From positions 1,612,001-1,676,000 of the forward strand of contig NZ_JAFBCJ010000001.1 in assembly GCF_016907675.1 (NCBI RefSeq): a stretch of 64,000 nt of DNA. Direction: 5' to 3'. This DNA is from Geodermatophilus bullaregiensis (GTDB lineage Bacteria; Actinomycetota; Actinomycetes; Mycobacteriales; Geodermatophilaceae). Positions 1 to 64,000 of this stretch are shown one piece after another. The first letter of the stretch is position 1. Each line of letters starts with the position of its first letter. The position numbers were made by a program, and so were the translations under genes. Below the pieces are notes generated by a model, which saw nothing but the letters and a program-made list of their open reading frames with translations, was not told the origin of the DNA and did no database searches.

Positions 1-349
1 CGCGCCCTCGCTGGACGGCGACAACCTGCAGACGCTCGGCGCCGCGGGGCTGGTGCTGGTCGTCTACGCCGTGATCGGGGTGGGCGTCGGTGCGCTGCTG
101 CGCAACCAGGTGGCCGCCATCGTCGGCGCGCTGGTCTACCTCTACGTCGTGGAGCCGATCATCTCCTCGATCGGCGCGCTGCAGGGCGCCTACAAGTGGC
201 TGCCCGGTGGCGCGGCGCAGGCGATCACCTCCGACTTCCAGGCGCCGGAGCTGCTGGCCCCGTGGCAGGGCGCACTGTTGCTGCTCGGCTACGGTCTGTT
301 CTTCGCCCTCCTCGGCACGGTGCTCGCCGTCCGCCGCGACGTGGTCTGA
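1..349 (+). CDS. ABC-2 type transporter permease, C-terminal part (cut by window edge)
   Basis: The reading frame is open from the window edge to the TGA at 347-349, so only the last 115 or so residues are present. They contain two hydrophobic helices, one starting near LVLVVYAVIGVGVGALLRN and one near the end (LLLLGYGLFFALLGTVLAVR), joined by an extracytoplasmic loop. Small-residue-rich helices followed by 'ALLRNQVAAIVGAL' are typical of ABC-2 membrane subunits of drug or antigen exporters. The ATPase partner would lie upstream, outside the window. The substrate cannot be told. A downstream GTG at 53 could be miscalled as the start, but the frame clearly continues upstream. Confidence 0.75.
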   Translation, partial: APSLDGDNLQTLGAAGLVLVVYAVIGVGVGALLRNQVAAIVGALVYLYVVEPIISSIGALQGAYKWLPGGAAQAITSDFQAPELLAPWQGALLLLGYGLFFALLGTVLAVRRDVV

Positions 350-404
350 GGGACGTGTCCCGAGGGCGGGCGCCAGCACACCACCGAGGACGGGGGGACC
401 CCGG

Positions 405-1208
405 ATGACGACCCGCATGACCGCACCGCGCCTGGCGCGCCTGGTGACCGCCGGCGACGCCGCGGCCGTGCGCGCGGCGGTCGACGGTGCACCCCGGCTG
501 CTGGCCGGCACGGTGGAGCACGCCGGCGAGAGCGGCTGGACGCCGCTGCACCTGGCCGCCGCGGAGGGCCGGGAGGACGTCGTCCGGGAGCTGGTCGCCG
601 CCGGCGCCGACCTCACGGCGCGCACCGAGTCCGGGCGCACGCCGCTGCACGTGGCCGTCGAGCACTCCCCCGCACTGGTCGGTGTGCTGTGCGAGCTGGG
701 CGCCGTGGTCGACGCGCCGGCCGCGGCCTACCTCGACGACGTCGACCGGCTGACCCGCGAGCTCGACGCCGGCGCGGCGCTCACCGATCCGGTCAGCGGC
801 CTGGACCTGCTCGTCCTCGCCGCCGCGGGCGGTGCCGCGGGCACCCTCCGCCTGCTGCTCGCCCGAGGCGCCGACCCCGACGGCGGCGCGCTCGCCGCCG
901 CGGCCACGGCCCGGCGGGCCGACCTGGTGCGCGTGCTCCTCGACGCGGGTGCCGCGGTGGACCGGCGCGACCCCGACACGGGGCGCACGCCCCTGCACGA
1001 GGCCGTCTCGGGGGGCGGCGACGCGCCCGAGGTGGTGCGCGTCCTGCTGGCCGCCGGGGCCGACGTCAACGCCACCACCAGCGACGGCGCCAGCGCCCTC
1101 GACATCAGCCGGGTCGCCGCGGCCCGCTCCCGGCGCGGCGACGCAGGTCAGGCCTCCGTCGTCGACGGGCTGGTCGACCTCCTGGTCGCCGCCGGCGCCA
1201 CCGACTGA
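405..1208 (+). CDS. ankyrin repeat protein
   Basis: A 267-residue protein made almost entirely of ankyrin repeats. Recognisable repeat cores are [75 protein letters not shown] and [12 protein letters not shown], ending with [10 protein letters not shown]. There is no signal peptide or membrane segment, so it is probably a cytoplasmic protein-binding scaffold. The ATG at 405 was chosen because it follows a purine-rich GAGGACGGGGGGACC stretch; a second ATG at 417 is possible. The longer upstream frame overlaps the transporter gene and is not protein-like. Its partner is unknown. Confidence 0.85.
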
Positions 1209-1339
1209 CGCACGCCCCGACGGGTCCGCGGACCCGCTGGCGGCGCCCGCGGCAGGGGGTTCCGGCCCGGACGACGGGCGTAGACTCCGCACCCGGTCCA
1301 GAGACGTCCACCGACGACGACGAAGAAGGCACCCGACCC

Positions 1340-4300
1340 GTGTCACGCGACAACTCATCCCGGCCGTCCACCACCTCCTCCTCCTCCGCGGTGGCGGGAT
1401 TCGGCACCAACGAGTGGCTGGTCGAGGAGATGTACCAGCAGTTCCTCGCCGACCCGTCCAGCGTGGACCAGGCCTGGCACGAGTTCTTCGCCGACTACCG
1501 GCCCGGCAGTCCCGTGGCCTCCAGCGACGACCGCGAGCACGACTCCGCCGCGCCGGCGCCCGCCGCTGCCCCGGCCGCGCCCGCCGCTGCCCCGGCCGCG
1601 CCCGCGACGGGCTCGGCGAACGGCGCGGCGCCCGCCGCCCCGGCACCGCAGGCGCCGGCTCCCGCGGCCGCCGCGACCTCCCCGCAGCGGCCGGCCGTCG
1701 CCGACGCCGAGGGCTCGGCCACCCGGCCCAGCAGCCCCGCGGTGGCCCCGGCCGCGCCGGAGCCGACCCCCCGGGCCACCCCCGTGGCCGAGCGGACCGA
1801 GGCCACCGTCGTCGACCGCGCCGCCGAGCGCGCGTCCCAGCAGGCCAAGGCCGCGCCCGCGCCGAAGACCCCCGCTCCGAAGGCCCCGCCGGAGGCGCCG
1901 GCCGCCGACGGGCCGAAGCAGACGACCCTGCGCGGCGCCGCCGCCAGCGTCGTCAAGAACATGAACGCCTCGCTGACCGTCCCGACGGCGACCAGCGTGC
2001 GCTCGGTGCCGGCCAAGCTCCTGGCCGACAACCGCATCGTCATCAACAACCACCTCAAGCGGGCCCGGGGCGGCAAGGTCTCCTTCACGCACCTGATCGG
2101 CTACGCGCTGGTCCGGGCCCTCGACGACTTCCCGGAGATGAACGCCGCGTTCGCCGAGGTCGACGGCAAGCCGACCCTGGTGCAGCCCGAGCACGTCAAC
2201 TTCGGCCTGGCCATCGACCTGCCGAAGGCCGACGGCAGCCGCGCGCTCGTCGTCGCCTCGATCAAGGCCGCCGAGACGATGGACTTCGCCCGGTTCTGGG
2301 GCGCCTACGAGGACGTCATCCGCCGCGCCCGCGCCGGCAAGCTGACGCTGGAGGACTTCTCCGGCACCACGATCAGCCTGACCAACCCGGGCACCGTCGG
2401 CACCAACCACTCGGTCCCGCGGCTGACCGCCGGCCAGGGCGCGATCATCGGCGTCGGCGCCATGGAGTACCCGGCCGAGTTCCAGGGGATGAGCCCCCAG
2501 GCGCTCACCGAGATGGCGGTCAGCAAGATCATCACGCTGACCTCCACCTACGACCACCGGATCATCCAGGGCGCGCAGTCCGGCGACTTCCTGCGCCGGC
2601 TGCACCAGCTGCTGCTCGGCGAGGACGGCTTCTACGACGAGGTCTTCCGATCGCTGCGCCTGCCCTACGAGCCGGTGCGCTGGATGCCCGACGTGCGGGT
2701 CGGCCGCGAGGGGCAGATCGACAAGGAAGCCCGGGTCATCGAGGTCATCGAGGCCTACCGGCGCAACGGCCACCTCATGGCCGACACCGACCCGCTCGAG
2801 TTCAAGGTCCGCAGCCACCCCGACCTGGACATCCTCCAGCACGGCCTGACCCTGTGGGACCTCGACCGCGAGTTCCCGGTCGGCGGCTTCGCCGGCGAGC
2901 GGACCATGGCGCTGCGCGACATCCTCGGCGTCCTGCGCGACTCCTACTGCCGCACCGTCGGCGTGGAGTACATGCACATCACCGACCCCGAAGAGCGCCA
3001 GTGGCTGCAGGAGCGCATCGAGGTCAAGCACGCCGCGCCCGACCGCGAGAAGCAGAAGCACGTGCTCGGCCGGCTCAACGCCGCCGAGGCGTTCGAGACC
3101 TTCCTGCAGACGAAGTACGTCGGCCAGAAGCGGTTCAGCCTCGAGGGCGGCGAGTCGGTCATCCCGCTGCTCGACGAGGTGCTCATCGCCTCCACCGACC
3201 ACGACCTCGACGAGGTCGCGATCGGCATGGCGCACCGCGGCCGGCTCAACGTGCTGGCCAACGTCCTCGGCAAGAGCTACGCCAAGATCTTCGGCGAGTT
3301 CGAGGGCAACATGGACCCCGGCAGCGTCCAGGGCTCCGGTGACGTCAAGTACCACCTGGGCGCCGAGGGCACCTTCCGCAACCCGTTCCGCGAGGCCGAG
3401 ATCGCCGTCTCGCTGGCCAGCAACCCCTCGCACCTGGAGACGGTCAACCCCGTCCTCGAGGGCATGGTCCGCGCCAAGCAGGACATGATCGACAAGGGCG
3501 AGAGCGGCTTCACCGTCCTGCCCGTCCTGCTGCACGGCGACTCGGCCTTCGCCGGCCAGGGCGTCGTCCAGGAGACGCTCAACCTCTCCCAGCTGCGCGG
3601 GTACCGCACCGGCGGCACCGTGCACGTGGTCGTCAACAACCAGGTCGGGTTCACCACCAGCCCGGCCGCGGCCCGCTCGAGCCTCTACTCGACCGACGTC
3701 GCCCGGATGATCGGCGCCCCGGTCTTCCACGTGAACGGCGACGACCCCGAGGCCTGCATCCGCGTGGCCCGGCTGGCGGTCGAGTACCGGCAGGCGTTCA
3801 GGAAGGACGTCGTCGTCGACCTCGTCTGCTACCGCCGCCGCGGGCACAACGAGGGCGACGACCCGTCGATGACCCAGCCGCTGATGTACGACATCATCGA
3901 CCGCAAGCGCTCGGTCCGGAAGCTCTACACCGAGGCGCTGGTCGGCCGCGGGGACATCACCCTGCAGGAGGCCGAGGAGGCGCTCAAGGACTTCCGCGAC
4001 CAGCTGGAGCGCGCCTTCGCCGAGACGCACGACGTGCGCGACACGGCCAAGCCCCAGCCGGTCATGGACCCCCGCACGCCCGAGCAGTCGACCGTGGAGA
4101 CGGCGATCAGCACCGAGGTCCTCAAGACCATCGGCGACGCGCACGTCTCGTTCCCGCAGGACTTCAGCGCACACCCGAAGCTCAAGCGGATGCTCGAGCG
4201 GCGGGCCGCCATGGCCAGCGAGGGCGGCATCGACTGGGCGATGGGCGAGCTGCTGGCCTTCGGGTCGCTGCTCGTGCAGGGCGTCCCGGTGCGGCTGGCC

Positions 4301-5266
4301 GGCCAGGACTCCCGCCGCGGCACGTTCGTGCAGCGGCACGCCGTCCTCATCGACCGCGACACCGCCGCCGAGTACACGCCGCTGGCCCACCTGTCCGAGG
4401 ACCAGGCGAAGTTCTTCGTCTACGACTCGCTGCTCAGCGAGTACGCCGCGCTCGGCTTCGAGTACGGCTACTCGGTGGCCAACCCCAGGGCCCTCGTGCT
4501 CTGGGAGGCGCAGTTCGGTGACTTCGTCGACGGCGCGCAGATGGTGATCGACGAGTTCATCAGCTCCGGCGAGGCCAAGTGGGGGCAGCGCTCGGGCGTG
4601 GTCCTGCTGCTGCCGCACGGCCTCGAGGGCCAGGGCCCCGACCACTCCAGCGGCCGCATCGAGCGGTTCCTGCAGCTGTCGGCGGAGAACAACATGACCG
4701 TCGCCAACTGCACGACCCCGGGCAACTACTTCCACCTGCTCCGCCGGCAGGCGCTGTCGGACGTGCACCGGCCGCTGGTCGTGTTCACGCCCAAGTCGCT
4801 GCTGCGGGCCAAGGCGGCGGTCAGCCCGGTCGCGGCGTTCACCGACGAGGGCTTCCAGCCGGTGCTGGCCGACCCCGGCGTGGGCGGCGAGCCGCTCGAC
4901 GCCGGCGCCGTCCGCCGGGTGGTGCTGTGCAGCGGCAAGGTCGCCTACGACCTGCTGGCGCAGCGGGAGGCCGAGGGCACCGCCGACGTCGCCGTCGTGC
5001 GGGTCGAGCAGCTCTACCCGCTGCCGGCCGAGCAGATCCGCCAGGCGGTCGGGCGCTACCCCAACGCCACGGACCTGGTGTGGGTGCAGGAGGAGGCGGC
5101 CAACATGGGCGCCTGGTCGTTCATGGCCCTCAACCTGCCCGAGCACCTCGACGGGCGGACGCTGCGCCGGGTCAGCCGTCGCGCCTCGGCCAGCCCGGCC
5201 GTCGGCTCGGCGAAGGTGCACGAGGCGGAGCAGAAGGAGCTCGTCGCGCAGGCCTTCGCCGACTGA
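1340..5266 (+). CDS. kgd: multifunctional 2-oxoglutarate decarboxylase/dehydrogenase E1 and E2 (Kgd)
   Basis: At 1308 residues this is the actinobacterial fused enzyme that feeds 2-oxoglutarate into the TCA cycle. Order of parts: a short N-terminal helix region ([16 protein letters not shown]), an Ala/Pro-rich linker at about residues 65-190, an E2-like acyltransferase domain (about 195-430, with active-site [15 protein letters not shown] near 405), then the thiamine-diphosphate E1 domain ([11 protein letters not shown] near 632, GDSAFAGQG near 733). It lacks a lipoyl domain, as is usual for this family. The GTG at 1340 follows AAGAAGG and begins MSRDNSS; upstream sequence in frame is not conserved-looking. 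A TAGACT -10 box lies at 1282-1287. Long antisense frames across the gene are composition artefacts. Confidence 0.97.
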
Positions 5267-5308
5267 CGGGCCTCCCGACCGTGCACCCCACCCGAGGACG
5301 TCCCGGCC

Positions 5309-5491
5309 GTGTACTTCACTGATCGTGGCCTGGAGGAGCTGGCCGGCCGGCGGGGCGAGGAGCAGGTGACCCTCGCCTGGCTGGCCGACCAGCTGCAGGC
5401 CTTCGTCGACCAGAACCCGGACTTCGAGGTGCCGATCGAGCGGCTGGCCACCTGGCTGGCGCGCGGCGGCACCGACGACGTCGACGAGTGA
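5309..5491 (+). CDS. small DUF6104-type protein downstream of kgd
   Basis: A 60-residue acidic protein starting MYFTDRGLEELAGRRGEEQ. It matches my memory of the small DUF6104 family that often follows kgd in actinobacteria; function unknown. The GTG at 5309 follows CGAGGACG and lies 42 nt after the kgd stop, so co-transcription is likely. It is probably cytoplasmic and helical (LAWLADQLQAFVDQNPDF, IERLATWLARGG). The stop codon overlaps the first bases of a hairpin repeat. Confidence 0.8.
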   Translation: MYFTDRGLEELAGRRGEEQVTLAWLADQLQAFVDQNPDFEVPIERLATWLARGGTDDVDE

Positions 5492-5547
5492 AGGACCCCC
5501 TCGCCCCAGCCCCTCGCACGCTCGGGGCCGGATCCTGCGAGGGGGCC
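5490..5547 (+). repeat. dispersed stop-codon hairpin repeat, copy 1
   Basis: The element starts AAGGACCCCCTCG directly on the TGA of the preceding gene and ends with the complementary CGAGGGGGCC, with a CTCGCACGCTCGGGG-like middle. Outer arms can pair into a long GC-rich stem, so it may act as a transcription terminator. Related copies occur at 14344, 21557, 29719, 31955 (inverted), 51981 and 52042. Confidence 0.7.
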
Positions 5548-5606
5548 ACATCTCGTCGGCTCTCGGGGCGTGCCTGCACCAGCCAGTGGGCCGACGGCGG
5601 CACGCT

Positions 5607-6326
5607 GTGTCCGTGCTCGGTCACTCGCACGCCCTGTCCGGCCTCGCAGCGGGTGCGGCGACGCTCCCCTGGGCCCCGGTCCAGGGCACCGTCGCCCAGG
5701 TCGCCTGGGTCGCCGCCGCCGGCGGGTTCGCGATGCTGCCCGACCTCGACCACAGCGGCTCGACGGTCTCGGACATGTGGGGCCCGGCGACCGACGTCCC
5801 GTCCGGAGCGGTCGGCCGGCTGGCCGGCGGGCACCGCTGGGGCACCCACGACGCGCTGCTCGCGCCGGTCGCCTTCGGCGCGCTGGCGCTGGCCGCGGCG
5901 AACCTGTTCTGGTCGAGCCTGCTGGTGATGGCGCTGGCCATCGGGCTGGCGCTGCGGGCGCTGCACTTCGTCATCCCGGGCCGGGCGGAGAACACCGTCG
6001 TCGGCAACCTGGTGCTGTCCTGGGGCGGGGCCTGGCTGCTGCTCGCGCACACGCCCCAGCCGACGTGGCTGCCGTGGGCGGTCGCGCTGGGCGTCCTCAC
6101 GCACGTCGCCGGTGACCTGGTCACCAAGCAGGGCGTGCCGGTCCCGCTGCTCTGGCTGCTGCGCCGCCGGCGGCTGGCCCTGACCCCCATGCGCACCGGG
6201 ACGACGCTGGAGAAGGCGGTGCTGGCGCCGCTGTTCCTCGGCGTCGCGCTCTGGTTCGTCTACGCCAACACCGGCGCCCGCGACGTCCTCGACCCCTACC
6301 TGCAGGCCCTGCGCGACCTCGGCTAG
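5607..6326 (+). CDS. YdjM-type membrane-bound metal-dependent hydrolase
   Basis: A 239-residue integral membrane protein. The metal-ligand pattern of the YdjM/DUF457 family is visible: GHSHA at residues 4-8, then DLDHSG, HRWGTHDA and LTHVAGD. Between them lie at least four hydrophobic helices. Members are putative hydrolases of the inner membrane with unknown substrate. The GTG at 5607 puts the conserved GHSHA at the very N-terminus; GTGs at 5586 and 5613 are alternatives. It is transcribed towards malic enzyme, and the 203-bp inverted-repeat element fills the convergent gap. Confidence 0.82.
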   Translation: MSVLGHSHALSGLAAGAATLPWAPVQGTVAQVAWVAAAGGFAMLPDLDHSGSTVSDMWGPATDVPSGAVGRLAGGHRWGTHDALLAPVAFGALALAAANLFWSSLLVMALAIGLALRALHFVIPGRAENTVVGNLVLSWGGAWLLLAHTPQPTWLPWAVALGVLTHVAGDLVTKQGVPVPLLWLLRRRRLALTPMRTGTTLEKAVLAPLFLGVALWFVYANTGARDVLDPYLQALRDLG

Positions 6327-6343
6327 GCCGGGCCCGGTCCGTC

Positions 6344-6546
6344 ACAGCGGTGTGCGCGTCGGTCGCCAGGTGCTGGCCCGGGCTCGCACGCCGGCGGGAG
6401 CCGGTGCCGGTCGGCTGACCACGGTGGGAGGCGTGACCTGCAGCGTCGTGCGCCCACGGCGCACTTCGGTCTCCAGGACGAGCCCTCGGCGCACAGCACC
6501 GCAGGCGTCGGAGGCCACGGCCGCCGACCCCTCGGCACACCGCTGT
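6344..6546. mobile_element. 203-bp inverted-repeat element (MITE-like), copy A
   Basis: Bounded by perfect 12-bp terminal inverted repeats, ACAGCGGTGTGC at 6344-6355 and its complement at 6535-6546. A second copy of identical length lies at 17045-17247 and differs by roughly 17 substitutions with no indels (about 92% identity by eye). The right end overlaps the first base of the malic enzyme stop codon (on the plus strand, TCA at 6546-6548). It contains no credible gene. It may be a non-autonomous transposable element or a structured bidirectional terminator; both copies sit between convergent genes. Confidence 0.8.
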
Positions 6547-7739
6547 CAGACGGTGACGTCCTCCGCGCGGGCGCAGGCGCCGACGGCCTCGGCGACCGCG
6601 GTCGCCACCCGCCGGTCGAGCGGGCTCGGGACGATGTAGCCCGCCGCGAGGTCCTCGCCCACGACGCCGGCGATCGCCTCGGCCGCCGCGATCTTCATCT
6701 GCTCGGTGATCGCCGTGGCACCGGCGTCGATGGCGCCGCGGAAGACCCCCGGGAAGGCCAGCACGTTGTTGATCTGGTTGGGCAGGTCGCTGCGCCCGGT
6801 GGCCACCACCGCCGCGTACCGCGCCGCCATCACGGGGTCGACCTCGGGCGTGGGGTTGGCCAGGGAGAAGACGATGCACTGCGGCGCCATCGCGGCGATC
6901 GCCGCCTCCGGCACCGAGCCGCCCGACAGGCCGAGGTAGACGTCGGCCCCCTCCAGCGCGCCGACCATCGTGCCCGCGTAGCCCACCCGGTTGGTGTTGT
7001 CGGCGACCCACTGCTTGACCGGCGTGAGGTCGTCGCGGCCGGCGTGGATGACGCCCCGGGAGTCGGCGACGGCGAGGTCGCCCACCCCGGCCTCCAGCAG
7101 GATCTTGGTGCACGCGATGCCGGCCGCGCCCGCACCGGCCACGACGACCCGCAGGTCCCCGAGCCCACGGCCGGTCACCCGCGCGGCGTTGCGCAGCGCG
7201 GCCAGGACGACGATCGCCGTCCCGTGCTGGTCGTCGTGCATGACCGGGATGTCGAGCAGCTCGCGCAGCCGCTCCTCGATCTCGAAGCAGCGGGGCGCGC
7301 TGATGTCCTCGAGGTTGATGCCACCGAAGGACGGCGCGATCGCGACGACCGTCTCGACGATCCGGTCGACGTCGGTGGTCGAGAGCACCACCGGCACGGC
7401 CGACAGCCCGGCGAACTCGCTGAACAGGCAGGCCTTGCCCTCCATGACCGGCAGGGCCGCGGACGGGCCGATGTCGCCCAGCCCCAGGACGGCGGTGCCG
7501 TCGGAGACCACGGCCACCACGCGCGGCGCCCAGGTGAACCGGCGGGCCAGCTCGGGCTCGGCGGCGATGGCGCTGGAGACGCGGGCGACACCCGGGGTGT
7601 AGGTCAGCGCGAGGTCCTCGCGCGACTCGATCCCGCGGGTCGGCCGGACGGTGAGCTTGCCGCCCTCGTGGACGGCGAACGCCGGGTCCTGTGCGAAGCG
7701 GTCGGCCCTGTCCCCGGTGGAGCCCGTCTCTGCGCCCAT
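6546..7739 (-). CDS. NAD(P)-dependent malic enzyme, short form
   Basis: This 397-residue enzyme should decarboxylate malate to pyruvate with reduction of NAD(P). Visible family features are TYTPGVARVSSAI near the N-terminus, the catalytic-lysine and metal region (MEGKACLFSEFAG, INLEDISAPRCFEIEERL, HDDQHGTAIVVLAAL) and a nucleotide-binding VVVAGAGAAGIAC fold. It lacks the C-terminal phosphotransacetylase domain of the long form. The ATG at 7739 is 9 nt from a TACCCT -10 box (7754-7749), suggesting a leaderless message. Upstream in-frame sequence, antisense to the epimerase gene, is not coding. Confidence 0.95.
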   Translation of the reverse strand: MGAETGSTGDRADRFAQDPAFAVHEGGKLTVRPTRGIESREDLALTYTPGVARVSSAIAAEPELARRFTWAPRVVAVVSDGTAVLGLGDIGPSAALPVMEGKACLFSEFAGLSAVPVVLSTTDVDRIVETVVAIAPSFGGINLEDISAPRCFEIEERLRELLDIPVMHDDQHGTAIVVLAALRNAARVTGRGLGDLRVVVAGAGAAGIACTKILLEAGVGDLAVADSRGVIHAGRDDLTPVKQWVADNTNRVGYAGTMVGALEGADVYLGLSGGSVPEAAIAAMAPQCIVFSLANPTPEVDPVMAARYAAVVATGRSDLPNQINNVLAFPGVFRGAIDAGATAITEQMKIAAAEAIAGVVGEDLAAGYIVPSPLDRRVATAVAEAVGACARAEDVTV

Positions 7740-7814
7740 GGGACCTGGAGGGTAGTCCTGTGCCCCTGGTCGCCGCCCGGCGCGACGGCGGCCGCCCTCG
7801 CTACCGTGCCGCCC

Positions 7815-8420
7815 GTGGAGATCCGCCAGCTCGCCGTGCCGGACAGCTACGTGCTCGACCTGGTGCCCCACGGCGACGACCGCGGCCGCTTCACCGAGTG
7901 GTACCGCGCCGACGTCCTCGCCGCCGCCACCGGGTGGGTCCTGCCGCTGGCGCAGGCCAACCACAGCGTGTCGGCCCGCGGGGTGCTGCGCGGCCTGCAC
8001 TTCGCGCTCGTGCCGCCCGGCCAGGCCAAGTACGTCTACTGCCCGGCGGGCCGGGTGCTCGACGTCGTCGTCGACGTCCGGGTCGGCTCGCCGACGTTCG
8101 GCGCCTCCGACGCCGTCCTGCTCGACGCCGAGCGGCCCCGCGCGGTCTTCCTCGCCGAGGGGCTCGGGCACGCCTTCCTCGCCCTGGAGGACCGCTCCTC
8201 GGTGACCTACCTCGTCTCCACGGGGTGGTCCCCCGGCCGCGAGTTCGGCGTCTCGCCGCTGGACCCGGAGCTCGACCTGCCGTGGCCGGCCGACGTCGAC
8301 GTGCGGATGTCGGACAAGGACCGGGCGGCGCCGACGCTGGCGCAGGCGCGCGAGGAGGGCCTGCTGCCGACGATGGAGCGGTGCGCCGCCCGCTACGCGC
8401 AGCTGCGCGCCGGCGCCTAG
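7815..8420 (+). CDS. dTDP-4-dehydrorhamnose 3,5-epimerase-like (RmlC family) protein
   Basis: A 201-residue cupin. Family landmarks are DDRGRFTEWYR, QANHSVSARGVLRGLHF (the catalytic His lies in the RGLHF segment), KYVYCPAGRVLDVVVDVRVGSPTFG and the Tyr-containing SVTYLVS segment. RmlC makes the dTDP-L-rhamnose precursor, but no rmlA, B or D gene is nearby, so another deoxysugar is possible. Its GTG lies 7 nt after TACCGT (7802-7807), which suggests leaderless transcription divergent from malic enzyme. Its stop codon overlaps the sodX stop on the other strand (shared CTAG). Confidence 0.88.
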   Translation: MEIRQLAVPDSYVLDLVPHGDDRGRFTEWYRADVLAAATGWVLPLAQANHSVSARGVLRGLHFALVPPGQAKYVYCPAGRVLDVVVDVRVGSPTFGASDAVLLDAERPRAVFLAEGLGHAFLALEDRSSVTYLVSTGWSPGREFGVSPLDPELDLPWPADVDVRMSDKDRAAPTLAQAREEGLLPTMERCAARYAQLRAGA

Positions 8421-8806
8421 GACCCCCCGGGGTCGGCCGGGGCCGGCCCCAATCGCCCGGGGCGCGGGCGCAGCCGGGCGACGACGCGGCCGACGGCGAC
8501 CGCGGGCCCGTAGGCGCGGCTGTCGTCGGTGACCAGCGGGTTGTCGCCGCGGACGTCCACCGCCCCGCCGTCGAGCACCCGCGCCACCCGCTTGACCACG
8601 AGCAGGTCGGGACGGGACGGGAAACGGGCCAGGACGACGTCGCCCGGCCGCGCCGTCCCGGGTCGCAGCCGGCGCACGAGCAGCCGGTCACCGTGCCGCA
8701 CGGTCGGCGTCATGGACGGACCGCTGACGCGGGCCAGGACCCAGGCCGAGGGCAGGGGCGGCACCGGGGACGAGCCGGCTCGCTCGGACGTGTCGGGCCT
8801 GATCAC
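8417..8806 (-). CDS. sodX: nickel superoxide dismutase maturation protease (S26 signal-peptidase family)
   Basis: A 129-residue S26-type serine peptidase with the Ser/Lys dyad: Ser31 in SGPSMTPT and Lys72 in LLVVKRVA, followed by the GDNP box (VRGDNPLVTDD). It has no membrane anchor, unlike leader peptidases. Family members next to sodN remove the short SodN propeptide so that the N-terminal His can bind nickel. The GTG at 8806 was chosen because it gives this compact form and because the region upstream carries the sodN promoter. It is divergent from sodN, with 51 bp between start codons. Confidence 0.93.
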   Translation of the reverse strand: MIRPDTSERAGSSPVPPLPSAWVLARVSGPSMTPTVRHGDRLLVRRLRPGTARPGDVVLARFPSRPDLLVVKRVARVLDGGAVDVRGDNPLVTDDSRAYGPAVAVGRVVARLRPRPGRLGPAPADPGGS

Positions 8807-8857
8807 CGCGAGTAGGGTCGCAGACGACCAGATCTCGCGACATCCGGAGGTAGTGAC
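8807..8857 (+). promoter_or_regulatory. sodX-sodN divergent control region
   Basis: Contains a TAGGGT -10 box at 8813-8818 and a strong ribosome site GGAGGT at 8846-8851, six bases before the sodN GTG. CGCGAG (8807-8812) and CTCGCG (8834-8839) form a 6-bp inverted repeat around the -10 region, a possible operator. Nickel control of sodN is known in Streptomyces, but I do not see a clear match to a named regulator. Confidence 0.5.
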
Positions 8858-9262
8858 GTGCTGTTCAGCCGCATGTTCTCCGCCGTGGAGGCCACCGCGC
8901 ACTGCGACCTCCCCTGCGGCGTGTACGACCCGGCCCAGGCCCGCATCGAGGCGGAGTCCGTCAAGGCCATCCAGGAGAAGTACCAGGGCAACGAGGACCC
9001 GGTGTTCCGGATGCGCTGCGTCCTGATCAAGGAGCAGCGCGCCGACCTCGTCAAGCACCACCTGTGGGTGCTGTGGACCGACTACTTCAAGCCCCCGCAC
9101 TTCGAGAAGTACCCGCAGCTGCACGAGCTGTTCAACAAGGCCACCAAGCAGGCCGGTGCGGCGGGCGGCAAGGGCAGCATGGACCCCGCCGAGGGCCAGA
9201 AGCTGCTCGACCACATCGCCGAGATCGACAGGATCTTCTGGGAGACCAAGGCCGCGGCCTGA
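8858..9262 (+). CDS. sodN: nickel-containing superoxide dismutase
   Basis: A 134-residue cytoplasmic enzyme that disproportionates superoxide. After a 14-residue propeptide (MLFSRMFSAVEATA) comes the nickel hook HCDLPCGVYDP; in the mature protein His1, Cys2 and Cys6 are the nickel ligands and Tyr9 is conserved. The remainder is the expected four-helix bundle (KAIQEKYQGN, KEQRADLVKHHLWVLW). The adjacent divergent sodX encodes the processing protease. Two strong hairpins follow the stop. Length and motif match the family exactly. Confidence 0.98.
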   Translation: MLFSRMFSAVEATAHCDLPCGVYDPAQARIEAESVKAIQEKYQGNEDPVFRMRCVLIKEQRADLVKHHLWVLWTDYFKPPHFEKYPQLHELFNKATKQAGAAGGKGSMDPAEGQKLLDHIAEIDRIFWETKAAA

Positions 9263-9269
9263 ACGAGGG

Positions 9270-9289
9270 CCTCCCTGCAGGCAGGGAGG
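9270..9289 (+). terminator. hairpin after sodN
   Basis: A perfect 9-bp stem CCTCCCTGC/GCAGGGAGG with a two-base centre, 8 bases after the sodN stop. No T-tract follows, as is common in actinobacteria. Confidence 0.6.
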
Positions 9290-9298
9290 GGCCACACA

Positions 9299-9352
9299 GC
9301 GGACGGCTGCGGCCGGCGGGCACCTCGGTGCCCGCCGGCCGCAGCCGTCCGC
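9299..9352. terminator. perfect 26-bp-stem palindrome after sodN
   Basis: The two arms (9299-9324 and 9327-9352) are exactly complementary over 26 bp with only two bases between them. It is the longest perfect hairpin I saw in the window and is very GC rich. A role as terminator or mRNA-stabilising structure for the abundant sodN transcript is likely. Confidence 0.65.
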
Positions 9353-9428
9353 GCACCCCGCGATGAGTTCCGGCGCGCCGTCCGGTCTGCACCGCGACTC
9401 CCGCACCTCACCTCCCCGAGGAGACCCG

Positions 9429-9842
9429 ATGGCCGTCCGGCTCAACCCCTACCTGCACTTCTCCGGCAACGCCCGCGAGGCGATGGAGCTCTACCGCTCG
9501 GTCTTCGGCGGCCACCTCGACGTCATGACCTTCGGTGACGTGGGCGGGGGTGGCGACGAGTACCCCACCGACGGCGTCATGCACGCCTCCCTGCGCACCG
9601 AGCACGGCCTGGAGCTCATGGCCTCCGACGGCCACGACCCGGACGCCGGCGGCCCGGACAAGGTGTCCCTGTCGCTGTCCGGCGACGACCTGCCGACCCT
9701 CACCCGCTGGTTCGAGGCCCTGGCCGAGGGCGGGAAGGTCGACGTCCCGCTGGAGAAGCAGGTGTGGGGCGACACCTTCGGTCAGGTCACCGACCGCTTC
9801 GGCATGCGCTGGCTGGTCAACGTCGCGACCCCCACCGGCTGA
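9429..9842 (+). CDS. VOC/glyoxalase superfamily protein, PhnB type
   Basis: A 137-residue protein of the PhnB/YdcJ-like VOC fold: LNPYLHFSGNAREAMELYRS at the N-terminus, central MHASLRTEHGLELMASD, and the C-terminal WGDTFGQVTDRFGMRWLVN motif. Members bind small ligands or divalent metal, and most have no defined reaction. The ATG at 9429 follows GAGGAG. It stands alone between hairpins. Confidence 0.88.
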   Translation: MAVRLNPYLHFSGNAREAMELYRSVFGGHLDVMTFGDVGGGGDEYPTDGVMHASLRTEHGLELMASDGHDPDAGGPDKVSLSLSGDDLPTLTRWFEALAEGGKVDVPLEKQVWGDTFGQVTDRFGMRWLVNVATPTG

Positions 9843-9848
9843 GGCGAG

Positions 9849-9874
9849 GGCCCCGCTGCACCCGCAGCGGGGCC
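9849..9874 (+). terminator. terminator hairpin after VOC gene
   Basis: An 11-bp perfect stem GGCCCCGCTGC/GCAGCGGGGCC with an ACCC loop, 6 bases after the stop. A second GGCCGCCGG/CCGGCGGCC hairpin follows directly. Confidence 0.65.
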
Positions 9875-9937
9875 GGGCCGCCGGCCCCGTGCCGGCGGCC
9901 GCTGGCGCCGACTGCGGCCCGGTACCGTCTGACCTCG

Positions 9938-10615
9938 ATGCGTATCGACCCGGCCGGGTGGCCGTTCATCACCGGGCCCCTGGCGCCCGCCGCACTCCTC
10001 GCCACCGGCGGACGGGCCGCCGGACGCCGCGGCCTGCGACTGGCCGCCTGGCCGTTGCTGGCCCTGTCGGCCTACATGGTCCTGTTCTTCCGCGACCCCC
10101 AGCGGTCGTGCGACCGCGAGCAGCCACCGGCCGACGTCGTCCTCTCCCCCGCCGACGGGATGGTCATGGTCGCCGGCGAGCCGCAGGAGGGGGTCGCCCC
10201 CGAGCCCGCGCCCGAGGGCGGCTGGCAGCAGGTGAGCGTGTTCCTCTCCGTGGTCGACGTGCACGTCAACCGCTCGCCCTACCGCGGCGAGGTCGTGGAG
10301 AGCTCCTACCGCAAGGGCAGCTTCCTGGCGGCCTACCGGGCGGAGTCGGCGCACCGCAACGAGCGCAGCGAGCTGTGGCTGCGCGACGGCGAGCGCACCG
10401 TCGTCTTCCGCCAGCTGGTGGGCGTGCTGGCCCGCCGCATCGTCACCCGCACCGGCGTCGGGCAGCGCCTGGCCACCGGTGAGCGGTTCGGGCTGATGAA
10501 GTTCGGCTCGCGGATGGACGTCTTCCTCCCGTCCGAGTGCACGCTGACCGTGCGCAGGGGCCAGCGCGTGCGCGGCGGCGAGACCGTCATCGCCCGCTGG
10601 CCCGCCGCGGGCTGA
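9938..10615 (+). CDS. psd: phosphatidylserine decarboxylase (short type)
   Basis: This 225-residue proenzyme should convert phosphatidylserine to phosphatidylethanolamine at the membrane. A hydrophobic N-terminal hairpin (LAAWPLLALSAYMVLFF) is followed by RDP, SPADGMV, VDVHVNRSPYRGEV and the self-cleavage site in FGSRMDVFLP, where the Gly-Ser bond yields the pyruvoyl group. The ATG at 9938 lies 9 nt after TACCGT (9923-9928), so the message is probably leaderless. pssA follows 9 bp downstream, so both phospholipid steps are made together. Confidence 0.95.
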   Translation: MRIDPAGWPFITGPLAPAALLATGGRAAGRRGLRLAAWPLLALSAYMVLFFRDPQRSCDREQPPADVVLSPADGMVMVAGEPQEGVAPEPAPEGGWQQVSVFLSVVDVHVNRSPYRGEVVESSYRKGSFLAAYRAESAHRNERSELWLRDGERTVVFRQLVGVLARRIVTRTGVGQRLATGERFGLMKFGSRMDVFLPSECTLTVRRGQRVRGGETVIARWPAAG

Positions 10616-10624
10616 GGGGTCCCG

Positions 10625-11452
10625 GTGCCCAGTTCGGCCTCCGGCTCCGGCCGGCCCCAGACCCGGCGCACGGCCACGGTGGAGTTCGTCCGGGGCTCGG
10701 TCCGCGGCTCGCGCCGCCGGGCCCTGGCGACCCTCCCCAGCCTGTTCACGCTGGGCAACATGATGTGCGGCTTCGGCGCCATCCTGGTGTCCATCCGCGG
10801 CCAGTACACCCTCGCCGCGGTGCTCATCGGCCTGTCGGTGCTCTTCGACATCACCGACGGCGCGGTGGCCCGGCTGGTGGGCGCGGTGAGCTCCTTCGGC
10901 CTGCAGTTCGACTCGCTGGCCGACCTGGTGTCCTTCGGCCTGGCGCCGGCCGTGGTCGCCTTCACGCTGTTCTCCGAGGGCCGCGACGAGTTCGACGCCC
11001 TCGGCTGGGTGGTCTGCTTCCTCTGGCTGGCCTGCGCGGCGATCCGGCTGGCCCGGTTCAACACCACCATCGACCCGACGGCGGACAAGCGGTACTTCAC
11101 CGGCATGCCCAGCCCCGGCGCGGCCGGCGTCGTCCTGGCCTCGGTGTTCGCCTTCGGCGACCAGATGCAGGGCCGCGACCGGCTGTGGGTGCTGCTGATC
11201 GTGGCGGTGCCGGCGCTGCTCATGGTCAGCACCGTCCGGTTCCGCTCGTTCCGGTCGCTGGTGAGCCCGAAGAGCGGGCGCCCGTACGGCCTGGTGGCCG
11301 CCGCGGTGGCGCTGGTCGTCGGCTTCGCCACCGTCCCGGTGGTGACCGGCTGCGTGCTGGCCTACGGCTACCTGCTGGCGCCGGTGCTGGTGCCGGCCCT
11401 GTCCCCCCTGGCCCGGCTGGTGCCGGCCCGCGTCCGGGAGGTCCTCACGTGA
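10625..11452 (+). CDS. pssA: CDP-diacylglycerol--serine O-phosphatidyltransferase
   Basis: A 275-residue multi-spanning membrane enzyme making phosphatidylserine from CDP-diacylglycerol and serine. The CDP-alcohol phosphotransferase signature D-x2-D-G-x2-A-R-x8-G-x3-D-x3-D is complete in DITDGAVARLVGAVSSFG and the following QFDSLAD. Six or more hydrophobic helices follow. The basic N-terminal 40 residues look unstructured. The GTG at 10625 follows GAGGGG, and psd lies just upstream. The stop overlaps the start of the next gene (GTGA). Confidence 0.96.
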   Translation: MPSSASGSGRPQTRRTATVEFVRGSVRGSRRRALATLPSLFTLGNMMCGFGAILVSIRGQYTLAAVLIGLSVLFDITDGAVARLVGAVSSFGLQFDSLADLVSFGLAPAVVAFTLFSEGRDEFDALGWVVCFLWLACAAIRLARFNTTIDPTADKRYFTGMPSPGAAGVVLASVFAFGDQMQGRDRLWVLLIVAVPALLMVSTVRFRSFRSLVSPKSGRPYGLVAAAVALVVGFATVPVVTGCVLAYGYLLAPVLVPALSPLARLVPARVREVLT

Positions 11453-11934
11453 CCGTGCGCCCGGTCGAGCCCGGCGACGTCGCGGCCGTGGTCGGCCTGG
11501 TGCGCGAGCTGGCCGAGTACGAGCGGGCGGCGCACGAGGTGCGGCTGACCGAGGAGCAGCTGACCGCCGCCCTGTTCGGGGACTCCCCGGCGCTCTTCGG
11601 CCACGTCGCGCTCGGCCCCGGCGGGGACGTCGTCGGGATGGCGCTGTGGTTCCTCACCTTCTCCACCTGGCGCGGCACGCACGGCATCCACCTCGAGGAC
11701 CTCTACGTGCAGCCGCAGCACCGCGGCACGGGGCTCGGCCGGGAGCTGCTGCGGACGCTCGCGGTCACCTGCGTGGCGCGCGGCCACAGCCGCCTGGAGT
11801 GGTCGGTGCTCGACTGGAACACCCCGTCGATCGAGTTCTACCGGGCGGCCGGCGCCGTCCCGATGGACGAGTGGACGGTCTTCCGGCTCACCGACCAGGC
11901 ACTCTCCGCCTTCGCCGCCGACCGCCGTCCCTGA
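11449..11934 (+). CDS. GNAT family N-acetyltransferase
   Basis: A 161-residue GCN5-type acetyltransferase. The acetyl-CoA loop is LYVQPQHRGTGLGRELL, and the C-terminal LEWSVLDWNTPSIEFYRAAG segment is typical of spermidine/spermine-type and thialysine N-acetyltransferases. The substrate is not provable. Its GTG overlaps the pssA TGA by four bases, so it is translated as the third gene of the psd-pssA operon. Confidence 0.88.
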   Translation: MTVRPVEPGDVAAVVGLVRELAEYERAAHEVRLTEEQLTAALFGDSPALFGHVALGPGGDVVGMALWFLTFSTWRGTHGIHLEDLYVQPQHRGTGLGRELLRTLAVTCVARGHSRLEWSVLDWNTPSIEFYRAAGAVPMDEWTVFRLTDQALSAFAADRRP

Positions 11935-11979
11935 CCGCCCGTCCGACGCGCAGCGCGCCGGTACGGCAGGGTGGGCGGC

Positions 11980-12762
11980 GTGAGCACCGAGCGCGGCCCG
12001 GCCGAGTGCTGGCTGACCGACATGGACGGCGTCCTCGTGCACGAGGGGCAGGCCCTGCCCGGAGCCGCCGACTTCCTCGCCCGGCTGGTCGACACGGGAC
12101 GGCGCTTCCTCGTCCTCACCAACAACTCGATCTTCACCCCGCGCGACCTGGCCGCGCGGCTGTCCCGCTCGGGCCTGCAGGTGCCCGAGCAGTCGATCTG
12201 GACCTCGGCGCTGGCGACGGCGGACTTCCTCGCCAACCAGCTGCCCGGCGGCTCGGCCTACGTGATCGGTGAGGCCGGCCTGACCACGGCGCTGCACGAG
12301 GCCGGGTACACGCTCACGGACACCGACCCGGACTACGTCGTCCTGGGCGAGACCCGCACCTACTCGTTCGAGGCGATCACGCGGGCCATCCGGCTGATCG
12401 GCTCGGGGGCGCGGTTCATCGCCACCAACCCCGACGTCACCGGGCCCTCGCCGGAGGGGCCGCTGCCGGCCACCGGCTCGGTCGCCGCGATGATCACGGA
12501 GGCCACCGGCGCCAAGCCCTACTTCGTCGGCAAGCCCAACCCGATGATGTTCCGCAGCGCCATGAACCGGATCCAGGCGCACTCGGAGAGCACGGTGATG
12601 ATCGGCGACCGCATGGACACCGACGTCGTCGCCGGCATCGAGGCGGGCCTGGAGACGATCCTGGTGCTCACCGGGTCGACGGCGGCCGCCGACGTGGCGC
12701 GCTTCCCGTTCCGGCCCAGCCGGGTGCTGGCCTCGATCGCCGACGTCGTCGACCTGGTCTGA
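11980..12762 (+). CDS. HAD-IIA family sugar/nucleotide phosphatase (NagD-like)
   Basis: A 260-residue HAD hydrolase with motif I DMDGVLVHEG, motif II VLTNNS, motif III GKPNPMMF and motif IV IGDRMDTDV, plus the type IIA cap between motifs II and III. Members dephosphorylate sugar phosphates, nucleotides or glycolysis side products. A CAGGGT box at 11967-11972 lies 7 nt before the GTG, so it may have its own leaderless promoter. Confidence 0.9.
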   Translation: MSTERGPAECWLTDMDGVLVHEGQALPGAADFLARLVDTGRRFLVLTNNSIFTPRDLAARLSRSGLQVPEQSIWTSALATADFLANQLPGGSAYVIGEAGLTTALHEAGYTLTDTDPDYVVLGETRTYSFEAITRAIRLIGSGARFIATNPDVTGPSPEGPLPATGSVAAMITEATGAKPYFVGKPNPMMFRSAMNRIQAHSESTVMIGDRMDTDVVAGIEAGLETILVLTGSTAAADVARFPFRPSRVLASIADVVDLV

Positions 12763-12765
12763 TGT

Positions 12766-13239
12766 TCAGCGCTCGGAGAAGGCCAGCCGCGCCTCGGGCG
12801 TCGCCAGCAGGTAGAGCTCGGTGACCGCGAGGACGATCAGGGGAACGCCGAGCAGCGGCTGGCCGCCGGTGAACGCGGTGCTGTAGCCGAACAGGCCCAG
12901 CAGGATCTGCAGGACGACGACCGGCCCGCGGGCCCACGACGCCACCCGCCGCAACCCCGCGGCGGCCACCGCCAGCGCGACCCCGAACAGCCCGACGTAG
13001 ACGACCTCGGCCAGCGCGCGGCCGACGCTGTCGGGGGAGCTGGTGAGCGTGAGCCACAGGACGACCAGCGCCGCGCCGAGCAGCAGCGCGGCCTCGACCG
13101 CGGCCACCAGCGCCGCCCGGCGGACGGCCACCGGCGCCTCCGGCCCGGGAGCGCGGGGCGGGCGGGTCGAGGGCTGGGCGGCTCCGCCGAAGAGCCGCTC
13201 GGCCCGGCTGGGGCGCCGTGCCCCGTCCTCCTCCGTCAC
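12766..13239 (-). CDS. small membrane protein of unknown function
   Basis: A 157-residue protein with a charged N-terminal 40 residues and four hydrophobic helices (for example AALLLGAALVVLWLTL, VYVGLFGVALAVAAAG, VVLQILLGLFGYSTAF, PLLGVPLIVLAVTELYLL). I recognise no family. The GTG at 13239 is preceded at 7 nt by TAGCCT (13252-13247), so I prefer it to the GTG at 13260. It ends three bases from the convergent phosphatase gene. Confidence 0.75.
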   Translation of the reverse strand: MTEEDGARRPSRAERLFGGAAQPSTRPPRAPGPEAPVAVRRAALVAAVEAALLLGAALVVLWLTLTSSPDSVGRALAEVVYVGLFGVALAVAAAGLRRVASWARGPVVVLQILLGLFGYSTAFTGGQPLLGVPLIVLAVTELYLLATPEARLAFSER

Positions 13240-13321
13240 ACCAGCGAGGCTACGCGTCACCGGTCACGCCAGGACCGTCCGTGCCGGTCAGCGGCCGGTG
13301 GCGCTGGCTAGCCTGACCGGC

Positions 13322-14344
13322 ATGCGCGCGCTCGTGGTGGCCAACCCCGCGGCCACGACGACGACCGGCCGGGTGCGCGACGTCCTCCTGGGGGCCCTGT
13401 CCAGCGAGCTGAAGGTGGACCTCGCCGAGACCACCCGCCGCGGTCACGCCCGCGAGCTGGGCCGGCAGGCGCTGGCCGACGGGGTCGACGTCGTCGTCGC
13501 CCTCGGCGGGGACGGCACCGTCAACGAGGTGGTCAACGGGCTGCTGTCCACGGGCCCGGGCCCGGACGTCCCCACGCTGGCGGTCGTCCCCGGCGGCTCG
13601 ACCAACGTCTTCTCCCGCGCGCTGGGGCGCTCCCGCGACCCCGTCGAGGCCACCGGGGAGATCCTCGCGTCGCTGCGCGCCGGGCGGACGCGGCGGATCT
13701 CGCTCGGCACCGCCAGCGCCACGGGCACCAGCAGCGCCACGGTGGACGGCGGTGACCCGGCGGTCACCGCCGCCGTCGCCGTCGCCGACGCCGCGGCCGA
13801 CGGGGGCTGGACCGCCCCGCGATGGTTCGTCTTCGCCGCGGGCATGGGCTTCGACGCCGACGTCATCGCCCGCGTCGAGGCGCAGCGCTCCCGCGGCCGC
13901 CGCTCCACCGGGCCGCTCTACGTCCGGGAGGCCACCCGCACCTTCGTGCTCGGCCGCGAACGCCGCCGTCCGGCCATGACGCTGGCGCTGCCGGGCGAGG
14001 CCGACCTCGACGGGCTCTTCCTCTGCCTGGTGTCGAACGTGAGCCCGTGGACCTACCTGGGGACCCGGCCGGTCAACCCGAGCCCCGAGGCCTCCTTCGA
14101 CGCCGACCTCGACGTCTTCGCCCTGGGCCGCACGGGCGTCCTGCGGATGCTGCACCACTCGCGGCAGGTCCTGGCCCGCCGTCCCGACGCCCGCGGTCGC
14201 GGGGTGCACCGGCGGCACTCCCTCGCCGAGCTGACCCTGACGGCCTCCCGGCCGCAGGGCTGGCAGCTCGACGGCGACCACCTCGGGACGGCGACCGGAC
14301 TGCACGTGCGGTCGGTGCCGGCGGCCCTCTCCGTCATCGCCTGA
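13322..14344 (+). CDS. diacylglycerol kinase-like lipid kinase (YegS/DagK family)
   Basis: A 340-residue member of the diacylglycerol/sphingosine kinase superfamily that phosphorylates a lipid with ATP. The nucleotide-binding VVVALGGDGTVNEVVNGLL and PGGSTNVFSRALG motifs are clear, with the LDGDHLG-type C-terminal motif seen as LDGDHLGTAT. An internal low-complexity Ala/Thr/Asp stretch lies near residues 125-160. The ATG lies 7 nt after TAGCCT (13309-13314), suggesting a leaderless mRNA. The stop overlaps a dispersed hairpin repeat. Confidence 0.9.
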   Translation: MRALVVANPAATTTTGRVRDVLLGALSSELKVDLAETTRRGHARELGRQALADGVDVVVALGGDGTVNEVVNGLLSTGPGPDVPTLAVVPGGSTNVFSRALGRSRDPVEATGEILASLRAGRTRRISLGTASATGTSSATVDGGDPAVTAAVAVADAAADGGWTAPRWFVFAAGMGFDADVIARVEAQRSRGRRSTGPLYVREATRTFVLGRERRRPAMTLALPGEADLDGLFLCLVSNVSPWTYLGTRPVNPSPEASFDADLDVFALGRTGVLRMLHHSRQVLARRPDARGRGVHRRHSLAELTLTASRPQGWQLDGDHLGTATGLHVRSVPAALSVIA

Positions 14345-14387
14345 TGGAGGACCCCGTCCTCGCCGCGGGACCCCGCCGGGGAGGGCC
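14344..14387 (+). repeat. dispersed stop-codon hairpin repeat, copy 2
   Basis: TGATGGAGGACCCC starts on the lipid kinase stop codon, and the element closes with GGGGAGGGCC. It is a short, partly degenerate member of the family, probably serving as that gene's terminator. Confidence 0.55.
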
Positions 14388-14680
14388 GCCGCGGGCTCCT
14401 CAGACACGCCCGGCGGGCCGTGTCAACCACCGCGGCGGTGTCGAGTGGCGTCCCTAGCACGCCCGTGGTGAGGTTGCTCACGAGGGGTCGACCCAGGACC
14501 TCCGTGCGCTTGACACGCTGTCCTCAGGTGAAAACATCGCGAGAGGAACGCAACCTGCCGGTAACAAGCGGTGGGTGGTCGCTGGAACGAGGCGCTGGGG
14601 AACCGGTGTCGCCTGCGCGAGCGGCCCGACGTCAGCGATCTGCAGCATCGACCGTAGCCGACACCGAGGAGTACACCGAC
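14388..14680 (+). promoter_or_regulatory. whiB1 promoter region with CRP-like operator and long leader
   Basis: This 293-bp gene-free stretch carries GTGA-GGTTGC-TCAC at 14468-14481, a match to the core GTGA-N6-TCAC of CRP/Cmr sites. A TTGACA -35 box lies 28 bp downstream at 14510-14515, with a weak AAACAT -10 candidate and a TG extension at 14529-14537. The leader to whiB1 would be about 140 nt. GAGGAG at 14665-14670 is the ribosome site. CRP control of whiB1 is established in M. tuberculosis; here it is inferred. Confidence 0.6.
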
Positions 14681-14929
14681 ATGGACTGGCGCCACCGCGC
14701 GCTCTGCCGGGACGAGGACCCGGAGCTGTTCTTCCCCATCGGGACGACCGGCCCCGCCCTCGTGCAGATCGAGCAGGCCAAGGCGGTGTGTGGTCGCTGT
14801 TCGGTCGTCCAGTCCTGTCTGGACTGGGCGCTGAGCGCAGGCCAGGACTCCGGCGTCTGGGGTGGGTTGTCCGAGGACGAGCGGCGTGCGCTCAAGCGCC
14901 GCCAGTCCCGCGCCCGCATCCGCGCCTGA
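14681..14929 (+). CDS. whiB1: WhiB1-type iron-sulfur transcriptional regulator
   Basis: An 82-residue WhiB protein nearly identical in layout to mycobacterial WhiB1/streptomycete WblE. The four [4Fe-4S] ligands are Cys9, Cys37, Cys40 and Cys46 (ALCRDEDPELFFP and CGRCSVVQSC), followed by the GVWGG turn and a basic tail RRALKRRQSRARIRA. WhiB1 binds the primary sigma factor and reacts with nitric oxide. It is followed by a strong terminator and faces pdtaS, the same convergent order as Rv3219/Rv3220c. Confidence 0.97.
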   Translation: MDWRHRALCRDEDPELFFPIGTTGPALVQIEQAKAVCGRCSVVQSCLDWALSAGQDSGVWGGLSEDERRALKRRQSRARIRA

Positions 14930-14947
14930 GCAACCGCACCACCGCAC

Positions 14948-14984
14948 CCACGAGGCCGGTCCCCCACGGGGATCGGCCTCGTGG
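14948..14984. terminator. bidirectional terminator between whiB1 and pdtaS
   Basis: A 17-bp stem (one G-U pair) with a 3-base loop, arms CCACGAGGCCGGTCCCC and its complement. It lies 18 bases after whiB1 and 11 bases beyond the pdtaS stop, so it can serve both genes. Confidence 0.75.
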
Positions 14985-14995
14985 CGTGCCGGCGC

Positions 14996-16495
14996 CTAGC
15001 GGCGGGGACGGCCGGCGCCGGGGACGTCGAGGACGACCTCGGTGCCCGGGCGTCCGGGGCCGGGCGGCTCGGCCGGTGCCGCCATGTGCAGGGAGCCGCC
15101 GAGCTCGCTCGTGACCAGCGTCCGCACGATCTGCAGGCCCAGGCCGTCGCTGGCCGCCGCGTCGAACCCCTCCGGCAGTCCCTGGCCGTCGTCGCGCACG
15201 CGCACCACCAGGTCGTCGCCGTCCCGCTCGGCCACCAGCTCGATGGAGCCGGGCGGGCCGTCGGCCGGGAAGGCGTGCTCGGCGGCGTTGTGCAGCAGCT
15301 CGGTGACCGCCATGACCAGCGGCGTCGCCGTGGCCGCGGGCAGCTCGCCGAACGCGCCGACCCGCCGCGTGCGGGCGGCCGGGCCGATCGAGGTGAGGTC
15401 GCCGAGCATCGGCAGCACCTGGTCGAGCACGTCGTCGACGTCGACGACGTCCTCCCGGCTGCCGGCCAGCGTCTCGTGCACGACGGCGATGGAGGCCACC
15501 CGGCGCACCGACTCCTCCAGCGCCGCCCGCGCTGCCGGCTCGGTCATCCGCCGGGCCTGCAGCCGCAGCAGCGCGGCCACGGTCTGCAGGTTGTTCTTCA
15601 CCCGGTGGTGGATCTCCCGGATGGTGGCGTCCTTGGTCAGCAGCGCCCGGTCTCGGCTGCGCAGGTCGGTGACGTCGCGGACCAGCACCAGCGCGCCCTC
15701 CTCGGCGCCGGGGGGCTGCAACGGCAGCGCCCGCACCAGCAGCGTGGCGCTGTCGCCTTCGACGTCCGTCGGGTCGGGGAACCGGCCGGCCACCGCCGCG
15801 GCGATCCCCGCCGCGACCGCCTCCCCGGCCACCCGGTCGGCGGCCGCCGCGCGCGTCAGCCGCGCCAGGTCGGCGCCGACGAGGTCGCCGGTCACCCCGA
15901 GCCGCCGGTAGGCCGACAGGGCGTTGGGGCTGGCGTAGACGGCGCGGCCGGTGCCGTCCAGGCGCACCAGCCCGTCACCCACGCGCGGGCCCATCTCGCC
16001 GCCGAGCAGCTTCTCCGGCGGGAAGGTGCCGGCCGAGACCATGAGGCAGAGGTCGGCGGCGATGTCGAGGTAGGTCAGCTCCAGCGTCGACGGCGAGCGC
16101 GTCACCGCCAGGTTGGTGTCCTTGGCCAGCACCGCGACGACGACGCCGTCGTGCCGCACCGGGATGACCTCGCGGCGGCGGGGGTTGGTGCCCGACCAGT
16201 CCGGGTCGCCCTCCGTGACCGGCCGGCCCTCGCGGTGCGCCACCCGGAACGGGTCGGCCTCGGGGCCCTCGACCTCGCTGCCGACGAGGTCCTCTGGCTG
16301 GCTGGTCGGGGCGGTGAGCGGGCGCACCTGCGCGACGCACCACCACGCGCCGGTGCGCAGCGGCACCCACAGCGTGAGGTCGGCGAAGGCCAGGTCGGCC
16401 AGCAGCTGCCAGTCGGCCACCAGGCGCCGGGCGTGGTCGACCTGGGACGGCGCGGTCGCCGAGCCACGGTGCAGGCGTTCGGAGAGGGTGCTCAT
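14996..16495 (-). CDS. pdtaS: PdtaS-type sensor histidine kinase
   Basis: A 499-residue cytosolic kinase without membrane helices. Order: an N-terminal GAF-like H_kinase_N region (residues 1-150), a PAS-like region (about 165-280), then the HisKA_2 H-box EIHHRVKNNLQTVAALLRLQ with the phosphorylated His near 296, and an HATPase domain (ELLHNAAEHAF, DDGQGLPEGF, GLGLQIVRTL). PdtaS phosphorylates PdtaR, an ANTAR antiterminator, in mycobacteria; no PdtaR lies beside it here. The ATG at 16495 follows TACCCT by 8 nt. whiB1 adjacency matches M. tuberculosis. Confidence 0.94.
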   Translation of the reverse strand: MSTLSERLHRGSATAPSQVDHARRLVADWQLLADLAFADLTLWVPLRTGAWWCVAQVRPLTAPTSQPEDLVGSEVEGPEADPFRVAHREGRPVTEGDPDWSGTNPRRREVIPVRHDGVVVAVLAKDTNLAVTRSPSTLELTYLDIAADLCLMVSAGTFPPEKLLGGEMGPRVGDGLVRLDGTGRAVYASPNALSAYRRLGVTGDLVGADLARLTRAAAADRVAGEAVAAGIAAAVAGRFPDPTDVEGDSATLLVRALPLQPPGAEEGALVLVRDVTDLRSRDRALLTKDATIREIHHRVKNNLQTVAALLRLQARRMTEPAARAALEESVRRVASIAVVHETLAGSREDVVDVDDVLDQVLPMLGDLTSIGPAARTRRVGAFGELPAATATPLVMAVTELLHNAAEHAFPADGPPGSIELVAERDGDDLVVRVRDDGQGLPEGFDAAASDGLGLQIVRTLVTSELGGSLHMAAPAEPPGPGRPGTEVVLDVPGAGRPRR

Positions 16496-16538
16496 CGTGT
16501 CCGAGGGTAGGGCGGCCGCCCTCCTAGTCTGGGCAGTC
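16496..16538. promoter_or_regulatory. back-to-back leaderless promoters of pdtaS and a GNAT gene
   Basis: TACCCT on the minus strand (16509-16504) lies 8 nt from the pdtaS ATG. TAGTCT on the plus strand (16525-16530) lies 8 nt from the GTG of the acetyltransferase. Only 15 bp separate the two -10 boxes, so the two promoters must share bound polymerase space. Confidence 0.6.
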
Positions 16539-17045
16539 GTGGCCCTCCCCTCCCCCGCTCCGCCGCCCGTGACCGTCGAGGACGCCGTCCCCGCCGACTT
16601 CCCGCGCATCGCGGCGCTCACCGTCGGCGTCTACCGCGACGAGCAGCTGGCCTCCGAGCAGTACCTGGGGCAGCTGGCCGACGTCGAGGGGCGGGCCGGG
16701 CGGTCCACGCTGCTCGTGGCGCGCGAGGGCGGGCACGTGGTGGGCGCGGTCGCCCTGGTCCTCGCCGGGGACTTCGGCGAGGTGACCGCCTCCCCGGACG
16801 AGGCGGCGTTCCGCATGCTCGTGGTCGACCCGGCGGCGCGCGGCCGGGGTGTCGGCGAGCTGCTGGTGCGCGTGTGCCTCGAGCGGGCGCGCGCGGCCGG
16901 CCTGCGGCGGATGGTGCTGTCGACCGACCCGCGGATGACCGCGGCGCACCGGCTCTACGACCGGCTGGGGTTCACCCGGCTGCCGGAGCGGGACTGGTCA
17001 CCGGTCCCCGGCGTCGACCTCGTGGTCTACGCGCTCGAGCTCTGA
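16539..17045 (+). CDS. GNAT family N-acetyltransferase
   Basis: A 168-residue acetyltransferase with the acetyl-CoA binding loop MLVVDPAARGRGVGELLVR and the C-terminal AHRLYDRLGFTRLPERDW segment. The substrate is unknown. The GTG at 16539 is placed by the TAGTCT box 8 nt upstream. Its TGA stop supplies the first base of the 203-bp inverted-repeat element copy B. Confidence 0.87.
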   Translation: MALPSPAPPPVTVEDAVPADFPRIAALTVGVYRDEQLASEQYLGQLADVEGRAGRSTLLVAREGGHVVGAVALVLAGDFGEVTASPDEAAFRMLVVDPAARGRGVGELLVRVCLERARAAGLRRMVLSTDPRMTAAHRLYDRLGFTRLPERDWSPVPGVDLVVYALEL

Positions 17046-17247
17046 CAGCGGTGTGCGCGTTGGTTGCCAGGTGCCGGCCCGGGCTCGCACGCCGGCGGGC
17101 GCTGGTGCCGGTCGGCTGACCACGGTGGGCGGCGTGACCTGCAGCACCGTGCGCCCACGGCTCATCTCGGTCTCCAGGACGAGCCCTCGGCGCACACCAC
17201 CGCCGGCGCCGGAGGCCACGGCCGCCGACCAAGCGGCACACCGCTGT
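17045..17247. mobile_element. 203-bp inverted-repeat element (MITE-like), copy B
   Basis: The second copy of the element at 6344-6546: same length, the same perfect 12-bp terminal inverted repeats (ACAGCGGTGTGC and complement), and most bases identical. The left end overlaps the last base of the upstream stop codon. Like copy A it fills a convergent intergenic gap, here between a GNAT gene and a wax ester synthase gene. Confidence 0.8.
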
Positions 17248-17288
17248 GAGCCGCAGGCGGGGACCCCGCGGTCGCCGCACCGGCGCCG

Positions 17289-18887
17289 TCAGGCCTGCGC
17301 GCCGCCGGGCGGCCGGCCTCGTGTGCGCGCCGCGCCGTCGCGCGACCGGGACGGCCGGCGGCGCGCGGGAGCGGCGGGCTCGGCGGCGGGCTGGGCGGCG
17401 GGCGTCGCGACGCCCGCCGCGGTGGCGAGTGCGTCGAGGTCGTCGAGGACGTCGCCGAGCAGCACGTCGACGTCCGGCAGCAGCTCGGCGCACGAGACCA
17501 GACCCCAGTCGAGGCGGTCGAGGTAGCTCTGCACCGTGATGTTGAGGCCCTGCCCCTCGACGATCGTCGAGACCGGGTAGTAGTGCTCGAGCCGCGCGCC
17601 CGCGGCGTAGAGCGGCGTGCGCGGGCCGGGCACGTTGGAGATGACGAGGTTGCCCGGTGTCAGCCGTGAGCCCAGGCGCAGCCGGGCGCTCAGCCGCATG
17701 GCCCGCGCGAAGACGGCCGGCGGCGGGAACTCGGCGAAGTCGGTGAGCCGGTCGGCGGGCAGCGCCGAGAAGAGCTCCTTGCTGCTGGCCATCGCCTCGT
17801 GCACGCGCTGGACGCGCCGGACCGGATCGGGCTCGTCCGTGGGCAGGACGGCCGAGAGCATCGACACCCGGTTGGTCCAGCGGTCGGTCTCCTCCCCCGT
17901 CCGCACCGAGACCGGCACGAGCGCCACGAGCGGGTCCGTCGGCAGCGCACCGCGCCGGTCGAGCCAGGTGCGCAGGCCGCCGGCGCACGCGGCCATGACG
18001 ACGTCGTTGACGGTGGCGCCCAGCGCCGACTTCACCTGCTTGACCACGTCGAGCGACGTCGAGCGGATGGCGAGCTTGCGGTGCGGGGTGATCGGCCCGT
18101 TGAACGGCGTGCGCGGGGGCCGGACGCTCGGCAGGGGCGGGGGCTGGTCGGGCTCCTCGGGGCGGGAGCGACCGACGTTGAGCACGGTGCCGAGCGGGCC
18201 GCGCAGGCTGCGGCGGACCTCGTTGGCGGTCCGGACCAGCACGGGGTTGCGGGTCGCCCGGCCGATCTCCCGGGCGGTCCAGGCGGCGAGCAGGACCCCG
18301 CGCGCCGGCTTGCGGGCCAGGCCGAGCGCGCCGCGCGCCAGCATCTCGAGGTCGCCGGGCGGACGCTCGGGCGCCCACGGTTCGGTCTCGGTCGGCACGG
18401 TGCCGCCCTCGGGCCGGTCGTCGAGCATCAGCGTCATCAGCTCGACGCCCGAGGCGCCGTCGATGGTGGCGTGGTGGACGATCGTCAGCACGGCGAAGCG
18501 GCGGTCGGCCAGGCCCTCGATGACGTAGGAGAGCCACAGCGGCTTGCGGCGGTCCAGGGGCCGGGAGACCAGCCGTCCGGCCAGCACCGCGAGCTGGTCG
18601 TCGGTGCCGGGCGGCGGGACGGCCGTGTGCCGGACGTGGAAGTCGAGGTCGAAGGCCGGGTCGGCCACCCAGTACGGGTGGTCCAGGCCCAGCGGGACCT
18701 CGGCCAGGCGGCGGCGCAGCGGCTCGAGGAGGTGCAGCCGCTGCTGCAGCTGCGCCCGCCAGGCGTCGTAGGGCCGGTAGTCGGGGTCGTCCGGGCGGGA
18801 GTAGACCGACAGGCTCGAGACGTGACCGAACTGCGCGGACGTCTCGAGGTGGAGGAACGTCGCGTCCAGTCCCGACAGCTGCTTCAC
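17289..18887 (-). CDS. wax ester synthase/acyl-CoA:diacylglycerol acyltransferase (WS/DGAT)
   Basis: A 532-residue bifunctional acyltransferase that makes triacylglycerol or wax ester storage lipids. The N-terminal SGLDATFLHLE and the catalytic HHATIDGASGVEL are diagnostic; PLWLSYVIEGL, NDVVMAACAGGLRTWL and NLVISNVPGPRTPLYAAG follow in the expected order. About 60 low-complexity Ala/Pro/Arg residues extend the C-terminus. The GTG at 18887 follows AGGAGGG. It is divergent from a lipase-like hydrolase, which suggests linked storage and turnover. Confidence 0.95.
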   Translation of the reverse strand: MKQLSGLDATFLHLETSAQFGHVSSLSVYSRPDDPDYRPYDAWRAQLQQRLHLLEPLRRRLAEVPLGLDHPYWVADPAFDLDFHVRHTAVPPPGTDDQLAVLAGRLVSRPLDRRKPLWLSYVIEGLADRRFAVLTIVHHATIDGASGVELMTLMLDDRPEGGTVPTETEPWAPERPPGDLEMLARGALGLARKPARGVLLAAWTAREIGRATRNPVLVRTANEVRRSLRGPLGTVLNVGRSRPEEPDQPPPLPSVRPPRTPFNGPITPHRKLAIRSTSLDVVKQVKSALGATVNDVVMAACAGGLRTWLDRRGALPTDPLVALVPVSVRTGEETDRWTNRVSMLSAVLPTDEPDPVRRVQRVHEAMASSKELFSALPADRLTDFAEFPPPAVFARAMRLSARLRLGSRLTPGNLVISNVPGPRTPLYAAGARLEHYYPVSTIVEGQGLNITVQSYLDRLDWGLVSCAELLPDVDVLLGDVLDDLDALATAAGVATPAAQPAAEPAAPARRRPSRSRDGAARTRGRPPGGAQA

Positions 18888-19075
18888 GGTCCCTGCCCTC
18901 CTGGGTCGGCGGCGAGGGCTGCGGCGCCCGGCGACCGCCCCGGACCCGACCCGCGTGACCCCCGGGGTGTGGCGCAGTGTGCCAGGGGTCACACTCCTCC
19001 GGGCGGGCGACCACTGCGGTCCCGGCGGTCGGTGCCCGTGCCGCCCCGGTCACGGAACGGAGACGAGGACGAGAC
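18888..19075. promoter_or_regulatory. divergent region with 8-bp inverted repeat
   Basis: GTGACCCC at 18955-18962 and GGGGTCAC at 18985-18992 form an inverted repeat with 22 bp between arms, placed between the divergent WS/DGAT and hydrolase genes. This spacing could fit a dimer-of-dimers repressor or a looped operator. The regulator is unknown. Confidence 0.4.
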
Positions 19076-19867
19076 ATGCGCACCCCAGCGCCGCCCCACC
19101 GGACGTCCGACGAGGGAGCCCCGCCGTGGATCGGCGCCTCGCCCGTGGCCGCGCTGCTCGCCGCGCAGCGGCCGTGGCGCGAGGCGGCCGCCCTCCTGCG
19201 CTCCCCGGTGTGGCGCGGTCACGGCGTCCCGGACGGCGGCGGCCTGCCGGTGCTGCTCGTGCCCGGTTTCCTGGCCGGCGACCCGTCGCTGTCGCTGATG
19301 GAGCGCTGGCTGCGGGCCCGGGGCTACCGGACGTGCACGTCGCAGATCCGCGTCAACGTCGACTGCACCCGCCTGGCGGTCGAGCGCCTGGAGCGCCGCC
19401 TGGTCGAGTTCACCGACAGGGCGGGGCGGCCCGCGGTGATCGTCGGCCAGAGCCGCGGCGGGCTGTTCGCCAAGCTGATGGCGATGCGCCGGCCCGAGCA
19501 CGTCGGCGGGATCGTCACCCTGGGCAGCCCGAACGTCGACCACATGGCGATCAACCCGCTGGTGGCCGCACAGGTCCGGCTGGTCGCCGCGCTGGGGAGC
19601 GCGGGCGTGCCCGGCATGTTCCACGACGACTGCCTGCAGGGGACGTGCGCCGGCGAGCTCGCCGAGTGGCTGGACCGGCCGTTCCCCGCGCACGTCCCCT
19701 ACGTCTCGGTGTACTCGCGCAGCGACTGGGTCGTCGACTGGCACGCGTGCGTGGACCCGGACGCCGACAACGTCCAGGTCGACTCCAGCCACGTCGGCAT
19801 GAGCGTCCACCCGGAGGTCTACCGACTGCTCGGGGAGCGGCTGGCCGCCCTGTCCGGACGGCGCTGA
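19076..19867 (+). CDS. alpha/beta hydrolase (lipase-like)
   Basis: A 263-residue hydrolase. LPVLLVPGFLAGDPSL forms the oxyanion region, the nucleophile is Ser in VGQSRGGLFAKL, Asp is likely in SRSDWVVDWHA and His in DSSHVGMSV. It resembles the PGAP1/LipA-type or TesA-like lipases rather than epoxide hydrolases. The ATG follows GACGAGGACGAG. With the divergent WS/DGAT gene it may hydrolyse storage lipids, an inference from position only. Confidence 0.85.
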   Translation: MRTPAPPHRTSDEGAPPWIGASPVAALLAAQRPWREAAALLRSPVWRGHGVPDGGGLPVLLVPGFLAGDPSLSLMERWLRARGYRTCTSQIRVNVDCTRLAVERLERRLVEFTDRAGRPAVIVGQSRGGLFAKLMAMRRPEHVGGIVTLGSPNVDHMAINPLVAAQVRLVAALGSAGVPGMFHDDCLQGTCAGELAEWLDRPFPAHVPYVSVYSRSDWVVDWHACVDPDADNVQVDSSHVGMSVHPEVYRLLGERLAALSGRR

Positions 19868-19923
19868 CCGCGGCCGGGGCCGACCGGCTGCGGGGGAGGT
19901 CTGGGGACCCGGGCGGACGCGGC

Positions 19924-20148
19924 TCAGCCGTCGACGACGGTGGCGATGAGGTCGCCCTCCTGGAGCACCTCGCCCTCGACCACGTGCAGCTCCTGCACCA
20001 CGCCGGCGAGCTCGGTGAGGACGGGGATCTCCATCTTCATCGACTCGAGGATCACCAGCGTGTCCCCGGCGGCGACCTCGGTCCCGGGCGCGACCAGGAC
20101 CCGCCAGACGCTGGAGACCATCTCGGCGTGGATCTCCTCGACCGCCAC
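19924..20148 (-). CDS. biotin/lipoyl attachment carrier protein (TB7.3-like)
   Basis: A 74-residue stand-alone biotin carrier domain. The modified Lys lies in LESMKMEIPVL, with the two half-domain repeats around it. It corresponds to M. tuberculosis TB7.3 (Rv3221c), which also sits next to the rsrA/sigR pair. The GTG at 20148 is preferred because AGGGGG lies 6 nt upstream; GTG 20154 and TTG 20184 are in frame. A degenerate biotin carboxylase gene lies directly upstream in the same direction. Confidence 0.92.
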   Translation of the reverse strand: MAVEEIHAEMVSSVWRVLVAPGTEVAAGDTLVILESMKMEIPVLTELAGVVQELHVVEGEVLQEGDLIATVVDG

Positions 20149-20256
20149 GCGCACCCCCCTCGCCGCTCCGGAGCTCCCATCCAAGCAGGCGGCGCGCCCC
20201 CCGGCCCCGTCCCGGGTCCCGCCCCGAGCGTGTGAGAGGTGGGGAGGACCGGTCCT

Positions 20257-21306
20257 TCAGCTCCCCGGGGCGGGGTCCCCGTCGGCGAGCCGTTCGAGCA
20301 CCGCGCACACCTCGGCGCCGTCGTGCGGGACCCCGGCCTCGGGCAGGTCGGCGAGGGTCGCGCCGGCGGCGCGGGCGGCGGTGGCGACGTCGACCGCCCC
20401 GGCGCTCACCGTGGCCAGCAGCGCGTCGTACCAGCCGTCGAGACGGTCGCCGGGGTCGTAGCCGCTGACCGCCACCACCTCGGTCTGACCGGTGGTGCCG
20501 CGCAACCGGCCCGAGAGCGGCAGCCGGCCGGTCACCCGGCCGGCCCGCCCGGGCGGCAGCGTGGCGCGCAGCTGGACGGCGACGGCGGCGCGCGGCGGGT
20601 GCTCCTCGCGGGTCCGGCGGCGCGGTGCGCGCTCCCCGGCGGCTGCGGCCAGCGCCAGGTCGACGGCGTCGACGCGGTGCGCCCGCTCGAGGACCGACAT
20701 GTCGAGGGAGAAGCCGGCCGCGACCTCGCCGAGCTCGCCGTCCTCGGCGACGCCGACGGTGACCAGCCCGCGCCAGCCCACCTCGGCCAGCCGCTTGGCC
20801 CCCGGCGGGAGCTCACCACCCGGGTCGGGCGTCCAGGAGACGCGGGCGATGCCGGCGGCGCGGTCACGGGCCACCGGGGTGGCGTACTGCAGCCCGTCGT
20901 CGGTGACCAGGGCGAGCAGGCCGTGCTCGCTGGCCGGCTCCACGCCGTCGCCGCCGAGCCGCTCCAGGACCTCGGCCGGCGGGCCGACCCAGGTCAGCCC
21001 GGCGGCGGTCACCTCGCCGGCCAGGGCGGCGTTGCCGGCGAGGGCCGGCGGCACGGGCAGGACGGCGGCCGCGCCGCTGCGGCGGGCGGCCTCGACGATC
21101 CGGTCGACGGCGAGGTAGGACTCCGCGGCCGGGGCCGGGCCCAGCAGCACCGCGTCGTCGGCCAGCCGCACGTGCCGGGCCGACCGCTCGGCCTCGGAGT
21201 AGACGGCCACCGCCTTGACGTCGAGGCGGGAGCAGGCAGCGACCACCGCGCAGGCAGCGGGCCCCCGCCCCGCCACGAGCACGCTCTCGATCCCGTGCTG
21301 GGCCAC
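20257..21306 (-). CDS. degenerate biotin carboxylase-like protein
   Basis: A 349-residue relative of acetyl-CoA carboxylase biotin carboxylase (usual length about 450). The N-terminal domain is clear (VLVAGRGPAACAVVAACSR, AVAVYSEAERSARHVRLADD, GPAPAAESYL, AAGLTWVGPPAEVLERLG). The HPGYG motif, the glycine-rich ATP-grasp loop and the catalytic EMN/R-containing segment are missing; the C-terminal remnant reads AEVGWRGLVTVGVAEDGELGEVAAG. It is probably a pseudoenzyme. The GTG at 21306 was chosen where similarity begins, after GGAGG. Its partner may be the biotin carrier next door. Confidence 0.75.
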   Translation of the reverse strand: MAQHGIESVLVAGRGPAACAVVAACSRLDVKAVAVYSEAERSARHVRLADDAVLLGPAPAAESYLAVDRIVEAARRSGAAAVLPVPPALAGNAALAGEVTAAGLTWVGPPAEVLERLGGDGVEPASEHGLLALVTDDGLQYATPVARDRAAGIARVSWTPDPGGELPPGAKRLAEVGWRGLVTVGVAEDGELGEVAAGFSLDMSVLERAHRVDAVDLALAAAAGERAPRRRTREEHPPRAAVAVQLRATLPPGRAGRVTGRLPLSGRLRGTTGQTEVVAVSGYDPGDRLDGWYDALLATVSAGAVDVATAARAAGATLADLPEAGVPHDGAEVCAVLERLADGDPAPGS

Positions 21307-21481
21307 GTCCGCCCGTCCTCCCGTCGGTGCCGGGGTCGGCTCCCCCGGCCTCCCTGCATGGTGCTCCTCGGGACCGACGCCCGCCGCACCGGCCGGAGGT
21401 CCCTCCCCCGGCTGTGGGACCCTGGACGCAGACCCGGCGGTCCCCGCCGACCGACCCGACGACGAGGAGAGGAGGGCAGCG

Positions 21482-21556
21482 ATGTCCAAGCGTGGACGCA
21501 AGCGGCGCTCCCGCAAGGGGAGCAAGGCCAACCACGGCAAGCGCCCCAACGCCTGA
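21482..21556 (+). CDS. 50S ribosomal protein bL37 (24 residues)
   Basis: Encodes MSKRGRKRRSRKGSKANHGK followed by RPNA. It is the tiny actinobacterial large-subunit protein seen in mycobacterial ribosome structures, ending in the same KANHGKRPNA. The ribosome site GAGAGGAGGG lies just upstream of the ATG. At 75 bp it is easily missed by gene finders. It lies between divergent and convergent genes, alone, and a hairpin repeat begins directly after the stop. Confidence 0.93.
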   Translation: MSKRGRKRRSRKGSKANHGKRPNA

Positions 21557-21617
21557 GGAAGGACCCCCCTCGCCCCCCGCCACTCGCTGGCTCGCGGCGG
21601 GACCCTGCACGGGGGCC
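21557..21617 (+). repeat. dispersed stop-codon hairpin repeat, copy 3
   Basis: Starts GGAAGGACCCCCC right after the bL37 TGA, has the CTCGCTGGCTCGCGGCGGG middle and closes with GCACGGGGGCC. It is a good full-length family member. Confidence 0.7.
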
Positions 21618-21623
21618 GACAGC

Positions 21624-21661
21624 ACGACGCCCCGCTCCGGGTCTCCGGGGCGGGGCGTCGT
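21624..21661. terminator. bidirectional terminator between bL37 and rsrA
   Basis: ACGACGCCCCG at 21624-21634 pairs with its complement at 21651-21661, with a further internal stem, followed by CGTTCG. It lies 20 bases from the rsrA stop on the other strand. Confidence 0.65.
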
Positions 21662-21681
21662 CGTTCGTCCGGGGAGTGGCC

Positions 21682-22011
21682 TCAGGTGTCGGCGGACCCG
21701 TCGGTCCGCACGACCTCGGTGCTCAGCTGCTCGACGCTGACGTGGGTGCCGTCCTCCTCGAAGGAGACGGTGGTCAGCTGCAGCTTGATGCGGTCCTTGA
21801 GGCCCAGCGGCGGCTTGTCACCGCCGCAGCGGCGACGGACGAGCGCCTTGAACTCCTGCTCGATGCCGAACTGCCGCAGGCACGACGAGCAGTCCTCCAG
21901 GTGCTCGGCGATGACGGCGCGGCGGGCGTCGTCGGTCTCGTGGTCGAGGAACTCGAAGACGTGCGTCAGGACGTCGTCGCACGAGGAGGCGTGCTCGTGG
22001 TCGGCGCTCAC
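21682..22011 (-). CDS. rsrA: zinc-containing redox-sensing anti-sigma factor RsrA
   Basis: A 109-residue ZAS-family anti-sigma factor. Cys11, His37, Cys41 and Cys44 occupy the same positions as in Streptomyces RsrA (HLEDCSSC is the H-x3-C-x2-C core), and Cys62 is also present. Disulfide stress ejects zinc and releases SigR. Its start overlaps the sigR stop by four bases, so the pair is translated together. It corresponds to mycobacterial RshA. Confidence 0.97.
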
Positions 22012-22724
22012 GACCCGGCCCCCTCTCCGGCGCCGGCGCGGACGAAGCCGCGCTCGCGGGCGTAGTCGGCCAGCAGCTTCTGCAGGCCCCGCCGGCCGCG
22101 GTGCAGCCGGGACATCACCGTGCCGATGGGCGTGCCCATGATCTCGGCGATCTCCTTGTAGGCGAACCCCTCGACGTCGGCGAGGTAGACCGCCAGCCGG
22201 AAGTCCTCGGGCAGCTGCTGCAGGGCGTCCTTGATGTCGGAGTCCGGCAGGTGGTCCAGCGCCTCGATCTCGGCCGAGCGCAGGCCGCTGGAGCTGTGCT
22301 CCTCGGCGGCGTACAGCTGCCAGTCCTGCACCTGGTCGGTGGGGTACTGCTGCGGCTGCCGCTGCTTCTTGCGGTAGCTGTTGATGTAGGTGTTGGTCAG
22401 GATCCGGTACAGCCAGGCCTTGAGGTTGGTGCCCTCGGCGAACTGGTGGAACGCGGAGTAGGCCTTGACGAACGTCTCCTGGACGAGGTCCTCGGCGTCG
22501 GCGGGGTTGCGGGTCATGCGCAGCGCTGCCGGGTAGAGCTGGTCGAGGTAGGGCAGCGCGTCGCGCTCGAAGCGGGCATCGCGCTCGGCACGGGTCTCAG
22601 CGACCTCGGTGCGGCTGCCGCCCTCGCGGGCCTCGGGGACGTCCACCGGAGCCCCGACGGCCCGCTCCTGGGGGGTCTCGACGGGCTCGACGGCGGGGCT
22701 CCCGCCCGCGGACTCCTCAGGCAC
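22008..22724 (-). CDS. sigR: thiol-oxidative stress sigma factor SigR (SigH)
   Basis: A 238-residue group IV sigma factor. Region 2 covers [19 protein letters not shown] through [18 protein letters not shown], and region 4 includes [37 protein letters not shown] and RGRRGLQ. The GTG at 22724 follows AGAGGA. The frame stays open upstream, and in-frame GTGs at 22763 and 22853 each lie just downstream of a promoter-like sequence, so longer isoforms are plausible (as known for SigR prime in Streptomyces). RsrA follows. Confidence 0.96.
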
Positions 22725-22890
22725 CGACCGTCCTCTCTGCGGCACCCGGAGGCGGGCGACCACATCGGACGATCCTAGTCGCGTGGCGTCGGGACGGCCC
22801 GGGGGCCGCCGGTGCGGAGCGCGGGTCCGCGCGCTCGAGACGGTGCTGCTCACGGCCGGTCCAACCGCACGGACGGCGGCCGGCATTCCC
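22725..22890 (-). promoter_or_regulatory. sigR dual promoter region (SigR-type and vegetative)
   Basis: GGGAAT at 22890-22885 and GTT at 22865-22863, 19 bases apart, match the SigR consensus and would give autoregulation; a GTG at 22853 lies 9 bases downstream. Closer to the gene, TAGGAT (22777-22772) lies 8 bases before another in-frame GTG (22763). The region is shared with the divergent YbaK gene start at 22954. Confidence 0.65.
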
Positions 22891-22953
22891 CGGGTGGGGG
22901 CCGCCACGGAACGCGGCGGTGCGGGCCCGGTGCCGCCGCTACGCTGCCGGCCC

Positions 22954-23427
22954 GTGGCGGCGACCCCGGCGGTGCGGGCCCTGGAGCGCGCGGAGGTGGC
23001 GCACACCCTGCACCCCTACGACCCCGAGCACCCGGACGACCAGGGCCACGGCGAGGCGGCGGTGGCCGCGCTCGGCGCCGATCCGCGCCAGGTGTTCAAG
23101 ACGCTGGTCACCCGCGTCGACGGCGTCCTCACCGTGGCCGTCGTCCCGGTCAGCCGCAGCCTCGACCTCAAGGCGCTGGCCGCGGCGGCCGGCGGGCGGA
23201 AGGCGGCCATGGCCGACCCCGCCGACGCCGAGCGCACCACCGGCTACGTGCTCGGCGGGATCAGCCCGCTCGGTCAGCGGAAGGCGCTGCCGACGGTGGT
23301 CGACGAGTCGGCGCTCGGCTTCACGACGGTCATGGTCAGCGCCGGCCGGCGCGGGCTGCAGGTGGAGCTGCCGCCGGCGGACCTGGTGCGCCTCACCCGC
23401 GCGCGCACCGCCCTGATCGCCCGCTGA
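22954..23427 (+). CDS. ybaK: Cys-tRNA(Pro) deacylase, YbaK/EbsC family
   Basis: This 157-residue protein should hydrolyse misacylated Cys-tRNA(Pro). The family lysine lies in RQVFKTLV, followed by [15 protein letters not shown] and the [21 protein letters not shown] signature. The GTG at 22954 lies 8 nt after TACGCT (22940-22945), implying a leaderless message divergent from sigR. An editing enzyme for a cysteine-charged tRNA beside the thiol-stress sigma factor is suggestive, but positional only. Confidence 0.93.
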
Positions 23428-23441
23428 CGGCCCAGGGCCGA

Positions 23442-24920
23442 CTACGAGCCGGGGGCGCCGTAGGGCGTGAGCAGCTGGTCGACGGGCGCGGCGTCGTCGG
23501 TGAGCACCTGCGCGTCGCCGGCGAGCGTGGCCACCTCGTCCTCCGGGGCGACCTGCCAGGTCGAGTCCTGGGCAGCCAGCGCCCCGGCCAGGACGTCGGG
23601 GTCCAGCGGCCGGGAGGAGGCGACGGCGACCAGGTTGCCGCCATCCTCCCCCGCCAGGACCGGCGCCCGGGCCAGCAGCAGCACGTGCGGCCACACCTCG
23701 CGCATCGTGGCGAGCTCGGCACGGACGAAGGACAGCGGCGGGTGGTCGATGAGGTTGGCGACGTAGACGCCGTCGTCGGTGAGCGCCCGGTCCACCAGCT
23801 CCAGCGCCTCCACGGTGGTCAGCTGCCAGGGCACCGACAGCCCCCCGAAGGCGTCGCCGACGACGAGGTCGCGCTCCCCCGCCGGCTCGGCGGCCAGCCC
23901 CACGCGGGCGTCGCCGACCCGCACCTGCAGGTCCTCCGACGTCGCCAGGCCCAGCTGCTCGCGGTCGATCTCCACGACGCCGGGGTCGACCTCGAGGACC
24001 CGGCTGGTGGTGCCGGGGCGGACCTCGGTGAGGTAGCGCGGCACGGTCAGCCCGCCGCCACCCAGGTGCAGCGCCGACAGCGGCGCGCCGGCCGGGGCGA
24101 GGACGTCGGTGACCGCGGCGATGGCCCGCACGTACTCGAACTCCAGGTACGTCGGGTCGGCGAGGTCGACGTAGCTGTGCCGCAGCGTGTCGAGCAGCAG
24201 CACCCGGCCGGTGTCGCGCTCGGGGTCGGCGACGACGCGGGCGCAGTGGTAGGCCGTCTCCTCCTCGCAGGGCGTCGGCGCGACCGCGGCCAGCAGCGAC
24301 CCCCCGACGGCGAGCAGCAGCAGCGCGGTGGGGACCCGGCCGGCCCCGCCGGGCGAGCGGCGCAGCAGGACCGCCACGGCGACACCCGCGACGACGGTGA
24401 CCAGCCCGGTGCCCACGAGGATGCCGCTGCTGGGGAACACCGCGATCAGCAGGAACCCGGTGACGAAGGTGGCCGCGATGCCACCGAGGGTGCCGATGCC
24501 CGACAGCCGCCCCACGACCGAGCCGGTCTCGGCCAGGCTGCCCAGCTGCAGCTTGACCACCATCGGCGGCACGGCCGACAGCAGCGCCGCGGGGACGACG
24601 ACGGCGACGGCGGCCAGCAGCAGCACGCTGCCGGCGTCGGCACCGGTGAGGAAGGACCCGGCGAAGCGGACCAGCGGCAGGACGGCGACCACGAGCGCGC
24701 CACCGGCCACCAGCAGGGGCGCGATCAGCTGCCGCGGGTCGCGGCGGTCCGCGGTGGCGCCGCCGGCCCAGGCGCCGATCGCGATCGCGGCCAGCGCGAA
24801 CCCGATGACCGCGGTGTTGGTCTGCAGCGTGATGCCGACGTAGGGCGCGATGAGCCGCAGCCCGACGATCTCCAGCACCAGCACCGCGCCGGAGGCCAGG
24901 AAGGTGACGCCGGCGGCCAC
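23442..24920 (-). CDS. membrane protein with spermidine synthase-like domain
   Basis: A fused protein of about 492 residues. The N-terminal half has seven to eight hydrophobic helices (LASGAVLVLEIVGLRLIAPY, AVIGFALAAIAIGAWAGG and others). The C-terminal half is a Rossmann spermidine synthase-like domain (DTLRHSYVDLADPTYLEFEY, ALHLGGGGLTVPRYL, SRVLEVDPGVVEID, VVGDAFGG). Polyamine synthase catalytic Asp residues are not certain. GTG 24920 is the first standard start, but a CTG at 24995 (reading LSERTTT, after GGGAGCG) may be the true one. The SRAP gene lies just upstream. Confidence 0.85.
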   Translation of the reverse strand: MAAGVTFLASGAVLVLEIVGLRLIAPYVGITLQTNTAVIGFALAAIAIGAWAGGATADRRDPRQLIAPLLVAGGALVVAVLPLVRFAGSFLTGADAGSVLLLAAVAVVVPAALLSAVPPMVVKLQLGSLAETGSVVGRLSGIGTLGGIAATFVTGFLLIAVFPSSGILVGTGLVTVVAGVAVAVLLRRSPGGAGRVPTALLLLAVGGSLLAAVAPTPCEEETAYHCARVVADPERDTGRVLLLDTLRHSYVDLADPTYLEFEYVRAIAAVTDVLAPAGAPLSALHLGGGGLTVPRYLTEVRPGTTSRVLEVDPGVVEIDREQLGLATSEDLQVRVGDARVGLAAEPAGERDLVVGDAFGGLSVPWQLTTVEALELVDRALTDDGVYVANLIDHPPLSFVRAELATMREVWPHVLLLARAPVLAGEDGGNLVAVASSRPLDPDVLAGALAAQDSTWQVAPEDEVATLAGDAQVLTDDAAPVDQLLTPYGAPGS

Positions 24921-25007
24921 CCAGCCGGGCAGCGCGCCCGCCGCGGCCGGCGGGGTGGTCCCGCCGGGTCCGGCGGTCGTCGTGCGCTCGCTCAGGGGAC
25001 GCTCCCG

Positions 25008-25754
25008 TCAGAAGAGCGCCGGCTGGTCGGCGGGGGCGCTGGTGCCCTCCACCCGGGTCAGCAGCTCGGCGCCGTTGTTGCGGACGTTGTTCACCGCGGT
25101 GCCCACCGGGCGCAGCTCGAGGGCCTCGACCAGCTCCGGCGGCGTGGGTGCGGCCAGCGTCTCGACGTCGTCGCGGGCGGGGTCGAGCCAGTCGGCCCAG
25201 CGCTCGCGCGGCAGCACCAGCGGCATGCGGTCGTGGATCTCGGTGAGCGCGCCGGTGGCCGGGGCGGTGACCACCGTGCAGGTGTAGAGGCGGTCCTCGC
25301 CCTTGCCCCACACCTCGTACAGCCCGGCCATGGCCAGCACCGACCCGTCGGCCGGGGTGATGAAGAAGGGCTGCTTGCCCGGGGAGTCGAGCCGCTTCTG
25401 CCACTCGTACCAGCCGTCGGCCGGGACCAGGCAGCGGCGGGAGCGGGCCGCCGCGCGGAAGGCGGGCTTCTCGGTCAGGGACTCCACGCGGGCGTTGAGC
25501 AGCCGGTTGCCGACCGAGACGTCCTTGGCCCACGAGGGCACCAGCCCCCAGCGGACGCCGCGCAGCTCGCGGTGCCCGGCGCCGGTGGGGCTGCCCTCGG
25601 GATCGCGCTCGCGCTTGGTGCGGACGACGTACACGTCCTTGGTCGGCGCGACGTTGTAGTCGGCCGGCAGGGGCTGCTGGCCCTCCGCGGGCACCGCCTC
25701 GAACTCGACCACGAGGTCCTCGGGGCGGCGGCTGGCGGCGTAACGACCGCACAT
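25008..25754 (-). CDS. SOS response-associated peptidase, SRAP/YedK (HMCES) family
   Basis: This 248-residue protein should cross-link to abasic sites in single-stranded DNA. The catalytic Cys2 follows the start directly (MCGRYAASR); YNVAPTKDVYVV, LNARVESLTEKPAFR, RCLVPADGWYEWQ and the His of TEIHDRMPLVL complete the family set. The ATG at 25754 is fixed because Cys must be residue 2. Rv3226c is the likely mycobacterial counterpart, also near aroA. Confidence 0.96.
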   Translation of the reverse strand: MCGRYAASRRPEDLVVEFEAVPAEGQQPLPADYNVAPTKDVYVVRTKRERDPEGSPTGAGHRELRGVRWGLVPSWAKDVSVGNRLLNARVESLTEKPAFRAAARSRRCLVPADGWYEWQKRLDSPGKQPFFITPADGSVLAMAGLYEVWGKGEDRLYTCTVVTAPATGALTEIHDRMPLVLPRERWADWLDPARDDVETLAAPTPPELVEALELRPVGTAVNNVRNNGAELLTRVEGTSAPADQPALF

Positions 25755-25906
25755 GGCGGTTCCTCCCGGCTGCGTGGGTCCGGACGAGGGCACCCGGGTG
25801 GGCCCCTCCCCGACTCTAGGTGCGCCCGCCGACAGCGCGACTGGCCGCCGGGGCGGCGGGTACGCCCCACTGGAGACGACACCGACGAGAGACGAGGATC
25901 ACGGGC

Positions 25907-27370
25907 GTGACCGCCACCCAGAACCCCCCGCACGACCAGCCGAAGACCGCCAGCGACTCCGCGGAGCGCCGCTACGCGACGGTCAACCCCTTCACCGGCC
26001 AGACGGAGAAGGAATTCGACTTCACCCCGACCGAGGAGATCGACGGGATCATCGGCCGGGCGCACGCCGCCTACCAGGAGTGGCAGCAGCGCCCGGTCGA
26101 GGAGCGCGCCGCCGTCGTCCGCCGGGCCGCCGAGCTCATGGACGAGCGCCGCGACGACCTCGCCCGGCTCATCACCACGGAGATGGGCAAGCGGCAGGAG
26201 GAGGCGACCGGCGAGCTGTACCTGTGCTCGATGATCCTCAAGTACTACGCCGACAACGGCCCCGGCTTCCTCGAGCCGACGTCCGTCCAGCCCCTGATGG
26301 GCAAGGGCGAGGCGGTCATCGAGACCCGCCCGGTCGGCGTCCTGCTGGCCATCGAGCCGTGGAACTACCCCTTCTACCAGGTGGTCCGCGTAGCCGGCCC
26401 GAACCTGGTGCTCGGCAACACGGTCATCCTCAAGCACGCCGAGATCACCCCGCAGTGCGCGGTGGCCATCGAGCAGCTCTTCACCGACGCCGGCGCCCCC
26501 GAGGGCGTCTTCACCAACACCTTCCTGCGCATCGAGGACGTCGAGCAGGTCATCGCCGACCCCCGCATCCAGGGCGTGACGCTGACCGGCAGCGAGCGGG
26601 CCGGCAGCGCGGTGGGCGCCCTGGCCGGCAAGCACCTGAAGAAGTCGGTGCTCGAGCTGGGCGGCAGCGACCCGTTCATCGTGCTCGACGCCGAGGACAT
26701 GGGCGCCACGGTCAAGGCCGCGACCATGGGCCGGATGCAGAACACCGGACAGGCCTGCACCGCGTCCAAGCGGCTGATCGTCACCGAGGAGCTCTACGAG
26801 CCCTTCGTCGAGGGCCTCCGGCAGGCGTTCTCCACCTTCGCGCCCGGCGACCCGGCCGACCCCTCGACGTCGCTGGCCCCGCTGTCGAGCGAGCGGGCCG
26901 CGCAGGACCTGCACGCGCAGATCCAGGACGCGGTCGACAAGGGCGCCACCGTCGTCGCCGGCGGCGGCCGGCCCGACCACGCGGGCGCGTTCGTCGAGGC
27001 CACCATCCTCACCGACGTCACCCCGGAGATGCGCGCCTACCGCGAGGAGCTGTTCGGCCCCGCGGCCGTCGTCTACAGGGTCAAGGACGCCGACGAGGCG
27101 GTCGCGCTGGCCAACGACAGCGACTTCGGCCTGGGCGCCACCGTCATGAGCAGCGACCTCGACCGCGCGCGGGCGGTGGCCGAGCGGCTGGAGGCGGGCA
27201 TGGTGTGGATCAACCAGCCGACCGGGTCCTCCCCCGAGCTGCCCTTCGGCGGCGTGAAGCGGTCCGGCTACGGCCGCGAGCTCTCCGAGCTGGCGATGTT
27301 CGAGTTCGCCAACCGCCGCCTGGTGCGCACGGTGCCGGTGAAGAAGGCCGACCGGCCGGTCGGCGGCTGA
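25907..27370 (+). CDS. NAD(P)-dependent succinate-semialdehyde dehydrogenase-like aldehyde dehydrogenase
   Basis: A 487-residue aldehyde dehydrogenase. The substrate channel motif [12 protein letters not shown], the general-base Glu in [13 protein letters not shown] (about residue 252) and the catalytic Cys in [12 protein letters not shown] (about 284) are present, with [13 protein letters not shown] near the end. It is closest in my reading to the succinate-semialdehyde group. With Kgd elsewhere in the window, it could finish a 2-oxoglutarate to succinate bypass. The GTG follows GACGAGGAT. Confidence 0.88.
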
Positions 27371-27412
27371 GCGGTGGGCGGTGCGGTGTCCCGGGCCGGG
27401 CAGGATGGTCCC

Positions 27413-28705
27413 GTGAGCCAGGTCTGGACGACGCCGCACCGCCCGACCCCCGTCGACGCCGTCGTCGCCCTGCCGGGCTCGAAGTCGATCACCGCGCGGG
27501 CGCTCGTGCTGGCCGCGCTGGCCGACGGGCCGAGCCGGCTGGGCCGGCCGCTGCGGGCCCGCGACACCGAGCTCATGGCGGCCGGCCTGCGGGCCCTCGG
27601 CGTCCGCATCGACGACGACGGCGCCTCCCCCGACACCGACTGGCTGGTCACCCCCGGCGAGCTGCGCGGCCCCGCCGAGGTCGACGCCGGGCTGGCCGGC
27701 ACCGTCCTGCGCTTCCTGCCGCCGGTGGCCGCGCTGGCCGCCGGCCCGGTGCGGCTGGACGGCGACCCGCGGCTGCACGAGCGCCCCAACGCGGGCCTGG
27801 TCGCGGCGCTGCGCGACCTCGGCGTCGAGGTCGACGACGGCGGCCGGGGCCGGGCACCGTTCACCGTGCACGGCACCGGCCGGGTGCGCGGCGGGCCGGT
27901 GACGGTCGACGCGAGCGAGTCCTCGCAGATCGTCTCCGGCCTGCTGCTGGCCGCCGCCCGCTTCGACGAGGGCCTCGACCTCACCCCGGCCGGCGGCGTC
28001 CCCTCGATGCCGCACGTGGAGATGACCGTCGTCGCGCTGCGCGAGCACGGCGTCGACGTGACCGCCACCGGCCGCGGCTGGCGGGTGGCGCCGGGCCCGG
28101 TCGCCGCCCGCGACCGCGTGGTCGAGCCCGACCTGTCCAACGCCGCGCCGTTCCTCGCCGCGGCACTGGTCACCGGCGGGCGCGTGACCGTCCCCGACTG
28201 GCCCGAGGTCACCACCCAGCCCGGTGCGCAGCTCGACCGCCTGCTGGGTGAGATGGGTGCCGACGTGCAGCGCGCACCCGGGGGGCTGCAGGTCACCGGC
28301 ACCGGCACCATCGCGCCGCTGGTCGCCGACCTCGGCGAGGTGGGCGAGCTGACGCCGGTGCTCGCCGCGCTGTGCGCCCTCGCCGACGGCACGTCGCGGC
28401 TGACCGGCATCGGGCACCTGCGCGGACACGAGACCGACCGGCTGCAGGCCCTCGACGAGGTGCTCAGTGCCGTCGGCGCGCGGGTCGAGCAGCTGCCCGA
28501 CGGGCTGGTGGTCACCCCCGGCCCGCCGCGCCCGGCGCTGGTCGACTCCTACGCCGACCACCGCATGGTGCACGCCGCCGCCGTCCTCGGCCTGGCCGTC
28601 GACGGGGTCCGGGTGTCCGGGCCGGAGGCGGTGACCAAGACGCTGCCGGACTTCCGCGAGCGCTGGGACGGGATGCTGGGCGCGACGGCGGGGGTGGGCT
28701 CCTGA
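27413..28705 (+). CDS. aroA: 3-phosphoshikimate 1-carboxyvinyltransferase (EPSP synthase)
   Basis: This 430-residue enzyme makes 5-enolpyruvylshikimate 3-phosphate from shikimate 3-phosphate and PEP in aromatic amino acid synthesis. Motifs: LPGSKSITARALVLAALADG at the N-terminus, GLAGTVLRFLPP, LHERPNAGLVAALRDLG, SSQIVSGLLLAA and DSYADHRMVHAAAVLGL. A CAGGAT box lies 6 nt before the GTG. Its stop overlaps a CTG that appears to start rsgA. Confidence 0.97.
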   Translation: MSQVWTTPHRPTPVDAVVALPGSKSITARALVLAALADGPSRLGRPLRARDTELMAAGLRALGVRIDDDGASPDTDWLVTPGELRGPAEVDAGLAGTVLRFLPPVAALAAGPVRLDGDPRLHERPNAGLVAALRDLGVEVDDGGRGRAPFTVHGTGRVRGGPVTVDASESSQIVSGLLLAAARFDEGLDLTPAGGVPSMPHVEMTVVALREHGVDVTATGRGWRVAPGPVAARDRVVEPDLSNAAPFLAAALVTGGRVTVPDWPEVTTQPGAQLDRLLGEMGADVQRAPGGLQVTGTGTIAPLVADLGEVGELTPVLAALCALADGTSRLTGIGHLRGHETDRLQALDEVLSAVGARVEQLPDGLVVTPGPPRPALVDSYADHRMVHAAAVLGLAVDGVRVSGPEAVTKTLPDFRERWDGMLGATAGVGS

Positions 28706-29718
28706 GCCGCCGGCACGACAGCCGGTCGGACGAGGACGACGTCCGGGTCCGGCCGAGCCGGCGCGGCTCGCGACCGCGCACCCGCACCCGCCCCGCGCAC
28801 GCCGATGCCGTGCCGGGGCTCGTGGTCGCGGTCGACCGCGGGCGGATGACCGTCCGGGTCGAGGGCGACGACGGCGCCCCCGTCGAGGTCACCGCGATGC
28901 GCGCCCGCGAGCTGGGCCGGCACGGCGTCGTCGTCGGTGACCGGGTGCGGCTCGTCGGCGACACCACCGGGCGGCCGGACACCCTCGCGCGCATCGTCGT
29001 CATCGAGGACCGGACGACGTCGCTGCGGCGCACCGCCGACGACACCGACCCGACCGAGCGGGTGGTGGTGGCCAACGCCGAGCAGCTCGTCGTCGTCACC
29101 TCGGTCGCCGACCCCGACCCGGCGCTCGGGTTCCTCGACCGCTGCCTGGTCGCCGCCTACGCCGGGGGCCTGGAACCGCTGTTCTGCCTCACCAAGACCG
29201 ACCTGGCCAGCGCCCAGCCGTTGCTGGACCGCTACGCCGGCCTGGGCGTCGACGCGGTGCCGATGTCGCGCGAGACGCCGCTGGACCCGCTGCTCGACCG
29301 GATCGAGGGGCGCACCAGCGTCTTCGTCGGCCAGTCGGGCGTGGGCAAGTCGACGCTGGTGAACCGGCTGGTGCCCGACGCCGACCGGGCCATCGGCGAC
29401 GTCAGCAAGGTCGGCAAGGGCCGGCACACCTCGTCGTCGGCGGTGCTGTTCGACCTGCCCGGCGGCGGCACGATCGTCGACACCCCGGGCATCCGCTCGC
29501 TGGGGCTGGCGCACGTGACCGCCGACGACGTGGTCGGCGCCTTCGACGACCTCGCCGAGGCCGCCGTCGACTGCCCGCCGGGCTGCGGGCACTCCGCCGA
29601 CGACCCCGACTGCGCGCTCGACGCCTGGGCGGCCGCGGGACCGCCGGCGCGGGCCGAGCGGCTGGCCAGCGTCCGGCGGCTGCTCGACGCCGTCGGCCAG
29701 GTCGGCCCCGGCTACTGA
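28702..29718 (+). CDS. rsgA: ribosome small subunit GTPase RsgA
   Basis: A circularly permuted GTPase of about 338 residues that matures the 30S subunit. An N-terminal OB fold is followed by G4 (CLTKTD), G1 (GQSGVGKSTLVNRL), G2/G3 (KGRHTSSS, IVDTPGIRSLG) and the zinc cluster CPPGCGHSADDPDC. The conserved-looking N-terminus [20 protein letters not shown] requires a start upstream of any ATG or GTG. The only candidate is a CTG at 28702, whose TGA overlaps the aroA stop; a GTG at about residue 36 would delete that segment. Confidence 0.92.
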   Translation: MSRRHDSRSDEDDVRVRPSRRGSRPRTRTRPAHADAVPGLVVAVDRGRMTVRVEGDDGAPVEVTAMRARELGRHGVVVGDRVRLVGDTTGRPDTLARIVVIEDRTTSLRRTADDTDPTERVVVANAEQLVVVTSVADPDPALGFLDRCLVAAYAGGLEPLFCLTKTDLASAQPLLDRYAGLGVDAVPMSRETPLDPLLDRIEGRTSVFVGQSGVGKSTLVNRLVPDADRAIGDVSKVGKGRHTSSSAVLFDLPGGGTIVDTPGIRSLGLAHVTADDVVGAFDDLAEAAVDCPPGCGHSADDPDCALDAWAAAGPPARAERLASVRRLLDAVGQVGPGY

Positions 29719-29776
29719 TGGAGGACCCCTCCTCCCCACCCCTCGCTCCGCTCGGGGCGGGACCCGGGAGGGGGCC
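29719..29776 (+). repeat. dispersed stop-codon hairpin repeat, copy 4
   Basis: Begins on the rsgA stop (TGATGGAGGACCCC), carries CCTCGCTCCGCTCGGGGCGG in the middle and closes GGGAGGGGGCC. It ends 18 bp before the VOC gene, so it must allow or end transcription there. Confidence 0.65.
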
Positions 29777-29793
29777 ACCCACGGAGGTGACAG

Positions 29794-30225
29794 ATGGAGC
29801 AGCAGGTGCACTTCACCACGCTCGCCACCGCCGATCTGGACGCGGCGCGGCGCTTCTACGTCGAGGGCCTCCGCTGGTCCCCGCTGCTCGACGTCCCCGG
29901 CGAGATCGTCTTCTTCCAGGTCGCGCCGGGCACCGTGCTGGCCTTCTTCGAGGCGCGGAGCTTCGCGCGGGACCTCGGCACCGGCCCCGCGCGGCCCGCG
30001 GTCTCCGGCGTGACGCTGGCGCACAACGTGGCCGACCGGGACGCCGTCCGGGCGCTGGTCGACGCCATGGTCGCGGCCGGCGGCACGGTGCTCACGCCGC
30101 CGGAGGAGGGCGCCTTCGGCGGGGTCTTCCACGCGCTGGTGGCCGACCCGAACGGCGTCGTCTGGGATGTCGCGCACAACCCCGGCTGGTCGGTCGACGC
30201 CGACGGCACCGTCCGGCTCGGCTAG
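29794..30225 (+). CDS. VOC/glyoxalase superfamily protein
   Basis: A 143-residue protein with two half-modules of the vicinal oxygen chelate fold: VHFTTLATADLDAARRFYVE and VSGVTLAHNVADRDAVRALV, ending LVADPNGVVWDVAHNPGW. Metal ligands are not obvious in the first module. The ATG follows GGAGGTGA. No substrate can be assigned. Confidence 0.85.
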   Translation: MEQQVHFTTLATADLDAARRFYVEGLRWSPLLDVPGEIVFFQVAPGTVLAFFEARSFARDLGTGPARPAVSGVTLAHNVADRDAVRALVDAMVAAGGTVLTPPEEGAFGGVFHALVADPNGVVWDVAHNPGWSVDADGTVRLG

Positions 30226-30308
30226 CTCCCTCGCCGGGGCCCCCGTCCCGCCGGGACGTCGTGCTCCGGGGTCCGCAGGCGGAGCGGGGCACGAGGCCCG
30301 GAGGGTCC

Positions 30309-30845
30309 TCAGACGTCGACCCAGCCGCCGCTGCGCCAGTAGAGCCCCTCCGCCCGGGAGAGCAGGCCCTCGTCGACCAGGTACCGGCGCAGCGCCGCGG
30401 TGTCGGGGTGCCAGACCGCCAGCAGCGCGTTCACCTCGCGCTCCGGGTAGCGGACGCCGACCTCGAACACCCGCACCAGGTGCTCCAGCACCACCCGCCG
30501 CTTGGTGCGCTGGGCCGGGATGGACACCAGCCGGCCGTCGCGGACGAACGCGGCCAGGACGGCGGACTCGGTGGGGTCGTCGGAGAGCGGCTCGGGGGCC
30601 GGCGCGGCATCGGCGGCGGCCCGCGCGGCGGCGCCGAAGCGGTCGGTCAGCAGCTCGAGCGCGTGCCCGTCACGGCGCACCAGCCCGCCGCGGGCCAGCC
30701 GGCGGGCGGCCAGGGCGACGTCCTTGAGCGCCAGCCCGGAGGTCTCGGCGACCTCCTCGATCGTCCCGGCGCCGAGCGCCAGGGCCGCCACCACCCTCAG
30801 CCGGGTGGGGTCGGCCAGCAGTCCCACGATCCTCGCCGCCTCCAC
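30309..30845 (-). CDS. ArsR-type HTH regulator with DUF2087 domain
   Basis: A 178-residue protein. Residues 1-75 form a winged helix (IVGLLADPTRLRVVAALALG, IEEVAETSGLALKDVALAAR). The C-terminal half is the DUF2087 fold (RLVSIPAQRTKRRVVLEHLV, YPEREVNALLAVWHPDTAAL, RRYLVDEGLL). I see no metal-binding Cys cluster. The GTG lies 7 nt after TACCGT (30858-30853), giving a leaderless message divergent from the DUF2795 gene. Targets are unknown. Confidence 0.88.
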   Translation of the reverse strand: MEAARIVGLLADPTRLRVVAALALGAGTIEEVAETSGLALKDVALAARRLARGGLVRRDGHALELLTDRFGAAARAAADAAPAPEPLSDDPTESAVLAAFVRDGRLVSIPAQRTKRRVVLEHLVRVFEVGVRYPEREVNALLAVWHPDTAALRRYLVDEGLLSRAEGLYWRSGGWVDV

Positions 30846-30898
30846 GCCCGCGACGGTATCCGCGCATCGGAGGAGGTGGGCGGGGGTAGCCGACCGGC

Positions 30899-31075
30899 AT
30901 GGTGAGCCCCATCGACATCCAGAAGGCCCTCAAGGGCATGGACTACCCGGCCACGAAGGAGCAGATCCTCGAGCACGCCAAGGGCGGCGACCAGGAGGTC
31001 CTCGACGCGCTGCAGAAGATCGACGACCGGGAGTACGAGGGCCCCAGCGGGGTCAGTGCCGCGGTCTTCGACTGA
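30899..31075 (+). CDS. small DUF2795 protein
   Basis: A 58-residue protein ([20 protein letters not shown] at the start). The pattern I-x2-A-L-x-G-x-D-Y-P-A-x-K-x2-I/L followed by A-x4-A-D/L and a Tyr-rich end is DUF2795. It is short and cytoplasmic, of unknown function, often described as a possible DNA- or cofactor-binding domain. The ATG lies in a gap between the ArsR-like gene and hisN, and the product runs to TGA at 31073-31075. Confidence 0.82.
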
Positions 31076-31097
31076 CCGCCCGCTAGGTTCGGTGCCC

Positions 31098-31904
31098 ATG
31101 ACACCGGGCCGGGACTTCACGGGGGACATGCACCTGGCGCACGTCCTCGCCGACCAGGCGGACTCCATCAGCATGGAGCGGTACCGCGCGCTGGACCTCA
31201 CGGTCGAGACCAAGCCCGACCTCACGCCGGTCACCGACGCCGACCGTGCCGTCGAGGAGCAGCTGCGCACCACCCTCGCGCGGGCCCGCACCCGGGACGC
31301 CGTCCTGGGCGAGGAGTTCGGCGTCACCGGGCACGGCCCACGACGCTGGGTGCTCGACCCGATCGACGGGACGAAGAACTTCGTCCGCGGCGTGCCCGTG
31401 TGGGCGACGCTCATCGCGCTGTTCGACGGCGACGAGGCGGTCGTCGGGCTGGTCTCGGCGCCGGCCCTCAACCGCCGGTGGTGGGCGGCCAAGGACGTCG
31501 GCGCCTGGACCGGCCGGCGGCTGGAGTCGGCCACCCGCTGCCGGGTCTCGGGGGTCTCCGACCTCGGCGACGCGAGCCTGTCGTTCTCCAGCCTGTCCGG
31601 CTGGGAGGAGCGCGGCCTGCTCGACGGCTTCCTCGACCTCTCCCGGTCGGTCTGGCGGACCCGCGGCTATGGCGACTTCTGGAGCTACGTGCTCCTCGCC
31701 GAGGGCGCCGTCGACCTCGCCTGCGAGCCCGAGGTGTCGCTGTGGGACCTCGCCGCGCTCGACGTCGTCGTCCGGGAGGCCGGCGGCCGGTTCACCGACC
31801 TGTCCGGTACGCCCGGGCCGGCCGGCGGCAGCGCGCTGGCCACCAACGGCCTGCTGCACGACGCCGCGCTGGCGCACCTGCGCCTGCCCGACCCGGCGGG
31901 CTGA
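31098..31904 (+). CDS. hisN: histidinol-phosphatase, inositol monophosphatase family
   Basis: A 268-residue Mg-dependent phosphatase. Metal and catalytic motifs are [20 protein letters not shown] and [15 protein letters not shown]. The arrangement and length fit actinobacterial HisN, which completes histidine synthesis; inositol-1-phosphatase activity is the alternative. The ATG lies 8 nt after TAGGTT (31084-31089), so the mRNA is probably leaderless. A strong terminator follows. Confidence 0.9.
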
Positions 31905-31908
31905 GACA

Positions 31909-31955
31909 CGACGACGGCGGCCCCTCCCCACACCGGGGAGGGGCCGCCGTCGTCG
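31909..31955 (+). terminator. strong terminator after hisN
   Basis: A perfect 21-bp stem (arms 31909-31929 and 31935-31955) with a 5-base loop, starting five bases after the hisN stop. Confidence 0.75.
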
Positions 31956-32013
31956 GCCCCCCTGCAGGGTCCCGCCGCGGGCCTGCGAGCGGTGGGGGGC
32001 AGGGGGTCCTTCG
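31955..32013 (-). repeat. dispersed stop-codon hairpin repeat, copy 5 (inverted)
   Basis: Read on the minus strand it starts GAAGGACCCCCTG one base after the stop codon of the 64-residue gene, has the CACCGCTCGCAGGCCCGCGG middle and closes with CTGCAGGGGGG. Orientation follows the gene it terminates. Confidence 0.7.
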
Positions 32014-32208
32014 TCAGACGGTGGGAGTCGTGCCCCCGGTACCGCCCGTGCCGCGGCCACCGGAGAACCGGCGGCGCGCGTCGTCGATCCGCGCCTTGGT
32101 CTTGGGGTCCTTGGCCATCTGCTGGGCCTTGGTGGTGACCTGTCGGAGCGCCTGCTGGCCCTTGGGGCTGCGGGCGAACTGGGCCACCTTGTCGAACACC
32201 GACGCCAT
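32014..32208 (-). CDS. small basic hypothetical protein
   Basis: A 64-residue protein, MASVFDKVAQFARSPKGQQA at the start, with amphipathic helices, many Lys/Arg and a Gly/Thr-rich tail. I recognise no named domain. The ATG at 32208 follows a strong GAGGAGG site. Longer in-frame readings upstream run antisense to the kinase gene and are not real. Confidence 0.75.
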   Translation of the reverse strand: MASVFDKVAQFARSPKGQQALRQVTTKAQQMAKDPKTKARIDDARRRFSGGRGTGGTGGTTPTV

Positions 32209-32300
32209 GTCGCGTTCCTCCTCTCGCCGGGGCCCGTCGGGCCCCCGTCGTCTCCTCCAACGGTGCCCGGGCCCGCGCCGTTCCATGCCGGCCGCCGCGC

Positions 32301-33689
32301 TCAGCCCCGCCGCCAGCGCTCCCGCGCCCGGTCCAGCCCCTCGTGGGGAGCCGGCTCGACCACGGTGCCGAGCTCCCGGCGCGCCTCGAGGTCGGCGCCG
32401 ACCCCGGCCGCGGCCAGGAGCGCGGCGCCGGTCGCCGAGGCGCTGCGCACCTGCAGGTGGACCACCGGCCGGCCCAGCACGTCGGCCAGCAGGCGCTGGA
32501 CGAGCGGCGAGCGGGCACCGCCCCCGGTGAGCACGACGGGCGCGCCGTCGTCGGGGACGTCGAGCAGGTCGAGCGCCGCGCCGACGGCGAGGGCGACACC
32601 CTCGAGCGCGGCCCGGGCGAGGTCGGCCCGGGTGGTGCCCGCGGTCAGCCCCGACCAGCTCCCCCGCGCGTCCGGCCCGGCCACCCCGCCGCGCTCGCCG
32701 GTCAGGAACGGCCGGAAGACGACGCCCCCGGCCCCGGGCTCCGCGGTCGCGGCCGCGTCGAGCAGCCCCTCCCAGGACAGGCCGAGGACCTCGCGCACCC
32801 AGGACCACGCCAGCCCGCCGTTCTGCAGCGCGGCCATGGCGTACCAGCCGTGCTGGGTGTCGGCGTAGGCGTGCACCACCGGGTCGGCGACCGGAGCGGG
32901 CGTCCACCCCGGCCGCAGCAGCTGCGCACCGGTCCCGAGGTTCACCTGGACGCCGGTGCGGGTGCCGGCCGCCAGCAGTGCCAGCGGCGTGTCCGCGCCA
33001 CCGACGACGACCGGCACCTCGGTGCCCAGCAGGCCGGCGGTGCCGGCCACGGCCGACCCCGGGACGACGGCGGGCAGCAGGCCCGGGTCGACGCCGGCGG
33101 CGGCCGTGGCGGCCGTCGACCAGCGGTCGCCGGGGACGTCCCACAGCAGGGTCGCCGAGGCGTCGCTGCGGTCGGTGCGGCGCCAGTCGGCCCCCGGCAG
33201 GAGCGTGGCGCGCAGCGCGTCCTTGGGCAGCAGCACGCCGGCGGCGCGGGCCAGCAGCCCGGGCCGGTGCGCGCCCAGCCAGGCCAGCAGCGGCCCGGTC
33301 ATGCCGGGCACCAGCGGGTTGGCCAGGGCGGCACGGTCGGCCGCGGGGAGCTCGCGCCACCGGTGCAGCTCGGCGACGGCCCGCCGGTCGGGCCACAGCA
33401 GCGCCGGGGCGAGCGCGGCGCCGGCGTCGTCGACGAGGACGGCGCCGTGCATCTGCCCGGACAGCCCCAGCCCCCGGACGGTGACGCCGCGCAGCGCCGG
33501 GGCCACCTGCTCCAGCGCGGCGTCGAGTGCCGCCCGCCAGGTGCCGACGTCGGTCTCCGCCCAGCCCGGCTGCGGGCTGTCGACCGCGTAGTCGACCTCG
33601 GCCTCGGCGACGGTCGCGCCGGCGGCGTCGAGCGCGGCGAGCTTGAGCCCGCTGGTGCCGAGGTCGGCACCGAGCAGGACGTCGCTCAC
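32301..33689 (-). CDS. FGGY family carbohydrate kinase (xylulokinase-like)
   Basis: A 462-residue sugar kinase. The ATP-site motif LLGADLGTSGLKLAALD opens the protein, LGLSGQMHGAVLVDDAG is the xylulokinase-type substrate loop, and GERGG, VVLTGGGARSPLVQRLLADV and SASATGAALLAA mark the second FGGY domain. D-xylulose is the likeliest substrate, but no xylose isomerase is near. The GTG overlaps the XdhC-like stop (GTGA), the last cistron of a four-gene operon. Confidence 0.9.
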   Translation of the reverse strand: MSDVLLGADLGTSGLKLAALDAAGATVAEAEVDYAVDSPQPGWAETDVGTWRAALDAALEQVAPALRGVTVRGLGLSGQMHGAVLVDDAGAALAPALLWPDRRAVAELHRWRELPAADRAALANPLVPGMTGPLLAWLGAHRPGLLARAAGVLLPKDALRATLLPGADWRRTDRSDASATLLWDVPGDRWSTAATAAAGVDPGLLPAVVPGSAVAGTAGLLGTEVPVVVGGADTPLALLAAGTRTGVQVNLGTGAQLLRPGWTPAPVADPVVHAYADTQHGWYAMAALQNGGLAWSWVREVLGLSWEGLLDAAATAEPGAGGVVFRPFLTGERGGVAGPDARGSWSGLTAGTTRADLARAALEGVALAVGAALDLLDVPDDGAPVVLTGGGARSPLVQRLLADVLGRPVVHLQVRSASATGAALLAAAGVGADLEARRELGTVVEPAPHEGLDRARERWRRG

Positions 33690-34186
33690 GTCGGGCGGTG
33701 CGTGCCGCCGCTGCGGCCGTTGCGGTCGGCGAGCAGCCCGGCCAGCGTGCTCAGTGCGATCTCGGCCGGCGTCCGGGAGCCGATGTCGAGCCCGATGGGC
33801 CGGTGCACGCGGGCGACCTCCTCGGGCGGCACCCCGAGGGCGGCCAGCGCGGCGACGTGCGGGCCCTCGTGCCGCGGGTTGCCCATCACGCCCACCCAGC
33901 GCACCGGCCGGGCGAGCGCGTCGCGCAGCACCTCGCCCAGCTCCGGGCGGTGGTGGTCGGTGACGACGACGTCGGCGTCGGACAGGTCCTCCGTCAGGTC
34001 GGCCAGGCCGACGACGCCGGCCCCGCGCGCCGGGTCGGGGTCGAGCAGCACGGTGCGGAAGCCCAGCTCCGGCGCCCACCGCTGCAGCACCTCGGCCACC
34101 GGCGAGGCGAACACCGCCACCAGCACGCGGCCGGTGACCGCGGGGGCGGGGGCGCCGTGCGCGACGCCGCAGGTCGGGTCGGTCAC
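33686..34186 (-). CDS. XdhC-like protein, Rossmann domain only
   Basis: A 166-residue protein carrying the XdhC C-terminal Rossmann domain: VLVAVFASPVAEVLQRWAPE, ADVVVTDHHRPELGEVL, and the signature HRPIGLDIGSRTPAEIALS. The usual N-terminal XdhC/CoxI module is missing. XdhC proteins insert or protect the sulfurated molybdenum cofactor in xanthine dehydrogenase-type enzymes, none of which is in the window. Both ends overlap neighbours by four bases. Confidence 0.85.
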   Translation of the reverse strand: MTDPTCGVAHGAPAPAVTGRVLVAVFASPVAEVLQRWAPELGFRTVLLDPDPARGAGVVGLADLTEDLSDADVVVTDHHRPELGEVLRDALARPVRWVGVMGNPRHEGPHVAALAALGVPPEEVARVHRPIGLDIGSRTPAEIALSTLAGLLADRNGRSGGTHRPT

Positions 34187-34971
34187 GACGCCTCCCCGAG
34201 GAAGCCGACCAGCGCCGCGGCGAAGGCCGGCGTCCGGAGCGCGGTCGAGTGGTCACCGGGGACGACGGCCACCCGGGCGCCGGGGATGGCGGCGGCGAGC
34301 ACCTCGGGGCGGACCGCCAGCGGATCGGCGTCGCCGGCGAGGACCAGCGTGGGCGCGGTGATGGCGGCCAGGTCGGCACCCCGGGTGTGCAGCGAGCGGG
34401 CGTGCGCGGCGAGAGCGCGCCGGTCGGCGTTGAGGGCGTCGGCCAGCCGGCGGTAGAAGACGGTGGCGGGATCACGCACGTCGGCGACGTCGGCCGCGTC
34501 CAGTGCGGCGGCCAGCCCTCCCATCAGCACGGAGTGTCGCTCGGCACCACCGGGCTCGACGAACGCGGCGCCGGCACCGCAGACCACCAGCCGGCGCACC
34601 CTCCGGTCGGTGACGGCGGTCAGCATCACGACCGTCGCGCCCATCGAGTAGCCGGCCAGGTCGAAGGAGTCGTGACCGAGCGCGTCGGCCACCCGCCGCA
34701 GGTCGTCGGCCATCCGGGCCTCCCCGTAGGCGACGGGGTCGTGCGGCTTGTCCGACCTCCCGTGCCCGCGGGCGTCGACGCCGACGACCTCCCGCCCGGC
34801 CGACAGGAGGGCCGCGACCGCCCCGGTGCCGACCCAGTTGAGCCGGGTGTCCGCGACGAAGCCGTGCTGGAGGTAGACCGGCGGGAGCGCGCCGGGTGCC
34901 CCCCACCGGTGCACGGCGACCGCGACGCCGTCGGCGCCGGGCACGCGCAGGGTGCCGGTGGAGGTGGTCAC
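34183..34971 (-). CDS. alpha/beta hydrolase
   Basis: A 262-residue hydrolase of the haloperoxidase/lactonase-like group. [14 protein letters not shown] is the oxyanion strand, the nucleophile Ser lies in [13 protein letters not shown], Asp in [11 protein letters not shown] and His in VPGDHSTAL. The substrate is unknown. It is translationally coupled on both sides through GTGA overlaps. Confidence 0.88.
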
Positions 34972-35975
34972 GCGGCCCGCTCGGGGCTGTCGCCGTAGGC
35001 GTAGGAGGCGTCGGGGTAGCGCCCGCCCTGCGCCACCCCGGGCGGGGCGATCTCGCCCAGCCGCGCCAGGTCGCCGTCCGAGAGCTCCAGGGCCACCGCG
35101 GCGACGTTCTCCTCCAGGTAGCTGCGCCGCTTGGTGCCGGGGATCGGCACGACGTCGTCGCCCTGTGCGAGCACCCAGGCCAGGGCCAGCTGACCGGGCG
35201 TGCACCCCTTCTCCTCCGCCATGGCCCGGACGGCGTCGACCAGCCGGAGGTTGGCCGTGAACGCCTCCCCGGTGAAGCGCGGGTGGCCGCGGCGCCAGTC
35301 GTCCTCGTCGAAGTCCTCGGGGCCGCGGATCGCCCCGGTGAGGAAGCCGCGGCCGAGCGGGCTGAACGGCACGATGCCGATGCCGTGCTCGCGGGCGACC
35401 CCGAGCACGGTGTCCTCGAGGTCGCGGGTCCACAGCGACCACTCGCTCTGCAGTGCCGCGACCGGGTGGACGGCGACGGCACGCCGGATCGACGCGGCCG
35501 AGGCCTCCGAGAGCCCGAGGTGGCGGACCTTGCCCTGCCGCACCAGCTCGGCCATCGCGCCGACGGTGTCCTCGATCGGCACCGCCGGGTCGACGCGGTG
35601 CTGGTAGTAGAGGTCGATGACGTCGACGCGCAGCCGGCGCAGGCTGGCCTCGACGCAGGCACGGACGTTCTCCGGCCGGCCGTCGACGACCATCCCGCCG
35701 TCACGACGCGACAGCGAGAACTTGGTGGCCAGCTGCACCTCGTCGCGCCGACCGGCGATCGCCTCCCCCACCAGCTCCTCGTTGTGCCCGTCGCCGTAGA
35801 CGTCGGAGGTGTCGAGGAACGTGACGCCGAGGTCGAGCGCCCGGTGGATCGTCGCCACCGACTCGTCGCGGTCGGCGGTGCCGTAGCTCTGGCTCATGCC
35901 CATGCAGCCGAGGCCGAGCGCGGAGACGGTCAGGCCGTCGCGGCCGAGGGTGCGGGTGCCGACGGGAGGGGTCAT
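34968..35975 (-). CDS. aldo/keto reductase (AKR13-like)
   Basis: A 335-residue TIM-barrel oxidoreductase. The catalytic tetrad is visible as Asp and Tyr in [16 protein letters not shown], Lys in LATKFSLS and His in [20 protein letters not shown] at the start is typical of the YakC/AKR13 subfamily. NADPH binding is expected from the C-terminal [14 protein letters not shown]. It is the first gene of the coupled minus-strand operon ending in the FGGY kinase. Confidence 0.93.
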
Positions 35976-36075
35976 GCCCGCAATCCTCGTCCCGCCGTCC
36001 GCCGGGCCGCCACCGGCCGTTTCCCCCGGGGCCGCGCGGGTAGCCGCCGGGGGCAGCGACCTCCCGGGAGGACCC

Positions 36076-36645
36076 ATGAGCTCCAGCCCCGCCCGCCGCC
36101 GGACGGCCCGACTGCTCGGCCTGGCCAGCCTCGGCCTGGGCACCTCGATGCTGGTCTCCCCCATGGGCGTGGCCCGGGTCAGCGGGGTCGACGACTCCCC
36201 CAACGCGCTGCCGGTCATCACCGCCGTCGGCGTCCGGGAACTGGTGCACGCCTCCGGCCTGCTCGCCGGCCGGCCCGGCTGGGCGTGGACCCGCGTCGTC
36301 GGCGACGCGCTGGACCTCACCGCCATGGGCGTCGCGCTGTCCAACCGGCGCGGCGAGCGGTACCGCCGCCTGCGCACCGCCACCGTCGCCGCCTCCGGGC
36401 TGGCGCTGCTCGACCTGGTCACCGCGCTGCGCTCCCGGCGCGCGCGGCGCACGGCACCCGACCTGACACCGGTGACCCGGCCGACGACGGGCCTGGTCGC
36501 GCCGCTGATCGACGTCCGGCCGGCGCTGGCCGGCGAGTCCCGGAAGCCGGTCACCCGGCGCGCCGACGCCGCACCGCAGCCGGCCGGGGACGCGTCGGCG
36601 GCGTCGGCCGCGGCTGCCGGCGGGGGGACCGGGCCGACGCCGTAG
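36076..36645 (+). CDS. membrane protein of unknown function
   Basis: A 189-residue protein. [17 protein letters not shown], a [14 protein letters not shown] segment, [15 protein letters not shown] and a third helix near [14 protein letters not shown] suggest three or four membrane passes. The pattern resembles the N-terminal membrane region often called cyclase/dehydrase or DUF4267-like. The C-terminal 50 residues are Ala/Pro-rich. The ATG follows GGGAGGACCC. Confidence 0.72.
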
Positions 36646-36666
36646 CGGCACCCGCCGGCCGGCGGC

Positions 36667-37446
36667 TCAGCGTCGCGCCAGGCCGTCGATGCGGGTGACC
36701 TCGTCGTCGGACAGCGCGAGGTCCCCGATGGCCAGGTTGGCCCGGATCCGCTCCGGGGTGGCCGACTTGGGGATGACGACGACGTCGTGCTCGACGTGCC
36801 AGCGCAGCACCACCTGCGCCGGGGTGACGCCGTGCGCGTCGGCGACCTCGCGCAGCACCGGGTCGTGCAGGTCGGTGTTCCTGAACGGGCTGTAGCCCTC
36901 CAGGACGACGCCCCGCTCGCGGTGCCCGGCCTCGACCGCGGCGTCGTAGCGCGACGGCGCCCAGCTGACCTGGTTCACCTCCGGCGTCACGCCGGTCACC
37001 TGCGTCAGCCGGTCGACCTGGTCCAGCGAGTAGTTGCTGACGCCGACGGCGCGGGCCCGGCCGGCCTCGCGGGCGGCGACGAAGCGCTCCCACAGGTCCT
37101 CCCCGGCCCCGCCGGGCGGCCAGTGCACCAGCCACAGGTCGACCGCGTCGACACCGAGCGCGTCGAGGGACGCCGCCAGCGTGGCCTCGGCCCGCCCGGC
37201 CTCACGCGGCGGCAGCTTGGTGGTCACGAAGACCTCGGCGCGGTCGACCCCGGAGTCGCGCAGCGCCCGACCGACCTCGGCCTCGTTGCGGTACACCGTC
37301 GCGGTGTCGAGGTGCCGGTAGCCGGCGTCCAGGGCCGTGCGGACGGCGTCGTAGCAGGTGGACCCGGTCATCTGCCAGGTGCCGAACCCGAGCAGCGGCA
37401 TGGTGCCGCCGCCGGCGAGCGGCACGGCGGGGACGGTCGCGGTCAT
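36667..37446 (-). CDS. aldo/keto reductase (AKR5-like)
   Basis: A 259-residue reductase. [10 protein letters not shown], the Asp/Tyr pair of [17 protein letters not shown], Lys in FVTTKLPP and His in LWLVHWPP form the active site; [11 protein letters not shown] and [12 protein letters not shown] follow. It belongs to the 2,5-diketogluconate reductase-like group with broad carbonyl substrates. The ATG at 37446 is divergent from cbs. Confidence 0.93.
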
Positions 37447-37559
37447 GTCCGGTGCGGTGCCCGGCGCCCGGAGCCCCGACACCCGGCGCGCGCCGGTCCG
37501 GTCTGGTGGGATGGGCGGCGACGGGCCGGCGACCGGCCGCCCGCCGAGGAGGGCTCCCC

Positions 37560-38965
<1,406 letters not shown>

Positions 38966-38969
<4 letters not shown>

Positions 38970-40123
38970 CCGGCTCCCCGGGGCTCCCCGGCTTCAACAC
39001 CCGCGCCATCCACGCCGGCCAGGACCCGGACCCGGCCACCGGCGACGTCGTCGTCCCGCTGCACCTGGCGACCACGTTCAAGCAGGACGGCGTCGGCGGC
39101 CTGCGCGGCGGCTACGAGTACGCGCGCAGCGCCAACCCCACCCGGACGGCGCTGCAGGAGGCGCTCGCCGCCCTCGAGCAGGGCCGCACGGGGCTGGCGT
39201 TCGCCTCCGGCCTGGCCGCCGAGGACACCCTGCTGCGCGCGGTCTGCGAGCCCGGCAGCCACGTCGTCCTCGGGGGCGACGCCTACGGCGGCACCTACCG
39301 GCTCATCTCGCGGGTCGCCTCGCGCTGGGGTGTGGAGCACACGCCGGCCGACCTCAACGACGTCGACGCGCTGCGGGCGGCGATCCGGCCGAGCACCCGG
39401 GTCGTCTGGTGCGAGACGCCGACCAACCCGCTGCTCAACGTCGCCGACATCGCGCTGGTGGCCGAGGTCGCGCACGGGGCGGGGGCGCTGCTCGTCGTCG
39501 ACAACACCTTCGCCTCGCCCTACCTGCAGCAGCCGCTGACGCTGGGCGCCGACGTCGTCGTCCACTCGACGACCAAGTACCTGGGCGGGCACTCCGACGT
39601 CGTCGGCGGCGCCCTGGTCGTCGGGGACGACGCCGACCTGGCCGAGCGGCTCGCGTACCACCAGAACGCGATGGGCGCGGTCTCCGGCCCGCTGTCGGAC
39701 TGGCTCGTGCTGCGCGGCATCAAGACCCTGGGCGTGCGGATGGACCGGCACCAGGCCAACGCCGCCCGGGTCGCCGAGTTCCTGCTCGCGCACGACGCGG
39801 TCACCTCGGTGCGCTACCCGGGCCTGCCCGACCACCCGGGCCACGACGTCGCCGCCAAGCAGATGTCCGGCTTCGGCGGGATGCTCTCGTTCCGGCTGGC
39901 CGGCGGCGAGGAGGCCGCACTGCGGGCCTGCGAGCGGTCGCAGCTGTTCACGCTGGCCGAGTCCCTGGGCGGCGTCGAGTCCCTGATCGAGCACCCGGCC
40001 CGGATGACGCACGCCAGCGCGGCCGGCTCGCCGCTGGAGGTGCCCGGCGACCTCGTCCGGCTCTCGGTGGGCATCGAGGACGCCGAGGACCTGCTCGCCG
40101 ACCTGGAGCAGGCGCTGGCCTGA
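38966..40123 (+). CDS. metB: cystathionine gamma-synthase/lyase
   Basis: A 385-residue Cys/Met metabolism PLP enzyme. The PLP Lys (about 203) lies in HSTTKYLGGHSDVVGG; FNTRAIHAGQDPDPATG, YEYARSANPTRTALQ and ESLGGVESLIEHPARMTHAS are family landmarks. Paired with cbs it more likely acts as gamma-lyase or a bifunctional enzyme. The ATG overlaps the cbs TGA (ATGA), yet a TACCGT box lies 6 nt upstream, so it may also have its own leaderless promoter. Confidence 0.94.
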
Positions 40124-40126
40124 GGG

Positions 40127-40312
40127 CTACTCCTCGGCCGACAGCGCGCCGGTCGGGCACTGCTGCACGGCGTCCCGGACGGCGCCGTCGTCGTCCGGCT
40201 GCTCCTGCAGCACCCGGACCGCGCCGTCGTCGTCGACCTCGAAGACCTCGGGTGCGAGCAGCTCGCACTGCCCGGAGCCGACGCAGCGCTCGCGGTCGAC
40301 GGTGACCCGCAT
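40127..40312 (-). CDS. [3Fe-4S] ferredoxin, P450 partner
   Basis: A 61-residue ferredoxin. Ligand cysteines are in RERCVGSGQCELL and QQCPTGAL; the second cysteine position of a [4Fe-4S] cluster (here the Gly-Ser segment) is absent, giving the [3Fe-4S] type common beside actinobacterial P450s. Its ATG overlaps the P450 stop, so both are made together and it should pass electrons to that P450. Confidence 0.93.
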   Translation of the reverse strand: MRVTVDRERCVGSGQCELLAPEVFEVDDDGAVRVLQEQPDDDGAVRDAVQQCPTGALSAEE

Positions 40313-41589
40313 CAGCGGTCCCCGGTCAGCCGGGCCGGCAGCCGCTTGAGCCCGTTGACGAACGACGACGCCAGCCGGTCGGGCGGGCCGGTCACCTCGA
40401 GGTCGGGCAGCTGGTCGAAGATGGCACGGAAGGTGACCTGCAGCTCGCGGCGGGCCAGGTGCGCGCCCAGGCAGAAGTGCGGGCCCTTCGAGCCGAAGCC
40501 GACGTGCGGGTTGGGGTCGCGGCTGACGTCGAAGCGCTGCGGGTCGGCGAAGACCTCGGGGTCGCGGTTGGCCGCGGCGTAGAAGAGCAGGAACTTCTCG
40601 CCCGCGGTGAAGCGGTGCCCGTCGATCTCGCCGTCCCGGGTGGCGGTGCGGCGCATCCAGGTCACCGGGCTGACCCACCGGACGACCTCCTCGACGCCGG
40701 TGCGGTCCAGCCCCGGGTCGGCGGCCCACCGCGCCCACTGGTCGGGGTGCTCGGACAGCGCCAGCAGCCCCTGCGAGATCGCGTTGCGGGTCGTCTCGTT
40801 GCCGGCCACCAGGAGCAGGATGAAGAACGAGGCGATCTCCTGGTGCGTCAGCCGCTCGCCGTCGACCTCCGATCGGACCAGCGCCGTGGTCAGGTCGTCG
40901 CGGGGGTCGCTCAGCCGCTCGGCGGCCAGCCGCTCCATCAGCGCGGCCATCTCCATGCCCGCGGTGAGGAAGGCGGTCAGCGGGTCGTCGTTCTCGATGA
41001 GCTCCGGGTCGCCACCCGACAGGACGATGTTGGAGTTCGCCAGCACGCCGGGCCGGTCCTCCTCGGGGACGCCCATCATGTCGCAGATGACCCGCAGCGG
41101 GATCGGCGCGGCGACGTCGGCGACGACGTCGATGGTGCCGTCGCCCGCCTCGGCCTTCGCCCGGGCCCGCGCCAGGACGTCGTCGACGATCGCGCGCACC
41201 GAGTCCAGCGTCCGCTCCAGCATCCGCGGCGTGAACGTCTTCGACACGATCCGGCGGATCTTGGCGTGCCGCGGGTCGTCCATGCTGATCAGCGACCCGA
41301 AGAACTCGTGGAGCTCGGCCGGGACGTCCTGCATCGACACCGCGCCCCTGCCGGAGCAGAACACCGCCGGCTGGGAGCTGATCGCCTCGAGGTCGGCGTA
41401 GCGGGTGACCGCGTGGTAGCCGGGGCCGGCCGGGAGGCCGGGGATGTCGGGCTCGGCGAAGAAGGCGAGGGGCTGCTCGCGCCGCAGCCGGTCGAACGCG
41501 GCGTGCCGGTACGCCGGCGGCGTCGTCCACCAGTCCCGGTCGGAGAGGTCGACGGTCGCGAGGTCGACGTCCTGGGGGCTGACGGTCAC
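40312..41589 (-). CDS. cytochrome P450 (CYP124/125/142-like)
   Basis: A 425-residue P450. The I-helix oxygen motif is LLVAGNETTRNAIS, ExxR lies in VEEVVRWVSPV, and the haem Cys (about 373) is in GFGSKGPHFCLGAHLARREL. Overall style (SSLISMDDPRHAKIRRIVSK) is like the steroid or branched-lipid omega-hydroxylases CYP124, CYP125 and CYP142, which is an inference. TAGCGT at 41627-41622 with TTGCCC 18 bases upstream is a good promoter, and GAGGAGG precedes the GTG. Confidence 0.94.
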   Translation of the reverse strand: MTVSPQDVDLATVDLSDRDWWTTPPAYRHAAFDRLRREQPLAFFAEPDIPGLPAGPGYHAVTRYADLEAISSQPAVFCSGRGAVSMQDVPAELHEFFGSLISMDDPRHAKIRRIVSKTFTPRMLERTLDSVRAIVDDVLARARAKAEAGDGTIDVVADVAAPIPLRVICDMMGVPEEDRPGVLANSNIVLSGGDPELIENDDPLTAFLTAGMEMAALMERLAAERLSDPRDDLTTALVRSEVDGERLTHQEIASFFILLLVAGNETTRNAISQGLLALSEHPDQWARWAADPGLDRTGVEEVVRWVSPVTWMRRTATRDGEIDGHRFTAGEKFLLFYAAANRDPEVFADPQRFDVSRDPNPHVGFGSKGPHFCLGAHLARRELQVTFRAIFDQLPDLEVTGPPDRLASSFVNGLKRLPARLTGDR

Positions 41590-41624
41590 AGCGGGCCTCC
41601 TCGGCGTGGAGCGGTCAGGCCACG

Positions 41625-42545
41625 CTAGAGACCGCGCGGCGTGACGGGCAACACAGCCCGCCGTGTGGTCCGGGTCAGTCCGCGAGCCGGCTCGCCAGCC
41701 ACTCCCGGGCCCGGGCGTTGCCCTCGGCCCCGCGGGCACGGGGCACCGGCGACCGCGCCGTCCAGCTCGCCGGACAGGCAGCGGGTCAGCGCGGCGTCCA
41801 GCGTGCCGGCGGCGACGTCCTCCGCCGGCAGCACCACCGGCCAGTCGAGCGCCGCGGCCTGCCGGGTCACCTTGGCCCCGCCGGTGATCGGGTCGCAGGC
41901 GACCACCGGCCGGCCGGACCTCAGGCCGAGCACCAGCCCGTGCAGCCGCATGCTCACCACGACGTCGGCCCGCGCGACCAGCGCCTCCACCTGCGCCGGC
42001 CGGCGCGGGTGGGGTTTCTCGTACTGGTCCATCCCGAGCTCGAACCAGGGCAGCTGCCGGCTGGCCAGCCACTCCTCGATCTCCTCGCGGACCCGGTCGG
42101 CGCTGCTGCGGTCGCCGTACTCCCCCTGCGCCGGGGTGAAGGCGACCGCGACCACCGGGGCGTCCTGCACGGGGCCCTCGAGCGCGAGGTCGGGGCGGGT
42201 GACCCCCTCGTCGTCCCGCTCCCACACCTCGTCGAACAGCGCCCGGCCGGCCTCCTCGACCACCGACACGTTGACCGCCCAGCGACGACACCCGGCGAAG
42301 GTGCCGGTGAGCTCGCGCAGCAGCGGTGCGTCCCGGATCGGGCCGGTGACGAAGACCAGGTGGGTGTAGTCGGCGGGGTCGACGTCGCGCCAGTCCACCC
42401 CCCGCTCGAGGAACGGCGCGACGGCGACGTCGAAGGGCACCCCGAGCTCGGTCAGCCACCGGCCGACGGTGTCCCCGCCCAGCTCGTCGCCGACGGTGGC
42501 GATCACCTCGTCGAAGCTGAACCAGCCGGCCAGGAGGACACGCAC
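41625..42545 (-). CDS. polysaccharide pyruvyl transferase family protein with C-terminal frameshift
   Basis: The reading frame resembles polysaccharide pyruvyl transferases (start MRVLLAGWFSFDEVIATVGD; VVSMRLHGLVLGLRSGRPVV near residue 210). After VAGA, near 41744-41740, the frame changes character. Removing one base from the GGGG run at 41740-41743 restores a protein-like ending, RARGAEGNARAREWLASRLA plus D, stopping at 41675-41677. The written frame instead runs to 41625. It may be a true mutation or a sequence error. The GTG at 42545 was chosen. Confidence 0.75.
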   Translation of the reverse strand: MRVLLAGWFSFDEVIATVGDELGGDTVGRWLTELGVPFDVAVAPFLERGVDWRDVDPADYTHLVFVTGPIRDAPLLRELTGTFAGCRRWAVNVSVVEEAGRALFDEVWERDDEGVTRPDLALEGPVQDAPVVAVAFTPAQGEYGDRSSADRVREEIEEWLASRQLPWFELGMDQYEKPHPRRPAQVEALVARADVVVSMRLHGLVLGLRSGRPVVACDPITGGAKVTRQAAALDWPVVLPAEDVAAGTLDAALTRCLSGELDGAVAGAPCPRGRGQRPGPGVAGEPARGLTRTTRRAVLPVTPRGL

Positions 42546-42582
42546 GCGCTCCAGCTTCTCAGCCGGCGCGGGGGCCCGCCCG

Positions 42583-42870
42583 TCAGGAGTCGTGGGCGAC
42601 CAGGTCGCCGTACTCCGGGTGGCGCTCGATCCAACCGCGCACGAACGAACAGCGGGGCACGACCCGGCCGCCCTTCTCCCGGACGTCGTCCAGCGCACCC
42701 CGCACGAGCGTGCCGCCCAAGCCCGATCCCTCGGCGTCGGGGTCGATCTCGGTGTGGGTGAAGACCACCTGCTCGCCGTGGCGCTGGTAGGCGGCCAGGC
42801 CCAGCAGGCGGTCGCCGTCGCGGATCTCGTAGCGCTCGGCGTCGGGGGCGTCGTGCACGGTGGGTTCCAT
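42583..42870 (-). CDS. small GNAT-like N-acetyltransferase (YjdJ type)
   Basis: A 95-residue short acetyltransferase of the PF14542 type: ERYEIRDGDRLLGLAAYQRH, EIDPDAEGSGLGGTLVRGAL (acetyl-CoA loop) and VVPRCSFVRGWIERHPEYGD. Members are small and of unknown substrate. ATG 42870 follows GAAGGGC; a GTG at 42912 would add 14 non-conserved residues. Confidence 0.9.
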   Translation of the reverse strand: MEPTVHDAPDAERYEIRDGDRLLGLAAYQRHGEQVVFTHTEIDPDAEGSGLGGTLVRGALDDVREKGGRVVPRCSFVRGWIERHPEYGDLVAHDS

Positions 42871-42913
42871 GCCCTTCGCCAACCGGGCGACCGGCGGAGG
42901 TGTTCCGGACACG

Positions 42914-42949
42914 ACGAGGGCCCCGGAGCAGCAGCTCCGGGGCCCTCGT
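42914..42949. terminator. terminator between tRNA-fMet and acetyltransferase
   Basis: A perfect 16-bp stem with an AGCA loop lies directly after the tRNA 3' end on the minus strand. Confidence 0.75.
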
Positions 42950-42954
42950 GCCAG

Positions 42955-43028
42955 TAGCGGGGACAGGATTCGAACCTGTGACCTCTGGGTTATGAGCCCA
43001 GCGAGCTACCGAGCTGCTCCACCCCGCG
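42955..43028 (-). tRNA. initiator tRNA-Met (CAU), copy 1
   Basis: A 74-nt cloverleaf without encoded CCA. The anticodon loop CTCATAA lies on a stem with three G-C pairs (GGG/CCC), and position 1 (C) cannot pair with position 72 (T); both are initiator hallmarks. The T-arm reads ACAGG-TTCGAAT-CCTGT. A second copy at 47487-47560 differs at the 49-65 pair. Confidence 0.95.
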
Positions 43029-43091
43029 TCGGTAGGACCGACTGTACACGTCCCCGCGGGGTCGTGCCGCGGCGGCCGGTGGAGCCCGCCG

Positions 43092-44024
43092 TCAGGCGGG
43101 TGACCGCGCGCCGGCCGCCGCGGGCTCCTCCGGCCGCGGGGTCGCCGGCTCCGCGGCCCCGCCGGACGGGCGCCGCGTCCTGGCCCGCAGCAACCGCGAC
43201 AGCGCCGTCCGCTGGCCGAAGGCCGCCGTCAGCCGGTCGAGGAAGATGGCGAGCAGGACGACGGCCAGACCGCCCTCGAAGCCGGACGCGACGTCGAGCT
43301 GGGTCACCGCCCGCACCACCACCGCGCCGAGGCCGGCGGCGCCGAGCAGTCCGGCCGTGACCACCATCGACAGCGCCAGCATGATGACCTGGTTGACGCC
43401 GGCCATGATCGACGGCAGCGCCAGCGGCAGCTGGACCTCCCGCAGGATCTGCCCGGGTCGCGCGCCGAAGGCCTGCGCGGCCTCGACGACCTCCCGGTCG
43501 ACGTGCCGGATGCCGAGCTCGGTCAGCCGCACGCCGGGCGGGATGGCGAACAGGATGGTCGCCACGACGCCGGGCACGACACCCACGCCGAAGAAGAAGA
43601 CGGCCGGGATGAGGTAGACGAAGACCGGCGTCGTCTGCATGGAGTCCAGGACCGGCCGGACGACGACGCTGACCGCCCGGTTGCGGGCGGCCAGGATCCC
43701 GATGGGCACGCTGATCGCCGTGGCGATGACCGCCGCGACGAGGACCAGCGCGAGGGTCTGCATCGTCTCGACCCACAGCTCCAGCGAGACGACCAGCAGG
43801 AACGCCAGCACCGTGTAGAGCGCCAGCCCCCACCCGCGGACGAGCAGCGCGACCAGCGCGAGGACGACGATCCACACCACCGGCGGGGGCGTGGTCAGCG
43901 TGTCGGTCAGCCCGTCGACGAGGACCTGCATGACCGCCGAGATGGCGTCGAACAGCCACGGCACCGTGGCCAGCAGCCAGTCGATGAGGTCGGCCACCCA
44001 CTGTCCGAGGGGGATGTCCGGCAT
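43092..44024 (-). CDS. betaine-type ABC transporter permease
   Basis: A 310-residue ProW/OpuAB-type permease with about six helices. The binding-protein-dependent signature EVVEAAQAFGARPGQILREV with following LPLALPSIMAGVNQ is clear, as is QTTPVFVYLIPAVFFFGVG. The Pro/Ala-rich C-terminal tail is unstructured. It lies 2 bp after the ATPase gene. The substrate is a quaternary amine or similar zwitterion by family; see the TauD entry for a possible sulfur link. Confidence 0.93.
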   Translation of the reverse strand: MPDIPLGQWVADLIDWLLATVPWLFDAISAVMQVLVDGLTDTLTTPPPVVWIVVLALVALLVRGWGLALYTVLAFLLVVSLELWVETMQTLALVLVAAVIATAISVPIGILAARNRAVSVVVRPVLDSMQTTPVFVYLIPAVFFFGVGVVPGVVATILFAIPPGVRLTELGIRHVDREVVEAAQAFGARPGQILREVQLPLALPSIMAGVNQVIMLALSMVVTAGLLGAAGLGAVVVRAVTQLDVASGFEGGLAVVLLAIFLDRLTAAFGQRTALSRLLRARTRRPSGGAAEPATPRPEEPAAAGARSPA

Positions 44025-44026
44025 CG

Positions 44027-45229
44027 TCAGCCCTCCCGTCGCGCGGGGACGGCGGCCAGCGCGTCCAGCACGGCCGCCCGTGGCACCACGCCCAGCAGCC
44101 GCCCGTCGTCGTCCACGACGCCCAGGGGCACCGGGTGGCGCCCGACGAGGTGGACGAACTCGACCAGCGGGCGGTCCGGGGCGATCGTGGCGTAGTCGGC
44201 GACCAGCTCCCGCGGGCCGACGGCCGTCCGGCCCTCCTGCAGCGCGCGGGCCAGCAGGTCGTCGCGCGCCACCCCCGCGACCCGCCGGTCGCCGTCGAGC
44301 ACGTACACCCCGTTGGCCTCCGCGGCACCGAGGGTGCGCAGCACCTCCCCCGTGGACTGGCCGAGCCGGGCGGTCATCCGCGGCTCGCGCAGCAGGTCAC
44401 CCGCGGTGAGCACACGGGTCCGGTCCACGTCGGAGGTGAAGTCGGCGACGTAGTCGTCGGCCGGCGCGGAGATGATCTCCGGCCCGGTGCCCAGCTGCAC
44501 GGTCCGCCCGTCCTTGAGCATCAGGATGCGGTCACCCAGCCGCATGGCCTCGTTGAGGTCGTGCGTGATGAAGACGATGGTCTTGCGCAGCTCGGTCTGC
44601 AGCCGCACCAGCAGGTCCTGCATGTCGCGCCGGATCAGCGGGTCCAGCGCGGAGAACGGCTCGTCCATGAGCAGGACGTCGGAGTCGGCGGCCAGCGCGC
44701 GGGCCAGGCCCACGCGCTGCTGCATGCCACCGGAGAGCTCGTCGGGCCGGGCGTCGGCCCGGTCCAGCAGCCCCACCGTGCGCAGCGCCCAGTCGGCCCG
44801 CTCCCGCTGCTCGGCAGCGGCGACCCCGCGGACCTTGAGCGCGTAGGCCGCGTTCTCCCGCACGGTCCGGTGCGGGAGCAGCGCGAAGTGCTGGAACACC
44901 ATGCTGACCTTGTCGTTGCGCAGCGCCCGCAGGTCGGCGTCACCGAGCGCCCGCAGGTCCTGGCCGTCGACCTCGACCGTGCCGGCACTGGGCTCGATGA
45001 GCCGGTTGAGCAGGCGGACGAGGGTCGACTTCCCCGACCCGGACAGTCCCATGATGACGAACAGCTCCCCGCGCTCGACGCTGAAGCCGACGTCGTGGAC
45101 GGCGAGCGTGCTCCCGGTCCGCTGCAGGATCTCGTCGCGCCCGATGCCCTCCCCGGCCAGCCGCAGCGCCTCCTGCTCGCGCGCCCCGAAGACCTTCGTC
45201 AGCCCGGTCGCGCGCAGCACCGGCGCCAC
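44027..45229 (-). CDS. betaine-type ABC transporter ATP-binding protein
   Basis: A 400-residue ProV/OpuAA-type ATPase. Walker A is GLSGSGKSTLVRL, the signature LSGGMQQRVGLARALA, Walker B LLMDEPFSALDPL. The ProV-specific N-terminal insert REQEALRLAGEGIGRDEILQ is present, and two CBS domains fill residues about 280-395, which in OpuA sense ionic strength. The GTG overlaps none of its neighbours; it lies 1 bp after the binding-protein stop. Confidence 0.95.
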   Translation of the reverse strand: MAPVLRATGLTKVFGAREQEALRLAGEGIGRDEILQRTGSTLAVHDVGFSVERGELFVIMGLSGSGKSTLVRLLNRLIEPSAGTVEVDGQDLRALGDADLRALRNDKVSMVFQHFALLPHRTVRENAAYALKVRGVAAAEQRERADWALRTVGLLDRADARPDELSGGMQQRVGLARALAADSDVLLMDEPFSALDPLIRRDMQDLLVRLQTELRKTIVFITHDLNEAMRLGDRILMLKDGRTVQLGTGPEIISAPADDYVADFTSDVDRTRVLTAGDLLREPRMTARLGQSTGEVLRTLGAAEANGVYVLDGDRRVAGVARDDLLARALQEGRTAVGPRELVADYATIAPDRPLVEFVHLVGRHPVPLGVVDDDGRLLGVVPRAAVLDALAAVPARREG

Positions 45230-45230
45230 G

Positions 45231-46178
45231 TCAGCCGACCCACTCGTCGATCTGGTCGGCGTGGTCGTCGACCCACTGCCGCGCGACGTCGGCGACCTCC
45301 TCGCCGTCGACGTCGACCTGCTTCTGCATCCGCTCCATCTCCTCGACGGAGATGCGCAGGTCGACCAGCAGGTCGGCGAACCCGGGCGCCTGCTCCTGCA
45401 GCTCCGTGCTCGCGGCGATGTTCGCGCTGTAGGAGGGCATCGCGCACGCGCCGTCGCCGGTGGTCAGGCAGCCCTCGGTGTAGGGCGTGGGCTCCTCGAG
45501 CTGGACCATCTCGTACTGCGCGAAGACCGCGTGCGGGTGGTAGAGGTACAGCACGATCGGCTCCTCGCGGCTGTAGGAGTTCTCCAGCTGCGCCAGCTCG
45601 GCCGCCTCGCTGGAGACGACGTGCTCGAGCGTGATGCCGTACCCCGCGAGCCGCTTGGCGTTCTGCTCGGTGGTGATGTATCCGGGGTCGGCGTCGTAGA
45701 ACTTGTTGCCCAGCTGCTCGGCGTAGTCGTTGAGCTGCGTGACGCTGGTCAGCCCCTCGAGCGGGCCGCCGGGCTCGACGGCGTAGGCGGGCACGAACCA
45801 GCCCTGCGCGGCGTCGCCGTAGGTCTGCGAGACGATCTCGACCTGCTCGGCGGCGCTGTCGGCGAGCTCCTGCTGGTTGGGCAGGGCCACCTCGGTCAGC
45901 AGGTCGATGTCCCCGCGCTGCGCACCGGCCCACGCCGCGGCGGGGTCCAGCTGCGTGGTCTGCAGGGACGTCACGCCCAGATCGGGGTTGTCGGCGGCGA
46001 TCTCGCCGAGGATGGCGTTGGTCAGGCCGGCGGCCGTCCAGCTGTACTGGGCGGCCTGGACGGTGATCCCCTCCCCACCACCGGCACCCTCCTCGGCGCT
46101 GCACCCGGTGGCGGTCGCGGCGAGGAGGGCGGCCAGCGCCACCGCGGACGCTCGGGGACGGATCGAGGTGCGCAGCAT
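45231..46178 (-). CDS. betaine-type ABC transporter substrate-binding lipoprotein
   Basis: A 315-residue lipoprotein with signal peptide and lipobox ATATGCSAEE (lipid-modified Cys at 26). The ProX/OpuAC family layout shows in QYSWTAAGLTNAILGEIAAD, DLLTEVALPN, GWFVPAYAVE and IVLYLYHPHAVFA; Trp/Tyr residues in these segments would form the ligand cage. The first gene of the transporter operon, just below a terminator that follows the TauD gene. The ATG at 46178 follows GAGAGAAG. Confidence 0.93.
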   Translation of the reverse strand: MLRTSIRPRASAVALAALLAATATGCSAEEGAGGGEGITVQAAQYSWTAAGLTNAILGEIAADNPDLGVTSLQTTQLDPAAAWAGAQRGDIDLLTEVALPNQQELADSAAEQVEIVSQTYGDAAQGWFVPAYAVEPGGPLEGLTSVTQLNDYAEQLGNKFYDADPGYITTEQNAKRLAGYGITLEHVVSSEAAELAQLENSYSREEPIVLYLYHPHAVFAQYEMVQLEEPTPYTEGCLTTGDGACAMPSYSANIAASTELQEQAPGFADLLVDLRISVEEMERMQKQVDVDGEEVADVARQWVDDHADQIDEWVG

Positions 46179-46234
46179 GGGGTCTTCTCTCGTGGAGGCG
46201 CCGGGTGGGCACGCCGGCGGAGGTGGTCGTGCGA

Positions 46235-46270
46235 CGAGGCGCAGGTCCCCTCGGAGGGACCTGCGCCTCG
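46235..46270. terminator. terminator between TauD gene and transporter operon
   Basis: A 15-bp perfect stem CGAGGCGCAGGTCCC and complement with loop CTCGGA, 43 bases after the dioxygenase stop. The transporter may therefore have its own promoter or depend on read-through. Confidence 0.65.
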
Positions 46271-46313
46271 CCGTGCGGTCAGTTCTCGGTACGAGCGTCG
46301 TCCACCTAGGTGG

Positions 46314-47216
46314 TCAGGCGCCAGTCGGACCGATCGGCTCGTCACCCCGGAGCGTGATGCGGTGCATGACCCGCCGCTGGTCGCCGTAGTCGCGGTTGGC
46401 GTAGTGCACGGTCGAGCGGTTGTCCCACATGACGACGTCGCCGACCGACCACCGGTGCCGCACGACGTGCTCCGGCTTGGTGATGTGGGCGTAGAAGAGG
46501 TCGAGCAGGTACCGGCTCTCGGCGTCGGAGACGCCCGCGATGTGGGAGACGAAGCCGGGGTTGACGAACAGACCCTTGCGGCCGGTCTCCGGGTGCACCC
46601 GCACGACCGGGTGCTCGACGGGGACGAACGCCTGGAACTGCTCGCTCTCCCACTTCGTCCGCGCCTCGCGCTGGGCGAGGTAGTAGCCGAACTCCCGCGT
46701 GCCGTCGTGCACCGCGACCAGCTGGTCGGCCAGGCGCCGCACCGGCTCGCTGAGCGACTCGTAGGCGAGCTGGAGGTCGGCCCACTGGGTGTCGCCACCG
46801 GTGGGCGGCAGGACGACCGCCCGCAGGACCGAGCCCAGCGGCGGGCGGCGGACGAAGGTGACGTCGGTGTGCCAGACGTCGGCGAAGCCGCCCTGGGCGC
46901 TGTCGAGGGCGTAGATCTCCGGGTGCTCCTCGTCGACGCCCGGCACCACCGGGTGCGACTCGGTCACCTCGCCCAGCCGCCGGCCGAGCGCGACCTGGCT
47001 GTCGGGGTGCAGGTCGTGCTGGCCGGAGAAGAACAGCACCTTGTGCTCGGCGAGCGCGGTGCGGATGGCGCGGACCTGGTCGTCGGTGACGCGGGCGAGG
47101 TCGACGCCGTGGACGCGGGCGCCGAAGCGGGGCTCGAGCCGCTCGATGTCGAGGACGCCGCGAGCGGGCGCGAGGGCGGGGGCAGGGGCGGTCGTGGGTG
47201 CTGCGAGCAGGGTCAC
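46314..47216 (-). CDS. TauD/TfdA family Fe(II)/2-oxoglutarate dioxygenase
   Basis: A 300-residue dioxygenase. The iron triad is His116 and Asp118 in DVWHTDVTFV with His285 in RRVMHRITLRG, and the 2-oxoglutarate Arg follows in ITLRG. Members oxidise taurine, alkylsulfates or phenoxyacetates; sulfonate or sulfate ester cleavage releases sulfite or sulfate. A Cys-containing leaderless leader peptide precedes it by 45 nt, and a betaine-type transporter follows, so an organosulfur substrate is likely. The GTG lies after GGAGACCTCCC. Confidence 0.92.
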   Translation of the reverse strand: MTLLAAPTTAPAPALAPARGVLDIERLEPRFGARVHGVDLARVTDDQVRAIRTALAEHKVLFFSGQHDLHPDSQVALGRRLGEVTESHPVVPGVDEEHPEIYALDSAQGGFADVWHTDVTFVRRPPLGSVLRAVVLPPTGGDTQWADLQLAYESLSEPVRRLADQLVAVHDGTREFGYYLAQREARTKWESEQFQAFVPVEHPVVRVHPETGRKGLFVNPGFVSHIAGVSDAESRYLLDLFYAHITKPEHVVRHRWSVGDVVMWDNRSTVHYANRDYGDQRRVMHRITLRGDEPIGPTGA

Positions 47217-47261
47217 GGGAGGTCTCCGGGCGTTGCTGGGGGATGGCGGGCTGGACGGACG

Positions 47262-47351
47262 TCAGGCCGTACAGAGCGCGCTGGCGCACCGCAGCAGGTC
47301 GACGTGGCGGCGCTCCACGAGCGCAAACCGCACAATCCCGACCAGAGACAT
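47262..47351 (-). CDS. leader peptide (putative cysteine-responsive attenuator)
   Basis: A 29-residue peptide, MSLVGIVRFALVERRHVDLL then RCASALCTA. The pattern RRHVDLLR-x-x-SALC matches the short leader peptides found before sulfur assimilation genes of actinobacteria, where Cys codons near the end stall ribosomes when cysteine is scarce. Its ATG lies 7 nt after TACGGT (47364-47359), so it is leaderless. It ends 45 nt before the TauD start. Confidence 0.85.
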   Translation of the reverse strand: MSLVGIVRFALVERRHVDLLRCASALCTA

Positions 47352-47447
47352 GGGGATTACCGTAGCGGGCGTCCCTGGTGCCGTGTCAGCAGGGTCACGT
47401 CGATCGCGCCGGGAGGGCGGCTCCTCGTACGAGGAGCGGGAGAACGC
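47352..47447 (-). promoter_or_regulatory. promoter of the TauD leader and an 18-bp palindrome
   Basis: TGACAC at 47388-47383 and TACGGT at 47364-47359 are 18 bases apart, a good vegetative promoter. Upstream, GCTCCTCGTACGAGGAGC at 47420-47437 is a perfect palindrome 56 bases above the -10 box, a candidate operator. Confidence 0.55.
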
Positions 47448-47481
47448 GACGAGGGCCGGCGCACCAGCGCCGGCCCTCGTC
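47448..47481. terminator. terminator after tRNA-fMet copy 2
   Basis: A perfect 15-bp stem GACGAGGGCCGGCGC and complement with an ACCA loop, five bases after the tRNA 3' end. It separates the tRNA from the TauD leader promoter. Confidence 0.7.
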
Positions 47482-47486
47482 CGTGG

Positions 47487-47560
47487 TAGCGGGGGCAGGA
47501 TTCGAACCTGCGACCTCTGGGTTATGAGCCCAGCGAGCTACCGAGCTGCTCCACCCCGCG
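47487..47560 (-). tRNA. initiator tRNA-Met (CAU), copy 2
   Basis: A 74-nt tRNA, the same sequence as copy 1 except for the compensating pair at 49-65 (G-C here, A-T in copy 1), which keeps the T-stem intact. GGG/CCC anticodon stem and unpaired position 1 mark it as initiator. CCA is not encoded. Confidence 0.95.
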
Positions 47561-47639
47561 TCGGTGAGACCACCCTACCCCGCCCCACGCCGGGGCGGGG
47601 GGCGGGGGTGCGTCCGGGACGCACCCCCGCTCCCGGGCG

Positions 47640-50612
47640 TCAGCCGGTCGGGGGCGCCGCCCCACCCGCCTGGGCGGCCTCGTACGCCTCGACGGCGGCC
47701 TGCAGCCGGGCGAGCGCGGCGCCCTGGGCGGCGAAGTCACCGCTGCGCTGGGCGTCGGACAGGGCCTGCAGCGCCGCGTCGAGCTCGGCCACCGCGGCGT
47801 CCAGCCCCGGCGCGGGCGTCCCGCCGTCCGCCGGTGGGGTCGTCGGCTCGGCCGGTGTGGTCGGCTCGGTCGGTGGCGTCGGTTCCTCGGTGTCCGGCGT
47901 CGTCCCGGTGTCGCCGCTGTCGGTGGCCGCCTCGCCCGCCCCGGCCCCGAAGACCTGGTCGAGGGCGTCGGAGAGGGTGTCGGCGTAGCCGACCCGCCCG
48001 CCGTAGTTGACCAGCACCTTGCGCAGCAGCGGGAAGGAGTTCTCCCCCGTCCCCTCCACGTACAGCGGCTGGACGTAGAGCAGGCCGTTGCCGCCGAGCG
48101 GCAGGGTCAGCAGGTTGCCGAACACCGCCTGCGAGTCCCGGCTGTTGAACAGCGTCAGGTCACGCGCGACCTCGTCGTTGGTGTTGAACGACTGCTGCAC
48201 CTGCTGCGGTCCGCGGAAGGGCGTGTTGCCCGGCAGCCGCAGCACCTGGATCGAGCCGTAGGTGTCCGGGTCGCTGGACGCGGAGATGAAGGCCGACAGG
48301 TTCTGCCGGCGGAAGGCGTTGAGCGCGCTGGTCAGCTGGAACGTCGGGCCACCGTCCTCCTCGGCCCGAGCGGCCAGGATGTAGTACGGCGGCTGCGCCT
48401 CCTCGGTGTCGACCGTCGGGTCGGCCGGCACCGCCCAGCGGTCGTTCTGGTTGTAGAAGTCCGTCGGGTTGCTCACGTGGTAGCGGGTCAGGATGTCCCG
48501 CTGCAGCTTGAACAGGTCCTCGGGGTACCGGACGTGGCTGACGAGCTCCTCGCTCATGGCCTCACGCGGCTCGACCACGCCCGGGAAGGCGGCCGTGTAC
48601 GCCTTGAGCACCGGGTCGTTCTCGTCCCACTCGAAGAGGGTCACCTCGCCGCTGTAGGCGTCGACGGTGGCCTTGACCGAGTTGCGGATGTAGTTGAACT
48701 GGTCGTTGGGCAGCGCGGTCGTACCCGTGCCGGTCAGCGCATCGGCCGCCGCCTCGCCGAGCTCCATCCGCTCGGCGTAGGGGTAGGCGTCCGACGTCGT
48801 GTAGCCGTCGAGGATCCAGGTCACCCGGCCGTCGACCACCGCCGGGTAGGGGTCGCCGTCGACCTCGAGGAACGGCGCGGCCTTCTCCACCCGCTGGCGC
48901 GGGTCGCGGACGTAGAGCACCTTCGAGGCGTCGTTGACCGCGCCGGAGAGCAGGAAGTTCCGCTCCCGGTAGTGGATCGCGAAGGTCAGCTGGCGGAAGA
49001 AGCTGCCGATCGCGACGCCGCCCTCGCCGTCGTAGGTGTTGTTCACCTCGCCGTCGGAGCCGTCCTCCGGCCGGTCGAACTCCCGCGGCTCGGCACCCTC
49101 GGGAGCACCCACGACCGAGTAGACGTCCTGACCGCCGTTCTGGATCAGCTCGCCGTAGTAGATCCGGGCCTGGTCGACGTCGATGTCGCCGGTCGTGGGC
49201 AGGTCGCGGCTGGTGAAGTTCGGCTCGCCGCCCTCCTGGCCGGTCACCACCTGGTTGGCCGGTGCCGCGACGAAGCCGTTGCCGTGCGTGTAGACGGTGT
49301 GCCGGTTGATCCAGGTGTCCTGGTTCTCGGACAGGCTGCCGCTGTCGAGCTCCCGGACGGCGACGACGTAGTCGCGGGTCTCCCCGTTGATCGTGTAGCG
49401 GTCGATGTCGAGCTTCTCCGGGAAGCCGTAGACGTTGCGGATCTGCTGGCGGGCGGTGAAGGTCCCGGCCAGCACGTTGGGGTCGAGCAGACGGGCGTTC
49501 GGGATCGTCGCGTCGTCGGCCCGCAGCTCGGCCAGCGCGGCGTCGGTGTCGACGTCGTCGCCGGTGGTCTGCTGGGCGAAGTCGACGTAGTCGACGTCGG
49601 TCAGCCCGTAGGCCGCCCGGGTAGAGGTGATCGCCCGCTCGATGTAGGCCGCCTCGCGCTGGTCGGCGCTCGGGCGGACGACGAACTGCTGCACGATCGC
49701 CGGGTACGCCACGCCGATCACCAGGCTCGAGAGCAGCAGGAGCACCAGGGCCGCGGCGGGCAGCCGGAAGTTGCGGACGACGACGTTGGCGAAGAACGCG
49801 ACCGCGCAGAACGCGGCGGCGAACACCAGGATCGTCTTGGCCGGCAGCAGCGCGTTGACGTCGGTGTAGCTGGCGCCGCTGAACAGCCCGCCGCGGTCGG
49901 AGTAGACCAGGCTGTACCGGTCGAGCCAGTAGGCGACCGCCTTGAGCGCCACGAACAGGCCCAGCAGCACCGACAGCTGCACCATGGCCGCGCCGGTGAG
50001 CTTCTGCCCCGGCGTCTGCAGCCGCAGCCCGCCGAAGACGTAGTGGGTGAGCAGCGAGCCGATCAGCGACAGCAGCACGATCGCGAAGCCGAAGCTGACC
50101 AGCAGCCGGTAGAAGGGGTACTCGAAGACGAAGAAGGACAGGTCCAGGCCGAACTGCGGATCGACCTGGCCGAAGGGCACGGCGTTGCGGAAGGTCAGCC
50201 AGGTCTCCCAGCTGCCCTGCGCGGTGAAGCCGGCGAACAGGCCGACGACGACGGCGACGGCGGTCAGGACCAGGGTGCGCCGGGGCTCGAGCGACTGGCG
50301 GTAGCGCTCGAGGTTCTGCTGTTCCAGCGACATCGGCCGGAACGCCGGGCGGAACCGGTACGCGAGGTGGATCGCCAGCGCGGTGAGTCCGCCGGTGGCC
50401 ACACCGGCCACCGCGAACAGCAGCGCGCGGGTCTGGAGCTCGGTCCAGAAGACCTCGGTGTAGCCGGTCTCGTCGAACCACAGGTAGTCGACGTAGACGT
50501 TGGTCAACGTCCCGATGGCCGTGAACAGCACCAGCAGCACGGCGATGGACCCGATGACCACCTTCGCGCGCCGCGACAGCGTCGGCACGGACACGGGGGG
50601 CCGCATGGCCAC
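47640..50612 (-). CDS. UPF0182 family membrane protein
   Basis: A 990-residue protein matching UPF0182 (COG1615; M. tuberculosis Rv3193c). Seven or so helices fill the first 330 residues (VVIGSIAVLLVLFTAIGTL, LDLSFFVFEYPFYRLLVSFG and others). A large extracytoplasmic domain (about 330-880) follows and the C-terminus is a Thr/Pro/Glu-rich linker. Function unknown. The GTG at 50612 lies 7 nt after AGGAGACC; ATG at 50606 is an alternative. It neighbours the PDZ-Lon gene as in mycobacteria. Confidence 0.93.
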   Translation of the reverse strand: MAMRPPVSVPTLSRRAKVVIGSIAVLLVLFTAIGTLTNVYVDYLWFDETGYTEVFWTELQTRALLFAVAGVATGGLTALAIHLAYRFRPAFRPMSLEQQNLERYRQSLEPRRTLVLTAVAVVVGLFAGFTAQGSWETWLTFRNAVPFGQVDPQFGLDLSFFVFEYPFYRLLVSFGFAIVLLSLIGSLLTHYVFGGLRLQTPGQKLTGAAMVQLSVLLGLFVALKAVAYWLDRYSLVYSDRGGLFSGASYTDVNALLPAKTILVFAAAFCAVAFFANVVVRNFRLPAAALVLLLLSSLVIGVAYPAIVQQFVVRPSADQREAAYIERAITSTRAAYGLTDVDYVDFAQQTTGDDVDTDAALAELRADDATIPNARLLDPNVLAGTFTARQQIRNVYGFPEKLDIDRYTINGETRDYVVAVRELDSGSLSENQDTWINRHTVYTHGNGFVAAPANQVVTGQEGGEPNFTSRDLPTTGDIDVDQARIYYGELIQNGGQDVYSVVGAPEGAEPREFDRPEDGSDGEVNNTYDGEGGVAIGSFFRQLTFAIHYRERNFLLSGAVNDASKVLYVRDPRQRVEKAAPFLEVDGDPYPAVVDGRVTWILDGYTTSDAYPYAERMELGEAAADALTGTGTTALPNDQFNYIRNSVKATVDAYSGEVTLFEWDENDPVLKAYTAAFPGVVEPREAMSEELVSHVRYPEDLFKLQRDILTRYHVSNPTDFYNQNDRWAVPADPTVDTEEAQPPYYILAARAEEDGGPTFQLTSALNAFRRQNLSAFISASSDPDTYGSIQVLRLPGNTPFRGPQQVQQSFNTNDEVARDLTLFNSRDSQAVFGNLLTLPLGGNGLLYVQPLYVEGTGENSFPLLRKVLVNYGGRVGYADTLSDALDQVFGAGAGEAATDSGDTGTTPDTEEPTPPTEPTTPAEPTTPPADGGTPAPGLDAAVAELDAALQALSDAQRSGDFAAQGAALARLQAAVEAYEAAQAGGAAPPTG

Positions 50613-50939
50613 GAGCGGTCTCCTTCAGTTGCGGGTGCGGCGGTGCACCGGGGTGCGCCGTCGCGGGTGGGGCGACCGCGGGTCTGGCTGTGCGGTCTGG
50701 CTCTGCGTTCTCGTTCGAGTGTTCCTGCGTGGGGTGGTGCGGAGGGGGTGGTGCCGTGTGGGACCGATCGATCGGGCAGGGGCTCCGGTCGGGCCGGGCA
50801 CCGTCCGGTGTCGCCCCGACCAACGTCCGGCGCGGCACCGGGTTCCCCGGGAGTCCCCTGCCGGCCGCCAGCTTCCCCTAAGCGGCCGGGTGCACGGCGG
50901 GCGGCTGCCCTCGCCCGCCGCCCGCGCGGCCGCCGGACC
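50613..50939. other. gene-free stretch of 327 bp
   Basis: No credible gene. On the minus strand GGGAAC (50847-50842) and GTT (50824-50822), 17 bases apart, resemble a SigR promoter but the spacing is short. The 9-mer AGCCAGACC occurs twice near 50690. GAAGGAGACC serves UPF0182. No terminator is obvious after the PDZ gene. Confidence 0.4.
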
Positions 50940-51965
50940 TCAGCAGCCCACGGGGGTCCGGCCCTCGCGCAGGTCGGTCAGGGCGGCCAGGGCGTCGTCG
51001 AGGTCCGCGACCCGGGCCAGGGTCAGGCCGGGCTGCGGAGCGGCGAGGGCGTCGGCGCAGTTGTCGGCCGGCACGAGGAAGAGCTCGGCGCGGATCTCCG
51101 CCGCGGCGACCATCTTGAGCTGGATGCCGCCGATCGGGCCCACCGTGCCGACCTCGTCGATCGTGCCGCTCCCGGCCACGACGGCGCCCTCGGTCAGGTC
51201 GGTGTCGCCCACCAGGTCGAGGATGCCGAGGGTGAGCATCAGGCCCGCCGAGGGGCCGCCGACGTCGGCGACGTCGATGTCGACGTCGAAGGGCGCCGAG
51301 GGCTGCTGGCCGACCAGCACGCCGAGCACCGAGCCGTCGCGGCCGGGCGCCGCGGCGGTGGTGACCGTGGCGGTCCCGGGCTCGCCCAGCCGGGTGTAGC
51401 CCACCTCGACGGCGGTGCCGGCCGGGATGGCGGTGAGCACGGCGGTCAGGACGTCGTCGTCCGGGGTCGGCTGCCCCTCGACCGACTCGATCGCGTCGCC
51501 CTCCTCGAGCAGGCCGACCGACGGCGAGTCGTCACTGGACACCCCCCGGACGACCACCTTCACCGGGTACCCCAGCTCCCCCAGCGCGGCGGCCTCCGCC
51601 GACTCCTCCGAGGTGAGGAAGGCCTGCCGGTTGGCCTCCTCGATCTCCTCCTCGGTCTGGTCGGGCGGGTACACCGACTCCTCCGGGACGACGCTGACCT
51701 CGTCGTCGAACCAGCCGCGGACCGCCTCGACCAGGCTCAGCCCGGCCCGGCCGACGCCGACGGTGGTCAGGTTGAGGTTGCCGCTGGTGTCGTTGCGCTC
51801 GCGCCCGCGCACGGAGATGACCGGGTCGCCGTCGATCTCGCCCAGGGTGTCGAACGTCGGGCCGGGCACCTGGGCGACGTAGGGCACCGGCAGCGCCGCA
51901 CCGAGGACACCGGCGACCAGCAGCAGCACCACACCGACGGCGAGGACGGCGATCCGACGGGTCAC
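50940..51965 (-). CDS. PDZ-domain Lon-like serine protease (YlbL family)
   Basis: A 341-residue membrane-anchored protease. One N-terminal helix (IAVLAVGVVLLLVAGVLGAA), a PDZ domain (about 130-210, VKVVVRGVSSDDSP, LLEEGDAIESVEG), then a Lon catalytic domain with Ser in DVGGPSAGLMLTLGILD and Lys in GGIQLKMVAAAE. It corresponds to Rv3194c. The GTG is 8 nt after TAAGCT (51979-51974), so the message is leaderless; hairpin repeats lie just upstream. Confidence 0.93.
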   Translation of the reverse strand: MTRRIAVLAVGVVLLLVAGVLGAALPVPYVAQVPGPTFDTLGEIDGDPVISVRGRERNDTSGNLNLTTVGVGRAGLSLVEAVRGWFDDEVSVVPEESVYPPDQTEEEIEEANRQAFLTSEESAEAAALGELGYPVKVVVRGVSSDDSPSVGLLEEGDAIESVEGQPTPDDDVLTAVLTAIPAGTAVEVGYTRLGEPGTATVTTAAAPGRDGSVLGVLVGQQPSAPFDVDIDVADVGGPSAGLMLTLGILDLVGDTDLTEGAVVAGSGTIDEVGTVGPIGGIQLKMVAAAEIRAELFLVPADNCADALAAPQPGLTLARVADLDDALAALTDLREGRTPVGC

Positions 51966-51980
51966 GACCGGCCAGCTTAG

Positions 51981-52041
51981 AGAAAGGACCTCCCTGCCTC
52001 CCACCGCTCGCCGGCTCGCGGCGGGCCCCTGCAGGGAGGCC
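51981..52041 (+). repeat. dispersed hairpin repeat, copy 6 (tandem pair, first)
   Basis: GAAAGGACCTCCCTGCC, the CCACCGCTCGCCGGCTCGCGG middle and CTGCAGGGAGGCC end. Unlike the others it lies between divergent genes (PDZ protease and DUF2342), not after a stop codon, and it is followed at once by copy 7. Confidence 0.7.
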
Positions 52042-52094
52042 GTCCCTGCCCCCCACCGCTCGCCGGCTCGCGGCGGGCCCCTGCCGGAGGGCCG
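52042..52094 (+). repeat. dispersed hairpin repeat, copy 7 (tandem pair, second)
   Basis: GTCCCTGCCCCCCACCGCTC, the same CCGGCTCGCGGCGGG middle as copy 6, and CTGCCGGAGGGCC. It lacks the AAGGA leader. The two copies share about 30 identical consecutive positions, so a recent tandem duplication is likely. Confidence 0.65.
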
Positions 52095-52168
52095 GCGTCC
52101 GCCCGGAGCGGACAGCCGGCCGCCACGATCGGGCTCCGGTGGGGTGATCACGCGTCTACCGTGGGGGC

Positions 52169-53560
52169 ATGAGCGACCTGCCGTTCGGCTTCGGGATGTC
52201 CGACCGCGACCCCGAGCGCCGTGACCAGCCGGGCTCGAACCCCGCCGACCCCTTCGGCTTCGGTGCGCTGTTCGGCGCCGGTGGTGCCGGGGGCGGCACG
52301 CCCGAGGAGCTGCTGGGCAAGATGCCGCTGTTCGCCGAGCTGCAGAAGCTCATGAACTGGTCCGGCGGCCCGGTCAACTGGGACCTCGCCCGCCAGGGCG
52401 CGATCAGCGCGCTGGCCACCGGCACCCAGCCCACGTCGGAGGCCGAGCGGGCCGCCGTGGCCGAGGCGCTGCGGCTGGCCGACCTGTGGCTGGACCAGGC
52501 CACCGACCTCCCCTCCGGGGTCGAGCGCACGCTGGCCTGGTCGCGCGTGGACTGGGTCGAGCAGACGCTGCCGGCCTGGAGCGCGCTCATCGACCCGCTG
52601 GCCGAGAAGGTCGTCGCCGCGATGACCAGCGCGCTGCCGCAGGAGGCCATGGCGATGGCCGGCCCGCTGGCCGGGATCATGGGCCGGATGGGCGGACTGA
52701 TGTTCGGCGCCCAGGTCGGCCAGGCGTTCGGCCGGCTCGCCGGCGAGGTCCTCACCGGCACCGAGGTCGGCCTGCCCCTGGCGCCGGCCGGCGCCGGCGC
52801 GCTGGTGCCGCAGAACGTGGCCGCCTTCGCCGAGGGCCTGGACCGGCCCGCCGACGAGGTGCGCCTGTTCCTGGCCCTGCGGGAGGCCGCCTCGCTGCGG
52901 CTGTTCGCGCACGTGCCGTGGCTGCGCCAGCAGCTGCACGACGCCGTCCACGCCTACGCCCGCGGGATCACCATCGACCGCGAGGCGATCGAGCGCGGGC
53001 TCACCGACGCGATGGGCTCGATGGGCGGCGGCTTCGACCCGTCCGACCCGGAGAGCATCCAGGAGCTGCTCGGCAGCGGGCTGCTCGAGCCGGAGGAGAC
53101 GCCGGAGCAGCAGATGGCGCTGCGCCGGCTGGAGACGCTGCTGGCGCTGGTCGAGGGCTGGGTGGACGCCGTCGTCGCGGCGGCGGCCGGCGAGCGGCTG
53201 CCCGGGCACGACGCCCTGGCCGAGACCATGCGCCGCCGCCGCGCCTCCGGCGGCCCGGCCGAGCAGACCTTCGCCACCCTGGTCGGCCTGCAGCTGCGCC
53301 CGCGCCGGCTCCGCGACGCGGCCACCGTGTGGGGAGCCATGGCGCAGCGGTACGGCACCGCCGAGCGGGACCGGCTCTGGTCGCACCCCGACCTGCTGCC
53401 CACCTCCGAGGACCTCGACGAGCCGATGGACTTCGTCGCCCGCCAGGCCGTCGACGACGAGCTGCGCCGGCTCACCGCCGACGACGCCGGCCCCCGGACG
53501 CCGGAGACGCCGGGCGACGACACCGACGAGGGGCCGGACGGGGACGCCGCCGCCCGCTGA
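52169..53560 (+). CDS. DUF2342 protein (zincin-like, F420-associated)
   Basis: A 463-residue protein of the DUF2342 family, described as zinc-dependent metalloprotease-like or coenzyme F420 associated. Family sequence runs LMNWSGGPVNWDLARQGA, MGGLMFGAQVGQAFG and FLALREAASLRLFAHVPWL. No HEXXH motif is visible. The ATG lies 6 nt after TACCGT (52157-52162), a leaderless start divergent from the PDZ protease. It corresponds to Rv3195. Confidence 0.9.
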   Translation: MSDLPFGFGMSDRDPERRDQPGSNPADPFGFGALFGAGGAGGGTPEELLGKMPLFAELQKLMNWSGGPVNWDLARQGAISALATGTQPTSEAERAAVAEALRLADLWLDQATDLPSGVERTLAWSRVDWVEQTLPAWSALIDPLAEKVVAAMTSALPQEAMAMAGPLAGIMGRMGGLMFGAQVGQAFGRLAGEVLTGTEVGLPLAPAGAGALVPQNVAAFAEGLDRPADEVRLFLALREAASLRLFAHVPWLRQQLHDAVHAYARGITIDREAIERGLTDAMGSMGGGFDPSDPESIQELLGSGLLEPEETPEQQMALRRLETLLALVEGWVDAVVAAAAGERLPGHDALAETMRRRRASGGPAEQTFATLVGLQLRPRRLRDAATVWGAMAQRYGTAERDRLWSHPDLLPTSEDLDEPMDFVARQAVDDELRRLTADDAGPRTPETPGDDTDEGPDGDAAAR

Positions 53561-53573
53561 GCCGACCGCGGAT

Positions 53574-54167
53574 TCAGTCGACCAGGTCGCCCGCGTCCTC
53601 GGCGTCACCGTTGTCGGCGGCGTCGGCGCGGGCGGACTCGACGCCCTCGAGGAAGCCGCGGGCCCGCTCCGCACGCGGGTACCGGGCCACCAGGGCCCAG
53701 AAGCGGGCGTCGTGGCCGGCCTCCAGCAGGTGGGCCAGCTCGTGCACCAGGACGTAGTCCACGACGTACTCGGGCATCGTGCGCAGCCGGCTGGACAGCC
53801 GGATGCTGCCGTCGGCGGGCGTGCAGGAGCCCCACCGCCGCTGCTGGTTGTCCACCCACCGGACGCTGGTCGGCCGGGGCACGTCGTCGAGGTGCGCGGC
53901 CGCCAGCGCGCGCGCCCGCGCCATGAGCTCGGCGTCCCCGCCCATCGACCGCCGCCGGCGCTCCTCGCGGGTCTGCAGCTTGGCCACCATCTGCGCCACC
54001 CAGCGCCGCTCCTCGGCCGGGGTGAAGGCCGCCGGGATGAGCACGATCGTCCGGCCCGACTCCCGGTAGGCGGTCACCGTCCGCCGGCGACGCGCGCTGC
54101 GGCGCACCTCGACCGGCCCCGGTGCGGAAAGGGGGCCGGAGGAGCGGTCGGAGGTCGAGCCGGGCAC
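53574..54167 (-). CDS. YgjP-type zinc metallopeptidase
   Basis: A 197-residue protein with the HEXXH-type motif HELAHLLEAGHDARFW and the YgjP signature WGSCTPADGSIRLSSRLR, followed by YVVDYVLVHEL. It belongs to the M48-related YgjP/WLM group; function is unknown. The GTG at 54167 lies 6 nt after TACGGT (54179-54174), so the transcript is leaderless. The C-terminal tail is Asp/Ala-rich. Confidence 0.9.
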   Translation of the reverse strand: MPGSTSDRSSGPLSAPGPVEVRRSARRRRTVTAYRESGRTIVLIPAAFTPAEERRWVAQMVAKLQTREERRRRSMGGDAELMARARALAAAHLDDVPRPTSVRWVDNQQRRWGSCTPADGSIRLSSRLRTMPEYVVDYVLVHELAHLLEAGHDARFWALVARYPRAERARGFLEGVESARADAADNGDAEDAGDLVD

Positions 54168-54533
54168 GCCTGGACCGTAGTCACCGCCGGCGGCGGGCGT
54201 ACCCGCGGGCGCCACCCGCACGGGTACGAGTCGCACGGACGGTGGACAGCGCGCGCGGTCTGCCCGTCCACAGCGTCGCGGACGGTGTCCGTGCAGGTGG
54301 GAGCTGCGTCACCGGCGGGACGGCGGGCGGCGCGCCCACGCCGGTCCCCCGGATCCGCACAGCGACACGCCGCCGTGTCCCCACGCGCTCCACAGGCCCG
54401 TCCACAGGCTGTGGGTGCGCGGGCGGGACGGACCCGCCGGTCGCGCCGGACACCGGGGCCCGTCCGGGTAGCGTCTCCCGGCGACGGCGGCGCCCGGGAC
54501 GGACGCCGAGCGGCCCGACGAGGAGGAGGCACC
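54168..54533. other. gene-free stretch of 366 bp with DnaA-box-like sites
   Basis: No credible gene. CCGTCCACA occurs at 54264-54272 and 54398-54406 and CGCTCCACA at 54386-54394; a TGTGGACAG lies just downstream at 54782-54790. These resemble the actinobacterial DnaA box TTGTCCACA imperfectly. The last bases hold AGGAGGAGG, the ribosome site for the next gene. Confidence 0.35.
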
Positions 54534-54686
54534 GTGGCGGAGAGCTACAACGGCTACTGCGTGAAGTGCAAGGAGAAGCGGGACTTCGACGGCGAGGTCA
54601 AGGTCAGCGAGTCCGGTCGCCGGATGGCCCAGGGCACCTGCCCCGTGTGCGGCACCAAGATGAACCGGATCCTCGGCAAGGCCTGA
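54534..54686 (+). CDS. small zinc-ribbon protein, DUF5679 type
   Basis: A 50-residue protein, MAESYNGYCVKCKEKRDFDG at the start and GTCPVCGTKMNRILGKA at the end. Two CxxC knuckles (CVKC, CPVC) make a zinc ribbon. It resembles short topoisomerase-type ribbons; no function is known. The GTG follows AGGAGGAGG. Confidence 0.87.
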   Translation: MAESYNGYCVKCKEKRDFDGEVKVSESGRRMAQGTCPVCGTKMNRILGKA

Positions 54687-54711
54687 ACGAAGGACTCCCC
54701 TGCAGGGGCTC

Positions 54712-54748
54712 GGACGGCGGCGTCCCGCACCGCGGGGCGCCGCCGTCC
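54712..54748 (+). terminator. terminator after DUF5679 gene
   Basis: GGACGGCGGCGTCCCGC pairs with GCGGGGCGCCGCCGTCC allowing one G-U. It lies 25 bases past the stop. A partial hairpin-repeat element (AACGAAGGACTCCCC) sits between. Confidence 0.6.
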
Positions 54749-54829
54749 GCGTCCACGGCCTCGTGTCCGCGTCCACGGCCCTGTGGACAGCGGCAGCGGG
54801 GTGGGCCCGTCCGCTGCCACCCTGCCCCG

Positions 54830-55888
54830 GTGTCCGACACCGCCCACCCCCTCCTGCCCCCCGGCACACCGCTGCTGCGGCACGGGCCCGACGCCCTCCA
54901 GGTCGGCGGCGTCCAGGGCGCCGACGGCCTGCTGGTCGGCGCCGACCCGTCGCTGGTCGCGGGCCTGCTGCGCGGCCTGGACGGCCGGCGCGCCCAGCGG
55001 GCGGTCCTCGCCGACGCCGGCGCGGCCGGCCTGGACCCCGGCTCGGTCGGCCACCTGCTCGACGGCCTGCGGGCCACCGGCACGCTGGTCGACCTCGAGG
55101 CCGCCGACCTGCTCGCCTCCAACACCGGTCCGGCCGCCACGGCGCGCACCGCCGCCGAGCTGCCCGCCGCCCGCGACCGCGCCGGCACCTCCCGCTGGCG
55201 CGCCCGCCGGACGGCGTCGGTGGCGGTCGAGGGCGCCACACGGGTCGGCGTCCCGGTGGCGGCGCTGCTCGCGGCCAGCGGGGTGGGCCGCGTGGCGGTC
55301 CGCGACGACGGCACGGTGGACGCCGGGGACGCCGTCGTCGGCGGGCTGACGGCGGCCGACGAGGGGCGGCCCCGGGGCGTGGCCGCCGCCGACGCCGTCC
55401 GGCGCGCCAGCCCGCTCACCGACCTGCGGCCGCTGCCGGCGGGCGCCGTCCCCGACCTCGTCGTGCTCGCCCGGCCCTGGGCCGCCTCCGACCCGCTGGT
55501 GGCCGGGCTGCGCGACGCCGGGGTGGCGCACCTGGTCGCGACCGTGCGCGGGGAGACCGGCGTGGTCGGGCCGCTGGTGGTGCCCGGGGTGACCAGCTGC
55601 CTGCGGTGCGCCGACCTGCACCGGCGCGACGCCGATCCGCGGTGGCCGGTGCTGGCCGCCCAGCTCACCGGCGGCGCGGCCGCGCCGAGCGGCGCCACGC
55701 TCACCTGCTGGGCCACCGCACTGGCCGCCGTCCAGCAGGCGCTGGCCTACCTCGACGGCAGCGGCAGCCCGGCGGCGCTCTCGGCCGTCGTCGAGCTGCG
55801 GCCACCCGACCTGGTGCCCCGCCTGCGCCGGTGGCCGCCGCACCCGGGGTGCGGTTGCACCGGGACGACGCGGCCGCCGCGGTCCTGA
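54830..55888 (+). CDS. ThiF/cyclodehydratase-like protein (TOMM-type, zinc-binding)
   Basis: A 352-residue protein related to the ThiF-like or TOMM precursor-binding cyclodehydratase N-module. A first globular region lies at residues 1-110, then a Rossmann-like middle (SVAVEGATRVGVPVAALLAASG, VPDLVVLARPWAASDPLV) and a cysteine pattern SCLRCADLHRR with HPGCGC at the end, likely zinc ligands. No precursor peptide or YcaO gene is near, so the role is unclear. Corresponds in position to Rv3196. Confidence 0.75.
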   Translation: MSDTAHPLLPPGTPLLRHGPDALQVGGVQGADGLLVGADPSLVAGLLRGLDGRRAQRAVLADAGAAGLDPGSVGHLLDGLRATGTLVDLEAADLLASNTGPAATARTAAELPAARDRAGTSRWRARRTASVAVEGATRVGVPVAALLAASGVGRVAVRDDGTVDAGDAVVGGLTAADEGRPRGVAAADAVRRASPLTDLRPLPAGAVPDLVVLARPWAASDPLVAGLRDAGVAHLVATVRGETGVVGPLVVPGVTSCLRCADLHRRDADPRWPVLAAQLTGGAAAPSGATLTCWATALAAVQQALAYLDGSGSPAALSAVVELRPPDLVPRLRRWPPHPGCGCTGTTRPPRS

Positions 55889-55947
55889 AGGGACGCCGTC
55901 CACGGTCCCGTCAGCGGTGCAGGCGCTCCGCAGGGGACAATGGCACG

Positions 55948-57270
55948 GTGAGCGACGACGCACGGGGGATCCCGCGGGGCTCGATCTCGCGCAGCGCGCG
56001 ACTGGCCTCGCTCCCCCTGGGGGCGGCCGGACGCGCCACGCTCGGCATCGGCAAGCGCCTGTCGGGCCAGCCGGCCGACGCCGTCACCGCGGAGCTGCAG
56101 CAGCGCACCGCCGAGCAGCTGTTCGCCGTCCTGGGCCAGCTCAAGGGCGGGGCGATGAAGCTGGGCCAGACGCTGTCGGTGTTCGAGGCCGCCGTGCCCG
56201 AGGAGATGGCCGCGCCGTACCGCGAGGCGCTGGTCAAGCTCCAGGAGGAGGCGCCGCCGATGCCGGTGCGCACCGTGCACGCGGTGCTCGCCCAGCAGCT
56301 CGGCGGCACGTGGCGGACCCGCTTCCGCGAGTTCGACGACGCCCCGGCCGCGGCGGCCAGCATCGGCCAGGTGCACCGCGCGATCTGGCGGGACGGCCGC
56401 GAGGTCGCCGTCAAGATCCAGTACCCGGGTGCGGCGACCGCGCTCATGGCCGACCTCAACCAGCTGGCGCGCTTCGCCCGGCTGTTCGCCGCCCTGTTCC
56501 CCGGCCTGGACGTCAAGCCGCTCATCGCCGAGCTCAAGGCCCGGGTGGTCGAGGAGCTGGACTACGGCCTGGAGGCCGACGCGCAGCGGCAGTTCTCCGC
56601 CGCCTACGCCGGCGACCCCGAGATCGTCGTCCCGCGGGTGGTCGCCAGCGCCCCCAAGGTGATCGTCTCCGAGTGGCTGGAGGGCCTGCCGCTGTCCCGG
56701 GTCATCACGGAGGGCACCCGGGAGCAGCGCGACCGCGCCGGTCACCTCATGGCGGTGCTGCACTTCTCCGCTCCGTGGCGGGCCCGCCTGCTGCACGCCG
56801 ACCCGCACCCGGGCAACTTCCGGCTGGTCGACGGCGACCGCCTCGGGGTCATCGACTTCGGCGCCACCGCCCGGCTGCCCGACGGCCTGCCCGAGCCGAT
56901 CGGCCGCCTGGTGCGGTGGGCGCTGGAGGGGCGTGCGGAGGACGTGCTCGCCGACCTGCGCGCGGAGGGCTTCATCCGTCCGGGCGTGCAGGTCGACGCC
57001 TCGGGGGTGCTCGACTACCTGCGGCCGATGCTCGAGCCGATCGAGCGCCACGGGTTCCGCTTCACCCGCGCGTGGATGCAGGACCAGGCCGCCCGCCTGG
57101 CCGACCCGCGCAGCGAGGCCAGCCGGCTGGGCCGCCAGCTGAACCTGCCGCCGGCCTACCTGCTCATCCACCGGGTGACGATCGGCTCGATCGGCGTGCT
57201 CTGCCAGCTCGACGCCGCTGCCGACTACCGCAGCGTCTGCGAGGAGTGGCTGCCGGGCTTCGCCGGCTGA
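55948..57270 (+). CDS. ABC1/AarF family atypical kinase
   Basis: A 440-residue protein with the UbiB/ADCK motifs: MKLGQTLSVF (KxGQ), APAAAASIGQVHRA, EVAVKIQYPG (Lys), LLHADPHPGNF and LGVIDFGATAR. Family members are ATPases linked to lipid or quinone supply; the substrate here is unknown. The GTG at 55948 follows GACAAT by 6 nt. It lies upstream of whiB7 in the Rv3197-like position. A strong terminator follows. Confidence 0.93.
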   Translation: MSDDARGIPRGSISRSARLASLPLGAAGRATLGIGKRLSGQPADAVTAELQQRTAEQLFAVLGQLKGGAMKLGQTLSVFEAAVPEEMAAPYREALVKLQEEAPPMPVRTVHAVLAQQLGGTWRTRFREFDDAPAAAASIGQVHRAIWRDGREVAVKIQYPGAATALMADLNQLARFARLFAALFPGLDVKPLIAELKARVVEELDYGLEADAQRQFSAAYAGDPEIVVPRVVASAPKVIVSEWLEGLPLSRVITEGTREQRDRAGHLMAVLHFSAPWRARLLHADPHPGNFRLVDGDRLGVIDFGATARLPDGLPEPIGRLVRWALEGRAEDVLADLRAEGFIRPGVQVDASGVLDYLRPMLEPIERHGFRFTRAWMQDQAARLADPRSEASRLGRQLNLPPAYLLIHRVTIGSIGVLCQLDAAADYRSVCEEWLPGFAG

Positions 57271-57289
57271 CCCGACCCCCGCGACGACG

Positions 57290-57334
57290 GAGGCCGGGTC
57301 CCGGACGCACCGGGAGCGTCCGGGACCCGGCCTC
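57290..57334 (+). terminator. terminator after ABC1 kinase gene
   Basis: A perfect 19-bp stem (57290-57308 and 57316-57334) with a 7-base loop. No T-tract follows. Confidence 0.75.
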
Positions 57335-57375
57335 GGCCGGTCGGGGAGCGGCGCTCCCCCGGGTGGTGCCGTCCG

Positions 57376-57540
57376 TCAGCGGACGGCGGCGCTGGCGCGT
57401 GCGGCACGCCGGGTGGCGTACTCGGCGCGCCGGGCCCACCGGCGGGCGGCCCGCAGCCGGCGGACGCGGCCGGCGGTCTCGGCCTCGGCGCGCAGCTCGC
57501 GCAACCGGCTGGTGGCGAGGTCGTACTCGTACGTGTTCAT
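57376..57540 (-). CDS. small basic helical protein
   Basis: A 54-residue protein, MNTYEYDLATSRLRELRAEA at the start, then a run of Arg/Ala helices. It may be a DNA or RNA contact peptide; I recognise no family. The ATG follows GAGGACC. It lies downstream of whiB7 in the same direction and may be co-transcribed. Confidence 0.7.
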   Translation of the reverse strand: MNTYEYDLATSRLRELRAEAETAGRVRRLRAARRWARRAEYATRRAARASAAVR

Positions 57541-57616
57541 CTCGGGTCCTCGGTGCTCGGCGGGCGTCGGTGCCCGCAGGGGGATCGGGTGTCGCTGTCG
57601 GGTGCCGTCCGCGGTC

Positions 57617-57962
57617 AGGCCGCGACGACCTTGCGGGGACGGCCCCGCGGGCGCTTGCGCGGGATGACCACACCCCGCTCGAAGATCTCGCCGCCCCAGA
57701 CGCCCCACGGCTCGCCGCGGTCGAGCGCACCGGCCAGGCAGGCGTCGCGGACCGGGCACTCGCCGCACAGGACCTTGGCCTGCTCGAGCAGCGCGGGGCT
57801 CTCGGCGAACCACAGGTCCGGGTCGTCGGACCCGCGGCACGGCAGGGGGCGCCGCACCGGTGCCGGGGCCAGCGGCGTGTGCGGTGTCCTCGGGGTGGCG
57901 CCACCGGTCCGGGGGAGCCCGGGTCGGCGGTGGGACGTCGGGCGGGCGATCGTCTGCTGCAC
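57617..57962 (-). CDS. whiB7: WhiB7 antibiotic-resistance regulator
   Basis: A 115-residue WhiB protein with [4Fe-4S] ligands Cys42, Cys66, Cys69 and Cys75, the EPWGVWGG turn and a C-terminal AT-hook RGRPRK at 106-111, which defines WhiB7/WblC. WhiB7 activates resistance and stress genes when ribosomes are inhibited. GAGGAGGAGC precedes the GTG. The long leader upstream has an ORF and an attenuator. Neighbours uvrD2 and the ABC1 kinase match mycobacteria. Confidence 0.97.
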
Positions 57963-58036
57963 TGCCGCTCCTCCTCGTACTCGTCGTCTGCGCGGCCGGC
58001 GGGGCCCGCCGACCGGGTGGTCGGGGCCGGGTGCCG

Positions 58037-58131
58037 CGAGAAACGAAGAGGCCGCGGATCCCGGGTTCGGGTTCCGCGGCCTCGAGGAGGACCGGACGAG
58101 CGGCTAGCTCTGCGGTCTCCTCGAGGAGTGG
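58037..58131 (-). promoter_or_regulatory. whiB7 attenuator: terminator and antiterminator
   Basis: On the minus strand GAGGCCGCGGA (58083-58073) pairs with TCCGCGGCCTC (58058-58048) and is followed by TTCGTTTCTCG, an intrinsic terminator. An alternative pairing joins CTCGAGGAGACC (58125-58114), inside the last codons of the upstream ORF, with GGTCCTCCTCGAG (58093-58081), which overlaps the terminator 5' arm. The two folds exclude each other. Confidence 0.8.
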
Positions 58132-58502
58132 ATCCCGAGGGTGGTGCGCTGGTGGGTGGACTTCGGGTCGGTGGAGGCGGTGCCGATACCGAAGACGCCG
58201 GTGCCGACGACGCTGATACCGAGGACGCCGGTGCCGAGGACGCTGATACCGAAGGCGCCGGTGCCGGGGAGATCGGTGGAGGGGACGCCGACGGCGGGCA
58301 GACCGGTGCCGCGCACGGCGACGGTGGCGGCCGCCGAGCCGCTGCCGGTGAGGTCGAACGGCGTCATGGAGCGGACGACGGCGTACCGCGGGCGAGCAGA
58401 CGGCACGACGCCGCCCAGCGGGCGGGCCTGCAGCGCACGCACGGCGAGCGCACCCGGGCCGGAGACCCCGGCGGGGGTGCCGATGCACGGAGTGCTGATC
58501 AC
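58104..58502 (-). CDS. whiB7 upstream ORF (leader protein, 132 residues)
   Basis: A 132-residue frame starting MISTPCIGTPAGVSGPGALA, with GGAGGAGGGG just before the GTG. Its middle repeats GTG-x-x-GISV units. It ends 21 bp before the whiB7 leader terminator, so its translation can decide which RNA fold forms. No domain is recognised; the role is probably to report ribosome speed. Mycobacterial whiB7 leaders also carry upstream ORFs, though shorter. Confidence 0.7.
   Translation of the reverse strand: MISTPCIGTPAGVSGPGALAVRALQARPLGGVVPSARPRYAVVRSMTPFDLTGSGSAAATVAVRGTGLPAVGVPSTDLPGTGAFGISVLGTGVLGISVVGTGVFGIGTASTDPKSTHQRTTLGIHSSRRPQS
58185..58268. repeat. 30-bp tandem repeat inside the whiB7 upstream ORF
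   Basis: The unit GACGCCGGTGCCGACGACGC plus TGATACCGAG appears nearly three times in a row (starting near 58193 and 58223, partial from 58253), with a few base changes. It encodes the repeated GTG-x-x-GISV peptide on the minus strand. Confidence 0.7.
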
Positions 58503-58588
58503 AGGTACCCCTCCTCCCGGGGTCGGAGCCGGCGGTCGGGCCGGCTCGGTGTGGCGCGCCCGAGTGGGTTCCGTCAGGCGCAGACCGG

Positions 58589-58627
58589 ACAGTAGGGGCG
58601 GTCACGGACCCGGCGCAACGCAATTAA
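58589..58627 (-). promoter_or_regulatory. whiB7 promoter with AT-rich WhiB7 site
   Basis: TACTGT (58594-58589) and TTGCGC (58618-58613) are 18 bases apart. TTAATT (58627-58622) lies exactly 3 bp upstream of the -35 box, an arrangement known for WhiB7 AT-hook binding in mycobacteria, and is conspicuous in this GC-rich DNA. Confidence 0.7.
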
Positions 58628-58694
58628 CGACGCCGTCCGCCACCCGTGGGACCCGCCGGTGCCGGCCCGTCCCGTCGGCACCGGCCGTGAGCGG

Positions 58695-60737
58695 TCAGCC
58701 GCTGACGGTGGCCAGGACCTCGTCGCCGTAGAGCTCGAGCTTGCGGGCGCCGACGCCCGGCAGTCCCGACAGCTCGTGCAGGCTGGCCGGCCTCGCCTCG
58801 GCGATGGCCTGCAGGGTGGCGTCGGTGAAGACGACGTAGGCCGGCACCGAGGCCGCCTGCGCGGTGCTGCTGCGCCAGGCGCGCAACCGCTCGAACAGCT
58901 CCCCCGCCTCGCCCTCGAGCACGACCTTGACCTTCTTGGCCTTGCGCGGCACGGGTGCCGCCGACGGCGTGGAGCCGGGCACCAGGCCCTCGAGGAACCG
59001 GCTGCGGGGCCGGGGCCTGCGGGCACCGGGGTTGCGCACCAGCGACCAGGAGAGGGTGAGCTGCTCGCGCGCGCGGGTGACGGCGACGTAGAGCAGCCGC
59101 CGCTCCTCCTCCACCGCCTCGGGCCGCGACAGGGACTGGGCGATCGGCAGCACGCCGTCGACCAGGCCGACGACGAAGACCGCGTCCCACTCCAGGCCCT
59201 TGGCCGCGTGCATCGAGGCGAGGGTGACGCCCTGGACGGTGGGCGCGTGCTGGGCGTCGGCCCGCTCGGCGAGGTGGGCGACGAAGCGCGGCAGGTCGAC
59301 CGTCGGGTCCTCGGCGACGAGGTCGACGGCGAGGTCGACCAGCGCGGCCAGCGACTGCCAGCGGTCGCGTGCCGCGCCACCGGCCGGCGGCCGGTGCTCG
59401 ACCCAGCCGGTCGAGGCGAGCACGTCGCGCACGGTGGGCACCAGCGCGCCCGGCTCGCTGCCGCCGGCGGCCGCTCCCCGCAGCAGGACGACGGCCTCGC
59501 GCACCTCCGGCCGCTCGAAGAACCGCTCGCCGCCCTTGAGGACGTAGGGGACGCCGGCGTCGGTCAGCGCCGACTCGTACACCTGCGACTGGGCGTTGAT
59601 CCGGAACAGGACGGCGATCTCCGACGCCGGTGTCCCCGCCTCGACCAGCGCGCGGCAGGCCTGGGCGACGGCGGCGGCCTCGGTGGGCTCGTCGGCGTGC
59701 TCGAGGAAGCGCGGTGCGGGGCCCTCGGCGCGCTGACCGAGCAGCCGCAGTCCCGGCAGCCCCCGGCGCGGCGGCGCCTGGCCGATGAGCTTGTTCGCCA
59801 GTGCGACGACCTGGGGGGTGGACCGGTAGTCGCGCTCGAGCTTGACCACCTCGGCGTCGGGATAGCGGTCGGCGAAGCCGAGCAGGTGGTCGGGGTCGGC
59901 GCCGGTGAAGGAGTAGATCGTCTGGTTGGGGTCGCCGACGACGCAGACGTCGGCCCGCCCGCCGAGCCAGGCGTCGAGCAGCCGCTGCTGCAGCGGGTTG
60001 ACGTCCTGGTACTCGTCGACGACGAAGGTGCGGTACTGCGCGCGCACCTGCCGGGCGACGTCGGGGTGCTCCTCGAGTGCGAAGGCGGTGACCAGCAGCA
60101 GGTCCTCGAAGTCCAGCGACCCGTCGCGCTGCTTGGCCGACTCGTAGGAGGCGTACACCCGGGCGACGGCGGCCGCGTCGAACGGCGGCTCCCGGCCCGC
60201 GGCCGCGGCCCGCTTCGGGTAGTCCTCGGGCGTGGCCAGGGTCGTCTTGGCCCACTCGATCTCGCTGGCGAGGTCGCGCAGGCTGGTGCGGTCGGTGGTC
60301 AGCCGCGCCCGCGTGGCAGCGGAGGCGACCACCCGCAGCTTGTTCTCGACCAGCGGCGGCAGCGGCCCGCCGAGCACGCGCGGGGCGAAGTAGCGCAGCT
60401 GGCGCATCGCCGCGGCGTGGAAGGTGCGGGCCTGGACCCCGCCGACGCCGAGGGCGGCCAGGCGGGTGCGCAGCTCCCCCGCCGCGCGGGCGGTGAAGGT
60501 CACCGCGAGCACCTGCTCGGGCACGAAGGCGCCGGTGTGCACGCCGTAGGCGATGCGGTGGGTGATCGTGCGGGTCTTGCCCGTGCCGGCGCCGGCGAGG
60601 ATGCACACCGGTCCGGTGACCGCCTGCGCCGCCGTCCGCTGCTCCTCGTCGAGCCCGGCCAGCACCGCCTCGGCGCCGGCGGTGGAGGGCGCCGGAGCCC
60701 CGGCACCGCGTCCGGGTGCGTCGGCTGTCCGCGGCAT
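58695..60737 (-). CDS. uvrD2: UvrD2-type superfamily I DNA helicase
   Basis: A 680-residue helicase. Motif I is ILAGAGTGKTRTITHRIAYG, motif II VVDEYQDVNPLQQRLL, motif III VVGDPNQTIYSFTGA, motif IV ERDYRSTPQVV, motif V HAAKGLEWDAVFVVG and VI YVAVTRAREQLTLSWS. A C-terminal HRDC domain (about 595-680) matches mycobacterial UvrD2. The ATG follows AGGAGGGAACC. The classical TTGGAAA-type ambiguities do not apply. Confidence 0.95.
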   Translation of the reverse strand: MPRTADAPGRGAGAPAPSTAGAEAVLAGLDEEQRTAAQAVTGPVCILAGAGTGKTRTITHRIAYGVHTGAFVPEQVLAVTFTARAAGELRTRLAALGVGGVQARTFHAAAMRQLRYFAPRVLGGPLPPLVENKLRVVASAATRARLTTDRTSLRDLASEIEWAKTTLATPEDYPKRAAAAGREPPFDAAAVARVYASYESAKQRDGSLDFEDLLLVTAFALEEHPDVARQVRAQYRTFVVDEYQDVNPLQQRLLDAWLGGRADVCVVGDPNQTIYSFTGADPDHLLGFADRYPDAEVVKLERDYRSTPQVVALANKLIGQAPPRRGLPGLRLLGQRAEGPAPRFLEHADEPTEAAAVAQACRALVEAGTPASEIAVLFRINAQSQVYESALTDAGVPYVLKGGERFFERPEVREAVVLLRGAAAGGSEPGALVPTVRDVLASTGWVEHRPPAGGAARDRWQSLAALVDLAVDLVAEDPTVDLPRFVAHLAERADAQHAPTVQGVTLASMHAAKGLEWDAVFVVGLVDGVLPIAQSLSRPEAVEEERRLLYVAVTRAREQLTLSWSLVRNPGARRPRPRSRFLEGLVPGSTPSAAPVPRKAKKVKVVLEGEAGELFERLRAWRSSTAQAASVPAYVVFTDATLQAIAEARPASLHELSGLPGVGARKLELYGDEVLATVSG

Positions 60738-60938
60738 GCGGTTCCCTCCTGAGGACGAGCACGGTGGTGGTCGGGGGGACCGCCCCCGATCCTCCCAGCC
60801 GGCACCGACGGACGGCGGGGACACCCCGGACCTGGGGACGACGGCCGGGGAGCACCGGGGAAGGTCCGCCGCGGTCGGGGCGTTGATCCCGCGGGACGCC
60901 GCGCGTCCGCACCGACCGACCCCCTGGGAGGACCTCGA
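60738..60938 (+). promoter_or_regulatory. divergent region with SigR-type promoter for mycoredoxin
   Basis: GGGAAG at 60858-60863 and GTTG at 60882-60885 are 18 bases apart, matching the SigR consensus GGGAAT-N18-GTT with one change. GGGAGGA precedes the mycoredoxin GTG. A single thiol-oxidative stress promoter in front of a mycothiol-dependent redoxin is what the known SigR regulon predicts. Confidence 0.65.
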
Positions 60939-61202
60939 GTGACTGCCGCACCCGCCGCCGTGACGATGTACACCACCACCTGGTGCGGGTACTGCGTGCG
61001 GCTCAAGAAGATGATGCAGATCGAGGGCATCTCCTACGCCGAGGTCGACATCGAGCGCGACGAGTCCGCCGCCGACGTCGTCATGCGCGCCAACGGGGGC
61101 AACCGCACCGTGCCGACCCTCGTCTTCGCCGACGGCAGTGCCCTGACCAACCCCAGCATCGACCAGGTGAAGGCACAGCTGGCGCAGCAGCCCGGCGCCT
61201 GA
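60939..61202 (+). CDS. mrx1: mycoredoxin (glutaredoxin-like)
   Basis: An 87-residue thioredoxin-fold protein with the CGYC active site at residues 16-19 (MYTTTWCGYCVRLKK), the cis-Pro in NRTVPTLVFADG and the C-terminal helix. Mycoredoxin-1 (Rv3198A) reduces protein-mycothiol mixed disulfides. Position next to uvrD2 and whiB7 matches mycobacteria. The GTG follows GGGAGGAC. Confidence 0.95.
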   Translation: MTAAPAAVTMYTTTWCGYCVRLKKMMQIEGISYAEVDIERDESAADVVMRANGGNRTVPTLVFADGSALTNPSIDQVKAQLAQQPGA

Positions 61203-61326
61203 GACGGCGGGTGGTGCACGGTCACCGGCACCCGGCGGTGCATCATCGAGCCCTGGCGGGTCGCGACCGTGACCGCCCGACCGTCCCCGGCCCGCCCGGC
61301 CGGACCACCTCCCGGGAGCCGCTGTC

Positions 61327-61995
61327 GTGACCTCGGACGCCGTGCACCTCCCCGCCGTCGCCGCACCCGGCCCGCCCGCGTCCCCGGACGTGTCGGAGGA
61401 CCGGCCGGCCGTCGTCGTCGCCCGCACCGGCCGCGGGTGGAGCGTGTTCGCGCCCGGGCGTGCCGAGGACGTGGGCGACCTGCTCGAGGGCATGTCGCTG
61501 GCCGACCTCGTCGCCGAGGAGCTCGGCTCCCCCGCCGAGCCCGACCGCACCGCCCGCCGGGCCGCCCGGGGTGCGGGCGCCGAGGAGCTCCCGGCCGATC
61601 CGCGCGAGGCCCGGATCGCCGCGCTGGAGCGCACGGTCGCCCAGCTCGAGCACGCCCTGGCCTCCCGCGTGGTCACCGAGCGGGCCATCGGGGTGCTCGC
61701 CGAGCGGCACACCACCGCACCGCGGGCGGCCTTCGAGGCGCTGCGCGCCCAGGCCCGCTCGTTCGGCCGCCCCGTGCACGAACTCGCCGCCGAGGTGCTC
61801 GCGACGCTGGAGCGGCTGCCCGCCGAGCCGCCCCGACCGGGCGGTCACGTCGTCCCCCCGCCGGTCGCCGACGCGCCCGCCGCCGAGGCGGCGCCGTCCG
61901 CGCTCCCGCCCGCGCCGCGCAGGCACCCCGTCCGGCGGGTCGAGCGGGGCAGCACGCGCCCCGGCCCGGCGTCCCCCGCGGACGGCCGCCGCTGA
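61327..61995 (+). CDS. ANTAR-domain protein without receiver domain
   Basis: A 222-residue protein. The ANTAR RNA-binding module lies at about residues 98-160: RVVTERAIGVLAERHTTAPR, AAFEALRAQARSFG, RPVHELAAEVLATLERL. An N-terminal 95 residues have no clear receiver or PAS fold, and the C-terminal 60 are Pro/Ala/Arg-rich. ANTAR proteins bind paired hairpins in mRNA leaders to prevent termination. The next gene's start overlaps its stop. Partner kinase unknown; PdtaS is in the window. Confidence 0.82.
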   Translation: MTSDAVHLPAVAAPGPPASPDVSEDRPAVVVARTGRGWSVFAPGRAEDVGDLLEGMSLADLVAEELGSPAEPDRTARRAARGAGAEELPADPREARIAALERTVAQLEHALASRVVTERAIGVLAERHTTAPRAAFEALRAQARSFGRPVHELAAEVLATLERLPAEPPRPGGHVVPPPVADAPAAEAAPSALPPAPRRHPVRRVERGSTRPGPASPADGRR

Positions 61996-62651
61996 GCGGA
62001 CCGGAGCCGCTGACCCCGGGCGCGCTGGCCGACCGGCTGGCCGCCCTCCTCGCCGGGGTCGAGCCCCTGCCCGGGGCCGCCGCCGCACGGGTCGCCGTCG
62101 ACGGTCCCGACGTCGCCGCTCCGGAGGCGCTCGCCGCCGCGGTCGCCGAGCGGCTGCCCGTCCTCGGCCGGCCCGCGGCCGTCGTCCCGGCCGCGGGGTT
62201 CCTCCGCCCCGCCTCGCTGCGCCTCGAGCACGGCCGCACCGACCCCGACGCCCGCTACACCGACTGGCTCGACACCGGGGCGCTGGCCCGGGAGGTCCTC
62301 GACCGGGTCGGCCCCGGCGGTCCCGGTGAGTACCTGCCGGTGCTGTGGGACGTCGCCCGGGACCGCGCCGCCCGCGTCGCCTACCGCCCGGCACCGCCCG
62401 GCGGGGTGCTGCTGGTGCCCGGGCCGCTGCTGCAGGGCGTCGGGCTGGCCTTCGACGTCGTCGTCCACCTGCGGGTGGCCCCGGCCGCACGCCGCCGGCG
62501 CTTCCCGGCCGGCCAGGCGTGGGAGCTGCCGGCCTTCGACCGCTACGACGACGAGGTCGACCCCGTCGCCCTGGCCGACGCCGTGGTGCTCGCCGACCGG
62601 CCGGAGCACCCCGCGCTGGTGCTCCAGGGCCGCTTCACGGGCCCGCGATGA
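61992..62651 (+). CDS. uridine kinase-like protein with degenerate P-loop
   Basis: About 219 residues resembling actinobacterial uridine kinase-like proteins: ARYTDWLDTGALAREVLD, LPVLWDVARDRAARVAYRPA, VLLVPGPLLQG, AFDVVVHLRVAPAARRRR. At the expected Walker A it reads VAVDGPDVAAPEALAA, so GKT/S is missing and ATP use is doubtful. There is no ATG or GTG near the start; the CTG at 61992, overlapping the ANTAR stop (CTGA), is the best candidate. Confidence 0.72.
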   Translation: MSGPEPLTPGALADRLAALLAGVEPLPGAAAARVAVDGPDVAAPEALAAAVAERLPVLGRPAAVVPAAGFLRPASLRLEHGRTDPDARYTDWLDTGALAREVLDRVGPGGPGEYLPVLWDVARDRAARVAYRPAPPGGVLLVPGPLLQGVGLAFDVVVHLRVAPAARRRRFPAGQAWELPAFDRYDDEVDPVALADAVVLADRPEHPALVLQGRFTGPR

Positions 62652-62727
62652 TCAGGGGACCTGATCCCAGCGCGTCCTCCCGCACGGTGCACGGTCAGGG
62701 AGGACGCTGCACGATCAGGGTCCCTGA
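62647..62727. repeat. clustered GATCAGG inverted repeats
   Basis: GATCAGGGGACCTGATC (62650-62666) and GATCAGGGTCCCTGATC (62713-62729) are related palindromes about 60 bp apart. CGTCCTCCC (62672-62680) and GGGAGGACG (62698-62706) pair between them. The block lies between the convergent uridine kinase-like and nudC genes and may be a terminator or a repeat-family member. Confidence 0.5.
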
Positions 62728-62734
62728 TCGTGGC

Positions 62735-63694
62735 TCAGCCGAGGTCGCCGGCCAGCCAGCGGTCGATGATGTGCCGGGCGATGGACACCGGCGGCGGCAG
62801 CGCCTCGGGACCGCGGCCGGAGGCGAGCTCCTCGCGGGTCCACCAGCGGGCCTCCTCGATCTCGGTGGGGTCCAGCCGCAGCTCCAGGTCGCCCTCGGCC
62901 CGCGCGACGAAGCCGAGCATCAGCGACTGCGGGAACGGCCAGGGCTGGCTGCTCACGTACCGGATGTCGGTGACCGCGAGGCCCACCTCCTCGGCCACCT
63001 CCCGGGCCACCGCGCCCTCGGCGGACTCCCCCGGCTCGACGAACCCGGCGAGGATGGAGAACCGCCCCGGCGGCCACACCGCCTGGCGACCCAGCACGCA
63101 GCGGTCCCCGCCGTCGTGCACCAGCATGATCACCGCGGGGTCGGTGCGCGGGAAGAGCTCGACACCGGTCACCGGGTCGCGCTGCACCCAGCCGGCCCGC
63201 TCGATGGTGGTGGGGGCACCCGAGAGGGGGCTGAACCGGGCGCGCTCGTGCCACTCGAGGATGCCGATCGCCTCGGCGAGCAGGCCGGCGTCGAGGTCCC
63301 CGAGGTCGGCGCCGACCTCCCGCAGCCCGGACCAGCTGTCCACCGGCCGGCCGTTGACCGCCAGCGCGCGCTCCCCGCGGACCGCGGCGTAGGGCACGCC
63401 GTCGGCCTCGCCGAGGTAGACCGCGCCGATCGGCAGCGTGGGCTGCTCGTCCCACACCAGCGACGGGCCGTCGTCCCCCTCGTGCACGGGCACCGTGCGG
63501 CGCTCGTCGACGGTGAGCACCCGCACCGGCCGCCCGCCGGTGGGGTCGGGCAGCGCGCGGGACAGGTGCGCCCGGTCGTGCGCCGAGCGGGACAGCACGG
63601 GCACGGCACCGGTCGTCGGCGGCGTGCCGGCCGGCCACTGGTCGCGGGTCGGCGCGACGTCGGCCGGGGTGCTGCCGCCCGGCGGGACGCTCAC
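62735..63694 (-). CDS. nudC: NAD(+) diphosphatase, NudC type
   Basis: A 319-residue Nudix hydrolase that cleaves NAD(H) and can decap NAD-capped RNA. The Nudix box is GFVEPGESAEGAVAREVAEE followed by VGL, and the NudC-specific SQPWPFPQSLMLGF is present. Where NudC normally has a four-Cys zinc ribbon, this reads FSPLSGAPTTIERAGWVQRD, so all four ligands are absent. The GTG overlaps the M16 peptidase stop (GTGA). Rv3199c is the counterpart. Confidence 0.93.
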   Translation of the reverse strand: MSVPPGGSTPADVAPTRDQWPAGTPPTTGAVPVLSRSAHDRAHLSRALPDPTGGRPVRVLTVDERRTVPVHEGDDGPSLVWDEQPTLPIGAVYLGEADGVPYAAVRGERALAVNGRPVDSWSGLREVGADLGDLDAGLLAEAIGILEWHERARFSPLSGAPTTIERAGWVQRDPVTGVELFPRTDPAVIMLVHDGGDRCVLGRQAVWPPGRFSILAGFVEPGESAEGAVAREVAEEVGLAVTDIRYVSSQPWPFPQSLMLGFVARAEGDLELRLDPTEIEEARWWTREELASGRGPEALPPPVSIARHIIDRWLAGDLG

Positions 63695-64000
63695 GCCGGC
63701 TCCGGTGCGGTCGCGGCGGCGCTGGCGGTGACGTCGACCGGGCCGAGGGCGCGCAGCGCGTCGGTGACCCGCTCGGCGTCGCCGACGACCACGCCGGTGA
63801 GCGTGGCCGGCGCCAGGTACCGGCGGGCGGCCTCCTGCACCTGCTCGACGGTGACCTCGGCCAGCGCGCGCTGGTGCTCGGCCAGCCACTCGGCCGACAG
63901 GCCCGAGCCGGCCAGCGCCGAGAGCGTGCCGGCCAGCCCGGCGTGCGTCGCGGTGGACAGCGCCATGCTGCCGAGCACGTAGCGGCGGGCGGCGTCCAGC
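63691..64000 (-). CDS. M16 family metallopeptidase, C-terminal part (cut by window edge)
   Basis: The frame enters from the window edge and ends at 63691. RRYVLGSMALSTATHAGLAG, then LAGSGLSAEWLAEHQRALA and VTVEQVQEAARRYLAPATL match the C-terminal half of processing-peptidase-like M16 proteins, with the final VVVGDAERVTDALRALG strand. The zinc-binding HXXEH domain would lie upstream. It is coupled to nudC by a GTGA overlap. Confidence 0.82.
   Translation of the reverse strand, partial: LDAARRYVLGSMALSTATHAGLAGTLSALAGSGLSAEWLAEHQRALAEVTVEQVQEAARRYLAPATLTGVVVGDAERVTDALRALGPVDVTASAAATAPEPA

Follow-up and report, generated by a model that had tools for sequence, protein, structure and literature searches.

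An attenuation mechanism has been reported for the Cys-rich leader peptides of Mycobacterium smegmatis (Canestrari 2020, as cited in the accessible parts of PMC13236596 and PMC9031893). Cys leaders of Mycobacterium, P. acnes and B. longum (PMC1262725) share with the leader described here Cys codons near the stop and no terminator, and differ from it in their runs of Cys codons and in their location at cys operons and cbs, tauD not being named in the accessible part of that paper. In the literature, as far as the accessible parts go, proof of a response to cysteine was found for poly-Cys leaders and for no HVDL leader with one or two Cys, and among titles and beginnings of abstracts no tauD gene under a leader peptide and no leaders in Geodermatophilaceae were found. 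This family lies outside the mycobacteria, where leader-based control by cysteine has been tested.

The locus studied here belongs to Geodermatophilus bullaregiensis and lies in a stretch of 64,000 nucleotides (positions 1,612,001 to 1,676,000 of contig NZ_JAFBCJ010000001.1), hereafter the window. Its leader region has the following parts:

47364-47359, minus strand: -10 hexamer TACGGT (TANNNT), 7 nt ahead of the leader ATG
47351-47262, minus strand: leader ORF of 29 codons plus TGA, encoding MSLVGIVRFALVERRHVDLLRCASALCTA, with a putatively leaderless start
47310-47324, minus strand: codons 10-14, a possible small RNA hairpin (GCGCTC/GAGCGC) subjected to pairing tests
47288-47286, minus strand: Cys codon 22, TGC, conserved within the tauD class
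47273-47271, minus strand: Cys codon 27, TGT, the proposed sensor codon
47217-47261, minus strand: spacer between leader and tauD, 45 nt with 25 C and 9 G, including the Shine-Dalgarno (SD) sequence
47227-47224, minus strand: tauD Shine-Dalgarno sequence GGAG, read directly from the sequence
46314-47216, minus strand: TauD/TfdA-type Fe(II)/2-oxoglutarate dioxygenase of 300 amino acids with a GTG start (Pfam TauD, 223 bits)

An earlier note, made from the letters alone, had proposed this ORF as a leaderless, cysteine-sensing leader of tauD. Direct reading confirmed its coordinates for the leader, the 7 nt between TACGGT and the start, and the 45-nt gap between the leader stop and the tauD GTG at 47216, and the peptide ends in RRHVDLLRCASALCTA, as had been stated. 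In S. lividans the distance from the -10 box to the transcription start is 4-9 nt, with a mean of 6.3 (accessible part of PMC8079986), and we infer that the first base of the tauD mRNA is the A of the leader ATG. The idea of leaderless members fits the TANNNT spacing of the tauD leader, but that spacing occurs in just 71 of 197 leaders of the family, so not all of them are leaderless.

The comparison of leaders across Geodermatophilaceae orthologues that the earlier note proposed was run. TauD was detected at E<=1e-60 in 24 of 112 family genomes, and 19 of these 24 proteins, the one in the window included, share at least 83% identity; two of the 19 (L025 and L028) lie at contig ends, in such a way that their upstream DNA is unreadable. 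The leader is present in all 17 readable orthologues, the window counted, every one of them with TANNNT exactly 7 nt ahead of the ATG and with the core RRHVDL or RRHIDL. A second set, whose species may overlap with the first, consists of 12 named Geodermatophilaceae loci at 80% identity or more; leader and TANNNT at 7 nt were found in 11 of the 11 readable ones, which fall in Geodermatophilus, Modestobacter and Blastococcus. One relative has its tauD orthologue broken into two frames (L034/L035), the result of either a frameshift or an error in the assembly. A plasmid search with the tauD stretch gave partial matches, with none of 527 records covering 80%.

Constraint on the leader is also seen at the synonymous level. 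With the locus carrying the split tauD left out (16 of the 17 orthologues), synonymous codon differences amount to 228 of 2685 (0.085) in the leader and 6325 of 30309 (0.209) in tauD, and even the lowest 29-codon window of tauD, with an average of 0.102, stays above the leader. Ahead of the leader, the mean frequency of the majority base is 0.91 at positions -14 to -1 and 0.51-0.63 farther upstream.

The peptide scores 33 bits against the NCBIfam profile NF042934 ('putative leader peptide', cis_reg_atten), above the curated cut-off of 27 and over 18 of the profile's 19 positions; against NF042936 (Ms4527A Cys-rich leader) it scores 23.1 bits, below the cut-off of 45. The earlier view that such a gene is too short for usual gene calling is therefore out of date, since NCBIfam already models these leaders. 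In a six-frame scan of the whole genome with NF042934 the leader was found with E 1.3e-6 (31.6 bits) among ten matches at E<=10. Five of the ten lie below E 0.004, three of them over the cut-off (tauD leader included) and two below it; the other five, with E from 1.7 to 8, were discarded as chance. At E<=0.01, 107 of 108 Geodermatophilaceae genomes had a match and none of 14 control genomes did; at the loose limit of E<=10, 10 of the 14 controls also matched somewhere, always below the cut-off. Of 396 genomes sampled evenly across the phylum, at least 28 matched at E<=0.001, with at most 22 candidates scored per genome. A chance ORF, for which the short length speaks and nothing else, is already refuted by the conservation, and the profile scores, the control genomes and the synonymous constraint also stand against it, leaving this explanation a negligible probability.

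Across all named tauD loci the leader is found less regularly. Among these 80 loci, 78 had upstream DNA that could be scanned (mostly 3 kb, minimum about 1 kb), and 22 of the 78 showed a leader-like match, three of which lie nearly 3 kb away and perhaps belong to another gene. The link between leader and tauD is lineage-bound, because in the other 56 of 78 named relatives no leader was found in the upstream DNA scanned, mostly 3 kb. Pseudonocardia and Rhodococcus have their own leader variants ahead of tauD, which are not leaderless by the TANNNT test. Among the more distant paralogues of the family, three (L029, L032 and L033) follow, by reading, a frame for an ABC-type ATPase and have no leader within 1.5 kb, and the leader of two others (L030 and L031) is of the VDH type.

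The five leaders of the genome itself precede genes of the cysteine dioxygenase, tauD, DUF4395, TauE/SafE sulfite exporter and nitrite/sulfite reductase classes, these classes being clusters of downstream proteins each named by the Pfam of one representative. Across the wider family, 208 loci were scanned and 203 leaders retained (5 were dropped for low score), of which 199 are distinct; the 197 with a downstream ORF fall into 25 downstream-gene clusters, among them:

Sulfite/nitrite reductase: 46 of 197 leaders
Cysteine dioxygenase: 24 of 197 leaders
TauE: 21 of 197 leaders
tauD: 20 of 197 leaders
Rhodanese: 15 of 197 leaders
DUF4395: 14 of 197 leaders
PLP-dependent enzyme: 10 of 197 leaders
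Clusters without a sulfur name: NAD-binding (9), ABC with NIL (7) and symporter (3)

The sulfur link that had been suggested for these peptides thus holds for four of the five leaders of the genome, which stand ahead of sulfur-named Pfam classes, and the fifth precedes a DUF4395 gene, for which a link to sulfur would be hypothetical; as judged from these gene classes, the link appears strong though not complete. Because of the NF042934 match, the conservation among orthologues and the company of sulfur-class genes, we consider it highly probable that the tauD leader is a conserved, cis-acting attenuator leader of the known cysteine type. The earlier interpretation was therefore right in substance, supported by the conservation and the sulfur-linked genes.

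The most striking property of the family lies in a single codon. The last conserved Cys is encoded by TGT in 187 of the 199 distinct leaders and by TGC in 9, the residue being absent in 3; in L072 and L190 a stop codon replaces it, and the L190 motif has no Cys at all. Background TGT among Cys codons is 1 of 83 in the called genes of the window, 33 of 330 in own-family loci and 16 of 155 in other families, counts that may be lowered by a gene caller favouring GC3-rich frames. In 188 ORFs downstream of the leaders, taken from clusters with at least two members, TGT makes up 6 of 255 Cys codons in the own family and 10 of 82 in others. The remaining Cys codons within the leaders are 67 TGC and 2 TGT in the own family, and 80 TGC and 36 TGT in other families, where both codons occur within poly-Cys runs. 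With weighting by distinct peptide, the share of TGT is 0.94 versus 0.09. It is the majority in 35 of 36 groups formed by family and downstream-gene class, with one tied, the lineages of these groups being assigned by hand and their orthologues not independent. Named tauD homologues have TGT in 20 of the 20 leaders with a Cys in that column, and two more have it one codon further on. The leaders were found with a protein profile, so the search was blind to codon choice. No UGU bias in such leaders was found in the titles and beginnings of abstracts covered by the literature search.

Both Cys codons named beforehand, 22 and 27, are present in the tauD leader, but only the second, TGT, is family-wide: Cys at the place of codon 22 occurs in 17 of 17 tauD leaders and in just one other among the 197. 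We propose from this comparison that codon 27 (UGU) is the sensor codon. The genome gave 47 tRNA hits at E<=0.001, with one tRNA-Cys, of anticodon GCA; UGU therefore needs wobble reading. That all the actinobacterial VDL-type leaders would sense cysteine through one rare codon, UGU followed by a non-G base and read by tRNA-Cys(GCA) wobble, in such a way that the codon sets the threshold, is a generalisation to which we give even chances.

An explanation of TGT other than decoding would be that it is kept for RNA pairing or for an RNA-binding protein. It gains from the base that follows: C accounts for 158 of the 180 non-stop cases, T for 13, A for 8 and G for 1, with this C spanning Arg, Pro, Leu, His and Gln codons, while codon first bases are generally 0.45 G and 0.30 C; the bases on the 5' side of TGT vary, however, and no conserved pairing partner was found, so that we regard such an RNA signature as rather doubtful. 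Decoding of UGU also has to be weighed against arrest of the ribosome by the nascent peptide itself, with cysteine supply being secondary. Residues far from the last Cys are near-invariant (among 197 leaders, R in 197 and 196, D in 196, L in 194 and H in 150), which pure codon sensing would not need, and part of this invariance is selection, because a motif of this kind served to find the leaders. The sharpest codon anomaly nevertheless falls on the Cys codon, which points to decoding, and most other columns show ordinary codon use, the deviating ones being Ser at column 13 (AGC, 0.86 versus 0.29) and the non-His residues of column 5; peptide arrest is thus unlikely. In column 5, where the His of HVDL is replaced, GCA reaches 0.47 and ACA 0.83, versus backgrounds of 0.03 and 0.02 (Ala and Thr, respectively).

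The composition of the spacer was analyzed in the 126 of 197 leaders that have an SD and 35-130 nt of spacer. C exceeds G in all 126 (mean C 0.525, G 0.261) and in 65% of 46 control 5' regions (p=8e-13, with related sequences treated as independent); in the tauD spacers the values are 0.617 and 0.178. Such a bare, C-rich spacer could load Rho, in such a way that transcription would be stopped before or early in tauD unless a stalled ribosome or a coupled RNA polymerase prevented termination. Besides the composition, the lack of an intrinsic terminator and of a conserved SD helix speaks for Rho-dependent attenuation: a consensus scan found no intrinsic terminator in the spacer and one weak site inside tauD, and an SD-sequestering helix was unsupported, its pairing partners differing among the 17 orthologues. 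Rho was also proposed for mycobacterial cys leaders, in a prediction that its authors call rather weak (accessible part of PMC1262725). Composition alone, however, is no proof of Rho binding; a ribosome at codon 27 would reach roughly as far as the stop codon and leave the spacer uncovered; and for M. smegmatis, attenuation of translation is what has been reported (as cited in the accessible part of PMC13236596). We hold the Rho-dependent explanation to be a serious possibility, with the chances leaning against it.

Folding predictions were made for 127 leaders. The energy needed to open the start region fell from 9.60 kcal/mol in the free RNA to 8.88 with a ribosome on UGU27 (a drop of 0.72), versus 9.32 to 9.29 (0.03) with shuffled spacers (p=6e-5, related sequences again treated as independent). 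The test does not discriminate, because placing the ribosome on the stop codon instead lowers the energy just as far, to 8.88 kcal/mol. The 17 tauD leaders need 7.20 when free, 6.32 with the ribosome at UGU and 6.67 with it at the stop codon. These predictions fit weakly with a stall-dependent release, and make no choice between release and Rho. The RNAalifold consensus reaches -31.6 kcal/mol, with a covariation term of -0.1 and one of 30 pairs changed on both sides. In codons 10-14, the hairpin register 28-33/37-42 pairs in 94% of cells with no covariation; shifted by two, it pairs in 81% with 2 compensatory pairs (one sequence each), a count reached by 3 of 500 shuffles, and this predicted hairpin is taken as a lead only. 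Local fold z-scores gave no hairpin common to all leader classes, and Rfam at gathering scores gave nothing but two tRNAs. A hungry-codon frameshift at UGU-C into tauD was also considered and rejected, the +1 frame being open as far as the downstream start codon in 81% of the 126 cases and in 80.5% with shuffled spacers; in the tauD class the start codon occurs in all three frames relative to the leader, with no preference.

The surroundings of tauD contain the following features:

46231-46273, minus strand: very strong hairpin that separates tauD from the gene for an OpuAC-type binding protein, with a GAGGCGCAGG core alike among orthologues
43092-46178, minus strand: genes for an ABC transporter of the glycine-betaine type, downstream of tauD and encoding an OpuAC binding protein, a CBS-containing ATPase and a permease
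42954-43028 and 47484-47560, minus strand: tRNA-Met (CAT) genes flanking the block of tauD and ABC transporter genes

The enzyme scores 287.5 bits against PRK09553 (taurine dioxygenase), below its cut-off of 313, and within the PDB it is equally close to E. coli TauD (227.7 bits) and AtsK (227.5 bits). Alignment with the PDB TauD shows the blocks WHTDVTF, HYAN and RRxMHR, which we take to hold the Fe and 2-oxoglutarate ligands, to be kept, and V, A and E, as read by eye, at the places of TauD Y73, N95 and S158, presumably the taurine-binding positions. The substrate is probably an organosulfur compound. The binding protein gene adjoins tauD in 17 of 19 loci and was not found in the examined DNA of the other two (L020 and L024); where the two genes are both present, the hairpin occurs in 16 of 17 loci, L025 being the one without it. 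Searched as a stricter pattern, the hairpin is matched exactly nowhere in the genome, and the looser core is matched once in the window. The hairpin is probably the end of the tauD transcript, and the leader would control tauD alone. As for the ABC transporter, a sulfonated osmolyte would fit as its substrate. The two tRNA-Met genes differ at 2 of 75 bases plus an encoded CCA, the copy at 47484-47560 lying upstream of the leader; no tRNA genes were found in the examined DNA of 18 other orthologous loci, two of which end near tauD.

We favour a cysteine-type attenuator with codon 27 as its sensor, which could work as follows. The ribosome would load on the 5' end of a tauD mRNA that begins with the leader ATG. 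With plentiful Cys-tRNA it would reach the leader stop and depart, after which the leader RNA would refold with the C-rich spacer bare, a state in which the tauD start would be poor and/or the transcript cut by Rho. Under cysteine shortage it would wait at the UGU of codon 27, read by tRNA-Cys(GCA) via a G-U wobble, preventing the 3' half of the leader from folding and allowing tauD expression, and the enzyme would then release sulfite from organosulfur compounds. The final step is the least certain part of this scheme, and that it acts on translation start is a proposition for which we see about as much chance of its being right as wrong. If the sensing through UGU is true of the whole family of leaders, the choice of this one codon would identify the sensor and delimit a sulfur regulon directed by the ribosome, with tauD among its members in Geodermatophilaceae. 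The leader itself places a TauD-type enzyme in a likely cysteine regulon of Geodermatophilaceae. The rare sensing codon may also show how such switches are tuned. The UGU signature (187 of 196) is the part most worth following up. It offers a cheap and direct test of codon choice in starvation sensing: if selection acts on decoding, a synonymous UGC would be expected to change the response.

Compared with the described systems, the tauD leader agrees with the NF042934 family in its score over the cut-off and in its same-strand position 45 nt ahead of a typical gene class, and the tauD class differs from that family by the added Cys at codon 22. With the poly-Cys leaders of M. smegmatis (NF042936), as far as the accessible accounts describe them, it shares a VDL-type core, Cys close to the C-terminus, a place ahead of sulfur genes and leaderless promoter spacing; those leaders have a consecutive Cys run, whereas the two Cys of the tauD leader (22 and 27) are separated. 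The uORFC-8-2 upstream of cysS in Rhodobacterales (accessible part of PMC8632094) is likewise a Cys-codon uORF and a ribosome-mediated attenuator, but it has a U run as for an intrinsic terminator, and UGC is dominant in it in contrast to the UGU of the tauD leaders. A classical transcription attenuator has an intrinsic terminator, unlike the tauD spacer in the consensus scan. What the present analysis adds is the TGT at the last conserved Cys, the excess of C over G in the spacers and the one tRNA-Cys(GCA) found.
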